Below are positions 1 through 64,000 of a DNA stretch of 64,000 nt, one piece after another. The DNA is from Phycisphaera sp. (lineage in GTDB: Bacteria; Planctomycetota; Phycisphaerae; Phycisphaerales; Zrk34): NCBI GenBank assembly GCA_016125285.1, contig WGMA01000006.1:121145-185144 (forward strand), read 5' to 3'. The notes beneath the pieces are model-generated. The model had not been told where the DNA came from, made no database searches, and was given only the letters and a program-made list of their open reading frames with translations. Numbering within the stretch: the stretch's first letter is position 1; each line of letters begins with the position of its first letter. The position numbers and the translations under genes were made by a program.

Positions 1-1690
1 CGGCGATCGAGAGGCTGCCGGTGTTCTGCTGATGCGTCGTCCGTGCCGTGACCAGCTTCGCGGTGTACGGCTGGGCCTTGCCCTGGATCGGGGCGACGAG
101 CACGTCGATGTCACCGAGGACGAAGTTGCCGTTGCCCGCGCGGCCGGGGCCGTTGTGCGGCAGCGACGGATCGGTCAGCGCCTCGAGCCGGATCGCCGTG
201 ACGCCCGGCGTGAAGACCTCCGCGGTCAGCGTGTATGTCTCCTGATTCGGCGATTGGCCGGTCGCCAGCAGCGACCCGTCATCGAGCCGCTTGAGCGTCG
301 TGCCGTTGGCGGTCTCGATCTTCGTTGGGTTGATGACGGTCCACTTCGGCTGCTCTGCTTCGGCCGGTGCGTTGGCCGCCCACTTCGCGAACGCCGCGGG
401 CAGCTCGTTTGCTTCGTACGCCGCCAGCGCCGCGGCGAGCGGCTCACGCTCGGCCTCCCACTTCGCCGTCGCTTTCGCGTTCTCATCGGAGTCGAGCGGG
501 ATGTCGATCTCGCTGCGGATCGTCGTGGTGAACGTCGCGACCATGCGGTAGTAGTCGATGTTCTCGATCGGGTCGAACTTGTGATCGTGACAGCGGGCGC
601 AGCCGACGGTCAGCCCCAGCATCGCGGTGCCGAGCGTCTGGGTCATGTCGTCCATCTCCTCGTAGCGGGCCGACTCAAACTCCTTCTCGGTGAGCTGCGT
701 CGGGAACACGCCCGCGCCGAGGAAGCCCGTGGCCATCATCGCCAGCGGCTCGTCCGGCGCGATCTCGTCGCCGGCGACCTGCCAACGCACGAACCGGTCG
801 TAGGGCATGTCGCTGTTGAGCGCCTTGATGACGAAGTCGCGGTAGTGGTAGGCGTTGGGCCGATCGTAGTCCTGCTCGAACCCGAACGACTCGGCGAAGC
901 GCGCCACGTCGAGCCAGTGCCGGCCCCAGCGCTCGCCGTAGTGCGGGCTGGCCAGCAGCTCGTCGATCACCTTCTCCCACGCGTTCGGCGCCGGGTCGTT
1001 GATGAACGCGTCGACCTGCTCGGGCGTCGGCGGCAGGCCGATCAGGTCGAAGTACGCCCGGCGGATCAGCACGCGGCGATCCGCGGGGCGTGACGGCGCG
1101 ATGCCGGCACTCTCCAGCTTCGCGAGGATGAACCTGTCGATCGGCGTGCGCGCCCAGTGCTGCGTGTCCTTCACCGGCGGCACGGCCGGGCGGCTCAGGT
1201 CCGTGTAGGGCCACTGCTGCCGCGCCGTGTCGAAGTTGATCACGCGCTTCGTCGCCTTGGGCAGCGGGGCGTCGCGCGGGTCCGGCGCGCCCATCTTCAC
1301 CCACTGCTCCAGCACGTCGATCTCTTTGGCGGGCAGCTTGCCCTTCGGCGGCATCTCCATGTCCGGGTCGGTGTAGCGGATCGCCTTGACGAGCATCGAG
1401 CCCTCGACGTCGCCCGGCAGGATCACCTGGCCGTTGTCGCCGCCCTTCACCCAGCCCGCACGCGTGTCGAGGTACAGGTTGCCGCGCAGGCGCTCGGCCT
1501 TGGCGCTGTGGCACTTGTAACACCGCTGGGCGAGGATCGGCCGCACCTTCGACTCGAAGAACGCCACGCCCGCGGGGTCGGGCTTCGCCGGCGCATCCGC
1601 CGCGTGCGCGACGGTCGCACAGAGCACCGCCGCCACCGCGGCGCACGTCACATCCGAAATCCGAGATCTCATATCCGAAATCCTCATCAT
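1..1690 (-). CDS. Planctomycete cytochrome C / DUF1549-DUF1553 protein (partial, C-terminus off window)
   Basis: Exported multi-domain protein of the planctomycete cytochrome C type; the reading frame stays open to the window edge, so the C-terminal part is missing. After a signal-peptide-like N-terminus (hydrophobic AAVAAVLCATVAHA) comes a c-type heme motif CYKCH in the segment FFESKVRPILAQRCYKCH, then a DUF1549-type region (RRAYFDLIGLPPTPEQV, HYGERWGRHWLDVARFAES, CARCHDHKFDPI with a second CxxCH). Known family members are periplasmic, abundant in planctomycetes and usually paired with DUF1501 proteins; the reaction is not established. The ATG overlaps the stop of the upstream FecR-LamG gene (ATGA), so the two are probably translationally coupled. 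An internal ATG 18 bases downstream is an alternative start. The first codons contain a short direct repeat (ATTTCGGAT twice). Confidence 0.88.
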   Translation of the reverse strand, partial: MMRISDMRSRISDVTCAAVAAVLCATVAHAADAPAKPDPAGVAFFESKVRPILAQRCYKCHSAKAERLRGNLYLDTRAGWVKGGDNGQVILPGDVEGSMLVKAIRYTDPDMEMPPKGKLPAKEIDVLEQWVKMGAPDPRDAPLPKATKRVINFDTARQQWPYTDLSRPAVPPVKDTQHWARTPIDRFILAKLESAGIAPSRPADRRVLIRRAYFDLIGLPPTPEQVDAFINDPAPNAWEKVIDELLASPHYGERWGRHWLDVARFAESFGFEQDYDRPNAYHYRDFVIKALNSDMPYDRFVRWQVAGDEIAPDEPLAMMATGFLGAGVFPTQLTEKEFESARYEEMDDMTQTLGTAMLGLTVGCARCHDHKFDPIENIDYYRMVATFTTTIRSEIDIPLDSDENAKATAKWEAEREPLAAALAAYEANELPAAFAKWAANAPAEAEQPKWTVINPTKIETANGTTLKRLDDGSLLATGQSPNQETYTLTAEVFTPGVTAIRLEALTDPSLPHNGPGRAGNGNFVLGDIDVLVAPIQGKAQPYTAKLVTARTTHQQNTGSLSIA

Positions 1691-3336
1691 GGTCTTCCTG
1701 CGTTGAACATCCGCTGCACCTCGTCGGCGTCGACCGCCCGGCCGAGGATCGTGAACTCGTCGATGCGGCCGTTGAGATTACGCAGCGCGGAGGACGCGCG
1801 GCTGGTCGTCTGCCAGTTGCCCATCTCCGCGGAGTTGATCGTCAGCGGGATGTAGTCGGTGATGCGCTCGCTGCTCACGACCTCGCCGTCGAGGTAGTGC
1901 GTGGTGGTGCGCAGCGCGCCGTCGTAGACCGTCACGAGGTGCAGCCACCGGCCGAGGTCCGCGGGCCCGAGCACGTGCTTCGGCGAGAAGTAGTTGACGG
2001 TGCGGCCGGTGTTGACGCCGAGGATCATCTCGCCGTCCCACGACACCTGCCAGTGCGGGTCGCCGCGCTTCCAGCCGTCGGTCAGCATCAGCGAGTTCCA
2101 CTGGCGGTCGAACCCGTCGAAGCGGACCCACGCGGCGAAGGTCATCGAGTCGTAGGTGCCGGGAACCGTGATGCGGACGCGGTCGGACGTGCGCTTGAAC
2201 TCCAGCGCGCTCTTGCCGGGCCAGCGACCCTCGGTCCACTGAGCGCCGATGATGGACGCGTCGGGAGCAGGGGTCGCGTCGTCGCGGCCGACGGCGCGGT
2301 TGAGCAGGCGGCGTTCCCATGTCTGCTGGTCTTCAAAGGTGAAGTACAGCAGCACGCTCGGGTCGGCGCGGAGGTGGTCGGTGTAGCGGGTCCACTCCCG
2401 GCGACGACGCACGCCGTCGGCGTCGGCCAGGCCGGCGAGGGTCGCGGGCGTGACGAACTCGCCGGAGTTCGGCTTGATGTCCGTCGAGGCGCCCGACTTC
2501 TCGATCCGCACGCCGTCGCCCATCTTCAGCGAACGCGTCTTTGCGTCGGCGTGGGACGGGTCGTGCAGCTCGACCTCGCCGTCGAACACATGGACTTCGG
2601 TCACGCCCGCGTCGCCGACGTTGAGTGCGAACTCGGTGCCGAGATCGACCACGTCGACGTCCGCGGCGTTGAGCGTGAAGCCGTGGGCCTGCGGCGGAAC
2701 GGTGGCGTGCACCTTGCCGCGCTTGACCACCGCCCGCTCGGCGGAGATGACGTTCATCTCGGCGGGGCCTTCGACGACGACCGTTGCGCCGCTGTAGAAC
2801 TCGATCTGCACGACGCCCGAATCGAGATTGAGCTCGCCCGCGGCAACCGTCGAGCCCGGTTCGTACGCCGGTGTGCCCTCGGCCCACTGCGTGTCGACCG
2901 TCCGCGTGATGACCGCCAGACCTGCCTCGTCCGTCAGCGTGGGGCGCTGGTCGACCTGCGCCGGCGCCCTCATGACGGACATGGTGATCATCACGGCCAG
3001 CGGCAACGCCGCCGCCAGACCGATCCACCACGCCAGTCCAACGGCGGACGGCGGATAGGTGAACACGTTGCTGCGCGTGATAGACGGGCTTGTCGCGCCG
3101 CTGGTCGGCGTGCGCTCCGCGGCGTCCGCCTCGTGATAGTGCCGCAGCGACGCGTACAGGTCGATGTACTCGACGTACATCTGCTGCGCCTCGTCGTCGC
3201 CCTCGAGCAGGGTGTCGAGCCGCGCGACCTGCTCTTCGGTCAGGTCGCCGTCACGCAGCGCGTCGAGCAGGTCGCGCAGCTCGGCGTGGCGGTCGTCGCC
3301 GTCGTTAGGCGTCATGTTGTCGCGGGTGTCGTTCAT
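1687..3336 (-). CDS. FecR-like transmembrane protein with LamG domain
   Basis: 549-aa membrane-anchored protein. The cytoplasmic N-terminus (about residues 1-90) carries the short acidic anti-sigma-like segment common in planctomycete FecR proteins (ELRDLLDALRDGDLTEEQ). One transmembrane helix follows (WWIGLAAALPLAVMITMSV), then a FecR beta-domain (VVVEGPAEMNVISAERAVV, VVDLGTEFALNV, VHVFDGEVEL) and a C-terminal concanavalin/LamG domain (MTFAAWVRFDGFDRQWNSL, GRIDEFTILGRAVDADEV). It probably controls the ECF sigma factor encoded just upstream, with the LamG domain sensing or binding surface carbohydrate; this role is inferred from family context. Its ATG overlaps the sigma factor stop (ATGA) and its stop overlaps the start of the cytochrome gene, giving a three-gene coupled operon. 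The start chosen is the ATG within that overlap; the open frame extends further upstream but inside the sigma gene. Confidence 0.9.
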   Translation of the reverse strand: MNDTRDNMTPNDGDDRHAELRDLLDALRDGDLTEEQVARLDTLLEGDDEAQQMYVEYIDLYASLRHYHEADAAERTPTSGATSPSITRSNVFTYPPSAVGLAWWIGLAAALPLAVMITMSVMRAPAQVDQRPTLTDEAGLAVITRTVDTQWAEGTPAYEPGSTVAAGELNLDSGVVQIEFYSGATVVVEGPAEMNVISAERAVVKRGKVHATVPPQAHGFTLNAADVDVVDLGTEFALNVGDAGVTEVHVFDGEVELHDPSHADAKTRSLKMGDGVRIEKSGASTDIKPNSGEFVTPATLAGLADADGVRRRREWTRYTDHLRADPSVLLYFTFEDQQTWERRLLNRAVGRDDATPAPDASIIGAQWTEGRWPGKSALEFKRTSDRVRITVPGTYDSMTFAAWVRFDGFDRQWNSLMLTDGWKRGDPHWQVSWDGEMILGVNTGRTVNYFSPKHVLGPADLGRWLHLVTVYDGALRTTTHYLDGEVVSSERITDYIPLTINSAEMGNWQTTSRASSALRNLNGRIDEFTILGRAVDADEVQRMFNAGRP

Positions 3337-3920
3337 GCCCGTGCCTCTTTCGCCATCGTCTGTCGCACGCAGTCCCGCAGCGCCTTGTGCGTCTTGTTCA
3401 GAGCCTTGTACACCGCGTGGATCGATCGGCCGACCGTGTCGGCGACGTCCTGCGTCGTGGCGTCGGGCTCGTACCGCAGCGCGATGATCTTGCGCTGGTC
3501 TTCGGGCAGCTTGTGCAGGCACTGCTCCAGCGCGTCGCGCCGCGCCTCACGCTGGTCGGAGAGCTTCACGAAGCGGTCGGTCAACGCCTCGATGTTCGCG
3601 TCGCTCAGACGCGATCGCGCGGTGCGCTTGATCTTGCGGTAGTTCAGCACGCGGAAGTAGGCGATCTGCATCGCCCACGCGGTGAAGTTGCTGCCCGGCT
3701 CGAACTGCTCGAACTTCCGCCACATCACCTCGCACGTCTCCTGCATCAGGTCGTCGGCGTCCGCCCAGTGGTGCACCAGCGAGAGGATGAAGCTGTAGAT
3801 GCCCTGCTCGTTGGCGAGGAAAAGCCGCATGTAGAGTTCGCCGGCGTCTTTGCTGATGACGTCCGCCGCGTCGTCGCGGTTTTCGTCCGGCGTCTGTTTG
3901 GCATCGGGCGATTCGCTCAT
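3333..3920 (-). CDS. RNA polymerase sigma factor, ECF subfamily (planctomycete type)
   Basis: 195-aa extracytoplasmic-function sigma factor. Region 2 is recognisable as ADADDLMQETCEVMWRKFEQF followed by FTAWAMQIAYFRVLNYRKI (2.3-2.4), and region 4 as LPEDQRKIIALRYEPDATTQDVADTVGRS plus a helix-turn-helix ending in HKALRDCV. This matches the Rhodopirellula/Verrucomicrobium ECF family. A GAGG ribosome-binding site lies just upstream of the ATG. It is the first gene of an operon with a FecR-LamG membrane protein and a planctomycete cytochrome, an arrangement in which the FecR protein typically regulates the sigma factor. Length and motifs are normal for the family, so the call is firm; the target regulon cannot be told from this sequence. 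Confidence 0.93.
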   Translation of the reverse strand: MSESPDAKQTPDENRDDAADVISKDAGELYMRLFLANEQGIYSFILSLVHHWADADDLMQETCEVMWRKFEQFEPGSNFTAWAMQIAYFRVLNYRKIKRTARSRLSDANIEALTDRFVKLSDQREARRDALEQCLHKLPEDQRKIIALRYEPDATTQDVADTVGRSIHAVYKALNKTHKALRDCVRQTMAKEARA

Positions 3921-3973
3921 GTGTCCTCACCCTGTAGATAGACCTGATTGCTACAGATTAGAACACACGGCGC

Positions 3974-4010
3974 AAAAAAACACCCGCCGACTGCGTTTGC
4001 AGCCGGCGGG
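3974..4010 (-). terminator. Rho-independent terminator
   Basis: On the minus strand a GC-rich stem (CCCGCCG..CTGC against GCAG.CCGGCGGG, one mismatch, loop GTTT on the plus strand) is followed by seven T residues (A7 at 3974-3980 on the plus strand). It lies between the small membrane protein gene (stop at 4279) and the ECF sigma gene and probably ends transcription from the former. Confidence 0.75.
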
Positions 4011-4214
4011 CTGTCACACCCTTGCGGGCCAATCAGCGGGAGGCTTGGACAGCCTCCGCCTGGCGAAGGGCAAAAGGGAAGGCGGGGATCAGCACGCGTC
4101 ACCTCCGCGGTTGTCGTCTTCGGGCGTCGGCGCCGCGGACGCGCGCGGGTCGAACAGGTGCAGCGAATCGACCAGACGGCGGGGGCTGACGACGCCGACG
4201 ACGCGATCACGTCC

Positions 4215-4270
4215 GAGGCACGCGCGGTCCACGCGCGTGCCTCACCGGGGCCGCGCGATCATTCGCGCGG
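4215..4270. repeat. Two consecutive perfect GC-rich inverted repeats
   Basis: Positions 4215-4226 and 4232-4243 form a perfect 12-bp inverted repeat (GAGGCACGCGCG arm, 5-nt loop). Positions 4251-4258 and 4263-4270 form a perfect 8-bp inverted repeat (CCGCGCGA arm, loop TCAT). Both sit in the 3' region of the small membrane protein gene, ahead of the T-tract terminator at 3974-4010. The rest of 4011-4214 shows no convincing gene. Confidence 0.6.
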
Positions 4271-4278
4271 TGGGCTGA

Positions 4279-4464
4279 TTACATCATCGACCAGTAGTAC
4301 AGGTTCGCCCAGATCATGGTGGCCACGACGGTGATCACGGAGATCGCGGCGACCGCGATGAACGCGGCGAGGCGCTTCTCGTTGGTGGTCAGCGCGCGGG
4401 CCGGCGTGCTGGTCTTGGTTTCGGCGTGGCCGAGGTGACGAATGTGTGCGGTGTGGGTCGACAT
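4279..4464 (-). CDS. Small single-pass membrane protein, unknown function
   Basis: 61-aa protein: a polar, His-rich N-terminus (MSTHTAHIRHLGH) followed by one hydrophobic helix (LAAFIAVAAISVITVVATMIW) and a very short tail, so probably a type II or tail-anchored inner-membrane peptide. The ATG at 4464 is favoured because GAAAGGAAC lies a normal distance upstream; an extension of about 18 residues into 4518 is possible but has no better site. No family recognised. A second small single-pass protein with a similar polar HTAH-containing N-terminus is encoded at 51299-51565. Downstream RNA is unusually structured (4215-4270). No functional prediction is offered. Confidence 0.6.
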   Translation of the reverse strand: MSTHTAHIRHLGHAETKTSTPARALTTNEKRLAAFIAVAAISVITVVATMIWANLYYWSMM

Positions 4465-4738
4465 CTTGAGGTTCCTTTCGTCCTGTGGGGCGGTGTGACG
4501 CGCCGCCCGTTTGGTCACCTCCTATCAGACCGTATCCCGCGAGCGGCGTGTATCGGGTCGCGGCCCCCTAACGCTTTACGGGCTACGCCCATGGGCTGTA
4601 GGTGCTGTTCGGGGTTTCCCCGATTTCGACTCGTGGTGCCCGGGGCTACGTTTGTAACGGTGTGATTGCGTTGCAATTAGCTGGTCAGCACCGCATCATT
4701 GCCTTGCGCCGGATCACACGTTTGAGGTAGTCACGCCC
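4465..4738. other. Intergenic region between divergent genes
   Basis: Region between the small membrane gene (minus) and the histidine kinase (plus). It contains no convincing ORF. A short palindrome ATTGC-GTT-GCAAT lies near 4666-4678, which could be an operator for either gene, and a GAGGTAG ribosome-binding-like segment near 4720 precedes the TTG start of the kinase. No confident sigma-70 promoter was identified. Confidence 0.4.
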
Positions 4739-5932
4739 TTGAATCAGAAGGACCCCACATTCCCGAAGCCCGCGCTGATCGTCGAGAGCTGTCTGCGGCG
4801 GCTGCGTGATCTGGTGGGTGACTTTGACCAGTTGCCCGCCGCCGTGGGGGATGAACTGCGCATCCTCACGCGCGACCTGAGCGGCGCCGAGCACGCGCTG
4901 CGCGAGAGCGAGGCGCGGCTGCGGGCGGTGGTCAACACGGCGGTCGACGGCATCGTGACCATCGACGAGCGCGGCGTCATCGAGTCCGTCAATCCCGCCG
5001 TCGAGCGCATCTTCGGCTACACGCCCGACGAGGTCATCGGACGCAACGTCGGCATGTTCATGCCGAATCCGTACCGCGACAGCCACGACACCTACCTCCA
5101 ACGCTACCTCGACACCGGCGAGCGGCGCATCATCGGCATCGGTCGCGAGGTCGTCGGGCTCCGCAAGGACGGCACGACGTTCCCGCTGGACCTGGCCGTC
5201 AGCGAACTGCGGATCGGCGACCGCCGCCTGTTCACCGGCATCGTCCGCGACATCACCGATCGCAAACGCCTCGAACGCGAGGTGCTGGAGATCAGCACGC
5301 AGGAGCAGCAGCGTATCGGCCGCGACCTGCACGACGGGCTCGGCCAGGAGCTGACGGGCATCGCGCTGCTCGGCGGGGTGATCCAGCGAAAGCTCGCCGC
5401 GCAGGGCGCCCCCGAGGCGAAGGAGATCGGCGAGGTCGTGACGCTGGTCAACGACGCGATCAGTCACACGCGGGCGTTGGTTCGCGGCCTGTGCCCCGTG
5501 CGCAGCGACGCCGACGGATTGATGGCCGCGATGCAGGACCTGGCGGAGACGATCACGAACGTGCACGGCGTGGCCTGCACGTTTGAGTGCGACGAGCCGG
5601 TCGTGATCAACGATTACCAGACCGTGACGAACCTGTACTACATCGCGCACGAGGCGGCCAACAACGCGATGAAGCACGCGCAGGCGGACAGGCTCGAGCT
5701 GGCGTTGAAGATCGACGACGAGGGGCGCGTGACGCTGTCGATCGCCGACAACGGCAAGGGCATGCCCTCGCGGATGCCGCGGGACGCGGGGCGCGGCCTG
5801 CACATCATGAACTACCGTGCGCGGATGGTGGGCGGCGTGCTGAGGCTCGAGACCGAGCCCGGCCGCGGCACCACCATCGCCTGCACCTTTCACCCCGGAC
5901 ACGCGAGTGCCGAACGACAGGGAGTGACGTAA
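4739..5932 (+). CDS. PAS-domain sensor histidine kinase, FixL-like heme-PAS with HPK7/NarX-type transmitter
   Basis: 397-aa soluble sensor kinase. Residues 1-58 form a helical N-terminus; about 60-172 is a PAS domain; about 175-270 is the dimerisation/phosphoacceptor region with EQQRIGRDLHDGLGQEL, phospho-His H198; the C-terminal ATPase carries HEAANNAMKHA and DNGKGM. The PAS domain resembles FixL: H116 in DSHDTYLQRY aligns with the proximal heme ligand (His200 of Bradyrhizobium FixL), R122 with Arg206 and R136 in RIIGIGR with Arg220. Oxygen or NO sensing through heme is therefore predicted, not shown. The transmitter is HisKA_3 (NarX/DegS type), unlike the HisKA of FixL itself. The start is a TTG; no in-frame ATG lies nearby. 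The response regulator begins immediately after the stop, so they are a cognate pair. Confidence 0.9.
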   Translation: MNQKDPTFPKPALIVESCLRRLRDLVGDFDQLPAAVGDELRILTRDLSGAEHALRESEARLRAVVNTAVDGIVTIDERGVIESVNPAVERIFGYTPDEVIGRNVGMFMPNPYRDSHDTYLQRYLDTGERRIIGIGREVVGLRKDGTTFPLDLAVSELRIGDRRLFTGIVRDITDRKRLEREVLEISTQEQQRIGRDLHDGLGQELTGIALLGGVIQRKLAAQGAPEAKEIGEVVTLVNDAISHTRALVRGLCPVRSDADGLMAAMQDLAETITNVHGVACTFECDEPVVINDYQTVTNLYYIAHEAANNAMKHAQADRLELALKIDDEGRVTLSIADNGKGMPSRMPRDAGRGLHIMNYRARMVGGVLRLETEPGRGTTIACTFHPGHASAERQGVT

Positions 5933-6631
5933 ATGGCCAAGAAAGCCGCAAACAAGCCGAGGCCCAAGACCGAGCCGATCAAGACACGCGTGATGATCGT
6001 CGACGATCACCCGATCGTGCGGCGCGGCCTGGCCGAGACGATCCGCCAGGAATCCGACCTGGAGGTCTGCTGCGAGGCGGAGGACGCCCGCGCCGCGATC
6101 GCCGCGATCCGTGAGGGCAAGCCCGACGTGGCGGTGGTCGACCTGACGCTCAAGGACATCGGCGGGCTGGAGCTGATCAAGCAGATCCGCGCGATCGACG
6201 AGGACGTGATCATGCTCGTGCTGTCGATGCACGACGAGTCGCTCTACGCCGAGCGCTGCCTGCGGGCCGGGGCCAAGGGCTACATCATGAAGCAGGAGGG
6301 CTCGGAGCGGCTGGTCACGGCGTTGCGCACCGTGCTGGCCGGTCAGGTTTACCTCAGCGAGAAGATGTCGGCGCGGCTGCTGGGCAAGATGGTCGGCGGG
6401 GGCACCTCGGCCGGCGCCAGTCCGCTCGAGGCGCTCAGCGACCGCGAGCTGGAGGTGTTCGAGCTGCTCGGCCGCGGCCTGGGCACGCGAAACATCGCTG
6501 AACGCCTCTGCGTGTCGATCAAGACCGTCGAGTCGCACCGCGAACACATCAAGCAGAAGCTCAACATCAAGAACGCCACGGAGCTCGTCCAGCACGCCAC
6601 GCAGTGGGTGATGAGCGAGGGCGGCGGCTGA
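5933..6631 (+). CDS. NarL/FixJ-family response regulator
   Basis: 232-aa two-component response regulator. The receiver has the acidic pocket D24-D25, phosphoacceptor D70 (VAVVDLTL) and a conserved lysine in GAKGYIMKQE. The C-terminal LuxR/GerE helix-turn-helix is clear (LSDRELEVFELLGRGLGTRN, then SIKTVESHREHIKQKL). A 17-residue basic N-terminal extension (MAKKAANKPRPK) precedes the receiver. The ATG follows directly on the stop codon of the kinase gene. It is presumably phosphorylated by that kinase and controls transcription, perhaps including the hemerythrin and SAM synthetase genes downstream; no binding site could be defined from one copy. Confidence 0.94.
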   Translation: MAKKAANKPRPKTEPIKTRVMIVDDHPIVRRGLAETIRQESDLEVCCEAEDARAAIAAIREGKPDVAVVDLTLKDIGGLELIKQIRAIDEDVIMLVLSMHDESLYAERCLRAGAKGYIMKQEGSERLVTALRTVLAGQVYLSEKMSARLLGKMVGGGTSAGASPLEALSDRELEVFELLGRGLGTRNIAERLCVSIKTVESHREHIKQKLNIKNATELVQHATQWVMSEGGG

Positions 6632-6757
6632 TCGCTCTGGCCGTCGGCCGATCCGCAGAACTCATCGTTTCTCGCAGGTTTCTTGGGGGAATCCAGTATC
6701 CAGCGACCGGGCTGCGCCCCGATTCAGCCGGGGCGTCGGTTGATATCTAATAAGGTC

Positions 6758-7357
6758 GTGGAACCGAACACGAAACAATCCGACGAAGCACGGTGGCAGG
6801 CGATGTCGTTGTGCGATCTGACGGATCACATCATCGGCGCTCACCACACGTACCTGCGCCGTGAGTTCGGCCGGCTCGTCGAGCTGTGTGAACTGGCGCG
6901 ACGCGACGCGCCCCACGCGGCCAACCTCGTGGCCGTCGCCGCGATCCTGCGCCGCATCGGCAGCGACCTGGTCAAGCACCTCGACAGCGAGGAGCAGGTG
7001 TTGTTCCCGCTGATCCGCTCGCTGGATTACGCCACCCGTCAGCAGGGGTGTTACCCCGGCGGCGTGGAGCACTGGCTCAGCGAGATGTGCCACGACCACG
7101 ACACGGTCAACGCGGAGCTGGCGGAGCTGCGCCGGGTCACCCACGCCTTCGCCGTGCCCGCGGGCTCCGCCGATTCTTACACCAAGCTGATGCAAGCGCT
7201 CGCCGAACTCGACCAGAACCTGGCGCAGCACACGGCCAAGGAAGACGCGCTGTTCGCCCGCGCGATCGACGCCGAGACGATCCTGCGCCGCGGGGCAGGC
7301 GCGCCAGGCAACGCTCAGCCCAACACCTCATCGCCAATCCGGGAGAACGCCCGATGA
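6758..7357 (+). CDS. Hemerythrin HHE-domain protein, related to the RIC/YtfE C-terminal domain
   Basis: About 199-aa soluble four-helix protein of the hemerythrin type. Metal-ligand motifs are visible in order: DHIIGAHHTYLRREF, KHLDSEEQVLFPLI, CHDHDTVNAEL and QHTAKEDALFARA, which fit a di-iron site. The segment ARWQAMSLCDLTDHI resembles the beginning of the di-iron domain of RIC/ScdA proteins, which repair iron-sulfur clusters after NO or oxidative damage. The N-terminal cysteine domain of RIC is absent. The start is uncertain: GTG at 6758 keeps the conserved Trp, while TTG at 6683 or 6740 and ATG at 6803 are alternatives. An AT-rich TATCTAAT just upstream could make the message nearly leaderless. 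The stop overlaps the next ATG (ATGA). Confidence 0.82.
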   Translation: MEPNTKQSDEARWQAMSLCDLTDHIIGAHHTYLRREFGRLVELCELARRDAPHAANLVAVAAILRRIGSDLVKHLDSEEQVLFPLIRSLDYATRQQGCYPGGVEHWLSEMCHDHDTVNAELAELRRVTHAFAVPAGSADSYTKLMQALAELDQNLAQHTAKEDALFARAIDAETILRRGAGAPGNAQPNTSSPIRENAR

Positions 7358-8607
7358 GCTGTACCTTTAGTGTCGAAATGACCGAAGGCCCCGGCGTTGG
7401 ACAGCACCACGTCGAGGTGGTCGAACGCAAAGGACTGGGACACCCCGACAGCATCTGCGACGCGATCGCCGAACGCGCGAGCGTGGCGCTGTGTCGTGAG
7501 TACCAGCAGCGGTTCGGGCAGGTGCTGCACCACAACTGTGACAAGGCGTTGCTGCTCGCCGGTCAGGTCGAGCACAAGCTCGGCGGGGGCCGCGTGATCG
7601 AACCGATGTCGCTGATCATCGGCGACCGCGCCACGCACGTGCACGGCAGCGAGACGATCGACGTGCGCGGCATCGCCGAGGAAGCGGCGCGGCAGTGGAT
7701 CCGGCAGAACCTGCGATTCGTCGACCCCGACAAGCACGTCCGGTTCGACGTGCAGACGCGGCCCGGCGCGCCGTCCCTCGCCACCGACTTCGGCGCGATG
7801 CGCGCCAACGACACGTCCGTCGGCGTCGGCTTCGCGCCGCTCACCGAGACCGAGCGGCTCGTGCTCGAAACCGAGCGATACCTCAACAGCCCCGGCTTCA
7901 AGGACACGTTCCCGATGACCGGCGAGGACGTCAAGGTCATGGGCGTCCGCATCGGTGATCGCCTCGACCTCACCGTCGCGATGCCGCTGATCGACCGTTT
8001 CATCGACAGCGAGGCGGCCTACTTCCAGACGGTCGACGCCGTGCGGTTCGAGCTGCTCGTGCACCTGCGGCAGCGCCTCCAGACACTCAACGACGTCACG
8101 GTGCACGTCAACGTCAACGACCGCCGCAGTGCGGGCAACGCGGGCATGTACCTCTCGGTCATCGGCACCTCGGCCGAGGACGCGGACTCCGGCCAGGTCG
8201 GGCGCGGCAACCGCGTCAACGGCCTGATCACGCCGGGGCGGCCGCAGTCGCTCGAGGCCGCGGCCGGCAAGAACCCCGTCAGCCACGTCGGCAAGGTGTA
8301 CAACGTGCTGGCGCACCGGCTCGCGTCGCTGATCCATCAGCGGGTGCCGGGCCTGCGTGATGTGGTGGTGACGCTGGTGAGTCGGATCGGTCACCCGGTC
8401 GGTGAGCCGCTCGTCGTCGACGTGCGCGTGGGCCTGCAGATCCGCACGCTGCTGCAGGACGTCCGCGGGCCGATCATCGCGGTGATTCAGCAGGAGCTCG
8501 ACCGCCTGCCGCAATTCACGCGCGAGCTGGCTGAGGGACGCCACCCGGTCATCGGGCCGTCAACGCCGCTGGGCGTCCCCGCGACGCGCTCCGCCGCGGC
8601 GAGCTGA
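7354..8607 (+). CDS. Archaeal-type S-adenosylmethionine synthetase
   Basis: 417-aa methionine adenosyltransferase of the archaeal family (COG1812 type), which makes S-adenosylmethionine from methionine and ATP. Visible motifs: VVERKGLGHPDSICDAIAE near the N-terminus, TDFGAMRANDTSVGVGFAPL, GMYLSVIGTSAEDADSGQVG, GRGNRVNGLITPGRPQSLEA and AGKNPVSHVGKVYNVLAHRL. The length is usual for the archaeal enzyme and the sequence is unlike bacterial MetK. Archaeal-type enzymes are known in scattered bacteria. The gene overlaps the hemerythrin gene by 4 bases (ATGA), so the two are likely co-translated. Whether the organism also has an ordinary metK cannot be seen here. Confidence 0.9.
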   Translation: MSCTFSVEMTEGPGVGQHHVEVVERKGLGHPDSICDAIAERASVALCREYQQRFGQVLHHNCDKALLLAGQVEHKLGGGRVIEPMSLIIGDRATHVHGSETIDVRGIAEEAARQWIRQNLRFVDPDKHVRFDVQTRPGAPSLATDFGAMRANDTSVGVGFAPLTETERLVLETERYLNSPGFKDTFPMTGEDVKVMGVRIGDRLDLTVAMPLIDRFIDSEAAYFQTVDAVRFELLVHLRQRLQTLNDVTVHVNVNDRRSAGNAGMYLSVIGTSAEDADSGQVGRGNRVNGLITPGRPQSLEAAAGKNPVSHVGKVYNVLAHRLASLIHQRVPGLRDVVVTLVSRIGHPVGEPLVVDVRVGLQIRTLLQDVRGPIIAVIQQELDRLPQFTRELAEGRHPVIGPSTPLGVPATRSAAAS

Positions 8608-8629
8608 CGCGGCTTGCGCCCATGCCGTA

Positions 8630-9943
8630 TCAGGTGGCCAACAGTTCTCTGGTGATCTTGCCCTTCGACAACTCCATCGGGCGGCCGACCGGCGTGTAGA
8701 TGAGCTTGCCGGGATCGATGTCCAGCGCGTGCATCAGGGTGGCGTGGATATCGGGGATGGTCATCGGATCGGCGACCTTCTCCGAGCCCTGGGGATCCGT
8801 CTCGCCGTGGACGTAGCCGCGGCGGAACGGACCGCCGGCCAGTCCGATGGTGAAGCCGTGCGGCCAGTGGTCGCGGCCATCGGCGCCGTTGAGCTTGGGC
8901 GTCCGACCGAACTCGCCGCCGATGATCACGACGGTGTCGTCGTAGAGGTTACGCTTCTTGAGCGTGCGGATCAGCGCCGACAGCGCGGGGTCGAGCGTCT
9001 TGAGCTGCTTGGCCTGCCCGGCGTGGTTCTCGATGTGCGTATCCCAGCCGTCGAGCGTCACCTCCACGCAGCGCACGCCCACGCTCACCAGCCGCACCGC
9101 CGCGAGGCAGCCGCGGCCGAACGGCGTGTCGCCGAACGCGGCCAGCTCGTCGGCCGGCTCGTTGGTCACGTCGAACGCCTTGAGCTGCTCGGACGTCATC
9201 ATCTTCAACGCCGCGTCGATCTGCGTCTTGTGCAGCGTCTTGTCTTCGAGCTTCGCGATGCGCCGATTGGCGAACGCGCCGTTGACCACGTCGAGGTCCG
9301 CCAGCCGCTGCTTCTCCCGGTCGTCGGGCACGCGCGGCTTGACGTCGGGGATGTTGCCGTTCGTGTCGTTGATGCGGAACGCGTCGTACTTGTCGCCGAG
9401 GTATCCGCCGCGTCCGGCCCACTGGTTCGGCAGGATCGACACGTGCCGCGGGATCTCGACGCCGGCGACGGGCAGCTCGTGGCACAGCACCGCGCCGATC
9501 GACGGGTGCACGAGCGTCGGGTCGGGGCGGTAGCCGGTCTTGACGTTGTAGGTCGCGCGCTCGTGGTCGCCCTCCTTGGAGGTCACCGAGCGGACGAGCG
9601 TCATCTCGTGCATGAGCTCGGCGGTCTGCTCGAGGCCGGGTGCGAACCGCACGCCTTTGAGCGACGTGTCGATCGCGCCGGTGCCGTAGGCGATCGGCGA
9701 GTTGGGCTTCGGGTCGAAGGTCTCGAGCTGCGACGGCCCGCCGCCGAGCCAGACGAGGATGATCGACTTGGCCGGGCGACCCGTCTTGGACGTCTCGGCG
9801 TCGAGGGCGAGCAGCTGCGCGACCGGCGTCATCCACGCCAGCCCGCTGAGGCCCGCGGCCCGAAGCAGCGTGCGACGCGAAACGTGGTCGGCGGAGTGGC
9901 AGGCGCCGTGCCTGTCGTCGTGATCGTGGTGGTGATTGCACAT
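8630..9943 (-). CDS. DUF1501 domain-containing protein with Tat signal
   Basis: 437-aa protein of the DUF1501 family (alkaline-phosphatase-like fold), exported by the Tat route: SRRTLLRAAGLSGLAWM follows a His-rich N-terminus (CNHHHDHDDRHGACH) that may bind metal before or during export. Internal landmarks include VWLGGGPSQLETFDPKPNSP, MTLVRSVTSKEGDHERATY, VSVGVRCVEVTLDGWDTHIE and GGEFGRTPKLNGADGRDHWP. DUF1501 proteins are typically encoded beside planctomycete DUF1549/DUF1553 proteins; here one starts 30 bases upstream (9973-11598) on the same strand, so they probably form an operon. The biochemical role of the pair is unknown. Length is normal. Confidence 0.92.
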   Translation of the reverse strand: MCNHHHDHDDRHGACHSADHVSRRTLLRAAGLSGLAWMTPVAQLLALDAETSKTGRPAKSIILVWLGGGPSQLETFDPKPNSPIAYGTGAIDTSLKGVRFAPGLEQTAELMHEMTLVRSVTSKEGDHERATYNVKTGYRPDPTLVHPSIGAVLCHELPVAGVEIPRHVSILPNQWAGRGGYLGDKYDAFRINDTNGNIPDVKPRVPDDREKQRLADLDVVNGAFANRRIAKLEDKTLHKTQIDAALKMMTSEQLKAFDVTNEPADELAAFGDTPFGRGCLAAVRLVSVGVRCVEVTLDGWDTHIENHAGQAKQLKTLDPALSALIRTLKKRNLYDDTVVIIGGEFGRTPKLNGADGRDHWPHGFTIGLAGGPFRRGYVHGETDPQGSEKVADPMTIPDIHATLMHALDIDPGKLIYTPVGRPMELSKGKITRELLAT

Positions 9944-9972
9944 GGCTTTGCCCAGTTGTCAGGAGTCAGGGG

Positions 9973-11598
9973 TCAGTGGTCCCATGAAAACTCGGTCGAG
10001 TTGATCAGCACCCAGTACAGGTCTTCCAGCGCCCGGTTACGCGACGGGCCCTTCGTGTCCTTGAGCCGGGTGACGAAGTGCTCGCGCTCGGCGTCCGTGG
10101 GGCGGCGGGAAAGCACGGCCAGGTACGCGGTCTCGATCGCGGTCGCGTCGTCGGGCGCGAGCACCGCGATGCGCGTCGCGGCGTTCATCACGAGGTTTTC
10201 CTTCGTGCGATCCTTGACCATGTTGCCGTTCATCATCAGCAGCCGCTGCGGGATCGTGCCGCCGCGGTCGACGAACTCGTCCTCGCCGGTGTCGCCGTAG
10301 CGCTGCACGAAGCCGTTCTCCTGCGCGAACCGCGCGATCTTCATGATGATGTGCGACTCGGCGTCGATCGTCTTCAGCGACGCCGACTGCAGCACCGCCC
10401 CGGCGACCTGCTCGGGACGCAGGCGCGACATCGGGAACGCCGCCCAGCAGTTCTCGTGCTTCTTGGTGATCTCGACACCCTCCGGCGCCCGGCTGTCGAG
10501 CTGGTACACGCGTGTCGCCGCGATGAGTCGCATCAGCCGACGCAGGTCGTAGCCGTGCGCCACAAAGTCGTCGGCCAGCGTCTGCATGCCCGGCGGGTAG
10601 GGCGGCTCGAGCGGGATCTCGTCAATCGGGTCGACGAGCGGGCGGCCGAACATCAGCGCCCACACGCGGTTCACCGTCGCCCGAGCGAACGCGCCGTTGT
10701 CCTTGTTCGTCACCCAAGCCGCCAGCCGCTGCCGAGCCGTGCCCTGCTCCGGCAGCAGCTCCTGCGCGAAGGGCACCACCGGCGGCACCTTCTCCTCGGT
10801 GTCGTGGTGCAGGTACTTGAACTCGTAGTCGCGTTCCTTGTCACGCACGCCCGTCGCCGTCATGTCCGTCCCGGCGAAGAACGCCGCGAGGTGATGAAAG
10901 TCCGACTGCTTCCAGCGGTCACCCAGCTTGTCGTTGTGGCACTGCACGCAGTCGATCCGCACGCCGAGGAACGCACGCGACACGCGCGCCGCGAGCTTCA
11001 CCTCGTCCGGCCCGCGCTCCTTGTTGTTCTGGTCGATCGTCACCGTCACGAAGTTCACCGCCGGGTTGTTCGTCCACAGCCCGTCGCCCGCGATCAGCTC
11101 ACGCGTCAGCTGGTCGTAGCTGACGTTCTGCTGCACCTGGTCGCTGAGCCACGTCACGAACCGACGCCGCCGGTACACCAGGAACGGCCCGCCCTCGACG
11201 CCCACGTACGCCCGCGCCAATCGCTCCGCCACGTAGTCCGAGTACCGCCGATCCTCCAGCAGGTGCGCCACCCACCACTGCACCCGCTGCTCGGCGGGCA
11301 CCTGCTCGAACACGCGGATCTCCTCGATCGACGGGATCGTCCCGGTCAGACCCAGCGACAACCGCCGCGCGATCGTCAGGTCGTCCGCCCGCTCAACGGG
11401 CGTCAGCTTGCTCCGCGTCCAGTACTCCGCGAACTCGCCGTCGATCTTGTCGACGACGCTGCGGAAGTCCTCCCGCTGGTTGATCTGCCAATCCAGCGAC
11501 CGCGCCGCCGGCGGCGCGTCCACCTTCAGCAGGCTCGCCGCCACCGCCCCGAACCCCGCCAGGCAGATTGCGATGAAAAGTAGGTTCCGTTTCCACAT
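9973..11598 (-). CDS. DUF1549/DUF1553 planctomycete protein with CxxCH motif
   Basis: 541-aa exported or membrane-anchored protein. The N-terminal helix LLFIAICLAGFGAVAASLL could be an uncleaved anchor. DUF1549 features follow (DLTIARRLSLGLTGTIPSIE, RYSDYVAERLARAYVG), then one c-type heme motif in RIDCVQCHNDKLGDRW, and a DUF1553 region (ATVNRVWALMFGRPLVDP, RLRPEQVAGAVLQ, LYWVLINSTEFSWDH). Unlike the protein at 1-1690 it lacks the N-terminal cytochrome C domain. It is followed by a DUF1501 gene after 29 bases, the standard planctomycete pairing. The ATG at 11598 places the hydrophobic helix at the N-terminus; a start ten codons upstream (11628) is also open. Confidence 0.9.
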   Translation of the reverse strand: MWKRNLLFIAICLAGFGAVAASLLKVDAPPAARSLDWQINQREDFRSVVDKIDGEFAEYWTRSKLTPVERADDLTIARRLSLGLTGTIPSIEEIRVFEQVPAEQRVQWWVAHLLEDRRYSDYVAERLARAYVGVEGGPFLVYRRRRFVTWLSDQVQQNVSYDQLTRELIAGDGLWTNNPAVNFVTVTIDQNNKERGPDEVKLAARVSRAFLGVRIDCVQCHNDKLGDRWKQSDFHHLAAFFAGTDMTATGVRDKERDYEFKYLHHDTEEKVPPVVPFAQELLPEQGTARQRLAAWVTNKDNGAFARATVNRVWALMFGRPLVDPIDEIPLEPPYPPGMQTLADDFVAHGYDLRRLMRLIAATRVYQLDSRAPEGVEITKKHENCWAAFPMSRLRPEQVAGAVLQSASLKTIDAESHIIMKIARFAQENGFVQRYGDTGEDEFVDRGGTIPQRLLMMNGNMVKDRTKENLVMNAATRIAVLAPDDATAIETAYLAVLSRRPTDAEREHFVTRLKDTKGPSRNRALEDLYWVLINSTEFSWDH

Positions 11599-11678
11599 GC
11601 CGTGTGCCCCATTTGGGTGTCCAACCAAGCATACCCGACGCGGCGGGCGCGGTTGCGGGTAGGGAATTAAGGCGCGGA

Positions 11679-13193
11679 TCAGTCGATGTTTTGCTTCTCA
11701 AGGATTGAAAGCCAGGGATCGTGAAGAACGAGGTCGGCCCTGTGGTTTTCCCACCATGATCGAAAGTGCTCATACGCCCAAGCGCGATAGTCGGCGGGTC
11801 TGCCCGATGCAGGGGTCGTCGGATAAGGCAACGGGATACCGCTCTGTTTAGCAGAATTGGTCAGCAGGATCATGACGCGCTCGGGGAGATGGAGATGAGA
11901 AAACTGTCGTGCGTAGTTGATCTGAACGAACTTGCCAGACCCAAAGCGATTTTCGATGGGAGGCGATTTGAGAGCGTCGAGTGCTCGGTCCATCGCTGAT
12001 TTGTCGCCGTGACGTGCGAGGGTCAGTGCCGCCCAGATTCCCGGGTTGCCGGGCAGCTTCATCAACTCTCTAAGCTTGGCCTTGCCCATCGCCTCGTCTT
12101 CAAAGCAGAGGTATGTGGCCCCAGTGACGCGGACGTATGGGTCCTTCGCCTCGGTCAGTGCGAGAAAGTGCTTTCGTCGATCAACGGCGCACTGCATAGC
12201 GAACATGGACGCGCGGACATAGCCCATGTCGTCGTACGAATTGTCTTCGTCTCTGAAGTCCGTCTTCAGCAACGCGTCGACAGCACTATCGGGGGTCTTC
12301 AGCGGACGTTCGAATGCGACAGGTTCCTTCAACTCGCCAGGAGGTCCCGGGGCGACCCTGGGCCGCAGTGCAAGGACGCGCGGAATGGACGGGTCGACAC
12401 GCTCAATGAGCTTATCGCAATAGTCGCCTATGTCACCTGTTAGCGAGGTGATCTTCGTCCGCAGGGCGGCTGCGGTCGTCTCTGGTGAACGAAGCAGATC
12501 GTCAAGTTCGGCCAGCCTCTTCAAGTCAGCCGCCTCAATCAAGAAACTCCCATCTGTAATGGGACCGAGTGGTTCCTTCTTCGACCTAGCGGCCTTGATG
12601 CCCGCCTGTATGAAATCGCTTTCCATCACTTTGCTGAGCGCGTCGCGAAGCACGGCAATCTCAACCAGTTCAGCCGGGCCTTCACGATAGGCCATAACAG
12701 CCTCACGCATCCGCTTTAGTTCGCTCGATTTTGTGATGTGGTAAAACGGATTGTCGTCTATCAGGTCCGCCATGTTGTTCACGGCGTCGCACTCGATAGG
12801 TAGGCGCCCGATCTGCAGCAGCGCCGTTTGATAATGTGCGGGAATCACGCGTAGCCACAGCGGGATTCCTGACGGGCCCGACGTGCTAAGTATGTCGGAC
12901 GGGTCTTGGCTCTTGAATGCGACGAACACGAAACGTTGCCCAACCAGCGACGTTTGAAACTGCTGGCCCCAGTAGTTGACGTATAGGCGGAGGCGCACGA
13001 TTTCACCGGGCTTATGCTGACCGGTCCAGCACTCGATGACCTTGTAGTCCGCGACGATCCCGCCCGAGGTGACGCACTCGACGACACCGATGAAATCCGC
13101 TTGGGCAACTATTTCTGGCCATGGAATATGCCTAACCGATGTGGCCTCAACGCGCGAACCCACCAGGAGCAGTAGCAGGCACCCAAAAGTCAT
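11679..13193 (-). CDS. Exported protein of unknown function
   Basis: 504-aa protein with a signal peptide (MTFGCLLLLLVGSRVEATS). After this, a region (IVAQADFIGVVECVTSGGIV, VIECWTGQHKPGEIVRLRLY) resembles a small secreted beta-barrel module found in planctomycete proteins, and the C-terminal half (about residues 330-500) contains HEAT-like helical segments (VRVTGATYLCFEDEAMGKAK, PGIWAALTLARHGDKSAMDR). No family is firmly recognised. The start chosen places the signal peptide first; the frame is open 54 codons further upstream but that sequence is polar and lies in the gap to the divergent gene at 13324. GC content is lower by eye than in the neighbours, which may indicate acquisition. Confidence 0.75.
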   Translation of the reverse strand: MTFGCLLLLLVGSRVEATSVRHIPWPEIVAQADFIGVVECVTSGGIVADYKVIECWTGQHKPGEIVRLRLYVNYWGQQFQTSLVGQRFVFVAFKSQDPSDILSTSGPSGIPLWLRVIPAHYQTALLQIGRLPIECDAVNNMADLIDDNPFYHITKSSELKRMREAVMAYREGPAELVEIAVLRDALSKVMESDFIQAGIKAARSKKEPLGPITDGSFLIEAADLKRLAELDDLLRSPETTAAALRTKITSLTGDIGDYCDKLIERVDPSIPRVLALRPRVAPGPPGELKEPVAFERPLKTPDSAVDALLKTDFRDEDNSYDDMGYVRASMFAMQCAVDRRKHFLALTEAKDPYVRVTGATYLCFEDEAMGKAKLRELMKLPGNPGIWAALTLARHGDKSAMDRALDALKSPPIENRFGSGKFVQINYARQFSHLHLPERVMILLTNSAKQSGIPLPYPTTPASGRPADYRAWAYEHFRSWWENHRADLVLHDPWLSILEKQNID

Positions 13194-13323
13194 CCCGTAG
13201 TTTTTGCACACTGAACACCCCGAATCTGAGTCCGATCGCAAATTCGAACTTGGCAGCCAGCGGATTATAGGCGTCGGTGCAACCCACCGGTACGTCTGTG
13301 GTAAGTTGGTTGGGAGCGCACGC

Positions 13324-14664
13324 ATGTCTGAAACGGTTGCCGAGAGCACGAACACGCATGTCGTCGAGGTGGCGCGGATGGCGGATGGGCCGCTGGATCT
13401 GACCGAGGACGTGGCCGAGTCGCGGGCGGAAGCCTACGCGGCGGGCGGTTCGGATTGGGTCGGGCCGGTCACGGACGCCGCCGCCGAGGTTATTACCGGC
13501 GGCGGGGCGGACGCGGGTGAAGGTGAAGCCAAGCCGCGCCGTGGGGTGAGGGACTGGATCAGGCTGCTGTATCGCTGGACCGCGTCGGCGATCGACTGGC
13601 TGTTCGGGGCGGTGACGATGATCGTCACGCTGGCGGTGCTGGCGACGATCCCCGTGCTGAACCTGCTGAGCCTCGGCTACCTGCTGTCGGTCAGCGGGCG
13701 GGTCGCGGCGTCGGGGCGGCTGCGGGACGGGTTTCCGCTGATCCGTCGCGCGTCGGTGATCGGGCGGATCGTGATCTGCTCGGGGTTGCTGCTGCTGCCG
13801 GTGCGGTTCGTGTCGGACCTGTGGGAGTCGGCCCGGCTGATCGACGCCTCGAGCGTCAACACCACGGCGTGGCGCGTCGCGCTGATCCTGCTGACCACGC
13901 TGACCGTGTGGCACATCACGTGGGCGATCATCCGCGGCGGTCGCGTGCGGCACTTCCTCTGGCCCGCGCCGCGGCGCTTCGTCCGCTGGCTGCGCACGCC
14001 GGGCAAGTACGCAACGATGCGCGACAAGGTCTACGACTTCGTCGTCGCGCTCGACCTGCCGGGCTACTTCTGGCTCGGTGCACGCGGGTTCGTCGCGACG
14101 GTGATCTGGCTGATCGCGCCGGTCGCGGTGCTGATGGCGGCGATGAGCACCGCGCCCGACCAGGGCGGCGGGCTCCTCGCGTTTGTCGGCATCGTGATGC
14201 TGGCGTTCGTCGTGCTTTACCTGCCGTTCCTCCAGTGCCACTTCGCCGCGGAGAACCGCTTCGGCGCGATGTTCGAGTGGCGGACCGTGCGGCGGATGTT
14301 CAACCGGGCGCCGATCGCGTGGTGGGCGGCGCTGCTGATCATGCTGCTGTTCGCGCTGCCGCTGTACCTGCTGAAGATCGAGCTGACCCCGGCCGAGGTC
14401 GCTTGGCTGCCGAGCCTGGTGTTCGTGATGTTCATCTTCCCGGCGCGCCTGCTGGCCGGCTGGGCGGTGGGGCGGGCGCGTCTGCGTGAGGAGCCACGGC
14501 ACGGGTTCTTCCGCTGGGCGGCGCGGCTCGGGTTCGTGCCGGTCGTCATGGCCTACGCGCTGATCGTCTACGGCACGCAGTTCGTCTCGTGGTACGGCAC
14601 GCTGAGCATCCTCGAGCAGCACGCCTTCCTCGTGCCCGCGCCGATGCTCGGCTTCGGGCATTGA
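13324..14664 (+). CDS. Multi-pass membrane protein of unknown function
   Basis: 446-aa integral membrane protein. About 75 polar N-terminal residues are followed by at least seven hydrophobic segments, for example AVTMIVTLAVLATIPVLNLL, VIWLIAPVAVLMAAM, FVGIVMLAFVVLYLPFLQC and AALLIMLLFALPLYLL. The segment NLLSLGYLLSVSGRVAASGRL resembles planctomycete membrane proteins of the DUF4013 kind, but the assignment is loose. The ATG at 13324 is supported by GGGAG at normal spacing. It is the first of three consecutive plus-strand membrane genes (13324-15998) that could be co-transcribed. Confidence 0.78.
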   Translation: MSETVAESTNTHVVEVARMADGPLDLTEDVAESRAEAYAAGGSDWVGPVTDAAAEVITGGGADAGEGEAKPRRGVRDWIRLLYRWTASAIDWLFGAVTMIVTLAVLATIPVLNLLSLGYLLSVSGRVAASGRLRDGFPLIRRASVIGRIVICSGLLLLPVRFVSDLWESARLIDASSVNTTAWRVALILLTTLTVWHITWAIIRGGRVRHFLWPAPRRFVRWLRTPGKYATMRDKVYDFVVALDLPGYFWLGARGFVATVIWLIAPVAVLMAAMSTAPDQGGGLLAFVGIVMLAFVVLYLPFLQCHFAAENRFGAMFEWRTVRRMFNRAPIAWWAALLIMLLFALPLYLLKIELTPAEVAWLPSLVFVMFIFPARLLAGWAVGRARLREEPRHGFFRWAARLGFVPVVMAYALIVYGTQFVSWYGTLSILEQHAFLVPAPMLGFGH

Positions 14665-14745
14665 CGCGCGTTTGTGTGACATCCCCGCGCCGGATTCCCG
14701 CAGGAGAAGCGCCCCGTGACACTACGATTCGGTTGGAGGTGCGAC

Positions 14746-15240
14746 ATGACCTATCAGCACACCCAACGCGCTCCGATGTATCTGCTGCTCCTCACGGCTG
14801 GTGTGGCGTTGCTGCTCGGGGCGATCCTGTCCTGGCCTCATCCCGCGTGTTACGGCATGGCCGGCGGCGGGGCGGTCGTCACGCTCTTGGCCTTCGCGTT
14901 CTGTCACCTGCGTGTCCGCGATATCGGCGACGCACTCGCCGTCGGCTTCGGCCCGCTGCCTTTGTTCCGCAAACGCGTGCCGTACGACGCGGTGACCGGC
15001 GTCCGCACCGACCGCTCCAGCGTGCTCGACGGCTGGGGCATCCACTACCGCCCGGGCCTCGGGTGGATCTGGAACCTGTGGGGTCGCGACTGCGTCCGCA
15101 TCGAGATGGGCGACCGCACGCTCCGCATCGGCACCGACGAGCCCGAGGCGCTATGCGCGTTCCTGCGAGAGCGGTCGGGCTCAGGTGATTCGTCCGTTGA
15201 CGCGGTCGACGCCGGTGCGTCCGTGGCGGTCGACGGCTAA
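14746..15240 (+). CDS. Small membrane protein with PH-like domain
   Basis: 164-aa protein: two N-terminal transmembrane helices (MYLLLLTAGVALLLGAIL and a GGGAVVTLLAFAFCHL segment) followed by a cytoplasmic beta-rich part with GWGIHYRPGLGWIWNLWGRD and LRIGTDEPEALCAFLRER, which resembles bacterial PH-domain membrane proteins. The ATG at 14746 is chosen because GGAGG lies seven bases upstream; an upstream GTG (14716) lacks such a site. It sits between a multi-pass membrane protein and a PAP2 phosphatase, suggesting a membrane-lipid context, but its role is unknown. Confidence 0.75.
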   Translation: MTYQHTQRAPMYLLLLTAGVALLLGAILSWPHPACYGMAGGGAVVTLLAFAFCHLRVRDIGDALAVGFGPLPLFRKRVPYDAVTGVRTDRSSVLDGWGIHYRPGLGWIWNLWGRDCVRIEMGDRTLRIGTDEPEALCAFLRERSGSGDSSVDAVDAGASVAVDG

Positions 15241-15275
15241 CATGATGCCCGGCGATTCCGCCGCGACCGAGCCGC

Positions 15276-15998
15276 ATGTCCGACACGCCTCTTCACACAA
15301 CCGGCGCCGATCACGCCGACGCTCACGCCGACGTTGACGTCCCGTCGATCGCGGCCCGTGTGCGTGCGGAGGCCGGCTACAAAGTCATCGTGACCCTCGT
15401 GCTGCTCCTCGTGCTCAACGTGGGCTATTTCGGCGCGCAGCACGTGTCACTGGTCGCGCCACGCCGCGCGTGGTCGACATGGATCGACCGCGTCGTGCCC
15501 TTCGCCCCGGCGGTGTGGGTGTGGGTCTACGGCTCGATGTACATCATGCTGCCGCTGCCGCCGCTGCTGCTGACCCGTCGGAACGACCTGACCCGATTCG
15601 CCTGCGGGTTCGCGGCGATGGCGTGCGTGGCGTGCTTCGTCTTCGTCGTGATGCCGATCACCGCCCCGCGCCCGCACGACGCCGCGTCAACCGACGTGTG
15701 GCTCTACCGCGTGCTGCTCTGGCTGGACCGCCCGCTGAACTGCCTGCCGTCGCTGCACATCGCGCTGATCGTCTACGCGCTGCTGCTCGCCGGGCGCGTC
15801 ACGCGCGTCGGCTTTACCGCGTCGACCCGCACGCGGACGCTGATCGCGCTGTGGGCGTGGGGCGCGGCGATCACGTACTCCACGCTCGCCACCAAGCAAC
15901 ACTGGTTCGTCGATATCCCCACCGGCGCCGCCCTCGGCGTGATCGCGCACACGCTGGCGTGGCGCGGCGCTCGGCACGATCCGGTCCTGCATGTATGA
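15276..15998 (+). CDS. PAP2-superfamily membrane phosphatase/phosphotransferase
   Basis: 240-aa integral membrane protein of the PAP2/inositolphosphotransferase group. Several transmembrane helices are visible (VIVTLVLLLVLNVGYFGA, FACGFAAMACVACFVFVVMP). Active-site motifs are NCLPSLHIAL (the PSxxH motif) and STLATKQHWFVDIPTG (the His-containing last motif), while the KxxxxxxRP first motif is not obvious. These features fit lipid phosphatases or inositol-phosphorylceramide synthase-like enzymes acting at the membrane. It starts 35 bases after the preceding membrane-protein gene and is probably in the same transcription unit. Confidence 0.83.
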   Translation: MSDTPLHTTGADHADAHADVDVPSIAARVRAEAGYKVIVTLVLLLVLNVGYFGAQHVSLVAPRRAWSTWIDRVVPFAPAVWVWVYGSMYIMLPLPPLLLTRRNDLTRFACGFAAMACVACFVFVVMPITAPRPHDAASTDVWLYRVLLWLDRPLNCLPSLHIALIVYALLLAGRVTRVGFTASTRTRTLIALWAWGAAITYSTLATKQHWFVDIPTGAALGVIAHTLAWRGARHDPVLHV

Positions 15999-16082
15999 CA
16001 TCGCCCCGCGTGTCACCTACGCTCTGGGCGGCTATCTGTTTGTGAATCAACGCCACCGGATCCCCGTTGCAGGAGTCGCTTC

Positions 16083-16823
16083 ATGCGCATTGCCCCGACC
16101 ATCGTATTCAGCTTCATCGTCGGCCTCGCCCTGGCGGTGCACGCCGACGAAACGGCCAGTCAATCCGACATGCCCGCGTTCGCCAAGGGCAATGTGATCC
16201 TCTTTCAGGGCGATTCGATCACCGACGGCAACCGCGGCCGCAGCGCCGATCCGAACCACATCCTCGGGCACGGCTACTGCTTCATCATCTCCGCGAAATA
16301 CGGCGCGATGTATCCCGACCGCGAACTCGACTTCATGAACCGTGGCGTGAGCGGCAACACCGTCGCCAACCTGCAGGCACGCTGGGACGCCGACACGCTC
16401 AAGTACAAGCCCGACGTCCTCAGCATCCTGATCGGCGTCAACGACATCGGCCGCGGCGTGAGCGTTGAGGATTACGAGAAACAGTACGACAAGCTGCTGG
16501 CCGACACGGTCGCCGCGCTGCCGAACGTGCAGCTGATCCTCGGCGAGCCGTTCGGCCTGCCCGTCGGCAAGGTGAAAGGCCAGTGGGACACACGCCGCGA
16601 GAAACTCGAGCAGTTCCGGGCGGTGGTCGAGAAACTCGCCGCGAAGTACCACGCGCCGGTGGTGCACTACCAGCAGGTGTTTGATGACGCCTGCTCGCGT
16701 GCTCCGGCGGACTACTGGATCTGGGACGGCGTGCACCCCACGTACCGCGGGCATCAACTCATGGCCGACGCGTGGGTCGCCACGCTCGACGCGTGGTGGC
16801 GCGAGAAGCACGGCAAGAAGTGA
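16083..16823 (+). CDS. Exported SGNH/GDSL hydrolase
   Basis: 246-aa secreted esterase-type hydrolase. A signal peptide (APTIVFSFIVGLALAVHA) precedes the catalytic blocks: block I GDSITDG (nucleophile Ser), block II NRGVSGNTV, block III IGVNDIG, and block V DGVHPTYRGH with catalytic Asp and His. This order and length are typical of SGNH hydrolases such as carbohydrate acetyl esterases, so a role in deacetylating polysaccharide is plausible. CAGGAG at good spacing supports the ATG. It converges with the alpha/beta hydrolase gene at 16840-17709, with 16 bases between stops. Confidence 0.92.
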   Translation: MRIAPTIVFSFIVGLALAVHADETASQSDMPAFAKGNVILFQGDSITDGNRGRSADPNHILGHGYCFIISAKYGAMYPDRELDFMNRGVSGNTVANLQARWDADTLKYKPDVLSILIGVNDIGRGVSVEDYEKQYDKLLADTVAALPNVQLILGEPFGLPVGKVKGQWDTRREKLEQFRAVVEKLAAKYHAPVVHYQQVFDDACSRAPADYWIWDGVHPTYRGHQLMADAWVATLDAWWREKHGKK

Positions 16824-16839
16824 GCGGCGGGGAGTTGTG

Positions 16840-17709
16840 TCACGGCGTCGACGCAAGCTTCGAGTGCTTTTCGATGAACGCGAAAACCGCCTCGGTTGGC
16901 TTGTCGCCGGGCTTGCCGAGGTTGGCGTTGATCGTGCCGTGGTTCGTGCCCTCGGCGGGGACGACGGTCGCCTCGATTCCCGTCGCGTGCAGCGCCTCGG
17001 CGAACTTGTTGGACCGCTCGCCGGAGTCCTGGCGGTCCGCCACGTGCAGCAGCAGGAACGGCGGGATGTGCCGGTCCTTCGCGACGTGCGTGATTGGCGA
17101 CAGATCGCGCTGCGTCGCCTCGTCTTTCGTGAACGCGCCTGTATAGGTGCCGCTCCGCAGCGGACCGATGCTCGCGAGCTGCGCCGGCACGTCGTACGCC
17201 GCGGTGTCCACGGGGAAGCAGCCGCTGATGTCCTTCAGCGACATACCCTCGGCCTCGAGGTAGCGGCCGTCCGTGCAGACCAGCGCGGCGAGGTGCGCGC
17301 CCGCCGAGTGTCCCGCGACGAATAGCTTCGTGGAGTCGCCGCCCACCTTCTCGACGTGATCGCGCACGTAGCGGATCGCCTTCGCGACGTCGCCGGTCAT
17401 CTCCTTGACCGTGACCCTCGGCACGAAGCGGTAGTTGATCGACACGAAGACTAAGCCCTTGTCGACGAACGCCTGGGGTTTGATCTGCACGCCATGTTTG
17501 TCCCCGGCCCGCCACCCGCCGCCGTGGATCCACACGACGACCGGGTGTCCACTGCCCTCCGTCGGCGCGTACACGTCGAGCGCCTGCGTTTCGACGTTTG
17601 CGTCGGTGTAGTGGATGTCCTTCTTCGTCTGCATCTCCGCCGCGCGGACGAGCCCCGCGTGCGCGAGCAGCGTCAACGCCAACAGGCCGATCAGTGTGGT
17701 GCTCTTCAT
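16840..17709 (-). CDS. Exported alpha/beta hydrolase (esterase)
   Basis: 289-aa secreted alpha/beta hydrolase of the esterase/BD-FAE type. A signal peptide (LIGLLALTLLAHAGLVRA) is followed by the oxyanion-hole motif VVWIHGGGWRAG, the nucleophile elbow VAGHSAGAH, and a C-terminal GTNHGTIN with the catalytic His. The substrate is unknown; acyl or feruloyl esters of polysaccharides are typical. It is convergent with the GDSL hydrolase. A second paralogous-type hydrolase lies at 30831-31799. Between its start (17709) and the tRNA-like repeat (17792) no gene is seen. Confidence 0.9.
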   Translation of the reverse strand: MKSTTLIGLLALTLLAHAGLVRAAEMQTKKDIHYTDANVETQALDVYAPTEGSGHPVVVWIHGGGWRAGDKHGVQIKPQAFVDKGLVFVSINYRFVPRVTVKEMTGDVAKAIRYVRDHVEKVGGDSTKLFVAGHSAGAHLAALVCTDGRYLEAEGMSLKDISGCFPVDTAAYDVPAQLASIGPLRSGTYTGAFTKDEATQRDLSPITHVAKDRHIPPFLLLHVADRQDSGERSNKFAEALHATGIEATVVPAEGTNHGTINANLGKPGDKPTEAVFAFIEKHSKLASTP

Positions 17710-17791
17710 GCTGTGCCCTACATGGATGTGCGTGTCGAGGTTGCTTAGAGGTCAGACGCACGGCGGGGCGGAATATTGTGGCGGCGCGGCC

Positions 17792-17844
17792 GTTGGCGCA
17801 TTAAAAAAGCCTCGCGTGTGCGAGGCTTCAATACCCCCTAGGGG
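17792..17844 (-). repeat. Duplicate of the tRNA-Glu 3' end plus terminator
   Basis: Reading the minus strand, positions 17844-17830 are identical over 15 bases to the 3' end of the tRNA-Glu gene (19961-19947), followed by a terminator hairpin (GCGAGGC/GCCTCGC arms, loop of 4, then T6) in the same place as the real tRNA terminator. The nine bases GTTGGCGCA beyond the T-tract (plus strand 17792-17800) also match 19910-19918. The stems differ in sequence but keep pairing. The rest of the tRNA is absent. It also terminates transcription from the 17974-18531 gene. It is either a relic of a second tRNA gene or an attachment-site-like copy bounding the low-GC island. Confidence 0.75.
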
Positions 17845-17881
17845 GGTCGGAAGACGGGGAATCAAAGAGTTACGTCGATTT

Positions 17882-17947
17882 ACCAACCCCGTTGAGGGTC
17901 GAATTCGGGTCAAACGGGGTTGGTGCGGGGTTGGTAGCGGGGTTGGT
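17882..17947. repeat. Left ACCAACCCC repeat cluster of the low-GC island
   Basis: Four copies of the 9-mer ACCAACCCC or its complement: one forward (17882) and three reverse (ending 17924, 17935, 17947). The first two form a perfect 12-bp inverted repeat (ACCAACCCCGTT, 19-nt loop). The three reverse copies are spaced 11-12 bases apart, giving G-runs that could form a two-tetrad quadruplex. A mirror-image cluster lies at 19814-19864. Confidence 0.85.
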
Positions 17948-17973
17948 GAAAATGAGCCATTTTGTCTGAAATG

Positions 17974-18531
17974 CTACTTCACCTTGATGGTTGTAGAGCA
18001 TTCTGCAACGGCGGACTTTCCCTTCTCCTGCGACTCTACATAAATACCAAGCTTCACCTTGTACTCTGCGGCCAAGGTCATATCGAAAATCCGACTAAGG
18101 CAAATCGTGCGCGTTACGGTTTCTCCGGGCTTCAGAGTTACATCGGGTACGACGGATACCAATCCTGAGACTCGTTCCTCAAGCCAAGCGCCGTAGTTTG
18201 TCAGTTCAGCATCAACGTTCTCGAAGTACTTGATGTCGAAACTGACATCAGCGAAAACCTTGTCGTCGCCGTTGTTTTGGTACTTTGCAGATGTATCGGA
18301 GACGTTCTTGAGCGTTAATTGAACGACAATCGGACCATCTCCTGAGGTTTCCTTCTTGCATAACAGGCCGAGTTGAAACGCGCCATTTCGTTGCCCCCAG
18401 ATGATGTCCTCCTTTGGCTGATTGCTGTCATCAGCGCACCCAGTCGCATTTCCAGCAACTGCATGCATCACAGACAAAGCGGGAAAGGTCGCGACTATTA
18501 GGACTACAGTCAGAGAGGTTCGTCTGGGCAT
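17974..18531 (-). CDS. Secreted protein of unknown function in low-GC island
   Basis: 185-aa protein with a signal peptide (SLTVVLIVATFPALSVMHAVAG) and a beta-rich body containing VVQLTLKNVSDTSAKY and a C-terminal segment with LKPGETVTRTICLSR, reminiscent of Ig-like or intracellular-proteinase-inhibitor-like beta-sandwich domains; no firm family. The start overlaps the end of the upstream gene by 22 bases, so the pair is coupled. Base composition is clearly AT-richer than the surrounding chromosome. A secreted partner of the larger beta-rich protein is a reasonable guess, nothing more. Confidence 0.72.
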   Translation of the reverse strand: MPRRTSLTVVLIVATFPALSVMHAVAGNATGCADDSNQPKEDIIWGQRNGAFQLGLLCKKETSGDGPIVVQLTLKNVSDTSAKYQNNGDDKVFADVSFDIKYFENVDAELTNYGAWLEERVSGLVSVVPDVTLKPGETVTRTICLSRIFDMTLAAEYKVKLGIYVESQEKGKSAVAECSTTIKVK

Positions 18532-19802
18532 TCTTGGAACTCCCCAAGGTTGGGTTTGCGGGTTGTAGTGGCATTCTCAACATTCTTCGTCCATGTGGGA
18601 AGCATGCCTCCCACATCTTGAACTGAACCCATCTCGCTCGTTCCAGAGACGGTCCAATTATTTGGGTCGCCGCCATTTCGTGTAGCGCGACCACACCACT
18701 TCCACTCTACCTTCTTAATTGGAACAATGATACTCTTTGAAATTCGTCCGTCGCACAGGTGCTGCTTAGGCTTGAATCCAATATACATCGTGAAGCTATC
18801 GTTGATTGCCACGCCTATTGTAGAGCGAGCGTTGAGGCCATTTGCGGTCAATTCGCGCTTAGACGCGAGTACATCGCCCGGAGAGTCAATGGCAATTCTC
18901 TTTGTTGAATTGGTGTTTGAGAAGGGGAAAGATCTGTCATGACCTGAGGCGGTTCTTACTTCACTTAAGCTAGGGTTGTTCTTTCGGAATGCTCGTGTTG
19001 ACGATTCAACAATCTGAAACCAAACGAGTTCGCCATCGCAATCAGCGGGAGGTTCAAATGTCTGAATATTGAAGAGAACACCAGGTGTTCCAATGGGATT
19101 CCCCTCGGCATCGAACGCGAAGCCATCACCGATGTGCAAGAACCTTCCATTCGGCAACTTCGTGCGGTCGCGAAAAAGGTTTCCTTCTATGTCTCGATAC
19201 CTTGTAACATCGTCTGTGACAGCACCGGGGGCTGTCGCCATGAGCATGATATTTGGCTCCAATACGTTGAACGTAGCCTCAGCACTGCAACTCATGGTAT
19301 CGGATATATTCAAGGTAATCGTTACTCGGTTCATTCCACCTTCTACCCAGTAGAATTCCAGTTTTGGCTGGCGATACCTTATAGGTCTTACCGCTACCAC
19401 TTCGCCCTTGTTCTTATCTGTCTTGTAATCGTCAACAATCATGCCTTCCACGGCCCACATCCGCGCGCCGGTTGTCTGTGTCGGCTTGACCTGAATCTCT
19501 AAGTCGGCGCGAACACCAACGCATGTGTTCTGGGTAGTATCTGAGACAACTTGACCGCATGATAGAATGTCCACTTGTACTGCGGTAACCTTGACTTCGT
19601 CTTTGCAGGAGTGACTGCCTGATTTGTATTCCGCGACGATTGAATCGTCGCGTGGGGCATTGCTATGGTGGATTGCCTCCACAAGGAATGACGCTGAATT
19701 GGATCCTTCCGAGAACTGCAAAGTTGCCCCGCTTGCGACAAGGGAAAATGGAGCCTCACTTCCCTTCCATAGCAGCAGATTTCCTGAGTATGTAAGCGTC
19801 AC
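18510..19802 (-). CDS. Large beta-rich extracellular-type protein, probably N-terminally truncated
   Basis: 430-aa protein of unknown family with Ig-like beta-strand patterns (MTLTYSGNLLLWKG, KDEVKVTAVQVDILSCG, VTITLNISDTMSCSAEATFN) and a C-terminus with several cysteines and Trp. It has no signal peptide and opens directly in a beta-strand, and an in-frame stop sits only four codons upstream inside the ACCAACCCC repeat cluster. This suggests that its 5' part was lost and that the GTG at 19802 is a makeshift start (a weak AGG lies upstream). It overlaps the next gene by 22 bases. GC is low by eye. It may be a pseudogene fragment of a larger surface protein. Confidence 0.6.
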   Translation of the reverse strand: MTLTYSGNLLLWKGSEAPFSLVASGATLQFSEGSNSASFLVEAIHHSNAPRDDSIVAEYKSGSHSCKDEVKVTAVQVDILSCGQVVSDTTQNTCVGVRADLEIQVKPTQTTGARMWAVEGMIVDDYKTDKNKGEVVAVRPIRYRQPKLEFYWVEGGMNRVTITLNISDTMSCSAEATFNVLEPNIMLMATAPGAVTDDVTRYRDIEGNLFRDRTKLPNGRFLHIGDGFAFDAEGNPIGTPGVLFNIQTFEPPADCDGELVWFQIVESSTRAFRKNNPSLSEVRTASGHDRSFPFSNTNSTKRIAIDSPGDVLASKRELTANGLNARSTIGVAINDSFTMYIGFKPKQHLCDGRISKSIIVPIKKVEWKWCGRATRNGGDPNNWTVSGTSEMGSVQDVGGMLPTWTKNVENATTTRKPNLGEFQECPDEPL

Positions 19803-19813
19803 CGTAACCTGTC

Positions 19814-19864
19814 ACCAACCCCGTTTACCAACCCCGTGCGGGGTTGGTGACGAGTGGGGTTGGT
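19814..19864. repeat. Right ACCAACCCC repeat cluster of the low-GC island
   Basis: Two forward copies (19814, 19827) and two reverse copies (ending 19848 and 19864) of the 9-mer ACCAACCCC. The second and third form a tight hairpin (ACCAACCCC, 4-nt loop, GGGGTTGGT). Together with the cluster at 17882-17947 it brackets the two low-GC genes. Confidence 0.85.
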
Positions 19865-19920
19865 AGATGATGGCAGAGCTGGAGGGTCTAAGTTGCGGGG
19901 AATCAGCAGGTTGGCGCAAT

Positions 19921-19944
19921 AAAAAAGCTCTGCGTGAGCAGAGC
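19921..19944 (-). terminator. tRNA-Glu terminator
   Basis: On the minus strand, directly after the tRNA, a 7-bp stem (GCTCTGC/GCAGAGC, 4-nt loop) is followed by six T residues (A6 at 19921-19926 on the plus strand). Confidence 0.88.
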
Positions 19945-19948
19945 CTAA

Positions 19949-20021
19949 TACCCCCTAGGGGATTCGAACCCCTGTAGCTGGACTGAGAATCCAGAGTCCT
20001 GGGCCACTAGACGAAGGGGGC
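19949..20021 (-). tRNA. tRNA-Glu (anticodon CTC)
   Basis: 73-nt cloverleaf on the minus strand: acceptor GCCCCCT pairs with AGGGGGT, D-arm GTCTAGTGGCCCAGGAC, anticodon arm CTGGA-TTCTCAG-TCCAG giving anticodon CTC, and T-arm AGGGG-TTCGAAT-CCCCT. The 3' CCA is not encoded. The gene is followed by an intrinsic terminator. Its last bases and terminator are duplicated at 17792-17844 beyond the low-GC island. Confidence 0.96.
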
Positions 20022-20053
20022 AAGCGGTCTTTGGGCCAACCGTCGGACGCGGC

Positions 20054-20081
20054 ATTGTATCGGGCGGCGTGGGGAATTCAA
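20054..20081 (-). promoter_or_regulatory. Sigma-70-like promoter of tRNA-Glu
   Basis: Minus strand: -35 TTGAAT (20076-20081) and -10 TACAAT (20054-20059) with a 16-base spacer, 32 bases before the mature tRNA 5' end. The remaining gap to 20114 shows no gene. Confidence 0.55.
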
Positions 20082-20114
20082 GCCCCGGGGGCCGGCGTGC
20101 TGAAGCGCGAGCGG

Positions 20115-21395
20115 CTACTCGGCGCCGATGCAGGTCAGGTGGCCGAGCGAGCGGAGGTACATGCGGCCGTTGGCGACGGCGGGGGTCGAATAGCTCAGCT
20201 CGCCGAGCGGGTTGACGGAGACCGGCTCGTACTTGTCGCCGGCCTTGAAAACGACGACGTCACCGTTGCGGTTGATGACGTAGATGTAGCCGTTGACGCA
20301 GACGGGCGAGCCGAAGAAGTCGCCGCCGAGGCGTTCACGCCACTTCACGTCGCCGGTCTTCGCGTCGAGGCACGTGGCGACCCCGCCGTCCCACACGAGG
20401 AACAGCAGGCCGTCGACGTGCAGCGGCGTCGGCACGTAGGGCGCGCTCTTGTCGATCTTGTAGACGAGGTCGGCCTTGCTGGACGGCTCGCTGGGCGGGC
20501 GGATGGCGACGAGGTAGTTGCCGCCGCCGCCCGAGCCGCACGTGCCGATGACCAGGTCGCCAACGGTCACCGACGAGCTGACGCTGCGCAGCTTGAACAG
20601 CGGTGTGCCGCCCGCCTCGCGGACCTGCCAGTTGACCTTGCCTGTCTCGGGGTCGATCGACGTGATGCCGTTGAGGCGTGCGTTGCAGATCAGTTCGTCG
20701 CGACCGTTGACGTTGCGGATGCTCGGCACGGAGTACGCGGTGGCGCCGCTCTCGCCGGTGCCGCGGTCGACGATCCACTTCGTCTTGCCGGTGCGCTTGT
20801 CGACGGCGATGATGCTGCTGGGGCCGATCTGATCGTTGGTGAGGATCAGCAGGTCCTTGTAGACGATGGGGCTGGTGCCGTTACCGTGCTGGCTGTCGAA
20901 GGGGCCGAGGTCCTCGCGCTTCCAGACTTCGTTGCCGCCGTGGTCGAGGGCCATGAGCGTGATCTTTTCGGGCGTGGTCCAGTAGACGTAGACGCGCTCG
21001 TCGTCCACGGCGGGCGTGGTCGAGCCGAAGCGGTTGAACTTGTGGTGGGCGTACTTCGACGAGGCGTACTGCTTGACCCACCGCGTGCCGCCGTCGCGGG
21101 CGTCGAGGCTAATGACGAACCGCGTGGCGGTGGCTTCGTCGGCGGAGAGCACGAACAGCTTGTCGCCCCACAGCACGGGCGCGCCGTGGCCCTCGCCGGG
21201 CAGGTCGACACGCCAGCGGTAGTCCGACGCGGCCCACTTCGTGGGGATCGTCTTGCAGTCTGACACGCCGGCGCCGTTGGGCCCGCGGAAACGTGTCCAC
21301 TCCTGGGCGTGGGCGGCTTGACCGGCGATGGTCGCGGCGGCCAGGGCCAGCGCGAACATCGTCAGACGGGCGACGGTAGCAAGTCGGTAGGGCAT
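20115..21395 (-). CDS. PQQ-like beta-propeller repeat protein
   Basis: 426-aa exported beta-propeller protein. A signal peptide (LTMFALALAAATIAGQAAHA) is followed by EWTRFRGPNGAGVSD and repeated blades of the PQQ-binding-like type (ISLDARDGGTRWVKQYASSK, IAVDKRTGKTKWIVDRGTG, SIDPETGKVNWQVREAGGTP, TCLDAKTGDVKWRERLG). There is no evidence that PQQ is bound; in planctomycetes such outer-membrane or periplasmic propellers are common and mostly of unknown role. It is transcribed divergently from a second propeller gene at 21492, and a third lies at 22936, so the three are a local paralogue set. Confidence 0.92.
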   Translation of the reverse strand: MPYRLATVARLTMFALALAAATIAGQAAHAQEWTRFRGPNGAGVSDCKTIPTKWAASDYRWRVDLPGEGHGAPVLWGDKLFVLSADEATATRFVISLDARDGGTRWVKQYASSKYAHHKFNRFGSTTPAVDDERVYVYWTTPEKITLMALDHGGNEVWKREDLGPFDSQHGNGTSPIVYKDLLILTNDQIGPSSIIAVDKRTGKTKWIVDRGTGESGATAYSVPSIRNVNGRDELICNARLNGITSIDPETGKVNWQVREAGGTPLFKLRSVSSSVTVGDLVIGTCGSGGGGNYLVAIRPPSEPSSKADLVYKIDKSAPYVPTPLHVDGLLFLVWDGGVATCLDAKTGDVKWRERLGGDFFGSPVCVNGYIYVINRNGDVVVFKAGDKYEPVSVNPLGELSYSTPAVANGRMYLRSLGHLTCIGAE

Positions 21396-21491
21396 GTCGT
21401 TTCCTTCGTTCGCGCCGCCGGCGTGGTTCGGCGGATTTGGCGCGGTAATATGAGGCGACCCATTTCCGGAACGATATTGATCGGAGCGCCC

Positions 21492-22898
21492 ATGCGGTTA
21501 ACGGCAGTCATTATAGCGGCGGCATTGCTCATCTCACCTGTCACGCTCCGCGCCGCCGATCCACCGGCCGAGCCCGCCGCCGTGGACGCCTCCGCCGTGC
21601 CCGACCTGCGGACCCGCACCGACGGCAGCGACTGGCCCCGATACCTCGGCCCGACCGTCGACGCCAAGTCCGCCGAGAAGGGCATCAACACCAAGTGGGG
21701 CGATCTCGGCCCGCCCATCCGCTGGCAGCGGGCCATCGGCGAGGGCTACGCCTCGCCGACCATCAGCCGCGGGCGACTGTTCCTGTTCGACCGCGTCAAG
21801 GACGAGAACCGCCTGACCTGCATGAACGCCGAGACCGGCGAGGATCTGTGGGAGTTCAAATATCCCACGGACTTCGAGGACATGCTGGGCTACTCCGGTG
21901 GGCCGCGCTGCAGCCCGCTCGTCGAGGACGACCGCGTGTACGTCATCGGCGGCGAGGGCATGCTGCACTGCCTCGACGTCGTGACCGGCAAGGTGAAGTG
22001 GAAGATGGACACGCTGGCGAAGTTCCACGTCGTGAAGAACTTCTTCGGCGTCGGATCGACGCCGATCATCGAGGGCGACCTGTTGATCATGCAGGTCGGC
22101 GGCAGCCCGAACGACGAAGCCGCGACCGACGTCTACGCCGCCCAGGGCAACATCAAGAACAACGGCAGCGACATCGTCGCCCTCAACAAGCTCACCGGCG
22201 AGGTCGTCTACAAGACCGGCGAGGACCTGGCCAGCTACTCGAGCCCCGTGCTAGCGACGATCGACGGGCGGCGGTGGTGCTTCGTCTTCGCCCGCAGCGG
22301 GCTGATCGGATTCGACCCGGCGAACGGCAAGGTCGACTTTCAATTCCCGTACCGGGCCCGCAAATTGGAGTCCGTCAACGCGTCCAATCCGGTCGTGGTC
22401 GGCTCTGAGATACTGCTGAGCGAATGTTACGAGCTGGGCGCGGTGAAGGTGCGCGTCCAGCCCGGTGCCTGTGAGACGGTGTGGAGCGACAAGGACAAAC
22501 GCGGCCGCGAGAAGTCGATGATGGCCCACTTCAACACGCCGATCTATCAGGACGGCTATGTGTACGGGTCGAGCGGCTACCACAGCGGCGAGGCGGAATA
22601 CCGCTGCCTCGACTGGAAGACGGGCAAGGTGATGTGGTCGGTGCCGAAGCTCGGACGCTGCACGCAGCTGATGATCGACGGCCACCTGATCATCCTCAGC
22701 GAGTTCGGCGGACTCATGCTCGTGCGTGTGAACCCGGCGCAGCCCGACGCGGTCGCCGCCGTGACGCTGAAGGACGCCAACGGCAAGGAGCTGATCAAGT
22801 ACCCCGCGTGGGCGGCGCCGATCGTGTCGCACGGCCTGCTGTACGTGAAGGGCGCCGACCGGCTGGTGTGCATGGAACTGATCCCGCCGAAGCAGTGA
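21492..22898 (+). CDS. PQQ-like beta-propeller repeat protein
   Basis: 468-aa exported beta-propeller protein. Signal peptide LTAVIIAAALLISPVTLRA, then SDWPRYLGPTVDAKSAEKG and blades such as TCMNAETGEDLWEFKYPTDF, LDVVTGKVKWKMDTLA, VALNKLTGEVVYKTGEDL and CLDWKTGKVMWSVPKLG. The ATG at 21492 is preceded by GGAG at five bases; the frame is open further upstream, but that part is arginine-rich and lies in the divergent promoter region. It is followed 37 bases later by a third propeller gene and is probably co-transcribed with it. Confidence 0.92.
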   Translation: MRLTAVIIAAALLISPVTLRAADPPAEPAAVDASAVPDLRTRTDGSDWPRYLGPTVDAKSAEKGINTKWGDLGPPIRWQRAIGEGYASPTISRGRLFLFDRVKDENRLTCMNAETGEDLWEFKYPTDFEDMLGYSGGPRCSPLVEDDRVYVIGGEGMLHCLDVVTGKVKWKMDTLAKFHVVKNFFGVGSTPIIEGDLLIMQVGGSPNDEAATDVYAAQGNIKNNGSDIVALNKLTGEVVYKTGEDLASYSSPVLATIDGRRWCFVFARSGLIGFDPANGKVDFQFPYRARKLESVNASNPVVVGSEILLSECYELGAVKVRVQPGACETVWSDKDKRGREKSMMAHFNTPIYQDGYVYGSSGYHSGEAEYRCLDWKTGKVMWSVPKLGRCTQLMIDGHLIILSEFGGLMLVRVNPAQPDAVAAVTLKDANGKELIKYPAWAAPIVSHGLLYVKGADRLVCMELIPPKQ

Positions 22899-22935
22899 GC
22901 GGCTTCGCCGGACTTACTCAACCTGGAGTGTGACG

Positions 22936-24228
22936 ATGCGCAATGGGATCGTGGGACTGACCGTGGCCTTCGCGATGGGCGTGACGATGGCGTCGGCGAG
23001 CGCCGGCGTGGACAACTGGCCGAGCTACCGCGGCCCCCATTTCAACGGGCACGCCGACGTCGAGGGATTGCCGACCGAGTGGTCGGAGACGAAGAACGTG
23101 AAGTGGAAGACGGAGATCCACGGCAAGGCGTGGTCGAGCCCGGTCATCTGGGGCGATCAGATATGGATGACGACGGCGACGGCGGACGGCAAGGTGCTCA
23201 GCGGCGTGTGCGTCGATCGTGACTCCGGCAAGATCGTCTATGACGAGGTGCTGTTCAACATCGCCGAGCCGCAGTTCTGCATCGCCAAGAACAGCTACGC
23301 GTCGCCGAGCCCGGTCATCGAGGAGGGCCGCGTGTACCTCAACTGGGGCTCGCCCGGCACGGCGTGCATCGACACGAAGACGATGAAGGTGCTGTGGACG
23401 CGGGACGACCTGAAGTGCAACCACTTCCGCGCGCCCGGCTCGTCGCCCGTGCTCTACAAGAACCTGCTGATCCTCACGATGGACGGCTCGGACTACCAGT
23501 ACGCGATCGCACTCGACAAGAACACCGGCAAGACCGTCTGGCGGCAGGACCGCACACACGACTACGCGGACATCGACCCGAAGACCGGCATGCCGAAGGC
23601 CGACGGCGACTTCCGCAAGGGCTTCGCCACGCCGCTGATCATCACGGTCGACGGTAAGGATCAGCTCATCAGCCCCGCCGCGAAGGCCGTGCACGCGCTC
23701 GACCCGATGACGGGCAAGCCGATCTGGTACGCGATGTACAATGAGCACTCGCCCTCGTCGAACCCGCTGTTCTACGACGGTCTGGTGATCGTCAAGACCG
23801 GCTGGGGCAAGGCGGGCATCGTCGCCGTCAAGCCGACCGGCTCGGGCAACGTGACCGACACCCACGTCGCGTGGTCGATCAAGTCCAACAGCGGCAACGC
23901 CAAGAAACCCTCGGCGGTGATCGTCGACGGCCTGATGTACATGGTCAGCGACCAGGGCGGCATCGCCACGTGCCTCGACGCGAAGACCGGCGACGAGGTG
24001 TGGAAGACGCGCCTCGGCGGCAAGGAGTACTCCGCGTCGGTGCTCTACGCCGGCGGCCTGCTTTACTTCTTCAGCGAGGAGGGCGAGGCGACCGTCGTGA
24101 AGCCCGGCCGCGACTTCAACAAGGTCGCGGAGAACAAGCTCGACGAGGGCCTGATGGCGTCACCCGCCGTCGCCGGCAAGGCGCTGTTCCTGCGGACGAA
24201 GACACACCTGTACCGCATCGAGAACTGA
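22936..24228 (+). CDS. PQQ-like beta-propeller repeat protein
   Basis: 430-aa exported beta-propeller protein with a signal peptide (GIVGLTVAFAMGVTMASASA), the entry motif NWPSYRGPHFNGHADVEGLP and blades IALDKNTGKTVWRQDRT, HALDPMTGKPIWYAMYNEHS and TCLDAKTGDEVWKTRLGG. The ATG at 22936 has GGAG seven bases upstream; a GTG two codons earlier is less well placed. It is the last gene of a plus-strand pair and converges on the gene at 24280, with a perfect 28-bp palindrome between them as likely terminator. Confidence 0.92.
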   Translation: MRNGIVGLTVAFAMGVTMASASAGVDNWPSYRGPHFNGHADVEGLPTEWSETKNVKWKTEIHGKAWSSPVIWGDQIWMTTATADGKVLSGVCVDRDSGKIVYDEVLFNIAEPQFCIAKNSYASPSPVIEEGRVYLNWGSPGTACIDTKTMKVLWTRDDLKCNHFRAPGSSPVLYKNLLILTMDGSDYQYAIALDKNTGKTVWRQDRTHDYADIDPKTGMPKADGDFRKGFATPLIITVDGKDQLISPAAKAVHALDPMTGKPIWYAMYNEHSPSSNPLFYDGLVIVKTGWGKAGIVAVKPTGSGNVTDTHVAWSIKSNSGNAKKPSAVIVDGLMYMVSDQGGIATCLDAKTGDEVWKTRLGGKEYSASVLYAGGLLYFFSEEGEATVVKPGRDFNKVAENKLDEGLMASPAVAGKALFLRTKTHLYRIEN

Positions 24229-24237
24229 TCACTGATT

Positions 24238-24265
24238 GGTGCGACTCGCTTAAGCGAGTCGCACC
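24238..24265. repeat. 28-bp perfect palindrome, copy 1
   Basis: Perfect self-complementary sequence with half-site GGTGCGACTCGCTT between two convergent genes; it can serve as a bidirectional terminator hairpin. A second copy with a paired base change lies at 25763-25790, on the other side of the intervening gene. Confidence 0.9.
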
Positions 24266-24279
24266 GCGCATGCTCATTG

Positions 24280-25710
24280 TCATTTGATCCGCTTCGCCGT
24301 AAACACCACGCGGTACGCGCGCTGCGTGTCACACTCGCGTGGGTTGGGCACGAGGATGAAGTCGTCGGTGACGACCGGCTTGAGGTCCGCGCCGTCGGTG
24401 ATGTGCACGTCGGTGACGCGGTGGGGCAGCAGGGCGACGATGGGTCGCCAGCCGCGCTGGGCGCCGTTGGTGTTGACGGGCTTGAACGAGTCGGCGCCGC
24501 GGTTCGGCGTGATCGTCAGCGTGTAGGTGTCGCCGTCGACGGTCAGCGACTGGCCGTACGCACAGGTCTTCGCGTCCATCTTCGCCGGCCACGCCGGGTC
24601 GCCGTAGAACGCCACGGTGTCGCGGTCCCACAGCAGGCCGCGCGAATCGTTCGCCGACAGGCCCAGCGCCTTGCCGTTCGCGTTGGGCGCCGCGGCGGGA
24701 ATGTCGCTGCCGCCCGGCGTGAACGTCGCGTCGGTGACGCCGTCGAAGCACGTGTCGAGCCGGTGGATCAACGCGTATTGATTCACCATGAACGCCTCGG
24801 CGAGCGTGTACCGGCCGGGCTGCTCGACGAAGTAGTCCAGCACGCCCCAGCCCGAGTAGCCATACCACGTCGTGACGGTGTAGCCGATCATCTGGTCGAC
24901 GCCGAGGCTGTTCATCCACGCCAGCGCCATCGCGTCGGGGCCGTCGATGTGGCCCATCAGGCAGTTGCCGATCGGCAGGTAGACCTTCGGGTTGTCGGAG
25001 TGGATTTCGAAGCGATCGCCGTTGGTGGGCACGCCGAACATCTTGCCCGCCTGCGAGCGGAACTGGCCGTTGCGGTAGCGGTAGCCGATCTGCCAGTCGC
25101 GCTCCGTCGCGTGGCCGGACGTCACGAACAGGTCCGCCGCGTAGTCGCTCAGCGTGTCGGCCAAGGCCTTCGTCGTGTCCGCAGGCCCCTCGACCTGTTC
25201 GGCCTCGCCGCCCGGTGTCTTACGCACGGACTTGTTCTTCACCAGCTCGTCGTACCACACGCCCTGGCTGCACATACCCAGCGCCACCTCCGTGCCCGAC
25301 GCGACCTTGCGGATGACCAGCGGCGTGTTATGCTTCGCGATCCGCTGCGCGTTGGCCGCGTCGTAACCCGTGAGGATGCCCCACAGCGTGTCGGCGTACG
25401 GATCGTCATCGAGCTTGCGTGTCAGGCGGTGCACGTCGGCGACAAACTGCCGACCGGCCTCCGCGGACGTGGCGACGAAGCACGTGTAACGCGGATGCTG
25501 CTTCGCGAGCGCGGCCAAGGATTCATCGACGTGCTTGTCGTACGTGATGACGGTCGCCCCGGCGTGCTTCGCGACGAGCGCGTCGACGACGGCCTTCCAC
25601 GCCGCGTCGTCGTGCGTCGCCTGCGAGACGACCACCGCGTAGTCCGACGCGCGGGCGGCGGTGGTGAGGGTCAGCAGCAGCGCAAGGACGATGGGTGTGT
25701 GATATCGCAT
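24280..25710 (-). CDS. Exported caspase-fold (C25/clan CD-like) protein candidate
   Basis: 476-aa exported protein (signal peptide TPIVLALLLTLTTAARA). The central region has the His/Cys layout of clan CD peptidases: DLFVTSGHATERDW with H200 after a hydrophobic strand, and KVYLPIGNCLMGHID with C250, followed by AWMNSLGVDQMIGYTV. This resembles gingipain-type (C25) or caspase-like domains, but the usual HG is HA here, so activity is uncertain. The C-terminal 120 residues are beta-rich (YTLTITPNRGADSF, VVTDDFILVPNP). The gene sits alone between two matching 28-bp palindromes. No partner is obvious apart from the PQQ-like proteins next door. Confidence 0.68.
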   Translation of the reverse strand: MRYHTPIVLALLLTLTTAARASDYAVVVSQATHDDAAWKAVVDALVAKHAGATVITYDKHVDESLAALAKQHPRYTCFVATSAEAGRQFVADVHRLTRKLDDDPYADTLWGILTGYDAANAQRIAKHNTPLVIRKVASGTEVALGMCSQGVWYDELVKNKSVRKTPGGEAEQVEGPADTTKALADTLSDYAADLFVTSGHATERDWQIGYRYRNGQFRSQAGKMFGVPTNGDRFEIHSDNPKVYLPIGNCLMGHIDGPDAMALAWMNSLGVDQMIGYTVTTWYGYSGWGVLDYFVEQPGRYTLAEAFMVNQYALIHRLDTCFDGVTDATFTPGGSDIPAAAPNANGKALGLSANDSRGLLWDRDTVAFYGDPAWPAKMDAKTCAYGQSLTVDGDTYTLTITPNRGADSFKPVNTNGAQRGWRPIVALLPHRVTDVHITDGADLKPVVTDDFILVPNPRECDTQRAYRVVFTAKRIK

Positions 25711-25762
25711 GGTGGTCTCTCCCTAAAGGGACGCAACCGCGACGCGCAATTGTGCACGATCT

Positions 25763-25790
25763 GGTGCGACCCGCTTAAGCGGGTCGCACC
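25763..25790. repeat. 28-bp perfect palindrome, copy 2
   Basis: Same palindrome as at 24238-24265 with half-site GGTGCGACCCGCTT: one base differs in each arm and both arms changed together, keeping perfect pairing. It lies 18 bases after the stop of the NagB/PIG-L gene and probably acts as its terminator. Confidence 0.9.
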
Positions 25791-25807
25791 CGCGGGTCGC
25801 GCGCGGA

Positions 25808-27748
25808 TCACGTGAACATCGACTCGCCGTCCCACTGCACGAAGCCCTCGATCGCTTCGTACTCCGCGAGGCCGAGCTTGTCGTAGACCTGCGCCGTGCC
25901 GCGGTTGCGGTCCTCGGCACGCTGCCAGAATTCGCGCTTGTCCGAGCCGGGGAACATCGCCTTGTCCTTCTGCGACTCGTGCTTGAAGATCGCGTTGCGC
26001 TTCCGCATCAGCTCCGACGGCGACAGCGGCACGGCCATCTCGATCTTCTCCGGCTCCCATTCCTGCCACGCTCCGCGATACAGCCAGACCTCGCAGCCCT
26101 TGAACCAGTCCTCGGCTTTGACCTCGTCGATCGCTCGCATGATCGCGGCGAGGCACACGCGGTGCGTGCCGTGCGGATCGGACAGGTCGCCCGCGGCGTA
26201 GATCTGATGCGGCTTCACCTCACGCAGCAGCTTCACGATGATCTGCGTGTCGGCGTCGGACAGCTCGGCCTTGCGCACCGTGCCCGTCTCGTAGAACGGC
26301 AGGTCGAGGAAGTGGCAGTGGTCTTCGGGCACGCCCGCGGCCTTCGCGCCCGCCTTCGCCTCGCCGCGACGGATCAGGCCCTTGAGCTGCTGGACCTGCG
26401 GCGAGTCGACCTGGCCGGGCTGCTTGCCCTTGAGGACCGCCTCGATGTGCTGCTCGATGTCAGCGGTCTTTGAGTCGTCGATGCCGAACATGCGGTTGAA
26501 GTCGCGTGCGAAGTCGGCGAAGCGGATCGCGTCCTCGTCGAACACCGCGAGGTTGCCGGACACCTGGTACGCGATGTGCACGTCGTGACCCTGGTCGGCC
26601 AGGCGGATCAGCGTGCCGCCCATCGAGATCACGTCGTCGTCGGGGTGCGGGCTGAAGCAGATCACACGCTTGGGGAAGATGTGATCGTTCGGCCGGGAGA
26701 TGTCGCCGGGGCGCTTGCGGGCGTCGGGCTTGCCGCCGGGCCAGCCGGTGATCGTGTTCTGCATCTCGCGGAAGATGCGGATGTTGATGTCGTACGCCGG
26801 GCCGTGCTCGGCGAGCAGGTCCTGGAGGAAGTTCTCGTTGTAGTCCTCTTCGGTGAGCTTGAGGATCGGCTTGTCGACCTTGCGGGCGAGCCAGATGACC
26901 GCCTGCTTGATGCGCTGCTTGTCCCACGGGACTGGGCCGAGCACCCACGGCGTCATGCTGCGTGTCAGCGCCGCGGAGGCCGCGCTGTCGAGCATGACCT
27001 GCGCGTTGGGGTGGTCCTGCAGGAACGACGCGGAGACCGACTCGACCATCGGCCCTTCGACGGCCTGGGCGACGACCTTCGCCTTGCCCTCGCCGAACGC
27101 CATCATGACCAGCCGCCGCGCCTTGAGGATCGTTGCGACACCCATCGTGATCGCGCGACGCGGCACGTTCTCCTCGCCGAAGAAGTCGCCCGCGGCGTCG
27201 AGGCGCGTCGTGCGGTCCAGCGTGATCAGGCGCGTGACCGAGGTCTTCGGCGAGCCGGGCTCGTTGAACCCGATGTGGCCGGTGCGGCCGATGCCGAGCA
27301 GTTGGATGTCGACGCCGCCCGCCTCGTCGATCGCACGCTCGTAGTCGGCGCAGTGATCGTAGACGCGCTCGATGTCGACGGTGCCGTCGGGGATGTGCAC
27401 GTTGGCCGGGTCGATGTCGACGTGATCGAACAGGTGCTCGTTCATGAACCGGCGGTACGACTGCAGCTCGTGAGGCTGCATCGGGTAGTACTCGTCGAGG
27501 TTGAACGTCACGACGTTCGCGAAGGACAGGCCCTCGTCCTGGTGCATGCGGACGAGCTCGGCGTAGACGCCGGTGGGCGTCGAGCCGGTGGCCAGGCCGA
27601 GCACGGCCTTCTTGCCGGCGGCGGCGCGCTCGCGGATCAGCTTGGCGATCTCCGAGGCGACCGCGGCGTTGACCTCTTTCGAGCTGTCGAACACCGCGAC
27701 GGGGATACGCTCTTTCTGGGTGAGAAACACGTCATGCATCTTGGTCAT
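25808..27748 (-). CDS. nagB: Glucosamine-6-phosphate deaminase / PIG-L deacetylase fusion
   Basis: 646-aa two-domain cytoplasmic protein. Residues about 15-290 form a NagB isomerase/deaminase domain: GLATGSTPTGVYAEL (phosphate loop), NLDEYYPMQ with D85, and GIGRTGHIGFNEPGSP. Residues about 370-640 form a PIG-L/LmbE-type deacetylase: CFSPHPDDDVISMGGTL (zinc ligands H, D, D) and GDLSDPHGTHRVCLAA (third ligand). Known fusions of this layout occur in Bacteroidetes and planctomycetes and are thought to link amino-sugar deacetylation to deamination. NagB converts glucosamine-6-phosphate to fructose-6-phosphate and ammonia. The ATG is followed by a plausible N-terminus; the nearby internal ATG at residue 4 is an alternative. 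Confidence 0.92.
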   Translation of the reverse strand: MTKMHDVFLTQKERIPVAVFDSSKEVNAAVASEIAKLIRERAAAGKKAVLGLATGSTPTGVYAELVRMHQDEGLSFANVVTFNLDEYYPMQPHELQSYRRFMNEHLFDHVDIDPANVHIPDGTVDIERVYDHCADYERAIDEAGGVDIQLLGIGRTGHIGFNEPGSPKTSVTRLITLDRTTRLDAAGDFFGEENVPRRAITMGVATILKARRLVMMAFGEGKAKVVAQAVEGPMVESVSASFLQDHPNAQVMLDSAASAALTRSMTPWVLGPVPWDKQRIKQAVIWLARKVDKPILKLTEEDYNENFLQDLLAEHGPAYDINIRIFREMQNTITGWPGGKPDARKRPGDISRPNDHIFPKRVICFSPHPDDDVISMGGTLIRLADQGHDVHIAYQVSGNLAVFDEDAIRFADFARDFNRMFGIDDSKTADIEQHIEAVLKGKQPGQVDSPQVQQLKGLIRRGEAKAGAKAAGVPEDHCHFLDLPFYETGTVRKAELSDADTQIIVKLLREVKPHQIYAAGDLSDPHGTHRVCLAAIMRAIDEVKAEDWFKGCEVWLYRGAWQEWEPEKIEMAVPLSPSELMRKRNAIFKHESQKDKAMFPGSDKREFWQRAEDRNRGTAQVYDKLGLAEYEAIEGFVQWDGESMFT

Positions 27749-27877
27749 TTTCCTGTTCCCTAAGCTCAGTGAATCGGTATGCGCGGTGTCGAGTTTCGAT
27801 CACCCGCTGCAAATTGGTGCCGCCCAGCTCCATGGGCAGGTCCAAAGTTTAGCCGAGTCTGTGGCGTTTTTGTTCGG

Positions 27878-27916
27878 AATTTGCAATTTGCAATGCTCAA
27901 TATGCAATTTGCAATG
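27878..27916. repeat. AT-rich CAATTTGCAAT-type intergenic repeat
   Basis: AT-rich stretch built from repeated CAATTTGCAATG units in the gap between NagB/PIG-L and ffh. A near-identical stretch (shared AATTTGCAATGCTCAAT) occurs at about 58631-58647, and related CAAT-rich sequences occur at 39976-40061 and near 45246. The remainder of 27749-27945 has no gene. Confidence 0.65.
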
Positions 27917-27945
27917 CCCAGTCGAACGCGGATGATCCCGCCGCG

Positions 27946-29442
27946 CTACCGACGCCGGCTCTTGCCACCGCGGCTCTTCTTCTTGCGGTCTTTCCTCTTC
28001 CGGGCCGAGCGTTCCTTGGTCTTGAGCCGCGGACCGCCGCTGGTGCCGAACGACGCGAGGTCCTGCTGGCCGAGGCCCGACAGCGAGCGCAGCTGCTGCA
28101 GCTTCGACATCCCGGCCATCTGCTTGGTCATCGCCGACATCATGTCGAAGCCCTTGGTCAGCTGCGAGACCTCGTCGGTCCGCGTGCCTGAGCCCTTGGC
28201 GACTCGGCGTCGGCGTGACTGGTTGAGCAGGTCGGGGTTGTTGCGTTCTTCCTTTGACATCGACTGGATGATCGCCTCGGTCTGATTCAGCTGCTCGTCG
28301 TCGATGTCCATGTTCTTGATCTGCTGCCCCATGCCCGGCAGCATGCCCAGCAGCGTCTTCATCGAACCCATCTTGCGGACGCTGCGCAGCTGATCGAGGA
28401 AGTCGTCCATCGTCAGCTTGCCCTTGGCCATCTTCTCCTGCAGCGCCTCGGCTTCCTCCTGCGAGACCTGCTCCTGCGCCTTCTCGACGAGGCTGACCAC
28501 GTCGCCCATGCCGAGGATGCGCCCGGCCATGCGCTCGGGGTGGAACTCCTCGAGGGCGTCGATCTTCTCGCCCGTACCGACGAACTTGATCGGCTTGCCG
28601 GTGACGGATTTGACGGTCAGCGCCGCGCCGCCGCGCGTGTCGGAGTCGGTCTTCGAGAGCACCACGCCGTCCAGCTCGAGCTGCTCGTTGAACGCCTTGG
28701 CGCTGTTCACCGCGTCCTGACCGGTCATCGCGTCGATCACGAGGTAGATCTGGTGCGGCTGCACGGCCTTGTCGACCTGCCGCAGCTCGCCCATCAGGTC
28801 GTCGTTGATGTGCAGACGACCTGCGGTGTCGAGGATCAGCACGTCGACGTGCTGCTTCCTGGCTTCCTTCAGCGCGTTGCGGCAGACCTTCACCGCGACG
28901 CCGACGGCCTTGCCGTACTCGGCGCACTTGTCGGGCTCGCCGTAGAACTTCACCGCGCCGGGGCCCGTCACGTCGTCCTGCACCTGCGTCGCCAGCGTGC
29001 GCAGCTGCTCGACGGCGGCGGGGCGCTGGAGGTCGGCCGCGGCGAGCATGACGCTCTTGCCCTTCTTCTTGAGGTACGCCGCGAGCTTGCCGCAGGTGGT
29101 GGTCTTCCCCGAGCCCTGCAGACCGCACATCATGATGACGGTGGGGCCGGGCTGGACGTACATGATGTGCGTGTCGACGGGACCCATCAGGCCGACGAGC
29201 TCGTCGTGCACGATCTTGATCATCTGCTCGCCGGGGCGCAGCGACTGGATGACGTCGGTGCCCTCGGCTCGCTTGACGACGTCGTCGCAGAACGTCTTGG
29301 CGACGTCGTAGTGAACGTCGGCCTCGAGCAGGGCGTTGCGGACCTCCGCCATCGCCTCGCGGACGTTGTCCTCGCTGATCTTGCCGCGTCCGGACAGGCT
29401 GCGGAGGGCGTTGTTGAACTTCTCAGTGAGATGATCGAGCAT
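27946..29442 (-). CDS. ffh: Signal recognition particle protein Ffh
   Basis: 498-aa SRP GTPase that binds signal sequences of nascent proteins and 4.5S/SRP RNA and delivers ribosomes to FtsY at the membrane. The N-domain starts MLDHLTEKFNNALRSLSGRG; the G-domain has GLQGSGKTT (P-loop), DTAGRLH and GTGEKIDALEEFHPERM; the methionine-rich M-domain includes GSMKTLLGMLPGMGQQI and SKEERNNPDLLNQSRRRRVA (RNA-binding). The C-terminal 30 residues are strongly basic (KRKDRKKKSRGGKSRRR), longer than in many Ffh proteins and possibly aiding RNA or ribosome binding. Full length, normal architecture. Confidence 0.97.
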   Translation of the reverse strand: MLDHLTEKFNNALRSLSGRGKISEDNVREAMAEVRNALLEADVHYDVAKTFCDDVVKRAEGTDVIQSLRPGEQMIKIVHDELVGLMGPVDTHIMYVQPGPTVIMMCGLQGSGKTTTCGKLAAYLKKKGKSVMLAAADLQRPAAVEQLRTLATQVQDDVTGPGAVKFYGEPDKCAEYGKAVGVAVKVCRNALKEARKQHVDVLILDTAGRLHINDDLMGELRQVDKAVQPHQIYLVIDAMTGQDAVNSAKAFNEQLELDGVVLSKTDSDTRGGAALTVKSVTGKPIKFVGTGEKIDALEEFHPERMAGRILGMGDVVSLVEKAQEQVSQEEAEALQEKMAKGKLTMDDFLDQLRSVRKMGSMKTLLGMLPGMGQQIKNMDIDDEQLNQTEAIIQSMSKEERNNPDLLNQSRRRRVAKGSGTRTDEVSQLTKGFDMMSAMTKQMAGMSKLQQLRSLSGLGQQDLASFGTSGGPRLKTKERSARKRKDRKKKSRGGKSRRR

Positions 29443-29518
29443 GCGTGGGTCTCATCGGGGTTTCGAGCCACATATCATAGCAGATCGCGGGAAATCGCAA
29501 TGTCCGGGGCCTATTCGC

Positions 29519-30784
29519 CTACCGGCCACGCTCAACGATCACCACGTCCGTCCGCCCGCGGATGTCGTACGTGATCCCCGCCCAGGTCACGCGGCGGCTC
29601 AGCGCCGAGCCCAGATACAGCGACAGGTGCACCGTCATCACCAGCGGCGTCAGCAGGCAGTCGACCCACCACACGCGGCCCGACCGCGCCACGGCCTCGT
29701 CGCCGAGCACCTCACGTGCGACCCGCCGCCGCAGCAGGCCGCGGACGATATCGAACAGGTAGATCACGCCCAGCGCCCACGCCGCGCAACGCCAGTGGGG
29801 CAGCTGCATCGCCACCGCGACGATCGCCGAGACCATCGCCGCCAGCCAGAACGACGTCGCGGCCAGGCCGGACCACCACCCGATCGGCTCGTAGAGGCGC
29901 GTGATGCGCATCTGTCTCCGGCCGAACTCCCACAGGCTCGCCCACGTGAACGACGCGGGCGACTCGACGACGCACTCGGGCACGAGCTGCACGACGCCGC
30001 CGGACTCGCGCACGGCGTTGGACAGCTGATAGTCGTCGCTCAGCGCGCCGCGCCAGTGCCCGCGCAGGTCGACGTCGTCGATCATCTGCCGCGTGATCGA
30101 CATCGACCCACCCCACGCGCGGGTGCGCCACCACGGGCCCATCAGCGTTGCGATCGACGCGTTGATCGTCGCTACGACGCATGTCGCGAACGTCGGCGTC
30201 TCGCCCGCGGCGGGAATGAACCAGCGGTAGCCGGTGCCCGCCGCGACCGGCTCACCGCGGCGGAGGATGTCGACCATGTAGTACAGCCAGTACGCGTGCG
30301 GCACGGCGTCGGCGTCGACGAACACCACCGCCTCGTCGTGCTCCTCGACGGCGTCGATCGCCGCCAGCTGGTTGTGCACCTTCTGGCCACCGCTTTCGGC
30401 GAGGCCTGCGACGACCACGTCGACGCGTCGGCAACCCCACGTCGGCGGCGTGTCGGCGTCCTGCGGCCTGGGCAACGCGGCGAGCCCCGCGTAGGCCGGG
30501 TCCGACTCCGACTCGACGACGAAGATCACGCGGTAATCGGGGTAGTCCTGCTTCTGCACCGCGCCGACGTGCTCGGCGAAGTGTTCGTCGGCGCCCTTGA
30601 TCGGCACGATCACCACCGCCGGCGGCATCCACACGCCTTTCTTGTTGATGCGGGCGTCGTGGAACTCGACCCACCGACGCGTGCGGATCAGGTAGCTGCC
30701 GACGTTGTACGCGCACCACCCCGCCTGCAGAAACCACAGGCCCCAGATCACCGGCAGGATGTACTCCGCGACGCCATCGGGCAT
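29519..30784 (-). CDS. Membrane glycosyltransferase family 2 (GT21/ceramide-glucosyltransferase-like)
   Basis: 421-aa membrane-bound processive-type glycosyltransferase. One N-terminal helix (ILPVIWGLWFLQAGWCAYNV), a GT-A catalytic domain with VVIVPIKGADE, DEAVVFVDADAVP, GGSMSITRQM, GALSDDYQLSNAV and FGRRQMRITRLY (the acceptor-side motif), then C-terminal helices (AATSFWLAAMVSAIVAVAM, LLTPLVMTVHLSLYLG). Motifs match ceramide glucosyltransferase-like enzymes; the acceptor lipid is unknown. A TATAAT lies only six bases upstream of the ATG, so the mRNA may be leaderless; no ribosome-binding site is seen. Confidence 0.88.
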   Translation of the reverse strand: MPDGVAEYILPVIWGLWFLQAGWCAYNVGSYLIRTRRWVEFHDARINKKGVWMPPAVVIVPIKGADEHFAEHVGAVQKQDYPDYRVIFVVESESDPAYAGLAALPRPQDADTPPTWGCRRVDVVVAGLAESGGQKVHNQLAAIDAVEEHDEAVVFVDADAVPHAYWLYYMVDILRRGEPVAAGTGYRWFIPAAGETPTFATCVVATINASIATLMGPWWRTRAWGGSMSITRQMIDDVDLRGHWRGALSDDYQLSNAVRESGGVVQLVPECVVESPASFTWASLWEFGRRQMRITRLYEPIGWWSGLAATSFWLAAMVSAIVAVAMQLPHWRCAAWALGVIYLFDIVRGLLRRRVAREVLGDEAVARSGRVWWVDCLLTPLVMTVHLSLYLGSALSRRVTWAGITYDIRGRTDVVIVERGR

Positions 30785-30830
30785 GGGCGGATTATACAGA
30801 CGCGGCGGCGCGGCGGTCGCTCCAGCGCGG

Positions 30831-31799
30831 TCACTTGTCGTGACGTTCGACCAGCGTCTGCTTCAGGAAGCCGATGATGTTGTCCGTGAACGGCTCGAAC
30901 CACGGGTTGCTGTTCCACACGCCGTGCTTCGCGCCCTGGATCACGATCAGCTGGTTCGGCACGCCCAGCGCGTCGAGCTGGCGGCGCATCTCGATGTAAC
31001 GCTGGCCCGGCGAGTCGAACTCGCCCTCGATGAACAGCAGCGGCGGGGTGTCCTTCGAGATGTGCGTGATGGGCGACGCCGCGGCGTACACGTCGGCCTT
31101 TTCGTCGAGCTTGCCGCCGAAGAACAGCAGCTGGCTCTTGATGGGGTTTTTCGTTTCCTTGGCGCGCGTCACCTGATCGACGCCCGCGCCCATCATCGCC
31201 GTGGCCTGCAGGTCGCTGCGTTGGTCCGCGTTGCCGCCGCTGCCCTCGAACAGACGCGACTTGCCGGTCGTCGCGAGCATCGCGACGAGGTGTCCGCCCG
31301 CCGATCCGCCCACCGCGCCGATCCGGTCGCGATCGACGTGATACGCCTCGGCGTGCGCCCGCATCCAGCGTACCGCCGCCTTGCAGTCCTCCACCGCCGC
31401 GGGGAACTGCGCCTCGGTCGCCAGCCGGTACTCGATCGTCGCCGTGACGAACCCCGCCGCCGCGATCCGCTGCGCCATCGGGCGGAACGATTCCTTGTTG
31501 CCGCCGATCCACCCGCCGCCGTGCACCAGCACCACGCCCGGCAACGGCCCGTCGCCTTTCGGCACGTACAGGTCCAGCTTCAACGCCCGGTCGCCGACCG
31601 TGCAGTACACCACGTCCTCGTGCGCCTGCATGCCGTCGGGCAGCTTCGGCTGTGGGTGCGACGGTTTGACCGACGTGTCGACCTCGACGAACCGCTGCAC
31701 CGACACGCCGTCGGCGAACTTCGGCTCCGCGGCGCTCGACACGCCGTAGGCCAACAGGCCGATCGCCATCACCCACATCACACCGCGCGAGATTGTCAT
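30831..31799 (-). CDS. Exported alpha/beta hydrolase (esterase)
   Basis: 322-aa secreted alpha/beta hydrolase. Signal peptide ISRGVMWVMAIGLLAYGVSSA, oxyanion motif VLVHGGGWIGGN, nucleophile elbow GAVGGSAGGHLVAM, and a C-terminal region IVIQGAKHGVWNSN with the catalytic His. The segment YCTVGDRALKLDLYVPKGDG is typical of the BD-FAE/carboxylesterase group in planctomycetes. GGAG nine bases upstream supports the ATG. Substrate unknown; similar in type to the enzyme at 16840-17709. Confidence 0.9.
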   Translation of the reverse strand: MTISRGVMWVMAIGLLAYGVSSAAEPKFADGVSVQRFVEVDTSVKPSHPQPKLPDGMQAHEDVVYCTVGDRALKLDLYVPKGDGPLPGVVLVHGGGWIGGNKESFRPMAQRIAAAGFVTATIEYRLATEAQFPAAVEDCKAAVRWMRAHAEAYHVDRDRIGAVGGSAGGHLVAMLATTGKSRLFEGSGGNADQRSDLQATAMMGAGVDQVTRAKETKNPIKSQLLFFGGKLDEKADVYAAASPITHISKDTPPLLFIEGEFDSPGQRYIEMRRQLDALGVPNQLIVIQGAKHGVWNSNPWFEPFTDNIIGFLKQTLVERHDK

Positions 31800-31910
31800 T
31801 GCTTGTCACTCCGGCTGGGCTTCAACGGGACTCCGACGCCGCGTGCGTCGCCCACATTGTTGCCTGCCCGGCGCCGGCAAACCTCCGGCGACGCGTTTTT
31901 TGTCGCGGTC

Positions 31911-32321
31911 CTACCTGGTGGGCGTGAACGGCGCCTTCGGGTCGCGAGCGACGACGGACTTGAGATCGATCTCGGCCCCGTCGGCCTCGTCGACGACGCC
32001 GTCGATATAGACCGTCTCGCCGACCTTGCAAGCCTTCTTCGCGGTTTGGTAGTCGTCGAAGACGGCGAAAACGCAGCCGTCCAGCTCGACGACGCATTCG
32101 GTCGAATCCTTTCGGCGGGGCGGGATGATCGACGTCACGACCCCGCGCACCGTGATCTTCTTGCCGAGGTATTCCCCGGCGTGCACGACGGCATCAGCGG
32201 ACTCGAACTGAGCGACCGGTTTGGCTCCATCAATGACGCCGCCATGGCAGCCAGGCAGGGCGCCGAGTGAAAGTGTCAATCCCGCCAGCGCCAGCGTGGC
32301 AAACCCTAAGCGTGACTTCAT
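31911..32321 (-). CDS. Lipoprotein with OB-fold-like domain
   Basis: 136-aa predicted lipoprotein: lipobox LGALPGC after the hydrophobic segment ATLALAGLTLSLG. The mature part (AGEYLGKKITVRGVVTSIIP, GCVFAVFDDYQTAKKACKVG, TVYIDGVVDEADGAEIDLKS) has the strand pattern of tRNA_anti-like/OB-fold domains found in small exported proteins. AAGGA upstream supports the ATG. Role unknown. Confidence 0.78.
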   Translation of the reverse strand: MKSRLGFATLALAGLTLSLGALPGCHGGVIDGAKPVAQFESADAVVHAGEYLGKKITVRGVVTSIIPPRRKDSTECVVELDGCVFAVFDDYQTAKKACKVGETVYIDGVVDEADGAEIDLKSVVARDPKAPFTPTR

Positions 32322-32450
32322 CCGAAGGTCCTTTCAAATCCGCCGAGCGATGCGTCCTGCACACGGTGTGCGCCTGTGATGATACCGCCATTGCGTGTGC
32401 CGCGGCATGGTTCGGTCCCGTGGATCGGCGGGGCGGTGAGAGGGCCGTTC

Positions 32451-33533
32451 TCAGCGCGTCCGCAGCGGCTCGAGGCGTGCGGCGGCGTCGGCCAGGGCGG
32501 CGTGGTATCGCCCGGCGAGTCGCTGCTTGGCGTCGGTCATGCGTGTCGGCGCGGCGGAGGCGTCGGCGAGCAGGCGGGCGGTGAGATCGCGGAGTCGGGC
32601 CGGCAGCGCGGGCTGCTGCGCGTCGACGGACAGGTCGCCGAGGCCAGCGGTGGCGACGAACGCCCGGCCGCGCCAGTCGAGGGCGACGGGCAGCACGGGC
32701 TTGCCGAGCGCCAGGCCGAGCAACGCGGCGTGCAGGCGGAAGCCGATAACGGCCCGGCAGTCGTCGAACCGCGCGATCAGCGCGTCGAGGTCGTTGGCGT
32801 CAAACGTCGCTACGCCGCGCGGCACGAGTTCCGCGGCGGGCTCGCGGTCGCGCGTGTCGTGCAGCGTGACGATTACCTCCACGTCGTCGCGCCGGCGCAG
32901 CCAGTCGACGTAGGTCATCGCCGCACGCATGAACCGCCGCCCGCGCCACGTCCGCATCAGCCGCGACGGCGGCATTGACACGAGCACCGGCCCGTCGCCC
33001 GCCGCCGCTGCCGCCGTCACCGGCCGGTCCGTCATGAACATCACGGGGCAGCCAACGCACGTCGCGTCGATGCCGAGGCGCGACAGCGTGTCTGCGGTCA
33101 ACTGATCGCGCACCAGCGCAACGTCGGCGCGCGCGTGCAGCGCCCGCACCTGCGACAGCGCCGGCTCGACGTAGTCGCGCACGGGGCGGGCGAAGTCGCT
33201 GCCGGTGCCCATGCCGATCAGCAGCAGCGGCGGGCGCAGCCGCGCGATGGAGTCGACGTCGGTGAACACGCCCCAGCCGCCGTCGTGCCGCGGCTCGAGC
33301 AGGTTGGACCCGCCGACGACCACGACGTCGGCCTCGGCGTTGGTGCGCTCGAGGTTGGCGCCGCGGAGGCCGATCGGCGCGCCGGTGGTCAGGCGGTCGT
33401 TGACGGGCATCGGCACGATGTCGATGCCATCGCCGAGGTGTTGACGGAGGTGCTGGCCGATGGCGCGGGCGACGAGGGCGTCGCCGGTGTTGGTGCTGCC
33501 GAGCGGGTAGTAGTGGTGGATGGTCAGCGTCAT
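32451..33533 (-). CDS. Polysaccharide pyruvyl transferase family protein
   Basis: 360-aa enzyme of the CsaB/WcaK/polysaccharide pyruvyl transferase family, which adds ketal-linked pyruvate from phosphoenolpyruvate to sugars of exopolysaccharides. Visible features: TIHHYYPLGSTNTGDALVAR at the N-terminus, VVVVGGSNLLEP, LLLIGMGTGSDFA, VALVRDQLTADTLSRLG and the conserved VIGFRLHAALLGLALGKPV. Its ATG overlaps the stop of the glycosyltransferase gene by 4 bases, so it is the last gene of a sulfotransferase, glycosyltransferase, pyruvyl transferase unit making an acidic surface polysaccharide. Confidence 0.9.
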   Translation of the reverse strand: MTLTIHHYYPLGSTNTGDALVARAIGQHLRQHLGDGIDIVPMPVNDRLTTGAPIGLRGANLERTNAEADVVVVGGSNLLEPRHDGGWGVFTDVDSIARLRPPLLLIGMGTGSDFARPVRDYVEPALSQVRALHARADVALVRDQLTADTLSRLGIDATCVGCPVMFMTDRPVTAAAAAGDGPVLVSMPPSRLMRTWRGRRFMRAAMTYVDWLRRRDDVEVIVTLHDTRDREPAAELVPRGVATFDANDLDALIARFDDCRAVIGFRLHAALLGLALGKPVLPVALDWRGRAFVATAGLGDLSVDAQQPALPARLRDLTARLLADASAAPTRMTDAKQRLAGRYHAALADAAARLEPLRTR

Positions 33534-34654
33534 GGGTTGGCCCGCGGCGGGGCGTCGGCGATCACACGCCCGAAGAACTCGACGTAGCGGGCGGCGATGG
33601 CGGACCAGCGGTAGTCCTCGGCGATCGCCATGCTGCGTCGGCCCATCGCGTCGAGGTCCGCGGCGTGCATGCGTCGGATCGCGTCGGCCAGCGCCGCCCG
33701 GTCGCGCGCCGGCACGCGGATCGCGTTGTCGCCGTCGATATACATGCCGTCGAACGCCGCGTTGTGCGAGCAGATCAGCGGCGTGCCCACCGCCAGGAAC
33801 TCCAGCCCGACGATCGGATGGCCCTCCTCGATCGACGGCATCAGCCCGAACCGCGACTCGCGCAGGAACCACAGCTTCTCGTCGCCCACACGCCGGCCCA
33901 TGAACACCACGTCGTTCGACACGCCCAGCGCCTTCGCCTGCGCCTTGAGGTCCGCGTCGAGCTCGCCGGAGCCGACGACCACCATCGCCAGGTCGCCGAG
34001 GCTGTCGCGCGCCGCGGCGTACGCGGCGATCGCGTCGTCGAAGCCCTTCATCGGGCCCAGGTTGCCGAGGCACAGGCAGAACGGTCGGTCGAGCCTGAAG
34101 TCCGCGGGGCGCGGCACGTCACGTCGGAACGCGTCGAGGTCGATGCCGTTGGGGATCAGCTGCATCGGCGGCGGATCGGGGTTGATCTCGCGGACGAGCT
34201 CCTCGATGTACGGGCTGATGGCGATCAGGCCGTCGGCGTGGTGGTACGAGTAGACGGTCGGCTTCCAGATCGCGGGGATGCTGCGGTTGCGCGTGCCGCG
34301 GTAGATGTCGCCGCCGTGGCTGACGACGACGATCGGCGGCCCGCCGCGCTTCTCTTTGACGCGGATCGCACCGTAGCCCGTCGGGTACGCGTAGTTGACG
34401 CACCACACGTCGAAGTGCTCTTTGGCGTGCAGGTTCGCGATGTGCGGCCCCATCGCCGTCGGCCGCGCCCGCAGCGAGATCGGCTTGCGGAACCACTTGA
34501 CGGGGTATGGCACGTCGACCTTCGCGGGCTTGCCTTTCGCCAGCACGACCGCGTGATGCCCGGCCGCGACAAACTCCCGCGCCAGCGCATCGGTCACCAC
34601 CTCGGCGCCGCCGACGTTGGGCAGAAAGGTTGGCGTAAACAGGCAGATGCGCAT
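33530..34654 (-). CDS. Glycosyltransferase family 4
   Basis: 374-aa GT-B glycosyltransferase. N-terminal domain MRICLFTPTFLPNVGGAEVV with VVSHGGDIYRGTRN; C-terminal nucleotide-sugar domain with LIPNGIDLDAFRRD, CLCLGNLGPMKGFDDAI, VFMGRRVGDEKLWF and the EX7E region FGLMPSIEEGHPIVGLEFLA. These are GT4 hallmarks of retaining enzymes acting on lipid-linked sugars in the cytoplasm. It lies 23 bases after the sulfotransferase gene and overlaps the pyruvyl transferase gene (ATGA), so all three are probably one operon. Confidence 0.93.
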   Translation of the reverse strand: MRICLFTPTFLPNVGGAEVVTDALAREFVAAGHHAVVLAKGKPAKVDVPYPVKWFRKPISLRARPTAMGPHIANLHAKEHFDVWCVNYAYPTGYGAIRVKEKRGGPPIVVVSHGGDIYRGTRNRSIPAIWKPTVYSYHHADGLIAISPYIEELVREINPDPPPMQLIPNGIDLDAFRRDVPRPADFRLDRPFCLCLGNLGPMKGFDDAIAAYAAARDSLGDLAMVVVGSGELDADLKAQAKALGVSNDVVFMGRRVGDEKLWFLRESRFGLMPSIEEGHPIVGLEFLAVGTPLICSHNAAFDGMYIDGDNAIRVPARDRAALADAIRRMHAADLDAMGRRSMAIAEDYRWSAIAARYVEFFGRVIADAPPRANP

Positions 34655-34677
34655 GTGCGGGGCTTTCGGCGAAGCGT

Positions 34678-35532
34678 TTACGAACGATCCAACGCCTTCG
34701 GATACCCGAACCGCCGGTTCAGCCGACCCGCCAGCAGCGCGAACACGCGGAGCTGGCTGTCGGTCAGTTCGTCCTTCCAGCGTTCGTCGACGAAGTTGCC
34801 GGGGTCTTTGTCCTTGTAGAACTCGGTGTTCCACTGCGGCAGGTTCTCGTCGCCGCGCTTCTCGCGGATCCACGTCGGCAGCTCGTCCTTCTGTTCCTTG
34901 CCCTTCTGGATCATCGACGTCAGCGTGCCGCGGTTGCCGCCGAGGAAGTGCTGCTCGACGTCCCAGAACGCCTCCATCTCGGGGCGGTAGTCGAGGCCGG
35001 TGAATCCGCACAGCTGCTTCAGCGCGCCCTGCTTGTCGGCCATCGCCTGCTCGTAGATCAGCGTCATCGTGTCGGCCTTGGGCTGTCGACCGATCAGGCG
35101 GAGGTTGCGCCGCAGGTCGTGCGCGATGAGCTTCGCCGTGCCCCACATCGACTTGTCGGGGTACTTGCGGAGGAAGCTCGCGGCCACGGCGCGTCCGTCG
35201 CGGATCAGGTGCACGAACTTCGCGTCGATGTGGTCGGGCTTCATGAACGGCAGGAAGTCACGCGAGTTGTTGACGATGAACACACGTTTGCCGGTGATCT
35301 CGCGGAGCTGGTCGAAGGGGTTCTTCGTGTCGATGTGCTCGTGGTCGAACTTCGACCAGACGGGGCACTCGTCGCCGTGGATCGTGCACGACGCCCAGCC
35401 GATCTTGGAGATCGACTTCATCTCGCCCACGCTGAACGACTCGGGGTGCGAGCCGAGCATGAGGTTCACCCACGTGCTGCCGGAGTAGGACAGCGAGATG
35501 ATGTTTACAACGGTGGTGCGGTCGTTGGCCAT
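34678..35532 (-). CDS. Sulfotransferase (PAPS-dependent)
   Basis: 284-aa sulfotransferase. The 5'-phosphosulfate loop is LSYSGSTWVNLMLGSHPES, the 3'-phosphate site is FVHLIRDGRAVAASFLRKYP, and the C-terminal part contains LKQLCGFTGLDYRPEMEAFW. It probably transfers sulfate from PAPS to sugars of the polysaccharide built by the following genes. The ATG at 35532 begins MANDRTTVVNIISL; a TTG two codons upstream is open. The ribosome-binding site is weak. Confidence 0.9.
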   Translation of the reverse strand: MANDRTTVVNIISLSYSGSTWVNLMLGSHPESFSVGEMKSISKIGWASCTIHGDECPVWSKFDHEHIDTKNPFDQLREITGKRVFIVNNSRDFLPFMKPDHIDAKFVHLIRDGRAVAASFLRKYPDKSMWGTAKLIAHDLRRNLRLIGRQPKADTMTLIYEQAMADKQGALKQLCGFTGLDYRPEMEAFWDVEQHFLGGNRGTLTSMIQKGKEQKDELPTWIREKRGDENLPQWNTEFYKDKDPGNFVDERWKDELTDSQLRVFALLAGRLNRRFGYPKALDRS

Positions 35533-35658
35533 GGTCAAGGCCGGTTACCGTATCGGCGGTGGGCGGCGGCGGCAATACCGGCTGTCGACGGGCCCGCCGC
35601 AGCGTCGTGGTTGGCACGGCGGGGCGGGCGTTCGATAATGGATGCAGGAGGCGCAGCG

Positions 35659-36558
35659 ATGCAGGTTTACCAGTGGGTACGCGATCCGGCGGTGGCGGGG
35701 CGGTTCTACGACGCCGACCCGTCGCGGTGCGCCGCGGCGGTCGAGCAGCTGACGCGGCTGCGTGACAGCGAGGCGGCGGCGGTGGCGTCGTTGCCGGCGC
35801 GGTGCGTCGGCGCGGTCGTGCCGCACGCGGGGTGGATCTGCTCGGGCGCGGTGGCGGGGCGCACGCTGCGGGCGCTGTCGCGGCACACCGACGCGCGCAC
35901 GTTCATGATGACCGGCTCGGTGCACACGATGAACCTGTCGCAGCCGGCGCTGGACTGCATGGACGCGTGGGCGACGCCGCTGGGCGACGTGCTGGTCGAC
36001 GCCGACCTTCGCCGGGCGCTGGCGCAGCTGCCGGGGTTCGACGCGATCGACGAGGCCCACACGCGCGAGCACAGCCTCGAGGTGCAGCTGCCGCTGATGC
36101 AGCACGTGTTCGGCCACGGCCTGCGCATCGTGCCGTGCATGATCCCGCCGGGCTACCGCGCCGCCGAGTGGGGCGCGGCGATCGGACGCGTGCTGGCCGA
36201 GTGGCCGCAGCCCGTGGCGATGATCTGCAGCGTCGATCTCACGCACTACGGCCCCAACTACGGATTCACGCCGCACGGCCTGGGCCCCGACGGCATCCGC
36301 TGGGCCCACGACGTCAACGACCGCCGCCTGCTCGACCTCGTCGAATCGCTCGACGCCGACGCGGTCCTCGACGAAGCGGCGCAGCACCACAACACGTGCG
36401 GCGGGGGCGCGCTCGCGGCGACCCTCGCGGCGTGCCGCGCGATGGGCGCGACCGCCGGGCACGTCATCGAACACACCGGCTCCGACGCCGTGCTCACCCC
36501 GCTCGGCCACGCCGATCACCGCAACTCCGTCGGCTACGCGGGCGTCGTGCTGGGCTGA
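35659..36558 (+). CDS. amrB: MEMO1/AmmeMemoRadiSam system protein B family
   Basis: 299-aa protein of the MEMO family, structurally related to LigB non-heme iron dioxygenases. Putative metal ligands are H56 in VVPHAGWICSG, H89 in TGSVHTMN and the Cys in NTCGGGAL; the segment AHTREHSLEVQLPLMQHVFG is highly typical. In many prokaryotes this protein is encoded with an AMMECR1 protein and a radical SAM enzyme, but neither is adjacent here. AGGAGG seven bases upstream fixes the ATG at 35659, although the frame is open upstream. The chemical activity of the family remains unsettled. Confidence 0.9.
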   Translation: MQVYQWVRDPAVAGRFYDADPSRCAAAVEQLTRLRDSEAAAVASLPARCVGAVVPHAGWICSGAVAGRTLRALSRHTDARTFMMTGSVHTMNLSQPALDCMDAWATPLGDVLVDADLRRALAQLPGFDAIDEAHTREHSLEVQLPLMQHVFGHGLRIVPCMIPPGYRAAEWGAAIGRVLAEWPQPVAMICSVDLTHYGPNYGFTPHGLGPDGIRWAHDVNDRRLLDLVESLDADAVLDEAAQHHNTCGGGALAATLAACRAMGATAGHVIEHTGSDAVLTPLGHADHRNSVGYAGVVLG

Positions 36559-36623
36559 GCGGTCGCGTGACATGACCCGCTATCACGCCGATGAATTCCG
36601 CTAGAATGAACCGCAGCGACGCT

Positions 36624-36697
36624 GTCCCCGTAGCTCAGTTGGATAGAGCATCGGCCTTCTAAGCCGGCGGTCGCAGGTTCGAATCCTGCCGGGGACG
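36624..36697 (+). tRNA. tRNA-Arg (anticodon TCT)
   Basis: 74-nt cloverleaf: acceptor GTCCCCG/CGGGGAC, D-arm GCTCAGTTGGATAGAGC, anticodon arm TCGGC-CTTCTAA-GCCGG giving TCT, T-arm GCAGG-TTCGAAT-CCTGC, discriminator G. CCA is not encoded. A TAGAAT at 36602-36607, 16 bases upstream, may be its -10 element. Confidence 0.96.
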
Positions 36698-36739
36698 TTA
36701 GACGGATCCGCACGGGCACCACGCACTCGGGGTACGCAC

Positions 36740-37915
36740 ATGTTGAACGCACGATTGAACACGACGGTTTGTCTGGCAGTTGTCGGCTTGACGGCGATGA
36801 TCGCGCTCGCCGAGCCGCCCGACCCGCACAAGAACCCCGCGTCGCCGATGATGCTGCGCGACCGCTCGCTGCCCGACAACCCGATCAACATCGAGTGGGG
36901 CAAGCTGCCGCGTGTCGAGTCGCAGATGGCGGTGGTGTTCGAGGGCAAGAAGGGCGTGTCGGGCTTCAACCTGCACCCGTACCTGGTGATGTACCAGGAC
37001 CTGTACTGGGCGATGTGGAGCAGCTCGCCGGTCGACGAGGACCAGGCCGGCCAGCAGGTGATGTACGCCACGAGCCAGGACGGGCTGAAGTGGAGCGAGG
37101 CGAAACCGCTGACGCCCGCGACGCCGTCGGGAATGCGGTTCATCGCACGCGGCTGGTGGGTGCGCGACACGAAGCTGGTGGCGCTGGTGTCGATGGACGA
37201 GGCCGGCGAGTACTTCGGCCCGAGCCTGCAGCTGCGGGCGTACGAGTGGAACCAGCCGCTGCGTCAGTTCCGCTACCTGCAGGTCGTCCAGCAGGGCGCG
37301 ATCAACAACTTCCCGCCGCAGCAGACGCCCGACGGGCAGTGGATGATGAGCCGACGCGACCAGAACCGGCGTGTGTACATGATGAAGGGCGGCGTGAAGG
37401 CGATCGACCAGTGGACGAGCACGCTGATCGAGCCGACGCCCGACGAGGCGCGCCTCGAAGAGCCGTGCTGGTGGACACTGCCCGACGGCAACCTCACCTG
37501 CGTGCTGCGCGACAACAGCCGGTCGCGCCGCCTCTACCGATCGTTCAGCACGTCGGGCGGCGCGCGGTGGACCGTGCCGGTCAAGACCGACTACCCCGAC
37601 GCGACGAGCAAGTTCTTCTGCACGCGCCTGTTCGACGGCACGTACATGATGGTCTCCAACCCCAACCCCGTCGGGCGCAACCCGCTGTGCGTGTCGGTGT
37701 CGAAGGACGGCATGGTGTTCGACAACCTCGCGGTGCTGATCGACGAGCGCACCAAGCCGCGCTTCGAGGGCCGCGCGAAGGTGGCCGGCTACCAGTACCC
37801 GCACGCGCTGAACTTCCTGCGGGACGTGATGATCATCTTCTCACGCAACAAGGAAGACATCGTCGTGCTCAAGCTGCCCGTCGCCGCGATCCAGACGCTG
37901 AGCGAGCGGAAGTGA
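36740..37915 (+). CDS. Exported sialidase/BNR-like beta-propeller protein
   Basis: 391-aa exported protein: signal peptide TTVCLAVVGLTAMIALAEPP, then a five- or six-bladed propeller suggested by repeated units such as VMYATSQDGLKWSEAKPLTP, YRSFSTSGGARWTVPVKTDY (Asp-box-like) and CVSVSKDGMVFDNL. It resembles exo-alpha-sialidase-type or glycosyl-hydrolase GH43/GH33-like propellers common in planctomycetes, but the catalytic residues cannot be assigned. It stands alone after the tRNA-Arg gene. Confidence 0.78.
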   Translation: MLNARLNTTVCLAVVGLTAMIALAEPPDPHKNPASPMMLRDRSLPDNPINIEWGKLPRVESQMAVVFEGKKGVSGFNLHPYLVMYQDLYWAMWSSSPVDEDQAGQQVMYATSQDGLKWSEAKPLTPATPSGMRFIARGWWVRDTKLVALVSMDEAGEYFGPSLQLRAYEWNQPLRQFRYLQVVQQGAINNFPPQQTPDGQWMMSRRDQNRRVYMMKGGVKAIDQWTSTLIEPTPDEARLEEPCWWTLPDGNLTCVLRDNSRSRRLYRSFSTSGGARWTVPVKTDYPDATSKFFCTRLFDGTYMMVSNPNPVGRNPLCVSVSKDGMVFDNLAVLIDERTKPRFEGRAKVAGYQYPHALNFLRDVMIIFSRNKEDIVVLKLPVAAIQTLSERK

Positions 37916-38190
37916 CCGGCGAAGACTGTTCGGCGATCTATGAATATTTGCGTAGTGTGGAACGATCCGTCTGTCGATGCATATCATGCTGCATGTGTGG
38001 TTCGGGTCGCTCGTTGTGGCAATTCTGAAGTGAGTGTCGGCGACGCGTAGCGAGAGCACGCGAACGCCGAACGGGAACACACGAATAAGGTTTCACGTGA
38101 TCCGCGATCAATGCGCGGTGGCGGCGGTCGTCTTGCCGCGCCGCGACGATGCGGGTCGATGCTCGGCGGTTTCGCTATCGGAGGTGTGCC

Positions 38191-38280
38191 TTGGAGAAGT
38201 TTCGCGCCTTTGTTGAAGTCTCGATCCGCTACTTTCACCGCATGATTCAGCGGCTCGGGCATCGCGGTCGCTACAGCTGA
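38191..38280 (+). CDS. Possible 29-aa basic peptide
   Basis: Short frame starting with TTG and preceded by a perfect GGAGG (38180-38184) at six bases. It would encode MEKFRAFVEVSIRYFHRM... ending in a basic, aromatic tail (HRGRYS). It lies in an otherwise empty gap (37916-38318), and its stop is embedded in a 10-bp inverted repeat that can terminate both it and the convergent ArnT-like gene. No homology is claimed. The rest of 37916-38190 shows nothing recognisable. Confidence 0.35.
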   Translation: MEKFRAFVEVSIRYFHRMIQRLGHRGRYS

Positions 38281-38304
38281 CACGCGATCGGCGACGCGTG
38301 TCAG
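38277..38304. terminator. Inverted repeat between convergent genes
   Basis: Perfect 10-bp inverted repeat (CTGACACGCG, 8-nt loop, CGCGTGTCAG) between the possible small ORF and the end of the ArnT-like gene. It has no T-tract, so it is a weak candidate for a bidirectional terminator. Confidence 0.5.
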
Positions 38305-38318
38305 CGCACGCGGTCGGC

Positions 38319-39968
38319 TCACGGGTTGCGGTTCACGCGGTACACGACGTAGCGCGGGTTCTCGTAGACCGCTTCGCCGGTGTACGCGTCGAGCGGGTCG
38401 CCCGCGCCGGCTCGCGGCGTGGCGTCGTCGCTATCGTCATCGTCGGTCGCGTCACGCCTGCCCTTGCCGCTGCGGTTCACCGCGATCAGCAGGCTCGCGT
38501 CGCCGCGGCCCTCCGGGATCCACGCCGCCGGCATCGGCCACGCGCCCATCCGCAGGTAGAACTGGCCGTCCCCGTTGTTGCCGAGCCGCGAGTACGTCTG
38601 ACCCGGCTCGACGTGCTCGTCGCGCATCCACTGCATCAGCGCCTGCATCTGCTTGTCCGGCGGGTCCTGAAACTTCAGCGGCAGCACCGCGATCACCACC
38701 GCCGCCGGCGCCGCGATCTTCAGCACGTGCGGGCACCCCTCGCGCAGCCACAGCCGCGGCAGCCGCATCGCCTTCAGTGACGCCGGCACACGCAGCAACG
38801 CCCACCCCGCGATCATCGACAGCCCGGGGTACAGCACCAGCGCGTAGTTCGTCTTCTTGTCCGGGAACGCGATCAGCACCACGAGCCAGATCAGCGTCCA
38901 ACTCAGCCCCAGCGCCACCGGCGTCGCCGCACGCAGGCGCGCTGCTCGGCTCCCTCTCCCTTTCAGGGAGAGGGTTGGGGTGAGGGTCGATCCATCGGAC
39001 GCGTTCCCTGTTTCTCCGTGCGACGCCGCGTTCGTGGATCCATCCCCCTCGCCCGGCCTCTCTCCCACTTGGGGGTGAGGCGTTCGCCGGATCATCAACC
39101 ACACGCCCCACGCCACCGCCGCCAGCCACGGCCAGTAGCTCCGCCCCAGCTCGATGAAGTAATACAGCGGCCCGTTCGTCGACCGCCAGCCCATCGCGCG
39201 GTCGAGCACCTCGTAGCCGAAGTAACGCGCCGTGAACGCCTCGCCGTGCACGCTCGCCATGTACACGTGCCACGGCGCCGCGACCGCGATCGCCACCGCC
39301 AGCGCGCCCGCCAGCCAGCCGATCCACCGCGCGCGACCGCACTGCCACAGCCACACGCCCCAGATCACGATGCCCAGCAGGCCGACCAGCGGCTTGCACA
39401 GCAGCGCCAGCCCGACGCCCACGCCCGCCGCGACGATCAGCGCCGGCCGCTCGCGCTTGATCGCCGTGACCACGCACCAGCAGCCGAACATCAGGAACAG
39501 CAGCTGCCACATGTCCAGCGAGATCTCGCGCGTGCGTCGGAAGAACTCGACCGTCGTGGCGAGCACCACGCCGACCGCCATCGCCTCGGCGCGCGTCGCG
39601 ACGCGGCGGGTCGTCGCGATCGTCAGGCACGTCACGCCGATCGCCGCGAGGATCGACGGGATCCGCGCCACCGCCACGCTCGTGCCGAACACGTGCAGGA
39701 ACAGCCCGTGGATCCACAACGCCAGCGGCGGCTTGTTGAAGTACGGATTGTCCGGGTGCAGCGCCGGGCTGAGGAACGACCCGCCTTCCCACAGCTGCAG
39801 CCCGACCGCGGCGTATCGGCCGGTGTCCTTGCGGTAATCGCCCTGGTCGAGGTGCGGCAGCGTGCACATCATCACGATCGCCGCCGGCACGATCAGCAGC
39901 CGCGCACGGCGTGCGATCGGCGGTCGACTCAGGGTTGCGGCGGGTGTGGACATCGGCGTGGCGATCAT
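38319..39968 (-). CDS. ArnT-like (GT83/PMT_2) membrane glycosyltransferase with in-frame repeat insertion
   Basis: 549-aa multi-pass glycosyltransferase that would use polyprenyl-phosphate sugars at the periplasmic face. The first periplasmic loop has YRKDTGRYAAVGLQLWEGG and YFNKPPLALWIHGLF, typical of the family; about ten hydrophobic helices follow. A hydrophilic stretch between the helices WLAAVAWGVWLMI and WTLIWLVVLIAF (translated as PHPQVGERPGEG... LTPTLSLKGRGS) is encoded by a dispersed repeat at 38945-39080 that also occurs outside genes at 41972-42110. The C-terminal soluble part ends in EAVYENPRYVVYRVNRNP. ATG at 39968 or 39953; neither has a clear ribosome-binding site. Divergent from a second ArnT-like gene. 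Confidence 0.85.
   Translation of the reverse strand: MIATPMSTPAATLSRPPIARRARLLIVPAAIVMMCTLPHLDQGDYRKDTGRYAAVGLQLWEGGSFLSPALHPDNPYFNKPPLALWIHGLFLHVFGTSVAVARIPSILAAIGVTCLTIATTRRVATRAEAMAVGVVLATTVEFFRRTREISLDMWQLLFLMFGCWCVVTAIKRERPALIVAAGVGVGLALLCKPLVGLLGIVIWGVWLWQCGRARWIGWLAGALAVAIAVAAPWHVYMASVHGEAFTARYFGYEVLDRAMGWRSTNGPLYYFIELGRSYWPWLAAVAWGVWLMIRRTPHPQVGERPGEGDGSTNAASHGETGNASDGSTLTPTLSLKGRGSRAARLRAATPVALGLSWTLIWLVVLIAFPDKKTNYALVLYPGLSMIAGWALLRVPASLKAMRLPRLWLREGCPHVLKIAAPAAVVIAVLPLKFQDPPDKQMQALMQWMRDEHVEPGQTYSRLGNNGDGQFYLRMGAWPMPAAWIPEGRGDASLLIAVNRSGKGRRDATDDDDSDDATPRAGAGDPLDAYTGEAVYENPRYVVYRVNRNP
38945..39080. repeat. Dispersed repeat inserted in a coding sequence
   Basis: Contains the hairpin CCCTCTCCC..AGGGAGAGGG followed by GGGGTGAGGGT and ends with CTCTCCCAC and GGGGGTGAGG. 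It aligns along its length with the intergenic copy at 41972-42110. It is translated in frame within the ArnT-like gene, adding roughly 45 residues. Confidence 0.75.
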
Positions 39969-39975
39969 ATCAGTA

Positions 39976-40061
39976 AATGACCAATGACCAAGCACCAATG
40001 TCCAATGACGGAATGGCGTTCGCTCTGAGAATTGGTCATTGGTGCTTGGTCATTGGTCATT
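39976..40061. repeat. Long inverted repeat between divergent ArnT-like genes
   Basis: Perfect 24-bp inverted repeat: arms 39976-39999 and 40038-40061, made of AATGACCAATGACCAAG-type units, with a 38-base centre that contains a further partial repeat. It fills most of the short divergent promoter region. Confidence 0.88.
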
Positions 40062-40118
40062 CCCGCATGTTGTCGGTATCACGGTGTTGCTGGCCGTGAC
40101 CCGGTACGATGTCCGCCC

Positions 40119-41963
40119 ATGGACGCGCCTGTCGAACAGTCCGACGCCCCGGCCGCGGCGTTGTCGCCCGCGACGATGTCGGCCGCGCGTTGCCGAGGGA
40201 TTGCGGCTGCGCTGATCCTCGTCTTCTGCGCCCTGTCGGCGATGATGCTGCCGATGTCGGCCCGCTACAAGGGCGACGAAAAGTTCTACACCAACGCCGT
40301 CCTCCAGATGCGCGACCGCGGCGACTACCTCACGCCGCGCTACGACAGCGGCGCCCTGCGGTTTCGCAAGCCGATCATGGCGTACTGGCCGATGGTCGCG
40401 AGCTTCGAGGCGCTGGGCGTGAGCCTGATGTCGGCGCGCGTGCCGTACCTGCTGGCGATGTGCGGCGTGCTCGGCATGGCGTACGCCCTGGCGCGGCGGC
40501 TGTTCGGCCGATCCGACGTCGCGCTGCTCACCGTCGCCATGCTCGTCGCCAACGTCCACACCCTCGCCTCCGCCACACGCTCCACCCCCGACGCGCTGCA
40601 GGCGATCTGGATGATCGTCAGCTTCTACGGCCTCGTCGGCGTCGCGCTGCGCGGGTCGCGACGCTGGACCGACTACCTCTGGTTCTACGGCGGCGCCGGC
40701 CTCACCTTCGCCACGAAGGGCGGACTCGGCCTCGTGCTGATCCTGTTCGGCGTGCTCATCGTCGCGTGGCGCGGGCGACGCAACGACACCCGCCTCCGCG
40801 ACCTCGTCCGCCCGGCCGCGATCCCCGGCATCGTCATCGGCCTCGCCGTCGCCGCGTTCTGGTACATCGCGATCTACCTCCGCTACGGCAACGACGCCAT
40901 CGCGATGTTCCTGGCCGACCAGGTCGGCGACCGGCTCGACGCGCCGAGCAAGCTCTACGTCCTCGTCAACCTCGTGCGCTACCCCGCCATGCTGCTGCTG
41001 GACCTGGCGCCCTATTCGGTCTTCGCGATCATCGCCTGGCTGACCGCCCGCGACCGCGTCCGCGCGTTCGTCGCCGAGCATCGCGAGACCGTCGTGTTCG
41101 TGCTGGCGTGGTACGGCCTGCTGTTCGCGATCTTCGTGCTCGGCGACACCTTCCGCACACGCTACTTCTACCCGGCGCACCCGCCGCTGCTGGCGCTGAT
41201 CGCCGCGATGCTGTGCCACGCCGTGGGCCGCGACGACCGCGCCCACAAGCTCATCGGCGTCGTCACGGGCATGATCTTCGTCGCCGTCGCGCTCGTCGGC
41301 CTCGGCGGTGTGATCGGCGGCTGGGCGCTGGCGCCGAGCGTCGGCGTGTCCGGCGTTGTGCTGCTGGTCACCGGCGTCACCGCCCTCATCGTGACCCGCA
41401 ACCGCTGGATCGTTGCGCAGATCGTCACCATCGGGCTGGTCGTGCTGATCGCCGACCGCCAGTACGACCTGCTCGTGCGCCCCGCGACCTACGCCGCGGC
41501 GTCGCCCGCGATGACCACACGCGTCCTCGAACTGGCCGCGGGTCGGCACGTCGAGGTCGGCGCGATCAACGCCGGTTCCGACGTCCGCACCCAGCTGCGG
41601 CTGGTCGCCCGCGAGCGGTTCACCGTCCACACCATCGACGTGCGCGGCGACGCGCCCGCTGAAGACGTCGCGGCGCTGCGGGCCGCGCTGCCGGCCCTGC
41701 CGATCCTCATCGTCCGCGCCGAGGAGGTCGAACGCTGGCGGCTCGCCGGGTACAGCGTCGTGCCCGGCGGCGTCGAGACGGCGCCGCTGAGCCTCAAGGA
41801 CGCCCTAGCGTGTGTCGCCGAGCGCAGCCTCGACCCCGTGCGCGAAGACGGCAAGCGCGCGTACGTGCTGCTCGTCCGCGACAGCCGCGACATGGTCGCC
41901 GGTGACGGCCCATGGAAAACGCCCCGCGAGGGCGGGGCGTCGGGTGATGATGAGGAGGAATGA
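40119..41963 (+). CDS. ArnT-like (GT83/PMT_2) membrane glycosyltransferase
   Basis: 614-aa multi-pass membrane glycosyltransferase. The first loop contains ARYKGDEKFYTNAVLQMRD with the conserved DE pair and LRFRKPIMAYWPMVASFEAL. About ten transmembrane helices follow, and a C-terminal soluble domain (VRTQLRLVARERFTVHTID, KRAYVLLVRDSRDM) completes it. The acceptor may be lipid A, a glycan or protein. The ATG at 40119 begins MDAPVEQSDAP; upstream in-frame sequence falls in the inverted-repeat region. Paralogue-type partner of the divergent gene at 38319-39968. Confidence 0.88.
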   Translation: MDAPVEQSDAPAAALSPATMSAARCRGIAAALILVFCALSAMMLPMSARYKGDEKFYTNAVLQMRDRGDYLTPRYDSGALRFRKPIMAYWPMVASFEALGVSLMSARVPYLLAMCGVLGMAYALARRLFGRSDVALLTVAMLVANVHTLASATRSTPDALQAIWMIVSFYGLVGVALRGSRRWTDYLWFYGGAGLTFATKGGLGLVLILFGVLIVAWRGRRNDTRLRDLVRPAAIPGIVIGLAVAAFWYIAIYLRYGNDAIAMFLADQVGDRLDAPSKLYVLVNLVRYPAMLLLDLAPYSVFAIIAWLTARDRVRAFVAEHRETVVFVLAWYGLLFAIFVLGDTFRTRYFYPAHPPLLALIAAMLCHAVGRDDRAHKLIGVVTGMIFVAVALVGLGGVIGGWALAPSVGVSGVVLLVTGVTALIVTRNRWIVAQIVTIGLVVLIADRQYDLLVRPATYAAASPAMTTRVLELAAGRHVEVGAINAGSDVRTQLRLVARERFTVHTIDVRGDAPAEDVAALRAALPALPILIVRAEEVERWRLAGYSVVPGGVETAPLSLKDALACVAERSLDPVREDGKRAYVLLVRDSRDMVAGDGPWKTPREGGASGDDEEE

Positions 41964-41971
41964 CGCCGCGT

Positions 41972-42110
41972 GGATTCTCCCTCTCCCTGGAGGGAGAGGG
42001 CCGGGGTGAGGGTGAATCCTTCGGACACGTCGTGCTTTCTGTGCGATCTGCCGTGCCCGGAGAATCGACCCCCTCACCCAACTCTCCCCCACCTGAGCGA
42101 GAGGGGTTTG
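41972..42110. repeat. Dispersed repeat, intergenic copy
   Basis: Contains a perfect palindrome CCCTCTCCCT-GG-AGGGAGAGGG, then GGGGTGAGGGT which can pair with CCCCCTCACCC near the right end. It aligns with the copy inside the ArnT-like gene (38945-39080). It fills the gap between the convergent ArnT-like and ftsK genes and may serve as terminator. Confidence 0.8.
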
Positions 42111-42123
42111 CCGCCACCGCGCG

Positions 42124-45108
42124 TCACTTGTCTTCGTCTTCTTCCTCTTCCTCGTATTCATACTCGTAGTCGGCGGAGGCTTCCTCCTCCTCTTCCTCCT
42201 CCTCTTCTTCGTCTTCCTCGTCCTCGCCTTCGTATTCGTATTCCTCGGCGTCCTCGTCGTCGCCTTCCTCTTCGTCTTCCTCGTCGTCCTCGCCCTCGTA
42301 GCCCGCCTCGGACTCGGCTTCTTCCTCGTCTTCGTCGGCGGCCTCTTCCTCATCGACGGCGGTGTCCGCGGAGGCTTCGGTCTCGTCCTCGGCCTCGGCG
42401 ACCTCTTCGGTGTCGGCGACCTGCTCAGACTCCGCGGCCTTCTCGGCGGGCGGGGTCTGCGTGACGGCCTCGACGGCTTCCTCGACGGACTGGCCCGCGG
42501 CCTCGGCTTCGGCGGCGGCCTTCATCGCGTCCCACTCCTCCAGCGTGAAGTTCACCTCGCGCGCCTGGCTGCCCTTGTACTCGCCGAGGATCCCCGCCAT
42601 CGCCATCTCCTCGATCAGGCGGCTCGAACGCGAGTAGCCGATCGCCAGCCGACGCTGCAGCAGCGACACCGACCCGCGCTTCGTCTCGAGCACGATGCGG
42701 ACCGCGTCGTCGAACAGCGGGTCGCGCTCCACGTCCTCGTCGCCCAGGTTGCCCGGCGCCTTGAGCTGCACGAGCTGCGGCTCGAACAGCTGCTGTGCCA
42801 CGCCCTTGAGGAACTTGACGCCCATGCGGATTTCCATGTCGTCGACCAGCGTGCCCTGGGCACGCGTGAGCTTCGCGGAACGCGGCGAGAGGAACAGCAT
42901 GTCGCCGTGACCCAGCAGCAGCTCGCCACCCTTCTGGTCGAGCACGATGCGGCTGTCCATGCCGGAGTTCACCTTCATGCAGACGCGGCAGGGCATGTTC
43001 GACTTGATCAGGCCCGTCACGACGTTCGCCGACGGACGCTGCGTGGCGAGGATCAGGTGGATGCCCACCGCACGCGCCTTCTGCGCGATGCGGACGATGA
43101 AGCCCTCGACCTCCTTGTTGGTCATCATCAGGTCGGCCAGCTCGTCGATGATGAACACCAGGCGCGGCAGCTTCTTGGGGATCTGCGCCTCTTCGTCCTC
43201 GTTGTCGGGGCTGAAGCGTTCCTTGAGCTCCTCCCAGCCGAGCGCGTTGTAGCTGTTGATGTCGCGGACGCCGGCCTCGGCGAGCAGGGCGTAACGCTCC
43301 TCCATCTTCGTCACGGCCCACTCGAGGATCGCCGCCGCCTTGTTCATCTCCGTCACGACGGGGCACATCAGGTGCGGGATGTCCTTGAACTGCGCCATCT
43401 CGACCATCTTCGGGTCGACCAGCACGAGCTTCAGCTCGTCGGGCTTGCGCGTGTAGAGGAACGACATGATGATCGAATTCATGCAGACCGACTTGCCCGA
43501 GCCGGTCGTGCCGGCGATCAGCATGTGGGGCATCGCGGCGAGGTCGGCGATGAGCGGCTCGCCCGAAGCGTCCTTGCCGAGGAACATCGGCAGGTTCATC
43601 TTCTGCGACTCGCCCATCGACATCAGTTCCTTGAGGCGGACCTTTTCCTTCTTGAGGTTGGGCACCTCGATGCCGACCGTGGACTTGCCGGCGGTGTTCG
43701 GCACGACGCGGATGTTCTGCGCCTTCAGCTCGCGGGCGAGGTCGGAGCTGACCGTGTTCAGCTGCGAAACCTTCGTGCCGGGCGCGAGCTGGACCTCGAA
43801 CAGCGTGATCACGGGGCCGGCGTCGATCGCCACGACCTCCGCGTCGATCTTGTACGTCTGCAGCGACCGCTCGAGCACCTCCGCCTGCTCGCGCACGTAG
43901 CTGGCCATCTGGTCGGAGAAGTTGCCCTCCGGCTCGACGAGGATGTCCATCGGCGGGAACTTGTACCCGCTGAGGTCCTGCTCGCGGGGCGGGGCGGGCT
44001 TGCTCGGCTTCTTCGCCGCGGCGATCGAGATCGGCAGGTTCTTGATCTTCTCGCGGATCGTCTCGGGGTCGAGCTTCTTGCGCTCTTCCTCGGCCTGCGC
44101 TTCGGCGGCCGCCTGCTCCGCGGCCTTCGCCTCGGCGGCCTCGGCCTTGGCGTCGGCCTTCGCCTTGGCCTTTGCCGCCTTCTCGTCGTCGGCGTCCTTC
44201 TTTTTCGATTCACGCGCCGCCGCGGCCGCGGTCTCCGTGTCGTACTTCTGGTTGATGTGGAACGACTCGGTCCCGCCCAGTCCGCCGGCCTTGGCGTCGA
44301 TCTTGCCGTCAGCGCCCTCCGCGGACGTCTTGCCGTCGGCGTCGACGTCCTCCGCGTCGGGGTCTTCGACGACGCGCCGGCCGCTGCGGACGGGGATCGA
44401 ACGGGCGTCGGACGGGTCGCGTTGGGGGCGCGCGAAGGCGTCGGGCAGGCCCTTGAAGGGGCGCGCGAACGCGCCGCCGATGGATTTGCCGACCGCGATG
44501 GGATTCGGCCAGTGGATCGCGTGCACCGCGTCGGAGACCTTCGCGGCGATCGCGAAGATCGCCTTCGGCAGCGCCATGACCACCTCGTCGGCGGCGATGG
44601 TCGCGCCGATGAGGAAGATGACGAGCAGGCCCACGCCCGTGCCGAACTCCCCGAAGCGGAGCACGAGCTGCTCGATGCCCGCGATGGCGATCAGGCCGCC
44701 GGAACCCTCAGGGAGCGGTCCGATCGCCGGGAGCATCAGCGCGAGCAGGCCGCTGACGCAGAGGGTCATGATGAGCGCGCCGACGGCGCGGACGGGCACG
44801 TGCTCGATGGTCTTGCCGATCGCCCACCCGGCCAGCAGCACGCCGACCGACACGATCATGACCCAGACGCCGATGCCGAACATCAGGTACGCCTTGTAAG
44901 CCACGAACGCGCCGACCATGCCGCACCAGTTCTGCGGCGTCTCGTTGAGCGGCGCCGCCGAGTGGCCCGGCGGGTCGTAGGGCGTGTAGCTGATCATCGA
45001 GGCGACCAACAGCACCCACGCACCGGCCAAGGCCAGCCACGCCAGTCGTTTGAGCACGGACATCCCTGTCGAGTTCGACACTTCCTGATCCTTCTTGCGT
45101 TTACTCAT
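42124..45108 (-). CDS. ftsK: DNA translocase FtsK with acidic C-terminal tail
   Basis: 994-aa FtsK/SpoIIIE-type septal DNA translocase acting in chromosome segregation. The N-terminus has four or five membrane helices (LAWLALAGAWVLLVASMI, GIGVWVMIVSVGVLLAGW); a charged Ala/Lys-rich linker follows (KAAKAKAKADAKAEAAEAKA). The motor has a FtsK-alpha region (PGTKVSQLNTVSSDLAREL), Walker A GTTGSGKS, Walker B LVFIIDELADLM and ATQRPSANVVTGLIKSNMP. The winged-helix gamma region contains GSVSLLQRRLAIGYSRSSRL. Beyond it an unusual tail of about 130 residues is almost entirely Glu, Asp, Ala and Tyr. ATG at 45108 starts MSKRKKDQEVS; GGAGG lies somewhat far upstream. Confidence 0.95.
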   Translation of the reverse strand: MSKRKKDQEVSNSTGMSVLKRLAWLALAGAWVLLVASMISYTPYDPPGHSAAPLNETPQNWCGMVGAFVAYKAYLMFGIGVWVMIVSVGVLLAGWAIGKTIEHVPVRAVGALIMTLCVSGLLALMLPAIGPLPEGSGGLIAIAGIEQLVLRFGEFGTGVGLLVIFLIGATIAADEVVMALPKAIFAIAAKVSDAVHAIHWPNPIAVGKSIGGAFARPFKGLPDAFARPQRDPSDARSIPVRSGRRVVEDPDAEDVDADGKTSAEGADGKIDAKAGGLGGTESFHINQKYDTETAAAAARESKKKDADDEKAAKAKAKADAKAEAAEAKAAEQAAAEAQAEEERKKLDPETIREKIKNLPISIAAAKKPSKPAPPREQDLSGYKFPPMDILVEPEGNFSDQMASYVREQAEVLERSLQTYKIDAEVVAIDAGPVITLFEVQLAPGTKVSQLNTVSSDLARELKAQNIRVVPNTAGKSTVGIEVPNLKKEKVRLKELMSMGESQKMNLPMFLGKDASGEPLIADLAAMPHMLIAGTTGSGKSVCMNSIIMSFLYTRKPDELKLVLVDPKMVEMAQFKDIPHLMCPVVTEMNKAAAILEWAVTKMEERYALLAEAGVRDINSYNALGWEELKERFSPDNEDEEAQIPKKLPRLVFIIDELADLMMTNKEVEGFIVRIAQKARAVGIHLILATQRPSANVVTGLIKSNMPCRVCMKVNSGMDSRIVLDQKGGELLLGHGDMLFLSPRSAKLTRAQGTLVDDMEIRMGVKFLKGVAQQLFEPQLVQLKAPGNLGDEDVERDPLFDDAVRIVLETKRGSVSLLQRRLAIGYSRSSRLIEEMAMAGILGEYKGSQAREVNFTLEEWDAMKAAAEAEAAGQSVEEAVEAVTQTPPAEKAAESEQVADTEEVAEAEDETEASADTAVDEEEAADEDEEEAESEAGYEGEDDEEDEEEGDDEDAEEYEYEGEDEEDEEEEEEEEEEASADYEYEYEEEEEDEDK

Positions 45109-45735
45109 ATCGTGCGCATACACCTCCGTGATTCCGTTATCGGCCTGCCAGTCCATTTCACACAAATATTCGCTGCGAAACCCACTTGCGGACGGGATCG
45201 CGCGCTTTTCGGGGGGGGGGAGGTGGCGCCATCGCGAGTCGCGATGGCATTGCAAAGTGCAAAATGCAAAGTGCATGATGAAGCGTGGGAGGATGCTCAG
45301 GGAGGTGGGGCCGGCGCGCAGGTTGGGTAGGGTAGATGTCATACGTGTAAGGCCTCCATATATGGGCGAGACGACACTCAGGTGCGCACGGAGGCGTCGT
45401 AGTGGGGTTGGGGGCGACATGTAAGGCGAGTCGGCGGCGCGGGATGACTTTTTGTTGGCAAAATCGCGATGAAGGGGTTGCGCGTGCCGCGGCGCGCGCA
45501 CGGGTGGGTTGATCCCTGATTACACGATGGTGGCGAGGTCCGATCGGGGCATCGGCAGGTCGTCGGGCGCGGCGTGGTCAGGGTATGCAGGCGATTGCTC
45601 GGAACTGGGACATTAATGCGACCCACTTTGAGATTTCACCCAATGTGATCGCAACGGGTGTCGTGATTTAATAGGTCATGAGGAGAAAGTGGTCGCCCGA
45701 CGGCGGCCGGGAACGAACATCGAGGGGAGAAAGCC
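45109..45735. other. Intergenic region upstream of ftsK and the pseudopilin gene
   Basis: 627 bases without a convincing gene. It holds a run of ten G (45211-45220), a perfect 10-bp inverted repeat around one central base (45228-45248, GCCATCGCGA arm), a short AT-rich GCAAAGTGCAAAATGCAAAG repeat at about 45253-45272, and a good ribosome-binding site (GAGGGGAGAAAG) just before the pseudopilin ATG. Confidence 0.6.
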
Positions 45736-46752
45736 ATGTTGGAAGCACCAGTCCGTGCAACGCGCAGCAGGAGCCAGAGGAGGGCGGTCGAGGACGAGGA
45801 TCGGGGCTTTAGAGGGCCCGACAGCGGCCGCTACGGGGGCGAAGGGGAGAAAGAGGAACACTGGCTGGGGATCATGGGCCTGCGGGTGGAAACGTCGTGG
45901 GACGACCCGCAGGCCTTCCGCGGCTGGCAGCTGCCGCCCAGGCGTCACCGGGGGTTCACGCTGGTCGAGATCCTGATCGTCTGTTCGCTGATCGTGCTGC
46001 TGCTGAGCATCGTGTTGCCTTCGTTCGCCGGGGCGCGTGAGCGTGCCCGCCTGGCGGTGTGCGCGGCGAACATGTCGCAGCTCGGCAAGCAGACGCAGGA
46101 CTACCTCGTCGACTCCTTCCAGCGGATGCCCATCACCGGCGGGTTCCAGGCCATGCACGAGTTCAGCAACATGACCTGCCCGAACGACCCCGATCCGTGG
46201 ACGATGCCGGCCGACATCTCCGGCTTCGACGACGACATGTCGATGAGCATCGGCATGAACACGGAGTTCTACGTCTGGCTGACGACGCACATGCAGATCG
46301 ATCGCCCGTCGGACGTCTGCGTGTACTTCGACGGCACGCCGGCGCTCGGCCCGCAGTTCACCGTCGACGAGACGTTCACCTCCGGCATCAACTGGACCAA
46401 CGCCGGCAACGGCATGCCGAAGGTCGACATCCTGCACCGCCCGCCGGGCAACCCGGAGAACCTGCGGCCGATCACGATCGCGATCACGGCGTTGCCGGCG
46501 CACATCCGGCACGGCTGCCTGTTCGGCGCGTTCGACACCAACCGCGTCGACGTCGGCGCCAACATCTCGACGTACTTCGTGCCGCGGCATCCGGTGTCGT
46601 ATGACGTGGGCAACGTGCTGTTCGCCGACTGGCACGTCGACTACCAGATCGGCCTCACGGACCAGAACTTCATGTTCCCCGGCGGCGGTTCGGTGTCGAC
46701 GACGATCACGCGGACGCCGGTCGTCCCGCCGAACCCGCGCGGACATCCCTGA
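45736..46752 (+). CDS. Type II secretion-like pseudopilin (DUF1559-type), long leader
   Basis: 338-aa prepilin-like protein. The processing site is RRHRG|FTLVEILIV at G73/F74, followed by a hydrophobic helix (CSLIVLLLSIVLPSFAGA). The C-terminal part ends with DVGNVLFADWHVDYQ, which corresponds to the H-X9-DG-like motif of planctomycete pseudopilins, although the DG is altered to DW. The ATG at 45736 has a strong upstream GAGGGGAGAAAG, giving a 73-residue charged leader, far longer than the usual 5-30; an internal ATG at codon 47 would give a 27-residue leader. Followed by a terminator at 46782-46813. Confidence 0.85.
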   Translation: MLEAPVRATRSRSQRRAVEDEDRGFRGPDSGRYGGEGEKEEHWLGIMGLRVETSWDDPQAFRGWQLPPRRHRGFTLVEILIVCSLIVLLLSIVLPSFAGARERARLAVCAANMSQLGKQTQDYLVDSFQRMPITGGFQAMHEFSNMTCPNDPDPWTMPADISGFDDDMSMSIGMNTEFYVWLTTHMQIDRPSDVCVYFDGTPALGPQFTVDETFTSGINWTNAGNGMPKVDILHRPPGNPENLRPITIAITALPAHIRHGCLFGAFDTNRVDVGANISTYFVPRHPVSYDVGNVLFADWHVDYQIGLTDQNFMFPGGGSVSTTITRTPVVPPNPRGHP

Positions 46753-46781
46753 ATCTCCGAAGCACAGCGCGGTTGTGCGAA

Positions 46782-46813
46782 CGGCCCGTCCACGCAAGGG
46801 CGGGCCGCTTTTC
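46782..46813 (+). terminator. Rho-independent terminator of the pseudopilin gene
   Basis: Ten-bp stem (CGGCCCGTCC/GGGCGGGCCG with one G-T pair), loop ACGCAA, then CTTTTC, 30 bases after the pseudopilin stop. Confidence 0.78.
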
Positions 46814-46868
46814 GGCGCGCCGGGCGACGATCGGGGTTCTCCCTATGCCGGTAGCCGCCAAAATCCGC

Positions 46869-46898
46869 TTGGGTCCGGGGCGTGGGTTGTGTCATAAT
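46869..46898 (+). promoter_or_regulatory. Sigma-70-like promoter of the SpoIIAA-like gene
   Basis: -35 TTGGGT (46869-46874), 18-base spacer, -10 CATAAT (46893-46898), about 80 bases before the ATG at 46979. Confidence 0.45.
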
Positions 46899-46978
46899 GC
46901 AATCGGAAGTGTGAGGAAGGGCCCGATCGGGGTGAGCCGAACGGGTCGTGAGCTTAGTGGTGGTGAGGTGGTGAGATC

Positions 46979-47383
46979 ATGTCAATCACCCTGGACGAAG
47001 AGGCGGGCGGCCGCATCCTGCTGATGCACGCGACGGGCAGGCTGACGCGCGGCGATTACGAGCGCGTGCTGCCGGCGATGGAGCAGTGCGTGCTGCGTAA
47101 CGGCAAGGTCAGACTGCTGTGCGTCTTTGAGCACATCAAGACGTGGGAAGAGGGCGCGCTGGTCTGCGAGGCGTGGTTCCAGTCGCGCCACGCCAACGAC
47201 ATCGAGCGGATCGCGATCGTCGACGACACGGACTGGGAGGAGTCGCTGCCGGACTGTGCTCATCCGGGCTTCAAGGGCGAGTTGCGGTACTTCTCGATGG
47301 ACCGCGCGGTCGACGCGCTGTCGTGGATCGAGGAGGGCGTCGGCCCGACGTCGATCCACACGATGGTGGGGCGGCTGCGCTAG
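46979..47383 (+). CDS. SpoIIAA-like / STAS-related protein
   Basis: 134-aa soluble protein resembling the SpoIIAA-like (DUF3478) family: ILLMHATGRLTRGDYERVLP, VRLLCVFEHIKTWEEGALVC, IERIAIVDDTDWEESLPDCA and LRYFSMDRAVDALSWIEEG follow the alternating strand/helix pattern of that fold. Family members are often found in environmental bacteria and may bind lipids or act in regulation; no Ser phosphoacceptor is assigned. GGTGAGGTGGTGAG upstream supplies the ribosome-binding site. A monocistronic unit with its own promoter. Confidence 0.82.
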   Translation: MSITLDEEAGGRILLMHATGRLTRGDYERVLPAMEQCVLRNGKVRLLCVFEHIKTWEEGALVCEAWFQSRHANDIERIAIVDDTDWEESLPDCAHPGFKGELRYFSMDRAVDALSWIEEGVGPTSIHTMVGRLR

Positions 47384-47420
47384 CGCCTTTTTGATCGAAT
47401 TCGTGTCGTTTTTCACGGTG

Positions 47421-47450
47421 TTGCTGTGCTCGACCGATAATCGCTATAAT
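47421..47450 (+). promoter_or_regulatory. Sigma-70 promoter of korAB
   Basis: -35 TTGCTG (47421-47426), 18-base spacer, perfect -10 TATAAT (47445-47450). Predicted transcription start near 47457, about 45 bases before the korA ATG. Confidence 0.75.
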
Positions 47451-47502
47451 GCCCGGCCCTAAAATTCTCAGACCCACAAGTTCCGGGTTGGAGCGCACTT
47501 GA

Positions 47503-49443
47503 ATGACCGTCAAGTCTAAGCAGGAAGTAGTGAACGTCGACAAAGCGACGGTTCGGTTTGCAGGTGACTCAGGCGACGGGATGCAGCTGGCGGGTATGCG
47601 GTTTACCGATACCTCCGCGATGATCGGCAACGACATCGCGACGCTGCCAGACTTCCCGGCCGAGATCCGCGCCCCCGCCGGCACCGTCGCCGGCGTGTCG
47701 GGGTTCCAGGTCAACTTCGCCTCCACGGAAATCTACACGCCCGGCGACGAGGTCGACGCGCTGATCGCGATGAACCCCGCGGCGTTCAAGGCGAACATCC
47801 GCGACGTCCGCGCCGGCGGCATCGTCATCGTCAACGAGTCGGAGTTCACGAAGGTGAACCTCCGCAAGGCCGGCTACGGCGAGAACGACGCCAACCCGCT
47901 CGACGACGAGGCGGTCGCGCAGAAGTACAAGCTGTACAAGGTGCCGATCACGCGCCTGACCGAAGAGTCGCTGGCCGACTCGAGCCTAGGCGCCAAGGAC
48001 GTGGGCCGCTGCAAGAACATGTACGCGCTGGGGCTGATCTACTTCCTTTACGATCGCCCGCTCGACGTGACGGTCCGCTACCTCGAGGATTACTTCGGCA
48101 AGAAGAAGAAGATGCCGGAGGTCGCGACGGCGAACGTTCAGGCGCTCAAGGCCGGGTTCCACTTCGGCGAGACCGCCGAGATGTTCCCGGTGCGTTACCA
48201 GGTCGCCAAGGCGCCGATCGAGGCCGGCACGTACCGCCGCATCACCGGCAACGAGGCGGCGGCGATGGGTCTGGTCACCGCGTCGAAGAAGGCCGGCAAG
48301 GACCTGATCTACTGCACGTACCCGATCACGCCCGCGTCCGACATCCTGCACTACCTGGCGGCGATGCGGAACTTCGGCGTCAAGACGTTCCAGGCGGAAG
48401 ACGAGATCGCGGCGGTCTGCGCGGCGATCGGCGTGGCCTTCGCCGGGCAGCTCGGCGTGACCGGCACGTCCGGCCCGGGCGTGGCGCTGAAGGGCGAGGC
48501 GATCGGCCTGGCCGTGATGCTCGAGCTGCCGCTGCTCGTCATCAACGTTCAGCGCGGCGGCCCGTCGACCGGTCTGCCGACCAAGGCCGAGCAGTCCGAC
48601 CTGTTCCAGGCGATGTACGGCCGCAACGGCGACTGCCCGATGCCCGTGCTGGCGCCGCAGAGCCCGGCGGACTGCTTCGATCTGATCATCGAAGCGGTCA
48701 AGATCGCGCTGGAGTCGATGTGCCCGGTGATGTTCCTGTCCGACGGCTACATCGCCAACGGCGCCGAGCCGTGGCGCATCCCCAATCCCGACGACATCGC
48801 CGAGTTCAAGGTCACCCACGCGAGCGATCCCGAGACGTTCCAGGGCTACGCCCGCAACGACAAGCTGGCGCGCCCGTGGGCGATCCCCGGCACGCCCGGC
48901 CTGCAGCACCGCGTCGGCGGCCTCGAGAAACAGCACAAGACCGGCAACGTCAACTACGACCCGGAAAACCATCAGCTGATGACCAACCTGCGTCGCGAGA
49001 AGGTCGCGAAGATCGCCGAGCGGATCCCCGACCTGGAGATCGAGGGCGACGCGACGGGCGACGTGCTGCTGCTCGGCTGGGGCGGCACCTACGGCGCGAT
49101 CACCTCCGCGAAAAACGCGCTGCGCGCCCAGGGCAAGAAGGTCTCGTCGGCGCACCTGCGCTACCTCAACCCGATGCCCAGGAACGTCGGCGACGTCCTC
49201 AAGGGCTTCAAGCACGTGATCGTCCCCGAGCTGAACACCGGCCAGCTCCGCACGATCATCCGCGGCAAGTACCTCGTGGACGCGCGCGGGCTGAACAAGG
49301 TGCAGGGCAAGCCGTTCCTCATCGAGGAGATCGAGCAGGCCGTGAACCTGATGCTCGACGGCAAGTGGGGCGACCGTCTGTACCTCGAACCGCACAATCA
49401 CCAGGTCCGTATTGAAGATCAGGACCTCAGCAAGTACCTGTGA
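47503..49443 (+). CDS. korA: 2-oxoacid:ferredoxin oxidoreductase, fused gamma-alpha subunit (KorA type)
   Basis: 646-aa subunit of a 2-oxoglutarate (or related 2-oxoacid):ferredoxin oxidoreductase. Residues about 1-190 form the gamma domain (VRFAGDSGDGMQLAGMRFTD, DALIAMNPAAFKANI); residues about 225 onward form the alpha/pyrimidine domain (DLIYCTYPITPASDILHYLA, VTGTSGPGVALKGEAIGLAV, QRGGPSTGLPTKAEQSDLF) and a C-terminal domain II (VLLLGWGGTYGAITSAKNAL, VIVPELNTGQLRTIIRGKYL). Domain order matches two-subunit enzymes of aerobes and of the oxidative or reductive TCA cycle. The downstream gene encodes the TPP-binding beta subunit. A good promoter lies upstream. Confidence 0.95.
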   Translation: MTVKSKQEVVNVDKATVRFAGDSGDGMQLAGMRFTDTSAMIGNDIATLPDFPAEIRAPAGTVAGVSGFQVNFASTEIYTPGDEVDALIAMNPAAFKANIRDVRAGGIVIVNESEFTKVNLRKAGYGENDANPLDDEAVAQKYKLYKVPITRLTEESLADSSLGAKDVGRCKNMYALGLIYFLYDRPLDVTVRYLEDYFGKKKKMPEVATANVQALKAGFHFGETAEMFPVRYQVAKAPIEAGTYRRITGNEAAAMGLVTASKKAGKDLIYCTYPITPASDILHYLAAMRNFGVKTFQAEDEIAAVCAAIGVAFAGQLGVTGTSGPGVALKGEAIGLAVMLELPLLVINVQRGGPSTGLPTKAEQSDLFQAMYGRNGDCPMPVLAPQSPADCFDLIIEAVKIALESMCPVMFLSDGYIANGAEPWRIPNPDDIAEFKVTHASDPETFQGYARNDKLARPWAIPGTPGLQHRVGGLEKQHKTGNVNYDPENHQLMTNLRREKVAKIAERIPDLEIEGDATGDVLLLGWGGTYGAITSAKNALRAQGKKVSSAHLRYLNPMPRNVGDVLKGFKHVIVPELNTGQLRTIIRGKYLVDARGLNKVQGKPFLIEEIEQAVNLMLDGKWGDRLYLEPHNHQVRIEDQDLSKYL

Positions 49444-49505
49444 TTCCACAGGCGTGAGTAGAGCGGGCGGGCACGTATCTCCGCCCGGAAGGATAGCTGG
49501 CCACC

Positions 49506-50567
49506 ATGGCTGACAACCTGCCACTTGAAGTGCTCAAGCCGAAGGACTTCGCCTCCGATCAGGATGTGCGTTGGTGCCCCGGCTGCGGCGATTACGCGAT
49601 CCTCAACCAGGTCAAGAAGGTGCTCGCGAAGATGGGCGCCCGCAAGGAACACACGGTGTTCGTCGCGGGCATCGGCTGCTCCAGCCGCTTCCCGTACTAC
49701 GTCGACACCTACGGCATGCACTCCATCCACGGACGCGCCCCCGCGTTCGTGTCCGGCATCAAGATCGCCAATCCCGATCTCGACGTCTGGATGGTCACGG
49801 GCGACGGCGACGGCCTGTCGATCGGCGGCAACCACCTGCTGCACATCCTCCGCCGCAACATCAACGTGAACATCATGCTGTTCAACAACGAGATCTACGG
49901 CCTGACGAAGGGCCAGTACTCGCCGACCAGCCCCGAGGGCAAGAAGACCAAGTCGTCGCCGATGGGCTCGATCGACATGCCGCTGTCGCCGATCTCCGTG
50001 GCGATCGCCGCGGAGGCGAGCTTCGTGGCCCGCGCGGTCGACGTCGACAAGGACCTGGGCGACATCCTCGAGCGGGCCGCGAATCACCGCGGCGCGTCGT
50101 TCGTCGAGATCTTCCAGGACTGCAACATCTTCAACCACTTCGCGTTCAAGTACGCCACGGACAAGGACGAGAAGGAAGACGCGACGATCAAGCTCGAGCA
50201 CGGCAAGCCGATGGTGTTCGGCAAGAACCGCGACAAGGGCCTGCGTCTGACCGGCGACCACAAGATCGAGATCGTCGAGCTCGGCAAGGGCATCAGCGAG
50301 GACGACCTGCTGTTCCACGACGAGCACGACGAGTCGCTGGCGTTCCTGCTGTCGCGCCTCAAGCACCCCGAGTTCCCCGAGCCGCTGGGCGTGTTCTACT
50401 CCGTGAAGGACGACTGCTACGAGGACCTGCTGACCAAGCAGGTGACCGTCGCGCAGGAGTCGCGCGGCGTGGGCAACCTCTACGACCTGTACAACTCCGG
50501 CGACACCTGGGAAGTCAAGAACCCCGGCGAGGGCGTTCAGGCCCCCGGTCTTCAGCTCGAAGACTGA
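49506..50567 (+). CDS. korB: 2-oxoacid:ferredoxin oxidoreductase, beta subunit (KorB type)
   Basis: 353-aa TPP-binding beta subunit, partner of the preceding KorA. Cluster-ligand motif VRWCPGCGDY (C24, C27) and GIGCSSRFPYY, the TPP motif VTGDGDGLSIGGNHLLHILR... with NNEIYGLTKGQYSPTSP, and EIFQDCNIFNHF supplying a further cysteine for the iron-sulfur cluster. Together they oxidise 2-oxoglutarate or a similar acid to the acyl-CoA with reduction of ferredoxin. 62 bases separate the genes. A strong terminator follows (50597-50625), closing a two-gene operon; no separate ferredoxin-type delta subunit is present. Confidence 0.95.
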   Translation: MADNLPLEVLKPKDFASDQDVRWCPGCGDYAILNQVKKVLAKMGARKEHTVFVAGIGCSSRFPYYVDTYGMHSIHGRAPAFVSGIKIANPDLDVWMVTGDGDGLSIGGNHLLHILRRNINVNIMLFNNEIYGLTKGQYSPTSPEGKKTKSSPMGSIDMPLSPISVAIAAEASFVARAVDVDKDLGDILERAANHRGASFVEIFQDCNIFNHFAFKYATDKDEKEDATIKLEHGKPMVFGKNRDKGLRLTGDHKIEIVELGKGISEDDLLFHDEHDESLAFLLSRLKHPEFPEPLGVFYSVKDDCYEDLLTKQVTVAQESRGVGNLYDLYNSGDTWEVKNPGEGVQAPGLQLED

Positions 50568-50596
50568 TCACGCCGCGTTGCTCAGATACGCCAAAG

Positions 50597-50625
50597 CCCA
50601 CGGGTTCCGTCCCGTGGGTTTTTTT
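50597..50625 (+). terminator. Rho-independent terminator of korAB
   Basis: Perfect 8-bp stem CCCACGGG/CCCGTGGG, loop TTCCGT, followed by seven T residues. Confidence 0.93.
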
Positions 50626-50637
50626 GTGCGCGCAGGA

Positions 50638-51120
50638 TCAGTCGCTCGGCGCCGTCGGCTTGTCGGCCATCGTCGAACCGAGCAGCCAGTCGAGCAGCCG
50701 GTCGGCGTTGCCGCGCTCGGGGTGCAGCTGCGAGCAGATCAGGCCGATGGGTGTGGCGGCCGACGCGTGATGGATGAGCCCGGCGCGGAACACGCGCGGC
50801 GTGTCGCCGGGGCCTCCGACGGCTTCGCCGCGCCACGTCGAGCGCCCGCACGTCGGGCAGTACTCGGTGACGTCGATGTCCTGCCGGGTCAGCACGCGGA
50901 TGCCGCCGGTGACGGGAAACGCGCCGCCGCAGTCGGGGCAGGGCGGTCGCGTGCCGCTCGCGTCGGGCTCGGCGGTCGCGCGTCGCACGGGGTTCGCGGC
51001 TCGCGCGGCTTGCGCACTTCGTGCGGGTTGCGCACTTCGTGCGGGATTCGCGGCGTTGCGTCGGGTGCGTTTGGCGCGGTCGGCGCAACGCGGCACAGAG
51101 TCCGTGTCATCGTTCAGCAT
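50638..51120 (-). CDS. Zinc-ribbon protein of unknown function
   Basis: 160-aa protein with a low-complexity Ala/Arg-rich N-terminus (PARSAQPARSAQAARAA) and one zinc ribbon made of PPCPDCGGAF and EYCPTCGRSTW. The N-terminal repeat is encoded by a tandem 18-bp unit around 51008-51045. The ATG at 51120 has GGGGGA upstream. The C-terminus (ERGNADRLLDWLLGSTMAD) is helical. Its promoter (51243-51271) shares an operator-like palindrome with that of the next gene. Function unknown. Confidence 0.72.
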   Translation of the reverse strand: MLNDDTDSVPRCADRAKRTRRNAANPARSAQPARSAQAARAANPVRRATAEPDASGTRPPCPDCGGAFPVTGGIRVLTRQDIDVTEYCPTCGRSTWRGEAVGGPGDTPRVFRAGLIHHASAATPIGLICSQLHPERGNADRLLDWLLGSTMADKPTAPSD

Positions 51121-51242
51121 GTCGTCCCCCAATCCTCTCCGCACGGGCCTGAGATGTGATTTGCCCGTGACTCACCACGCATCGGTTCAAGACGTGTCAT
51201 ACGCCCGACGGAACGACGTGTCGGGATAAGGCATCTGCCGGA

Positions 51243-51271
51243 ATATTAGTGTTCAATCAACACGAAGTCAA
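51243..51271 (-). promoter_or_regulatory. Promoter with operator-like palindrome (zinc-ribbon gene)
   Basis: Minus strand: -35 TTGACT (51266-51271), 17-base spacer, -10 TAATAT (51243-51248). The spacer contains GTGTTGATTGAACAC (51249-51263), a 5-bp palindrome around five bases, abutting the -10. The start codon at 51120 lies about 115 bases downstream of the predicted transcription start. Confidence 0.72.
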
Positions 51272-51298
51272 GCTTGCTCCGTTCTCAAATTGACCGGC

Positions 51299-51565
51299 TC
51301 ACCCGGCCAGGCGGCCGCGGACCAGCACGCGGACGAACATCCAGATCGCTCGTGCGGCGACGGTGACGGCGGCGATCACGCTGCCGATCATGCACCAGCG
51401 GAGGTAGGCGGTCGGCTCGGCGATCCGCATGAAGCGGCGGGCGCGGGGCTGGCCTACGCGTCGCGGTCTCCGCGTGTCGACCACGCCGCAGCGGTCGCGG
51501 CCGGTGTCGAACAGCGTGCTGTGCGCCGTGTGGGTCTGGCGGGTTTTCTGCGTCGAACGTGTCAT
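51299..51565 (-). CDS. Small single-pass membrane protein, basic
   Basis: 88-aa protein: a strongly basic polar N-terminus (RRPRRVGQPRARRFMR) and one C-terminal hydrophobic helix (MIGSVIAAVTVAARAIWMFV) ending in RVLVRGRLAG. No family recognised. The ATG at 51565 is preceded by AAAGGAG at nine bases. The promoter directly upstream (51596-51625) carries the same operator-like palindrome as the zinc-ribbon gene promoter, so the two are probably co-regulated. It resembles in general form the 61-aa protein at 4279-4464. Confidence 0.68.
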   Translation of the reverse strand: MTRSTQKTRQTHTAHSTLFDTGRDRCGVVDTRRPRRVGQPRARRFMRIAEPTAYLRWCMIGSVIAAVTVAARAIWMFVRVLVRGRLAG

Positions 51566-51595
51566 CGGATAATGCTCCTTTCGCGTGTCTATCCG

Positions 51596-51625
51596 ACAAT
51601 AGTGTTGAATATACACCTAGTCCAA
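51596..51625 (-). promoter_or_regulatory. Promoter with operator-like palindrome (small membrane gene)
   Basis: Minus strand: -35 TTGGAC (51620-51625), 18-base spacer, -10 TATTGT (51596-51601). The spacer contains GTGTATATTCAACAC (51602-51616), matching the motif at 51249-51263 in 12 of 15 positions and again touching the -10. Confidence 0.68.
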
Positions 51626-51629
51626 CGCA

Positions 51630-51667
51630 AAAGCCCCGCGTGTATTGCATGTGCAACACCGCGGGGC
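51630..51667 (-). terminator. Extended terminator hairpin
   Basis: Stem GCCCCGCG (51633-51640) with CGCGGGGC (51660-51667), extended inward by TTGCA/TGCAA pairing, followed on the minus strand by TTTT. It lies downstream of the lipoprotein gene at 51701-52306. Confidence 0.75.
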
Positions 51668-51700
51668 GTCAGTGGCAGGAATGGGAGAAAAATCCGCCGG

Positions 51701-52306
51701 TTACTTCTCGGGCGCGGGCTCCGCGGCGGGCGCGGGCTCGGCCGGGGCGTCGGCGGGGGCGGCATCGGGGGCGGCTTCGGGCGCGGGTTCGGCGGCGGGC
51801 TCGGGCTCGGGCATCGGCTCGGGCTCGACGGCGGGGCGGTGCAGCGTGAACGTGCCGTAGTCGCCGCCGTCGGAGGTGTAGTCGGCGACGAACTCATCGG
51901 CGGTGATGTAGCCGCTGTAGGTGTAGTCGCCGATGTCGGTCACGAGCAGGCCGTGCACGCGGAGGCGGGGCGTGTCGGCGGTCTGGTCGAGCACGCCGTT
52001 GAGCACGACCTTCTTGAAGACCGGCACGATCCACGCGAACGTGGCGTGGAAGTTGGCGTCGTACTGGTAGGCGCCGCGCTCGGTGATGATCGCGCGCAGG
52101 CGGCCGGAGTGCCCGTCGCGTGTCGACTCCCACGTGCCGATCCAGCGGCCCATGAACGCGGAGGTCGGGGTAGCTTCGGGGGCGGCGCCCATCGACTCGG
52201 CCTCGGCCATCTCCGCCCACTGGGCGCGGAAGCCGGTCGTGCAGCCGACGCTGCCGAGCGTAAACGCCAGCAGGGCGACGAGGGTGAGTTGGCGGAACAG
52301 GTTCAT
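51701..52306 (-). CDS. Lipoprotein with Pro/Glu/Ala-rich tail
   Basis: 201-aa predicted lipoprotein: lipobox LGSVGC after FRQLTLVALLAFT. The middle (AFMGRWIGTWESTRDGHSGR, YQYDANFHATFAWIVP, LLVTDIGDYTYSGYITADEF) is a small beta-barrel-like domain of unknown family. The last 45 residues consist of Pro, Glu and Ala repeats (PEPMPEPEPAAEPAPEAAP), probably an extended periplasmic spacer. It lies 42 bases downstream of the dus gene and may be co-transcribed with it; an extended terminator follows. Confidence 0.75.
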   Translation of the reverse strand: MNLFRQLTLVALLAFTLGSVGCTTGFRAQWAEMAEAESMGAAPEATPTSAFMGRWIGTWESTRDGHSGRLRAIITERGAYQYDANFHATFAWIVPVFKKVVLNGVLDQTADTPRLRVHGLLVTDIGDYTYSGYITADEFVADYTSDGGDYGTFTLHRPAVEPEPMPEPEPAAEPAPEAAPDAAPADAPAEPAPAAEPAPEK

Positions 52307-52348
52307 TTCAATTCTCCCTTGCGTGGGTACGGATGGTCACTAACGGAA

Positions 52349-53461
52349 TCACGCCGCGACGGTCGCGTGTGATTGTTGGGTCTGTTTCTGCTGGGCGCGG
52401 TCGCTGTCGGCCAGCTGCTCGGCGCGCGTCACCCAGGTGACCGGCACGCGGTTCGCCGCGTCGCCGGACTCGTCGAGGAAGCGGTCCACCGCCTCGTCGA
52501 ACTGCCGCGGGTCGGTCATCGCGGCCACGGCTCGCTTCAGCGGCTTGCACGGGCCCAGGTGGACGCCGTACCCGCTGATCTTCTGCTTGAGCCGATTCAT
52601 CGTGTATCGGTCCTCGCGGCATTCTAACAACAGTCGAAAATGCATCCGCACGCATGCCAGCCGCTGTCGAAGCGTCAGCTGGTCGGCCTCGTCGAGGCGG
52701 CCGGTGGTCAGCAGCGTGTGCGTGTCGCGGAAGATCCACGGCGCCCCGAGCGCCGCGCGGGCGATCATCACGCCGTCGCATCCGGTCTCGTCGAGCATCC
52801 GCTGCGCGTCGTACGGCGTGCGGATATCGCCGTTGCCGATGCACGGCACGCGTCCGCCGCCGGCGTCGTGCACCGCGTCGACCACCGCGCGGATCCCGTC
52901 GTAGCTCGCGCTGCCCTTGAACCGCTGCGCCGCCGTGCGACCGTGGATCGTGATGCACTGCACGCCCACGCCGATCAATCGGCGCACGAGCGTCGGCGCC
53001 GTCAGCTCGCCGTCGTAGAAGCCGAGACGCGTCTTCGCGGTCACCGGCACGCGGTCGCCCACCGTCTTCACCAGCCGCTCAGCGACCTCGACCGTGTGGT
53101 CCGGCGTGCACAGCATCATCGAACCGGCGTACGTCTTGGTCACCTTGTCCACCGGGCAGCCCATGTTGATGTCGAGCGTCGTGGCGCCCTCGTCGACCGC
53201 CCACTTCGCCGCCTCCGCCATCAGCTCCGGGTCCTGCCCGTACAACTGCATGCCCAGCGGCCGGTCGGCGTCGTTGGTCGCCATCAGCCACCGCGTCTGC
53301 TCGTTCTGCTTGAGCACGCCGTGCGGACACAGCAGGTCGGTAAACGCGATGCCCACACCGCCACACGCCCGCGCGACCAGCCGGAACGGCAAATCACAAT
53401 GCCCCGCGACCGGCGCGAGCAGCAGGTTGGTGTCGAGTTGGACATCACCGATTCTTAACAT
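52349..53461 (-). CDS. dus: tRNA-dihydrouridine synthase
   Basis: 370-aa FMN-dependent enzyme that reduces uridine to dihydrouridine in tRNA D-loops. The N-terminus LLLAPVAGHCDLPFRLVARA binds FMN; LDINMGCPVDKVTKTYAG contains the catalytic Cys; TIHGRTAAQRFKGSASYDGI and CIGNGDIRTPYDAQRML with GCDGVMIARAALGAPWIF complete the barrel. The C-terminal helical domain is extended (HFRLLLECREDRYTMNRL...). The start at 53461 places the conserved barrel near the N-terminus; the open frame upstream is Arg/Pro-rich and unlikely to be translated. Confidence 0.93.
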   Translation of the reverse strand: MLRIGDVQLDTNLLLAPVAGHCDLPFRLVARACGGVGIAFTDLLCPHGVLKQNEQTRWLMATNDADRPLGMQLYGQDPELMAEAAKWAVDEGATTLDINMGCPVDKVTKTYAGSMMLCTPDHTVEVAERLVKTVGDRVPVTAKTRLGFYDGELTAPTLVRRLIGVGVQCITIHGRTAAQRFKGSASYDGIRAVVDAVHDAGGGRVPCIGNGDIRTPYDAQRMLDETGCDGVMIARAALGAPWIFRDTHTLLTTGRLDEADQLTLRQRLACVRMHFRLLLECREDRYTMNRLKQKISGYGVHLGPCKPLKRAVAAMTDPRQFDEAVDRFLDESGDAANRVPVTWVTRAEQLADSDRAQQKQTQQSHATVAA

Positions 53462-53636
53462 CGCGGGGATTATACACGGGGATGCGCGACGTTGAATCGG
53501 CATTTGTCGCTGAGTTGCACGGTGCGGTCCGGCGGGGGGGCAACGATGAGGACGCGGCAATAGACCCTCTACGTGTCACGTTGAACAGTGCCAGGCGTCC
53601 TTCGCCTTCCCCACAACTGCAAACCGGAGCCCGTTG

Positions 53637-55079
53637 GTGACCAAGGCAGCTTACTTTGCGGCATGGATCCTGATCGGCCTTGCGTGTGTCGCGCGTGCCG
53701 CCGATCAACCGAACGTTATCGTCATCATCACCGACGATCAGGGCTACGCGGACGTCGGCTTCCAGGGGCTGCCCGCGTCGAAACAGGTCGTCACCCCTAA
53801 TCTCGACAAGCTCGCCGCGTCGGGCGTGTCTTTCCGCAACGGCTACGTGGCATTCTCGACGTGCGGGCCGTCGCGCGCGTCGCTGATGACCGGGCGATCC
53901 GCCAGCCGCTTCGGCGTCGAGGAAAACGAGGTGTCCCCACCGACCAGCGAGGTGTTCATCCCGCGTGTCCTCGGTCCGCTCGGGTACGCCTCCGCCGCGT
54001 TCGGCAAGTGGCACCTCGGCGAGAGCGGCGGCGAGATGCCGACCGATCGCGGGTTCGACTACTACTGGGGCGACATCCCGGCGCAGAAGGACTACTTCAT
54101 GAAGCGCCTCGACGATCCGCCGTCGTGGAAGTCCGGCACGCAGAAGCCGCGCACCTATGGCCGATACGTCACCGACGCCTACACCGACGAGGCTGTCGAG
54201 TTCATCAAGCAGAACCGCGACAAGCCGTTCTTCGCGTACGTGGCCTACAACGCGCCGCACAGCCCGTTCCGCACCTACGAAGCGCTCGTGCAGCGCGTCG
54301 TCGAGCAGCGGCCGGAGTGGCGACCCGTCTACGAGCGGATGAAAGAGCAGGGCAAGTTCCCGGCGTACGACTTCGGCAACTTCAAGGGCGAGCACCTCGA
54401 CCAGGAGATCCTGCGGCTCTGCTACGTGTCGATGCTGCTCGCGGCGGACGACGGCGTCGGCAAGATCGTGCAGGCGCTCGACGACCTGAACCTCCGCGGC
54501 AACACGCTGATCTTCTACCTCAGCGACAACGGCGCCGCGCTGGCGCGGCCCAACGACCTCGGCGGCGTGAATCTCCCGCTGCGGTCGGGCAAGGGGTCGG
54601 TGTACGACGGCGGCGTCCGCGTGCCGTTCGTGATGAGCTGGCCCGGCAAGCTGCCCGCGGGCAGGACCAGCGACCTCGTCGTGTCGTCGATGGACATCTT
54701 CGCCACGACCGTCGCGCTCGCAGGCGGACGCGTGCCACAGGATCGCGCGATCGACGGCGTCAACCTTATGCCGTACGTCACCGGCGACAAGCCCGGCCCC
54801 GCGCACGACTACCTGTTCTTCCGCCGCCAGGGACGCAACGCCTGGTCGATCCGAGCGGGCGACTACAAGTGGGTGTGGAACCCCGGCAAGAAAAAAGACC
54901 AGAACATCGACGACCCGTTCCTCGGCCCCGAGCGCTCGCCCGACGGCGGCCTCTACGACATCGCCGACCGCGTCAGCGAAGACGTCGACCTGTCGACCAG
55001 CATGGCGGACAAGAAACGCGACCTGATGAAGCTTTACGAAAGTGTGGCCAAAGACCTGCCCGACGCCCGTGTGCCGTAA
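53637..55079 (+). CDS. Secreted sulfatase (Cys-type, formylglycine-dependent)
   Basis: 480-aa exported sulfatase. Signal peptide KAAYFAAWILIGLACVARA, metal-binding NVIVIITDDQGYADVGF (D33, D34), and the C-x-P-S-R signature FSTCGPSRASLMTGR with C76 to be converted to formylglycine; further motifs are GKWHLGESGGEMPTDRGF and IFYLSDNGAA (metal-site DN). Probably removes sulfate from algal or surface polysaccharides. The GTG at 53637 is chosen because GGAG lies seven bases upstream; a TTG one codon earlier is also open. Confidence 0.93.
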   Translation: MTKAAYFAAWILIGLACVARAADQPNVIVIITDDQGYADVGFQGLPASKQVVTPNLDKLAASGVSFRNGYVAFSTCGPSRASLMTGRSASRFGVEENEVSPPTSEVFIPRVLGPLGYASAAFGKWHLGESGGEMPTDRGFDYYWGDIPAQKDYFMKRLDDPPSWKSGTQKPRTYGRYVTDAYTDEAVEFIKQNRDKPFFAYVAYNAPHSPFRTYEALVQRVVEQRPEWRPVYERMKEQGKFPAYDFGNFKGEHLDQEILRLCYVSMLLAADDGVGKIVQALDDLNLRGNTLIFYLSDNGAALARPNDLGGVNLPLRSGKGSVYDGGVRVPFVMSWPGKLPAGRTSDLVVSSMDIFATTVALAGGRVPQDRAIDGVNLMPYVTGDKPGPAHDYLFFRRQGRNAWSIRAGDYKWVWNPGKKKDQNIDDPFLGPERSPDGGLYDIADRVSEDVDLSTSMADKKRDLMKLYESVAKDLPDARVP

Positions 55080-55127
55080 CGTCGAGGTATTCACCACAGA
55101 GAGCACAGGGGTCACAGAGTTCATCGG

Positions 55128-55439
55128 CTATTGATCTGGATCATCGCGGGCATTGTCGTCCGCGTGTTGCGGCTGCGCGACATCGAGGTAGAAGTCTTCG
55201 TAACGCCGTAGCGACTCCAGATGAGCGTACTTCTCTGCGGTCTGCCTTAAGCGATCGGCGTAATTCACACGCTGTTCGGCGGGAATGAACTCGTACTGGG
55301 TCTGGGCGAGTATTCGTAGAGCGAGTTGATTGTCCGCTTCCCTCAGGACGTTCGTTCGGCTCTGCAGGAACAGGCAGGCGGTGAGTACAACAATCAGGAA
55401 GGTCTGCAGGAGGACGATCAGCTTCTGTGCACGCGTCAT
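55128..55439 (-). CDS. Small membrane-anchored protein
   Basis: 103-aa protein with one N-terminal transmembrane helix (LIVLLQTFLIVVLTACLFLQ) and a helical, charged body (QRVNYADRLRQTAEKYAHLE) that may form a coiled coil. GGAGGTGATGTC upstream gives a ribosome-binding site for the ATG at 55439. No family recognised. It converges with the sulfatase gene. Confidence 0.65.
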   Translation of the reverse strand: MTRAQKLIVLLQTFLIVVLTACLFLQSRTNVLREADNQLALRILAQTQYEFIPAEQRVNYADRLRQTAEKYAHLESLRRYEDFYLDVAQPQHADDNARDDPDQ

Positions 55440-55491
55440 AAGACATCACCTCCTCTGCTTGCTGTTCTCTGTGCCCTCTGTGGTGAAGAAC

Positions 55492-56319
55492 TCACCCGTC
55501 AGACTTGTCCCCGCCACCGCTCTCCCCGCGGCCCCGCTTCGTCGTCGGCTGCTCCGGCTTCGGGTGTCCGCCGAGGCCGTATCGCAGGATGCAACGCAGG
55601 GCTGACACGCCGTCTTTCCAGCCGATCTTTTTGCCCTCGTCGTACGACCGGCCGTCGTAGGCGACGTGCACCTCGTAGATGCGGGCGCGCAGGCGGGAGA
55701 CCTTCGCGGTCAGCTCCGGCTCGATGCCGAAGCGCGGCTCCTGCAGCTCGATCCTATCCAGCACCTCGTGGCGGAACACCTTGTAGCAGCACTCCATGTC
55801 CGTGAGGTTCAGGTTCGTGAGCATGTTCGACAGCATCGTCAGGAAGCCGTTGGCCAGGCTGTGCCAGTAGTACAGCACGCGGTGGGCGGCGCCGCCGATG
55901 AAACGCGATCCGTAAACGACGTCCGCCTTGCCGAGCAGGATCGGTTCGAGCAGACGCGGGTAGTCGGCCGGATCGTACTCGAGGTCGGCGTCCTGGATCA
56001 GCGCGATGTCGCCCTCGACGTGCTGGAACCCGGTCTTCAGCGCCGCGCCCTTGCCCTGGTTGACCTCGTGGAAAAGGATCGTCAGATCCGGCCGATCCTT
56101 GGCCAGTTGCTTGAGCAGGTCGGTGGTGCCGTCGGTCGAGCAGTCGTCGATGATGATGATCTGCCGCTCGAGCCCGCCGGGGACCTCGATCGACTCGACG
56201 CGGTCGAGGATCGTGGTGAAGAACTTCACCTCGTTGTAGACGGGGATGACGATCGACAGCTTCTCGAAGACGGGCTTCTCGGTGATCGGCTGCTGACTCG
56301 GGGCGGCGGTGTCGTTCAT
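55492..56319 (-). CDS. Family 2 glycosyltransferase (dolichyl-phosphate mannose synthase-like)
   Basis: 275-aa GT-A glycosyltransferase. [77 protein letters not shown] and [13 protein letters not shown] are hallmark motifs of DPM1-like polyprenyl-phosphate sugar synthases. It could supply lipid-linked sugar to the ArnT-like transferases at 38-42 kb. There is no C-terminal membrane domain; the tail is Lys/Gly-rich. The ATG at 56319 begins [11 protein letters not shown]. Confidence 0.92.
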
Positions 56320-56417
56320 GATGGGCGGGGCACTCCGTGGACGCGATCTGAGTGTGGATATGCTAACAACGACCGCGGCGTTTAGCGACGCGTTGACTGG
56401 CTTTGCCTGGTGTCCTG

Positions 56418-56632
56418 CCGCGGGGGCTCCGCCCCCGCGCACCCCCGTTGACGTCGTGGCGCTCGTCGCAACGCGAGAGTGCTCACGTGGTCGGTCGCAT
56501 GGTCCTTCCCGAAAGGCCCCAACTCTGGCGAGGGCCTTTCGCGAAGGAGCATGCTGGCAGAGTCACTGCCAACCCCTGTGCGGCGCGCGCCACGAAACGG
56601 AACGGGGGCACGCGGGGGCGGAGCCCCTGCGG
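56418..56632. mobile_element. Foldback MITE-like element
   Basis: About 215 bp with 32-bp terminal inverted repeats (56418-56449 and 56601-56632) matching at about 29 of 32 positions; each arm contains the GGGGGC(T/G)CCGCCCCC hairpin. The interior also folds on itself (GCATGGTCCTTCC.. with ..GAAGGAGCATGC, 21 of 23), so nearly the whole element is one long imperfect palindrome. It encodes no protein and lies in the 374-base gap between the glycosyltransferase and recQ genes. Confidence 0.78.
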
Positions 56633-56693
56633 ATAGAGATCCATAGGTCACATCTACGACACGTGACTTGAGTGCATCGGCCTCAAAGAGATA

Positions 56694-58532
<1,839 letters not shown>

Positions 58533-58540
58533 GTCGGTTT

Positions 58541-58665
58541 GGGAATTGCAAATTGGTCATTGGGTGGGCCGCCCGCTGCAGCACTCGACTGAGAGACGTG
58601 CGGCGACGAAGCGTCGGGTCAATGTTCAATTTGCAATGCTCAATTTGTAATTGGCAATTCCCCAT
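58541..58665. repeat. AT-rich imperfect inverted repeat
   Basis: Begins GGGAATTGCAAATTGGTCAT and ends near AATTTGTAATTGGCAATTCC, so the ends can pair; the right part contains AATTTGCAATGCTCAAT, shared with 27878-27916. Non-coding. Confidence 0.6.
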
Positions 58666-58736
58666 CGGACCCGACCCGCTCAACATGACGTCCGCAGTTC
58701 CGGACGATCCCCGCCATGTCAGAACGTTCCGCGCAT

Positions 58737-58830
58737 AAAAAAACCCGAGGACGCGTGGCGCATCGCCCTCGGGGTATTCGGCTCAACGACTTTCGTCGGA
58801 GCCGGTAGTGACCTTCCTGCATTCCCCTGT
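58737..58830 (-). ncRNA. Candidate small RNA with intrinsic terminator
   Basis: Minus strand: -35 TTGACA (58860-58865), 17-base spacer, weak -10 AAAAAT (58837-58842), then about 94 bases containing a hairpin with GAAA tetraloop (GGCTC.GAC-GAAA-GTC..GAGCC, 58780-58803) and a terminator stem CCCGAGG/CCTCGGG (58744-58773) followed by seven T. No protein-coding frame is credible and no minus-strand gene lies immediately upstream that would need this terminator. Not recognised as a known RNA family. The rest of 58533-59010 contains only repeats. Confidence 0.5.
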
Positions 58831-59010
58831 CTCACAATTTTTGAATGCGGGATATGCATTGTCAAGCAAAAACCTGCGCGCTGTGTCAAACTTTGATCGG
58901 CGCGATTTCGCGCCGCGCGGCGGATCGTCGCGTCAACTTGCATCCGAAAGAGGAAACGCTACTGTTGTCCGTTTCGCGGGGCACGCGAATTTACCCCTAG
59001 AGCAACGACC

Positions 59011-59976
59011 ATGCGCATCCTGCTTACGACGACCAGCTACCAGGACACACCCGGCAAACACCACGACCTGCTCGCGGCCAGCGGCTTCGACGTCGTCCGC
59101 GCACGCGGGCCGCTCGACGAAGCGCAGATGCTCGAATTGATCGGGAAGGAGGGGCCTTTCGACGGCACGCTCAACGGCGACGACGCGTTCACCGCGAAGG
59201 TGATCGACGCGCTGGGCCCGCAGCTGAAGGTGCTGGCGAAGTACGGCATCGGCCTCGATTCGATCGACGTGCCCTACGCGACCTCGAAGAAGATCCCCGT
59301 GCTGTTCACGCCCGGCGTGAACCACACGACGGTCGCCGAGCACGCGTTCGGTCTGATGATCGGTGTGTCGAAACATTTCTGGCCGCACACCCGCGCGGTG
59401 AAGGCCGGGCAGTGGAAACGCATCACCGGCATCGAACTCGCGGGCAAGACGCTCGGCGTGATCGGCATGGGGCGCATCGGCAAGGAAGTGATCAAGCGCG
59501 GCCTGGCGTTCGACATGAAGCCGATCGCGTTCGACGCCTACTGGGACGACGCGTTCGCGACGGAGCACGGCGTGACGAAGGCCGCGTCGGCCGAGGCGGT
59601 GCTCGAGGCCGCGGACGTCGTGTCGCTGCACATGCCGCTGACCGACGAGACGGAGAACTTCATCAACGCCGATCGCATCGCGAAGATGAAGGACGGGGCG
59701 ATCGTGATCAACACGGCCCGCGGCGGTCTGATCGACGAGGCCGCGGTCGCCGAGGCGTGCAGGAGCGGCAAGCTGTACGGCTACGGCGGCGACGTGCTGG
59801 TGCACGAGCCGATCAAGGCGCCGCACCCGTTCATGGATGTGGACAACATCCTGCTGACGCCGCACGTGGGCAGCCGGACGCTGGAAAGCGTCGAGCGCCA
59901 GGCCGTGCGGGCGACCCTCAACGTCGTCAATTTCCTCAAGGGCGACAGCGACTTCATCCAAGCGAACAAATTCTGA
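59011..59976 (+). CDS. D-2-hydroxyacid dehydrogenase (phosphoglycerate dehydrogenase-like)
   Basis: 321-aa NAD-dependent dehydrogenase of the D-isomer 2-hydroxyacid family. The substrate loop region is LAKYGIGLDSIDVPYATSK; NAD-binding GKTLGVIGMGRIGKEVIKRG; catalytic Arg in VINTARGGLIDEAAV; Glu and His in the C-terminal part (LLTPHVGSRTLESVERQ). It could act on 3-phosphoglycerate, glycerate or another 2-hydroxyacid; lacking an ACT domain, it is not a classical long SerA. It is followed after about 110 bases by gnd, perhaps in one sugar-acid context. Confidence 0.88.
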   Translation: MRILLTTTSYQDTPGKHHDLLAASGFDVVRARGPLDEAQMLELIGKEGPFDGTLNGDDAFTAKVIDALGPQLKVLAKYGIGLDSIDVPYATSKKIPVLFTPGVNHTTVAEHAFGLMIGVSKHFWPHTRAVKAGQWKRITGIELAGKTLGVIGMGRIGKEVIKRGLAFDMKPIAFDAYWDDAFATEHGVTKAASAEAVLEAADVVSLHMPLTDETENFINADRIAKMKDGAIVINTARGGLIDEAAVAEACRSGKLYGYGGDVLVHEPIKAPHPFMDVDNILLTPHVGSRTLESVERQAVRATLNVVNFLKGDSDFIQANKF

Positions 59977-60085
59977 TTTTCCGTCTCGGCTCACCGAAAC
60001 TTAGTCGCCCATTTGCGGTCGGGGCCGTAGATGGTAATCATTGCGTCTTTGGCGACCGCAAAACCAAACCCTCAGGGGAAAGAAC

Positions 60086-61627
60086 ATGAGCGAACCACAA
60101 GCAGACATCGGCCTGATCGGCCTGGCCGTGATGGGTCAGAACCTCGTGCTGAACATGGCGGATCACGGTTACACCGTGGCCGTGTACAACCGCACGACCG
60201 AGACGATGGATCAGTTCATCGCCAAGTGCAAGGCTGAAGAGCCTTCGGCGGAGCGCGTGCTGGGCTTCGCGGAACTGGCGGACTTCGTCAAGGCGATCAA
60301 GAAGCCGCGGAAGATGGTCATCCTCGTGAAGTCGACGGCGGTGCTGCCGCACGACCGCGACGCGGTGGACAAGGTCATCGAACAACTGCTGCCGCTGCTG
60401 GACAAGGGCGACATCATCATCGACGGCGGCAACAGCAACTGGAACGCGACGATCCGGCGTGAGAAGGACCTGACGGCGCAGGGCTACGAGTTCATCGGCT
60501 CGGGCGTGTCGGGTGGCGAGCTGGGCGCGCGGTTCGGTCCGTCGCTGATGCCGGGCGGCTCGAAGCAGGCGTGGCAGTCGCTCAAGCCGATCTGGGAAGC
60601 GATCTCCGCGAAGGTCGATAAGAAGACGGGCAAGCCATGCGAGGACTACAAGGCGGGCGTGCCGATCGTGGGCGGCGAGCCGTGCACGACGCACATCGGC
60701 GCCGACGGCGCGGGCCACTACGTCAAGATGGTCCACAACGGCATCGAGTACATCGACATGCAGCTGATCTGTGAGGCGTACAACCTCATGAAGACGCTGC
60801 TGGGCATGAAGCCCGACGAGATGTCGAAGGTGTTCGGCAAGTGGAACAAGGGCGTGCTCGACTCGTTCCTCATCGAGATCACCACGGACATCCTGCAGCA
60901 GAAGGACCCGGCGAAGAAGGGCAAGGGCTTCCTGGTCGACAAGGTGCTGGACACGGCCGGTCAGAAGGGCACGGGCAAGTGGACGTCGACGAGTGCGCTC
61001 GACCTGGGCATCCCGGCGAACGCGATCGCCGAAGCGGTGTTCGCACGCTGCCTCAGTGCGTTGAAGGACGAGCGTGTCGCGGCGAGCAAGAAGCTCAAGG
61101 GGCCGAAGGGCGCCAAGGCGATCAAGGGCAAGAAGAAGCTGGTCGAGGCGATCCACGACGCGCTGTACAGCTCGAAGATCTGCGCCTACGCCCAGGGCTT
61201 CCAGCTGATGGCCGAGGCGGCGAAGGAATACAAGTGGACGCTGAACTTCGGCGAGATCGCCAAGATCTTCCGCGGCGGCTGCATCATCCGCGCCCGCTTC
61301 CTGCAGAAGATTACCGAGGCATACGAGAAGGACGCCAAGCTGCAGAACCTCATGCTCGACCCGTTCTTCAAGAAGGAACTGCACCGCTGCCAGGACAACT
61401 GGCGGAAGGTCGTCTCGCTCGCCGCGGAGCACGGCGTGTCGATCCCGGCGTTCATGTCGGCGCTGGCGTACTTCGACGGCTACCGCTCGGCGGTGCTCCC
61501 GGCGAACCTGCTGCAGGCGCAGCGTGACTACTTCGGCGCTCACACGTACGAGCGCACGGACCAGCCGCGCGGCAAGTTCTTCCACGTCGACTGGCCCGAG
61601 GCCAACCGCCCGCAGCTCGACATGTGA
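60086..61627 (+). CDS. gnd: 6-phosphogluconate dehydrogenase (decarboxylating)
   Basis: 513-aa enzyme of the pentose phosphate pathway: 6-phosphogluconate + NADP+ to ribulose-5-phosphate + CO2. NADP site [20 protein letters not shown] with VAVYNRTTE; substrate motifs [29 protein letters not shown] and [20 protein letters not shown] (catalytic Lys); C-terminal [20 protein letters not shown]. It is about 45 residues longer than typical bacterial Gnd, partly from an insertion around residues 180-195 ([18 protein letters not shown]). AGGGGAAAG fixes the ATG at 60086. A terminator follows. Confidence 0.96.
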
Positions 61628-61655
61628 GCCCGCGCGACAATCCGATGAAACCTCA

Positions 61656-61691
61656 CAGGCCCGGCCGCTGATGCGACCGGGCCTGTTTGCC
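61656..61691 (+). terminator. Terminator of gnd
   Basis: 9-bp stem CAGGCCCGG/CCGGGCCTG with a 12-nt loop, followed by TTTGC, about 30 bases after the gnd stop. The T-run is short. Confidence 0.7.
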
Positions 61692-61722
61692 TGAGGAATG
61701 GGTTGTTGACGTGAACGGTGGA

Positions 61723-61806
61723 TCAGCCGCGGGGCGGACCGCGGGGCTGATCGAGCAGGGCGTACCCTCCGGGACGCCGTGCGACGATCGTCGTCGAGGC
61801 CCTCAT
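61723..61806 (-). CDS. Possible 27-aa peptide coupled to the DksA-like gene
   Basis: Short frame whose ATG overlaps the stop of the DksA-like gene (ATGA) and is preceded by GGAG at six bases. It would encode MRASTTIVARRPGGYALLDQ and a Pro/Arg tail. Overlap coupling and a good ribosome-binding site are the only support; no homology is claimed. Confidence 0.35.
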   Translation of the reverse strand: MRASTTIVARRPGGYALLDQPRGPPRG

Positions 61807-62102
61807 GATGCGCTCCGCACGTGGGGGTTGATGTGGTAGGCCGGGACGTGTTCGTGCTTCTCCTGGCATCGCACGCAGCGCACCGCCTCGGGCTTGGCCT
61901 GCAGACGGGCGAGCGGGATGTTCCCGTTGCACTCGACGCACTTGCCATATCGCCCCTCGGCGACCAGCTGCGCCGCGGTCGCCAGCTCGCGCAGACGATC
62001 GGGCATGTAAGGACTGATGTCATCCTCCGAACTGATGGTCAGGTCCGCGACTTTCTCCAGCACGGCCTGTCCCAGTTTCCGCAAAGACTGCTTGCGTGGC
62101 AT
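61803..62102 (-). CDS. TraR/DksA-family zinc-finger protein
   Basis: 99-aa protein with the C4 zinc finger of DksA/TraR (GKCVECNGNIPLARLQAKPE then VRCVRCQ) and a preceding helical region (DRLRELATAAQLVAEGRYGK). It lacks the long coiled-coil tip of full DksA, so it is of the short TraR type, which binds the RNA polymerase secondary channel; the acidic tip residues cannot be assigned with confidence. GGAGG nine bases upstream supports the ATG. A sigma-54-type promoter lies about 50 bases upstream (62151-62170). Confidence 0.87.
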   Translation of the reverse strand: MPRKQSLRKLGQAVLEKVADLTISSEDDISPYMPDRLRELATAAQLVAEGRYGKCVECNGNIPLARLQAKPEAVRCVRCQEKHEHVPAYHINPHVRSAS

Positions 62103-62150
62103 CTCAAATCACCTCCGTGCAAGGGCTGTTGTTTCGGACACAAAGGTAGA

Positions 62151-62170
62151 TAAAGCAACGGGTGTGCCAA
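62151..62170 (-). promoter_or_regulatory. Sigma-54-type (-24/-12) promoter of the DksA-like gene
   Basis: Minus strand TTGGCACACCCGTTGCTTTA: TTGGCAC and TTGCT elements with exactly ten bases between the GG and GC dinucleotides, as in the sigma-54 consensus. Predicted start about 40 bases before the ATG at 62102. A palindrome TCCGTAACGGA (62260-62270) about 120 bases upstream could bind the activator. The remaining 62171-62311 shows no gene. Confidence 0.72.
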
Positions 62171-62311
62171 ACTCGGACTAAATCTGCAAGATGTTTTAAT
62201 GAAGTTATTTACGATGATTGGCGGGGTCTGGCTAAGACGTGAAATACGGCCAAGCATTATCCGTAACGGACAAAACTTGACCGCGGTGATCGGTTGGTGA
62301 TCGCGAGCCGA

Positions 62312-63751
<1,440 letters not shown>

Positions 63752-63781
63752 GCCATTAGAATAGCGACGTTGCGGGTGCCT

Positions 63782-63861
63782 GTGGCAAAGCGAAGCGTGC
63801 CACAGCGATTCTAGCCGAACGGCCGGGCGGCTGTGGCACGTCGCTTCGCTCCTTTGCCACT
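63782..63861. repeat. Imperfect inverted repeat (REP-like)
   Basis: Left arm GTGGCAAAGCGAAGCGTGCC and right arm GGCACGTCGCTTCGCTCCTT pair with two small insertions. It lies between the sigma-54 activator gene and the transposase start. Confidence 0.65.
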
Positions 63862-63926
63862 GAGGTTCCCCACGAACGGTGGGCGCGAGGGGCGGTAAGA
63901 TGGCCCCGAACGGAAAGGACCTCGAT

Positions 63927-64000
63927 ATGAGCGGAGTACGCAGACGATTCAGCAAGGCGTTCAAGGTCGGCGCGGTGGCGCTGGTCACGGAGCAGGGATA
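63927..64000 (+). CDS. IS3-type transposase OrfA, N-terminal fragment (runs off window)
   Basis: The last 74 bases encode MSGVRRRFSKAFKVGAVALV..., matching the start of the IS3-family OrfA helix-turn-helix protein (consensus RRRFSKEFKLEAVRLV). GGAAAGGAC supplies the ribosome-binding site. TGAGGTTCCCCACG at about 63861 is a possible left terminal repeat of the element, unconfirmed because the right end is outside. Confidence 0.72.
   Translation, partial: MSGVRRRFSKAFKVGAVALVTEQG

Follow-up and report, generated by a model that had tools for sequence, protein, structure and literature searches.

How two AT-rich genes came to lie between two copies of a tRNA 3′ end is the question raised by a short island in the genome of Phycisphaera sp., which was studied in a window of 64,000 nt from contig WGMA01000006.1; all positions given below are window positions. 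The island (17830-19961) comprises about 2.1 kb and has a perfect 15-bp copy of the tRNA-Glu 3′ end at each boundary. Read outward from the tRNA, it consists of core, terminator, proximal arm, two-gene cargo, distal arm and again core. Relative to this order, the proximal arm carries two direct and two inverted copies of the word ACCAACCCC and the distal arm three direct copies and one inverted, and all eight words as well as both cargo frames are undamaged. The comparison of GC content and codon usage proposed in the first-pass annotation was carried out and gave 49.5% GC for 17948-19813 versus 66.2% for the whole window, and a GC3 of 0.51 and 0.57 for the cargo open reading frames (ORFs) versus 0.89-0.95 for seven neighbouring genes.

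The integration target is a tRNA-Glu gene with the anticodon CTC (19948..20022, minus strand), detected by ARAGORN and by the Rfam tRNA family with 55.9 bits. The proximal core (19947..19961; AATACCCCCTAGGGG on the plus strand) contains the 3′ end of this gene, and the identical 15 bp form the distal core (17830..17844), a displaced tRNA-Glu 3′ fragment at the far end of the island. The genome holds no third copy of AATACCCCCTAGGGG at up to one mismatch, so that a restored tRNA at one end and a displaced fragment at the other are joined by a 15-bp repeat with exactly two genomic copies. According to the sequence and an alignment of the two ends, a terminator-like hairpin with T-run follows the tRNA directly, inside the island (19918..19946, minus strand), and a second, different one flanks the distal core on the outside (17801..17829, minus strand), which would be the original host terminator. 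Past the 15 bp, both ends thus show hairpins of differing sequence, then a T-run and TGCGCCAAC. The initial description of two tRNA-Glu 3′ ends, each with its terminator, therefore holds insofar as both ends are alike, with the limit that identity is confined to the core. A simple reaction of attP with attB does not predict this likeness beyond the core, which counts against the reading preferred below and fits a tandem-duplication scar at the tRNA end, with the low-GC genes acquired through homologous recombination and no site-specific element involved. However, the duplicated part is the very segment used for integration in related genomes, and arm-like pairs at both ends would be left unexplained, so that we regard a scar of this kind as improbable.

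In the window, ACCAACCCC occurs in eight exact copies, all within two clusters of four as first noticed (shuffle mean 0.17; 0 of 100 shuffles reach eight). The proximal cluster (19814..19864) has copies at 19814 and 19827 on the plus strand and at 19840 and 19856 on the minus strand and lies 83-133 nt from the core, while the distal cluster (17882..17947) has copies at 17882 on the plus strand and at 17916, 17927 and 17939 on the minus strand. Judged by sequence, both clusters are predicted to be arm-type sites of an integrase, one at each end of the island. In addition, the 10-mer CGGGGAATCA is found as a direct repeat near the distal core (17855..17864) and at 19896..19905, and these two copies are possibly accessory sites. 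In its own genome, the clustered word is restricted to the island locus; the 10-mer ACCAACCCCG occurs 36 times, seven of them at the island, and 23 of the other 29 were viewed, each being single in a locus of up to 3 kb.

Two explanations without arm-type sites have to be weighed here. The clusters could be repeats that regulate the two-gene cargo, for instance as operators, with the tRNA fragment stemming from an older, separate insertion, and a 13-bp perfect inverted repeat in the proximal cluster, directly upstream of ORF 1, is in keeping with this; yet the second cluster is situated downstream of both genes, a position in which an operator would have no evident function, and both clusters are found a short way inside the cores, similarly to the islands of relatives, which makes a regulatory function unlikely. 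A transposon of the MITE type, with the clusters as terminal inverted repeats and a chance insertion between old tRNA fragments, could draw on the outermost copies, which match at 92% as an inverted repeat of 13 bp (ATTTACCAACCCC / GGGGTTGGTAGAT). However, inspection of the flanks by eye revealed no target-site duplication outside the clusters, no second cluster exists in the genome where a MITE or insertion sequence should be present in several copies, and the copy orientations of +--- and ++-- are unlike simple terminal repeats. Such a transposon is very improbable.

The cargo consists of two ORFs on the minus strand. ORF 1 (18510..19802; 430 aa, GTG start) is an open frame lacking matches in Pfam, PHROGs and NCBIfam, although its residues 72-408 align to a Big_2-domain protein at 27% identity. 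A comparison with 100 other genomes gave no match, relatives were absent from phages, plasmids, genome contigs and viral contigs, and genome contigs searched with P0002 likewise gave no match. Since its open frame starts at the cluster, ORF 1 is possibly a truncated larger gene. ORF 2 (17974..18531; 185 aa) overlaps ORF 1 by 22 bases and has no match in the protein database apart from itself. Structure predictions reached a mean pLDDT of 33.5 and 47.4, too low for structure searching. The initial characterization as AT-richer, overlapping genes of secreted type is borne out by the low GC content, the overlap and the N terminus of ORF 2, which is signal-like by eye, but not by the 430-aa frame, in which no signal is visible by eye.

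An integrase gene was searched for between the cores and gave no match: the space is taken up by the two ORFs, which show no match to integrase families, and tblastn with three integrases against positions 17001-21000 of the window yielded nothing at 1e-3. The island is non-autonomous in this sense, in agreement with the first-pass annotation. A 36-codon open frame (19867..19977, plus strand) ends in ...IPPRGFEPL, as integrase C termini read over this tRNA; it could be the tail of an integrase or else result from tRNA sequence plus chance.

Integration at the same target was looked for in relatives, none of the listed ones belonging to the genus of the window. Among 22 tRNA-Glu places with checked tRNAs (20 CTC and two TTC; L089 is the same place as L045 and was counted once), seven, six of them CTC, have tyrosine-integrase sequence directly next to the tRNA 3′ end, and short C-terminal integrase matches were found at the tRNA-Glu of L033, L090 and L094. 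Genome G036 (locus L106) harbors a complete 7.8-kb island between two copies of the same tRNA-Glu 3′ end, with genes for an integrase, a DUF3987 protein and an HTH_17 protein. Three islands at tRNA-Glu(TTC), namely L149, L171 and L175, show direct repeats of 16, 17 and 15 bp, respectively, which involve the same part of the tRNA as the window core. The flanking genes of the window were not found at the tRNA-Glu places of these relatives. Because relatives integrate at the same tRNA 3′ end, the proposal of a small, mobile or formerly mobile, non-autonomous element which used the tRNA gene is supported.

According to PMC10865867, pairs of putative arm-type sites around tRNA-derived cores are known from lambda-like integrases of actinobacteriophages. 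For the comparison of arm layouts, 40 integrase loci were selected by hand according to their contig context, including four chosen for a tRNA-Glu already seen to adjoin. A repeat of the tRNA-end word was present in 20 islands, in 16 others the fetched stretch contained no second copy, and L109, L150, L162 and L173 were left out before the arm test on account of a repeat that was short or not a tRNA end. Both ends were mapped for 17 integrase islands, located at tRNA-Glu or other tRNAs. In 13 of them, a direct 8-mer pair lies inside each end and beats all 40 shuffles; the failing islands are L163, L164, L169 and L175. Without G036 and G004, the islands that had given the idea, 11 of 15 pass. 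The pair spacing was permitted to range over 9-17 bp and is exactly 12 bp in both arms of 12 of the 13 passing islands, and random pairs of real windows were never as good (0/30 per passing island), except for G004 (1/30). The arm word differs among islands, being often TGCGCCGC and also GCGCACCAC, TTCTGCAC or TGCGTCGC. The window island passes with 0 mismatches, 0 of 40 shuffles and 0 of 30 real-window pairs being as good, and by eye 11 of 13 bases agree between the G036 site CGCACCACTCCCG and the window site CGCACCAACCCCG.

The first impression that the clusters match no recognised type of element can thus be revised: an unknown type is not needed, as their position resembles that of the paired repeats in integrase-bearing islands. 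Taken as arms inside cores, the clusters turn the “nested boundaries” of the first-pass annotation into one structure, a core plus its arms. Several details count against arm-type sites, namely that ACCAACCCC poorly resembles the common TGCGCCGC and that the proximal spacing in the window is 16 bp instead of the usual 12. The distances from the core are just outside the range of the 13 passing relatives, with the proximal pair starting at 83 nt (85-146 in relatives) and the distal pair at 102 nt (60-84). The window has three exact inverted copies, whereas inverted matches in relatives were allowed one mismatch and many of them overlap direct copies.

The word itself was followed through the order. 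Of 400 genomes, 34 contain pairs of ACCAACCCC (within 9 nt), the own genome included. In 42 viewed loci with flanks of up to 1.5 kb (36 with a pair, a few overlapping; the pair places G120 C24, G238 C24 and G166 C1 lie outside this set), neither a tRNA nor an integrase match was found. Many of these loci are coding repeats of the form PTPxPTP or TNPxTNP, which may account for the overrepresented spacing of 12 at these loci, and five viral contigs with three copies each could be read as coding repeats of proline and threonine. The possibility considered in the first-pass annotation, that the clusters are a motif common to intergenic regions, was rejected for the order, many pair loci reading as proline-rich coding repeats or C-rich runs. 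No island combining ACCAACCCC arms with an integrase was present among the viewed pair loci of the 400 genomes and the viral contigs. The 11 Phage_integrase loci of the own genome lack a cluster of ACCAACCC in their 1.5-kb flanks, though several adjoin tRNAs, and the integrase contigs C34 (tRNA-His) and C21 (tRNA-Glu(TTC)) show other sequences.

Since 17830-19961 lies between two copies of the tRNA end and its clusters are placed about as the repeat pairs of related islands, which are likely docking sites of an integrase, it is likely a minimal mobile island that would need an integrase from elsewhere. In detail, we assign a probability of roughly 0.7 to a minimal integrative element inserted by a tyrosine integrase whose gene it lacks; the ACCAACCCC clusters would be the arm-type sites of this enzyme. 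In a lambda-type reaction, the N-terminal domain of the integrase would hold the arm sites while the catalytic domain exchanges strands within the core. An attP composed of distal arm, core and proximal arm would recombine with the tRNA 3′ end, the incoming element thereby restoring the tRNA and leaving the former 3′ fragment at its distal end. The integrase would have come from a helper in trans, or its gene would have been deleted, and binding of the ACCAACCCC words as well as present-day mobility are presumed. In this way, an odd-looking repeat pattern is accounted for by a mechanism borne out in related genomes.

The island may instead be an immobile fossil, the remnant of a larger island at tRNA-Glu from which the integrase and most genes were deleted, so that only the att ends and two genes are left. 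Such decay is suggested by the short C-terminal integrase matches at the tRNA-Glu of relatives, the tail-like reading ending at the tRNA and the abrupt start of ORF 1 at the cluster; against it stand the perfect state of the eight 9-mers and the 15-bp core, the intact cargo frames, and the position of the proximal arm outside any integrase frame, unlike G036 and G004, where it lies within the C-terminal coding part of the integrase. A decayed remnant is a serious possibility, albeit with somewhat less than an even chance, and its confidence overlaps with that of the minimal element because both take the clusters as arm sites.

Further integrase-less islands were searched for at 17 loci around exact TGCGCCGC pairs, hand-picked from a longer list, and orphan pairs established no such class among them. 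Four of these loci (L218, L220, L221 and L232) look like far ends, with tRNA-3′-like sequence within 60 nt after the pair by eye; two lie in integrases, five are alaS-like, and no assignment was reached for the other six. L221 was considered as a 3.2-kb integrase-less island at tRNA-Val and rejected: the fragment match is confined to the 12 bases of GTTCGAGTCCTG and no proximal pair was seen, so a second mini-island is not claimed. It is doubtful that the island belongs to an unrecognised class of miniature integrase-free cassettes which hitch in trans on tRNA-site tyrosine integrases, in the manner of MITEs on transposases, and consist only of a single small operon enclosed by attP core and arm arrays.

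Integrase-less islands missed by finders requiring an integrase could be counted by a simple signature, namely a displaced tRNA fragment and, some 50-100 bp inward from it, two repeats spaced by about 12 bp. If minimal units are mobile, accessory genes could spread on about 2 kb with borrowed enzymes alone.

Several known systems are comparable. Tycheposons, as described in PMC10872708, are 4-200 kb long with a tyrosine recombinase gene; the island shares their tRNA-bordered cargo, but has only 2.1 kb and no recognised recombinase gene. MITEs and CALINs are helper-dependent hitchers (PMC11389934) and similarly non-autonomous units keeping sites for a helper recombinase, which are predicted sites in the window. 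The island differs in not being a short gene-free unit with terminal repeats, and its presumed helper is a tRNA-site integrase. The lambda-like attP of actinobacteriophages (PMC10865867) has in common a short core in a tRNA gene and repeats in both arms, whereas each arm of the island has four copies, some of them inverted, phage genes are absent, and the arm sites are predicted. Islander (PMC4383910) collects tRNA and tmRNA islands of tyrosine integrases and requires an integrase gene inside; ends marked by a restored tRNA and a displaced 3′ fragment, use of the target in relatives and arm layout are all found for the island, but no integrase gene is recognised. Cis-mobilizable elements (CIMEs; PMC5704250) have lost the genes for integration and transfer and kept attL and attR. 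The island resembles them in its att-like ends on both sides, its tRNA target and the lack of a recognised integrase or transfer gene, this likeness resting on the absence of these genes as read and not on their loss or on descent from an ICE or IME, and differs in its 2.1 kb, two ORFs of unknown function and intact extended arm arrays. Rather than representing a new class of mobile elements, the island is a compact form of the decayed or cis-mobilizable islands already known.

The word ACCAACCCC occurs exactly eight times in the window, four copies lying at 17882-17947 and four at 19814-19864, compared with a mean of 0.17 and a maximum of two copies in the shuffled window. Two overlapping open reading frames of 430 and 185 aa, both on the minus strand, are located between these clusters. 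The GC content of this stretch is 49.5% versus 66.2% for the window, and GC3 of the two frames is 0.51 and 0.57 versus 0.89-0.95 in seven neighbouring genes. Thus, the two four-copy clusters enclosing AT-richer genes, as proposed in the first-pass annotation, were confirmed. Outside the clusters, the 15-mer AATACCCCCTAGGGG is present at 17830-17844 and at 19947-19961, where it forms the 3′ end of tRNA-Glu(CTC); a third copy with up to one mismatch was not detected in the genome. The duplication of this tRNA end had been claimed to include the terminator, which applies to the identical 15-mer (the core) but not to the hairpins: beyond the core the two ends stay alike in carrying two different terminator-like hairpins followed by a common TGCGCCAAC. 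In addition, CGGGGAATCA forms two direct repeats, one near each core.

Judged from the sequence, the order core, arms, cargo, arms, core is the layout expected when integration splits a lambda-like attP. Integration of such an attP in the tRNA 3′ end would leave a core and an arm at either side of the cargo, and ACCAACCCC would represent the predicted arm-type word of an integrase encoded outside the element.

Of 61 genomes searched for this tRNA end, 46 gave a match, including that of the window. In the relatives, 22 tRNA-Glu places (23 loci, L089 duplicating L045) with checked anticodons, 20 CTC and two TTC, were compared; no same-genus genome is among the relatives listed, and the genes flanking the island were not found at these places. 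At seven of the 22 places, sequence of one tyrosine-integrase family extends as far as the tRNA; in three cases (L033, L090, L094) it amounts to a short C-terminal match only. In three integrases, the C-terminus closes with PPRGVEPL and a few more residues, a reading of the tRNA 3′ end itself on the opposite strand. A short open reading ending in PPRGFEPL abuts the tRNA of the window island and could be an integrase tail, but by our estimate a frame this long is not unlikely to arise by chance. Matches to the family were obtained for 163 of the order's 301 genomes searched, that of the window included, and at many tRNA genes. Genome G036 harbors a complete 7.8-kb tRNA-Glu(CTC) island between two tRNA ends (L106, 2999-10870) with genes for an integrase, a DUF3987 protein, an HTH_17 protein and a SNase-like protein. 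This integrase scores below the Pfam cut-off for Phage_integrase, yet shows 32% identity over 496 positions to that of genome G013. In genome G004, a partial integrase and the tRNA are located at the end of one contig and a second tRNA end on another. A 206-aa ORF at the far end of the G004 island (L107, about 11080-13541), nucleotidyltransferase-like by eye, is possibly a defence gene.

The idea of arm-type sites originated from a repeated word inside both ends of the G036 and G004 islands. For a survey, 40 integrase loci were taken and oriented; at 34 of them, a tRNA of the expected strand lies within 1.8 kb of the start of the stretch (ten being tRNA-Glu); a second copy of the tRNA-end word was found at 20 of 36 loci (these 34, G036 and G013). 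The 16 islands with a convincing repeat, G004 and the window were then searched for direct 8-mer pairs with a spacing of 9-17 bp within 220 nt inward of either end, against 40 shuffles. All shuffles were beaten by 14 of the 18 islands, namely the window, G036, G004 and 11 of 15 others, with L176 as a weak pass; L163, L164, L169 (5 of 40 shuffles equally good) and L175 failed. Random pairs of real 220-nt segments were as good in 0 of 30 cases for every passing island except G004 (1 of 30). Of the 13 relatives that passed, 12 have a spacing of exactly 12 in each arm. The arm words vary by island, with TGCGCCGC in several, GCGCACCAC in G036, and TTCTGCAC, TTTTGCGC, CGCTGCGC and TGCGTCGC in others. 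In the window, the arm pair is ACCAACCC, at distances of 83 and 99 nt to the proximal core and of 102 and 90 nt to the distal one; the proximal spacing of 16 deviates, and the distances are slightly beyond the ranges of the relatives. Besides these pairs, the island has one more direct copy, in the distal arm, and three inverted copies, of which two are proximal and one is distal.

Among the islands of this integrase family (e.g. L159, L161, L180, L182, L183 and L107/L108 of G004), several have a common arm pair TGCGCCGC-N4-TGCGCCGC. It is placed about 50-70 bp inward of the far end and, on the near side, at 123-158 nt from the core. The arm model predicts tRNA-3′-like sequence after the pair at far ends; among 17 places fetched from exact matches in 101 genomes and classed by eye, such sequence follows within 60 nt at four (L218, L220, L221, L232). 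Two places are inside integrases (L230, L231), five show an alaS-like reading and six were given no class. The L221 fragment was rejected as partner of a tRNA-Val 3.2 kb away, from which it does not derive.

Alternatively, the clusters might represent an ordinary intergenic motif. A longer 10-mer form of the word has 36 copies in the genome, seven of them in the island, and all 23 viewed of the 29 others are single copies; across the order, 34 of the 400 genomes searched, including that of the window, have two words within 9 nt of each other. This reading was not upheld: the flanks of the 42 loci viewed from the own-genome and order-wide lists contain no match to an integrase or a tRNA, and many of these loci read as proline-rich coding repeats or C-rich runs. 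The combination of features at the window locus is unique among the loci viewed. Tandem ACCAACC repeats, with no link to islands, were seen by eye immediately upstream of an apparent alaS in genome G097 (L060, L069).

The genome contains 11 Phage_integrase matches. Since none of these loci is flanked by a ACCAACCCC cluster, the helper integrase is probably missing from the 97%-complete assembly. A second island of this genome (contig C34, L111/L212) comprises a tRNA-His whose 3′ end is repeated over 26 bp at a distance of about 3.5 kb, with a related integrase between the two copies. Another integrase frame (L208, 7588-8904) enters tRNA-Glu(TTC) and has a near arm with a 12-bp-spaced TGGGTGGCC pair; no far end was found in the 16 kb inspected.

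Neither cargo protein matches Pfam or NCBIfam, PHROGs gave nothing convincing (one match of the 185-aa protein, E 0.025), and the structure predictions were too poor for use. The 430-aa protein is present in its own genome only among 101 genomes; in about 5.8 billion proteins it matched itself and one 402-aa Big_2-domain protein (27% identity), while the 185-aa protein matched itself alone. A profile built from the 430-aa protein and the Big_2 match detected six further proteins, P0008 covering 78% of the query. The cargo may have an Ig-like role, at the surface or in secreted form. By eye, the long proteins P0002, P0004-P0007 and P0009 have a common stretch (SNFSCPNCCQQEP... or close) and diverge after it; the 430-aa protein resembles the C-terminal part of P0002.

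The earlier proposal of a small non-autonomous, tRNA-using element gains from the integrases at seven of the 22 places, but its clusters do not lack a counterpart, as arm-like pairs occur in the islands of relatives. Words, core and frames are all undamaged, which speaks for an element that is fairly recent or can still be used. The island may be a trans-mobilised unit or else a remnant. Among the papers listed in literature searches, titles and abstract openings contain no description of such mini-islands or of these arm sites. For integrases of actinobacteriophages, tRNA cores surrounded by paired putative arm-type sites have been described (PMC10865867), and the window island resembles these in layout.
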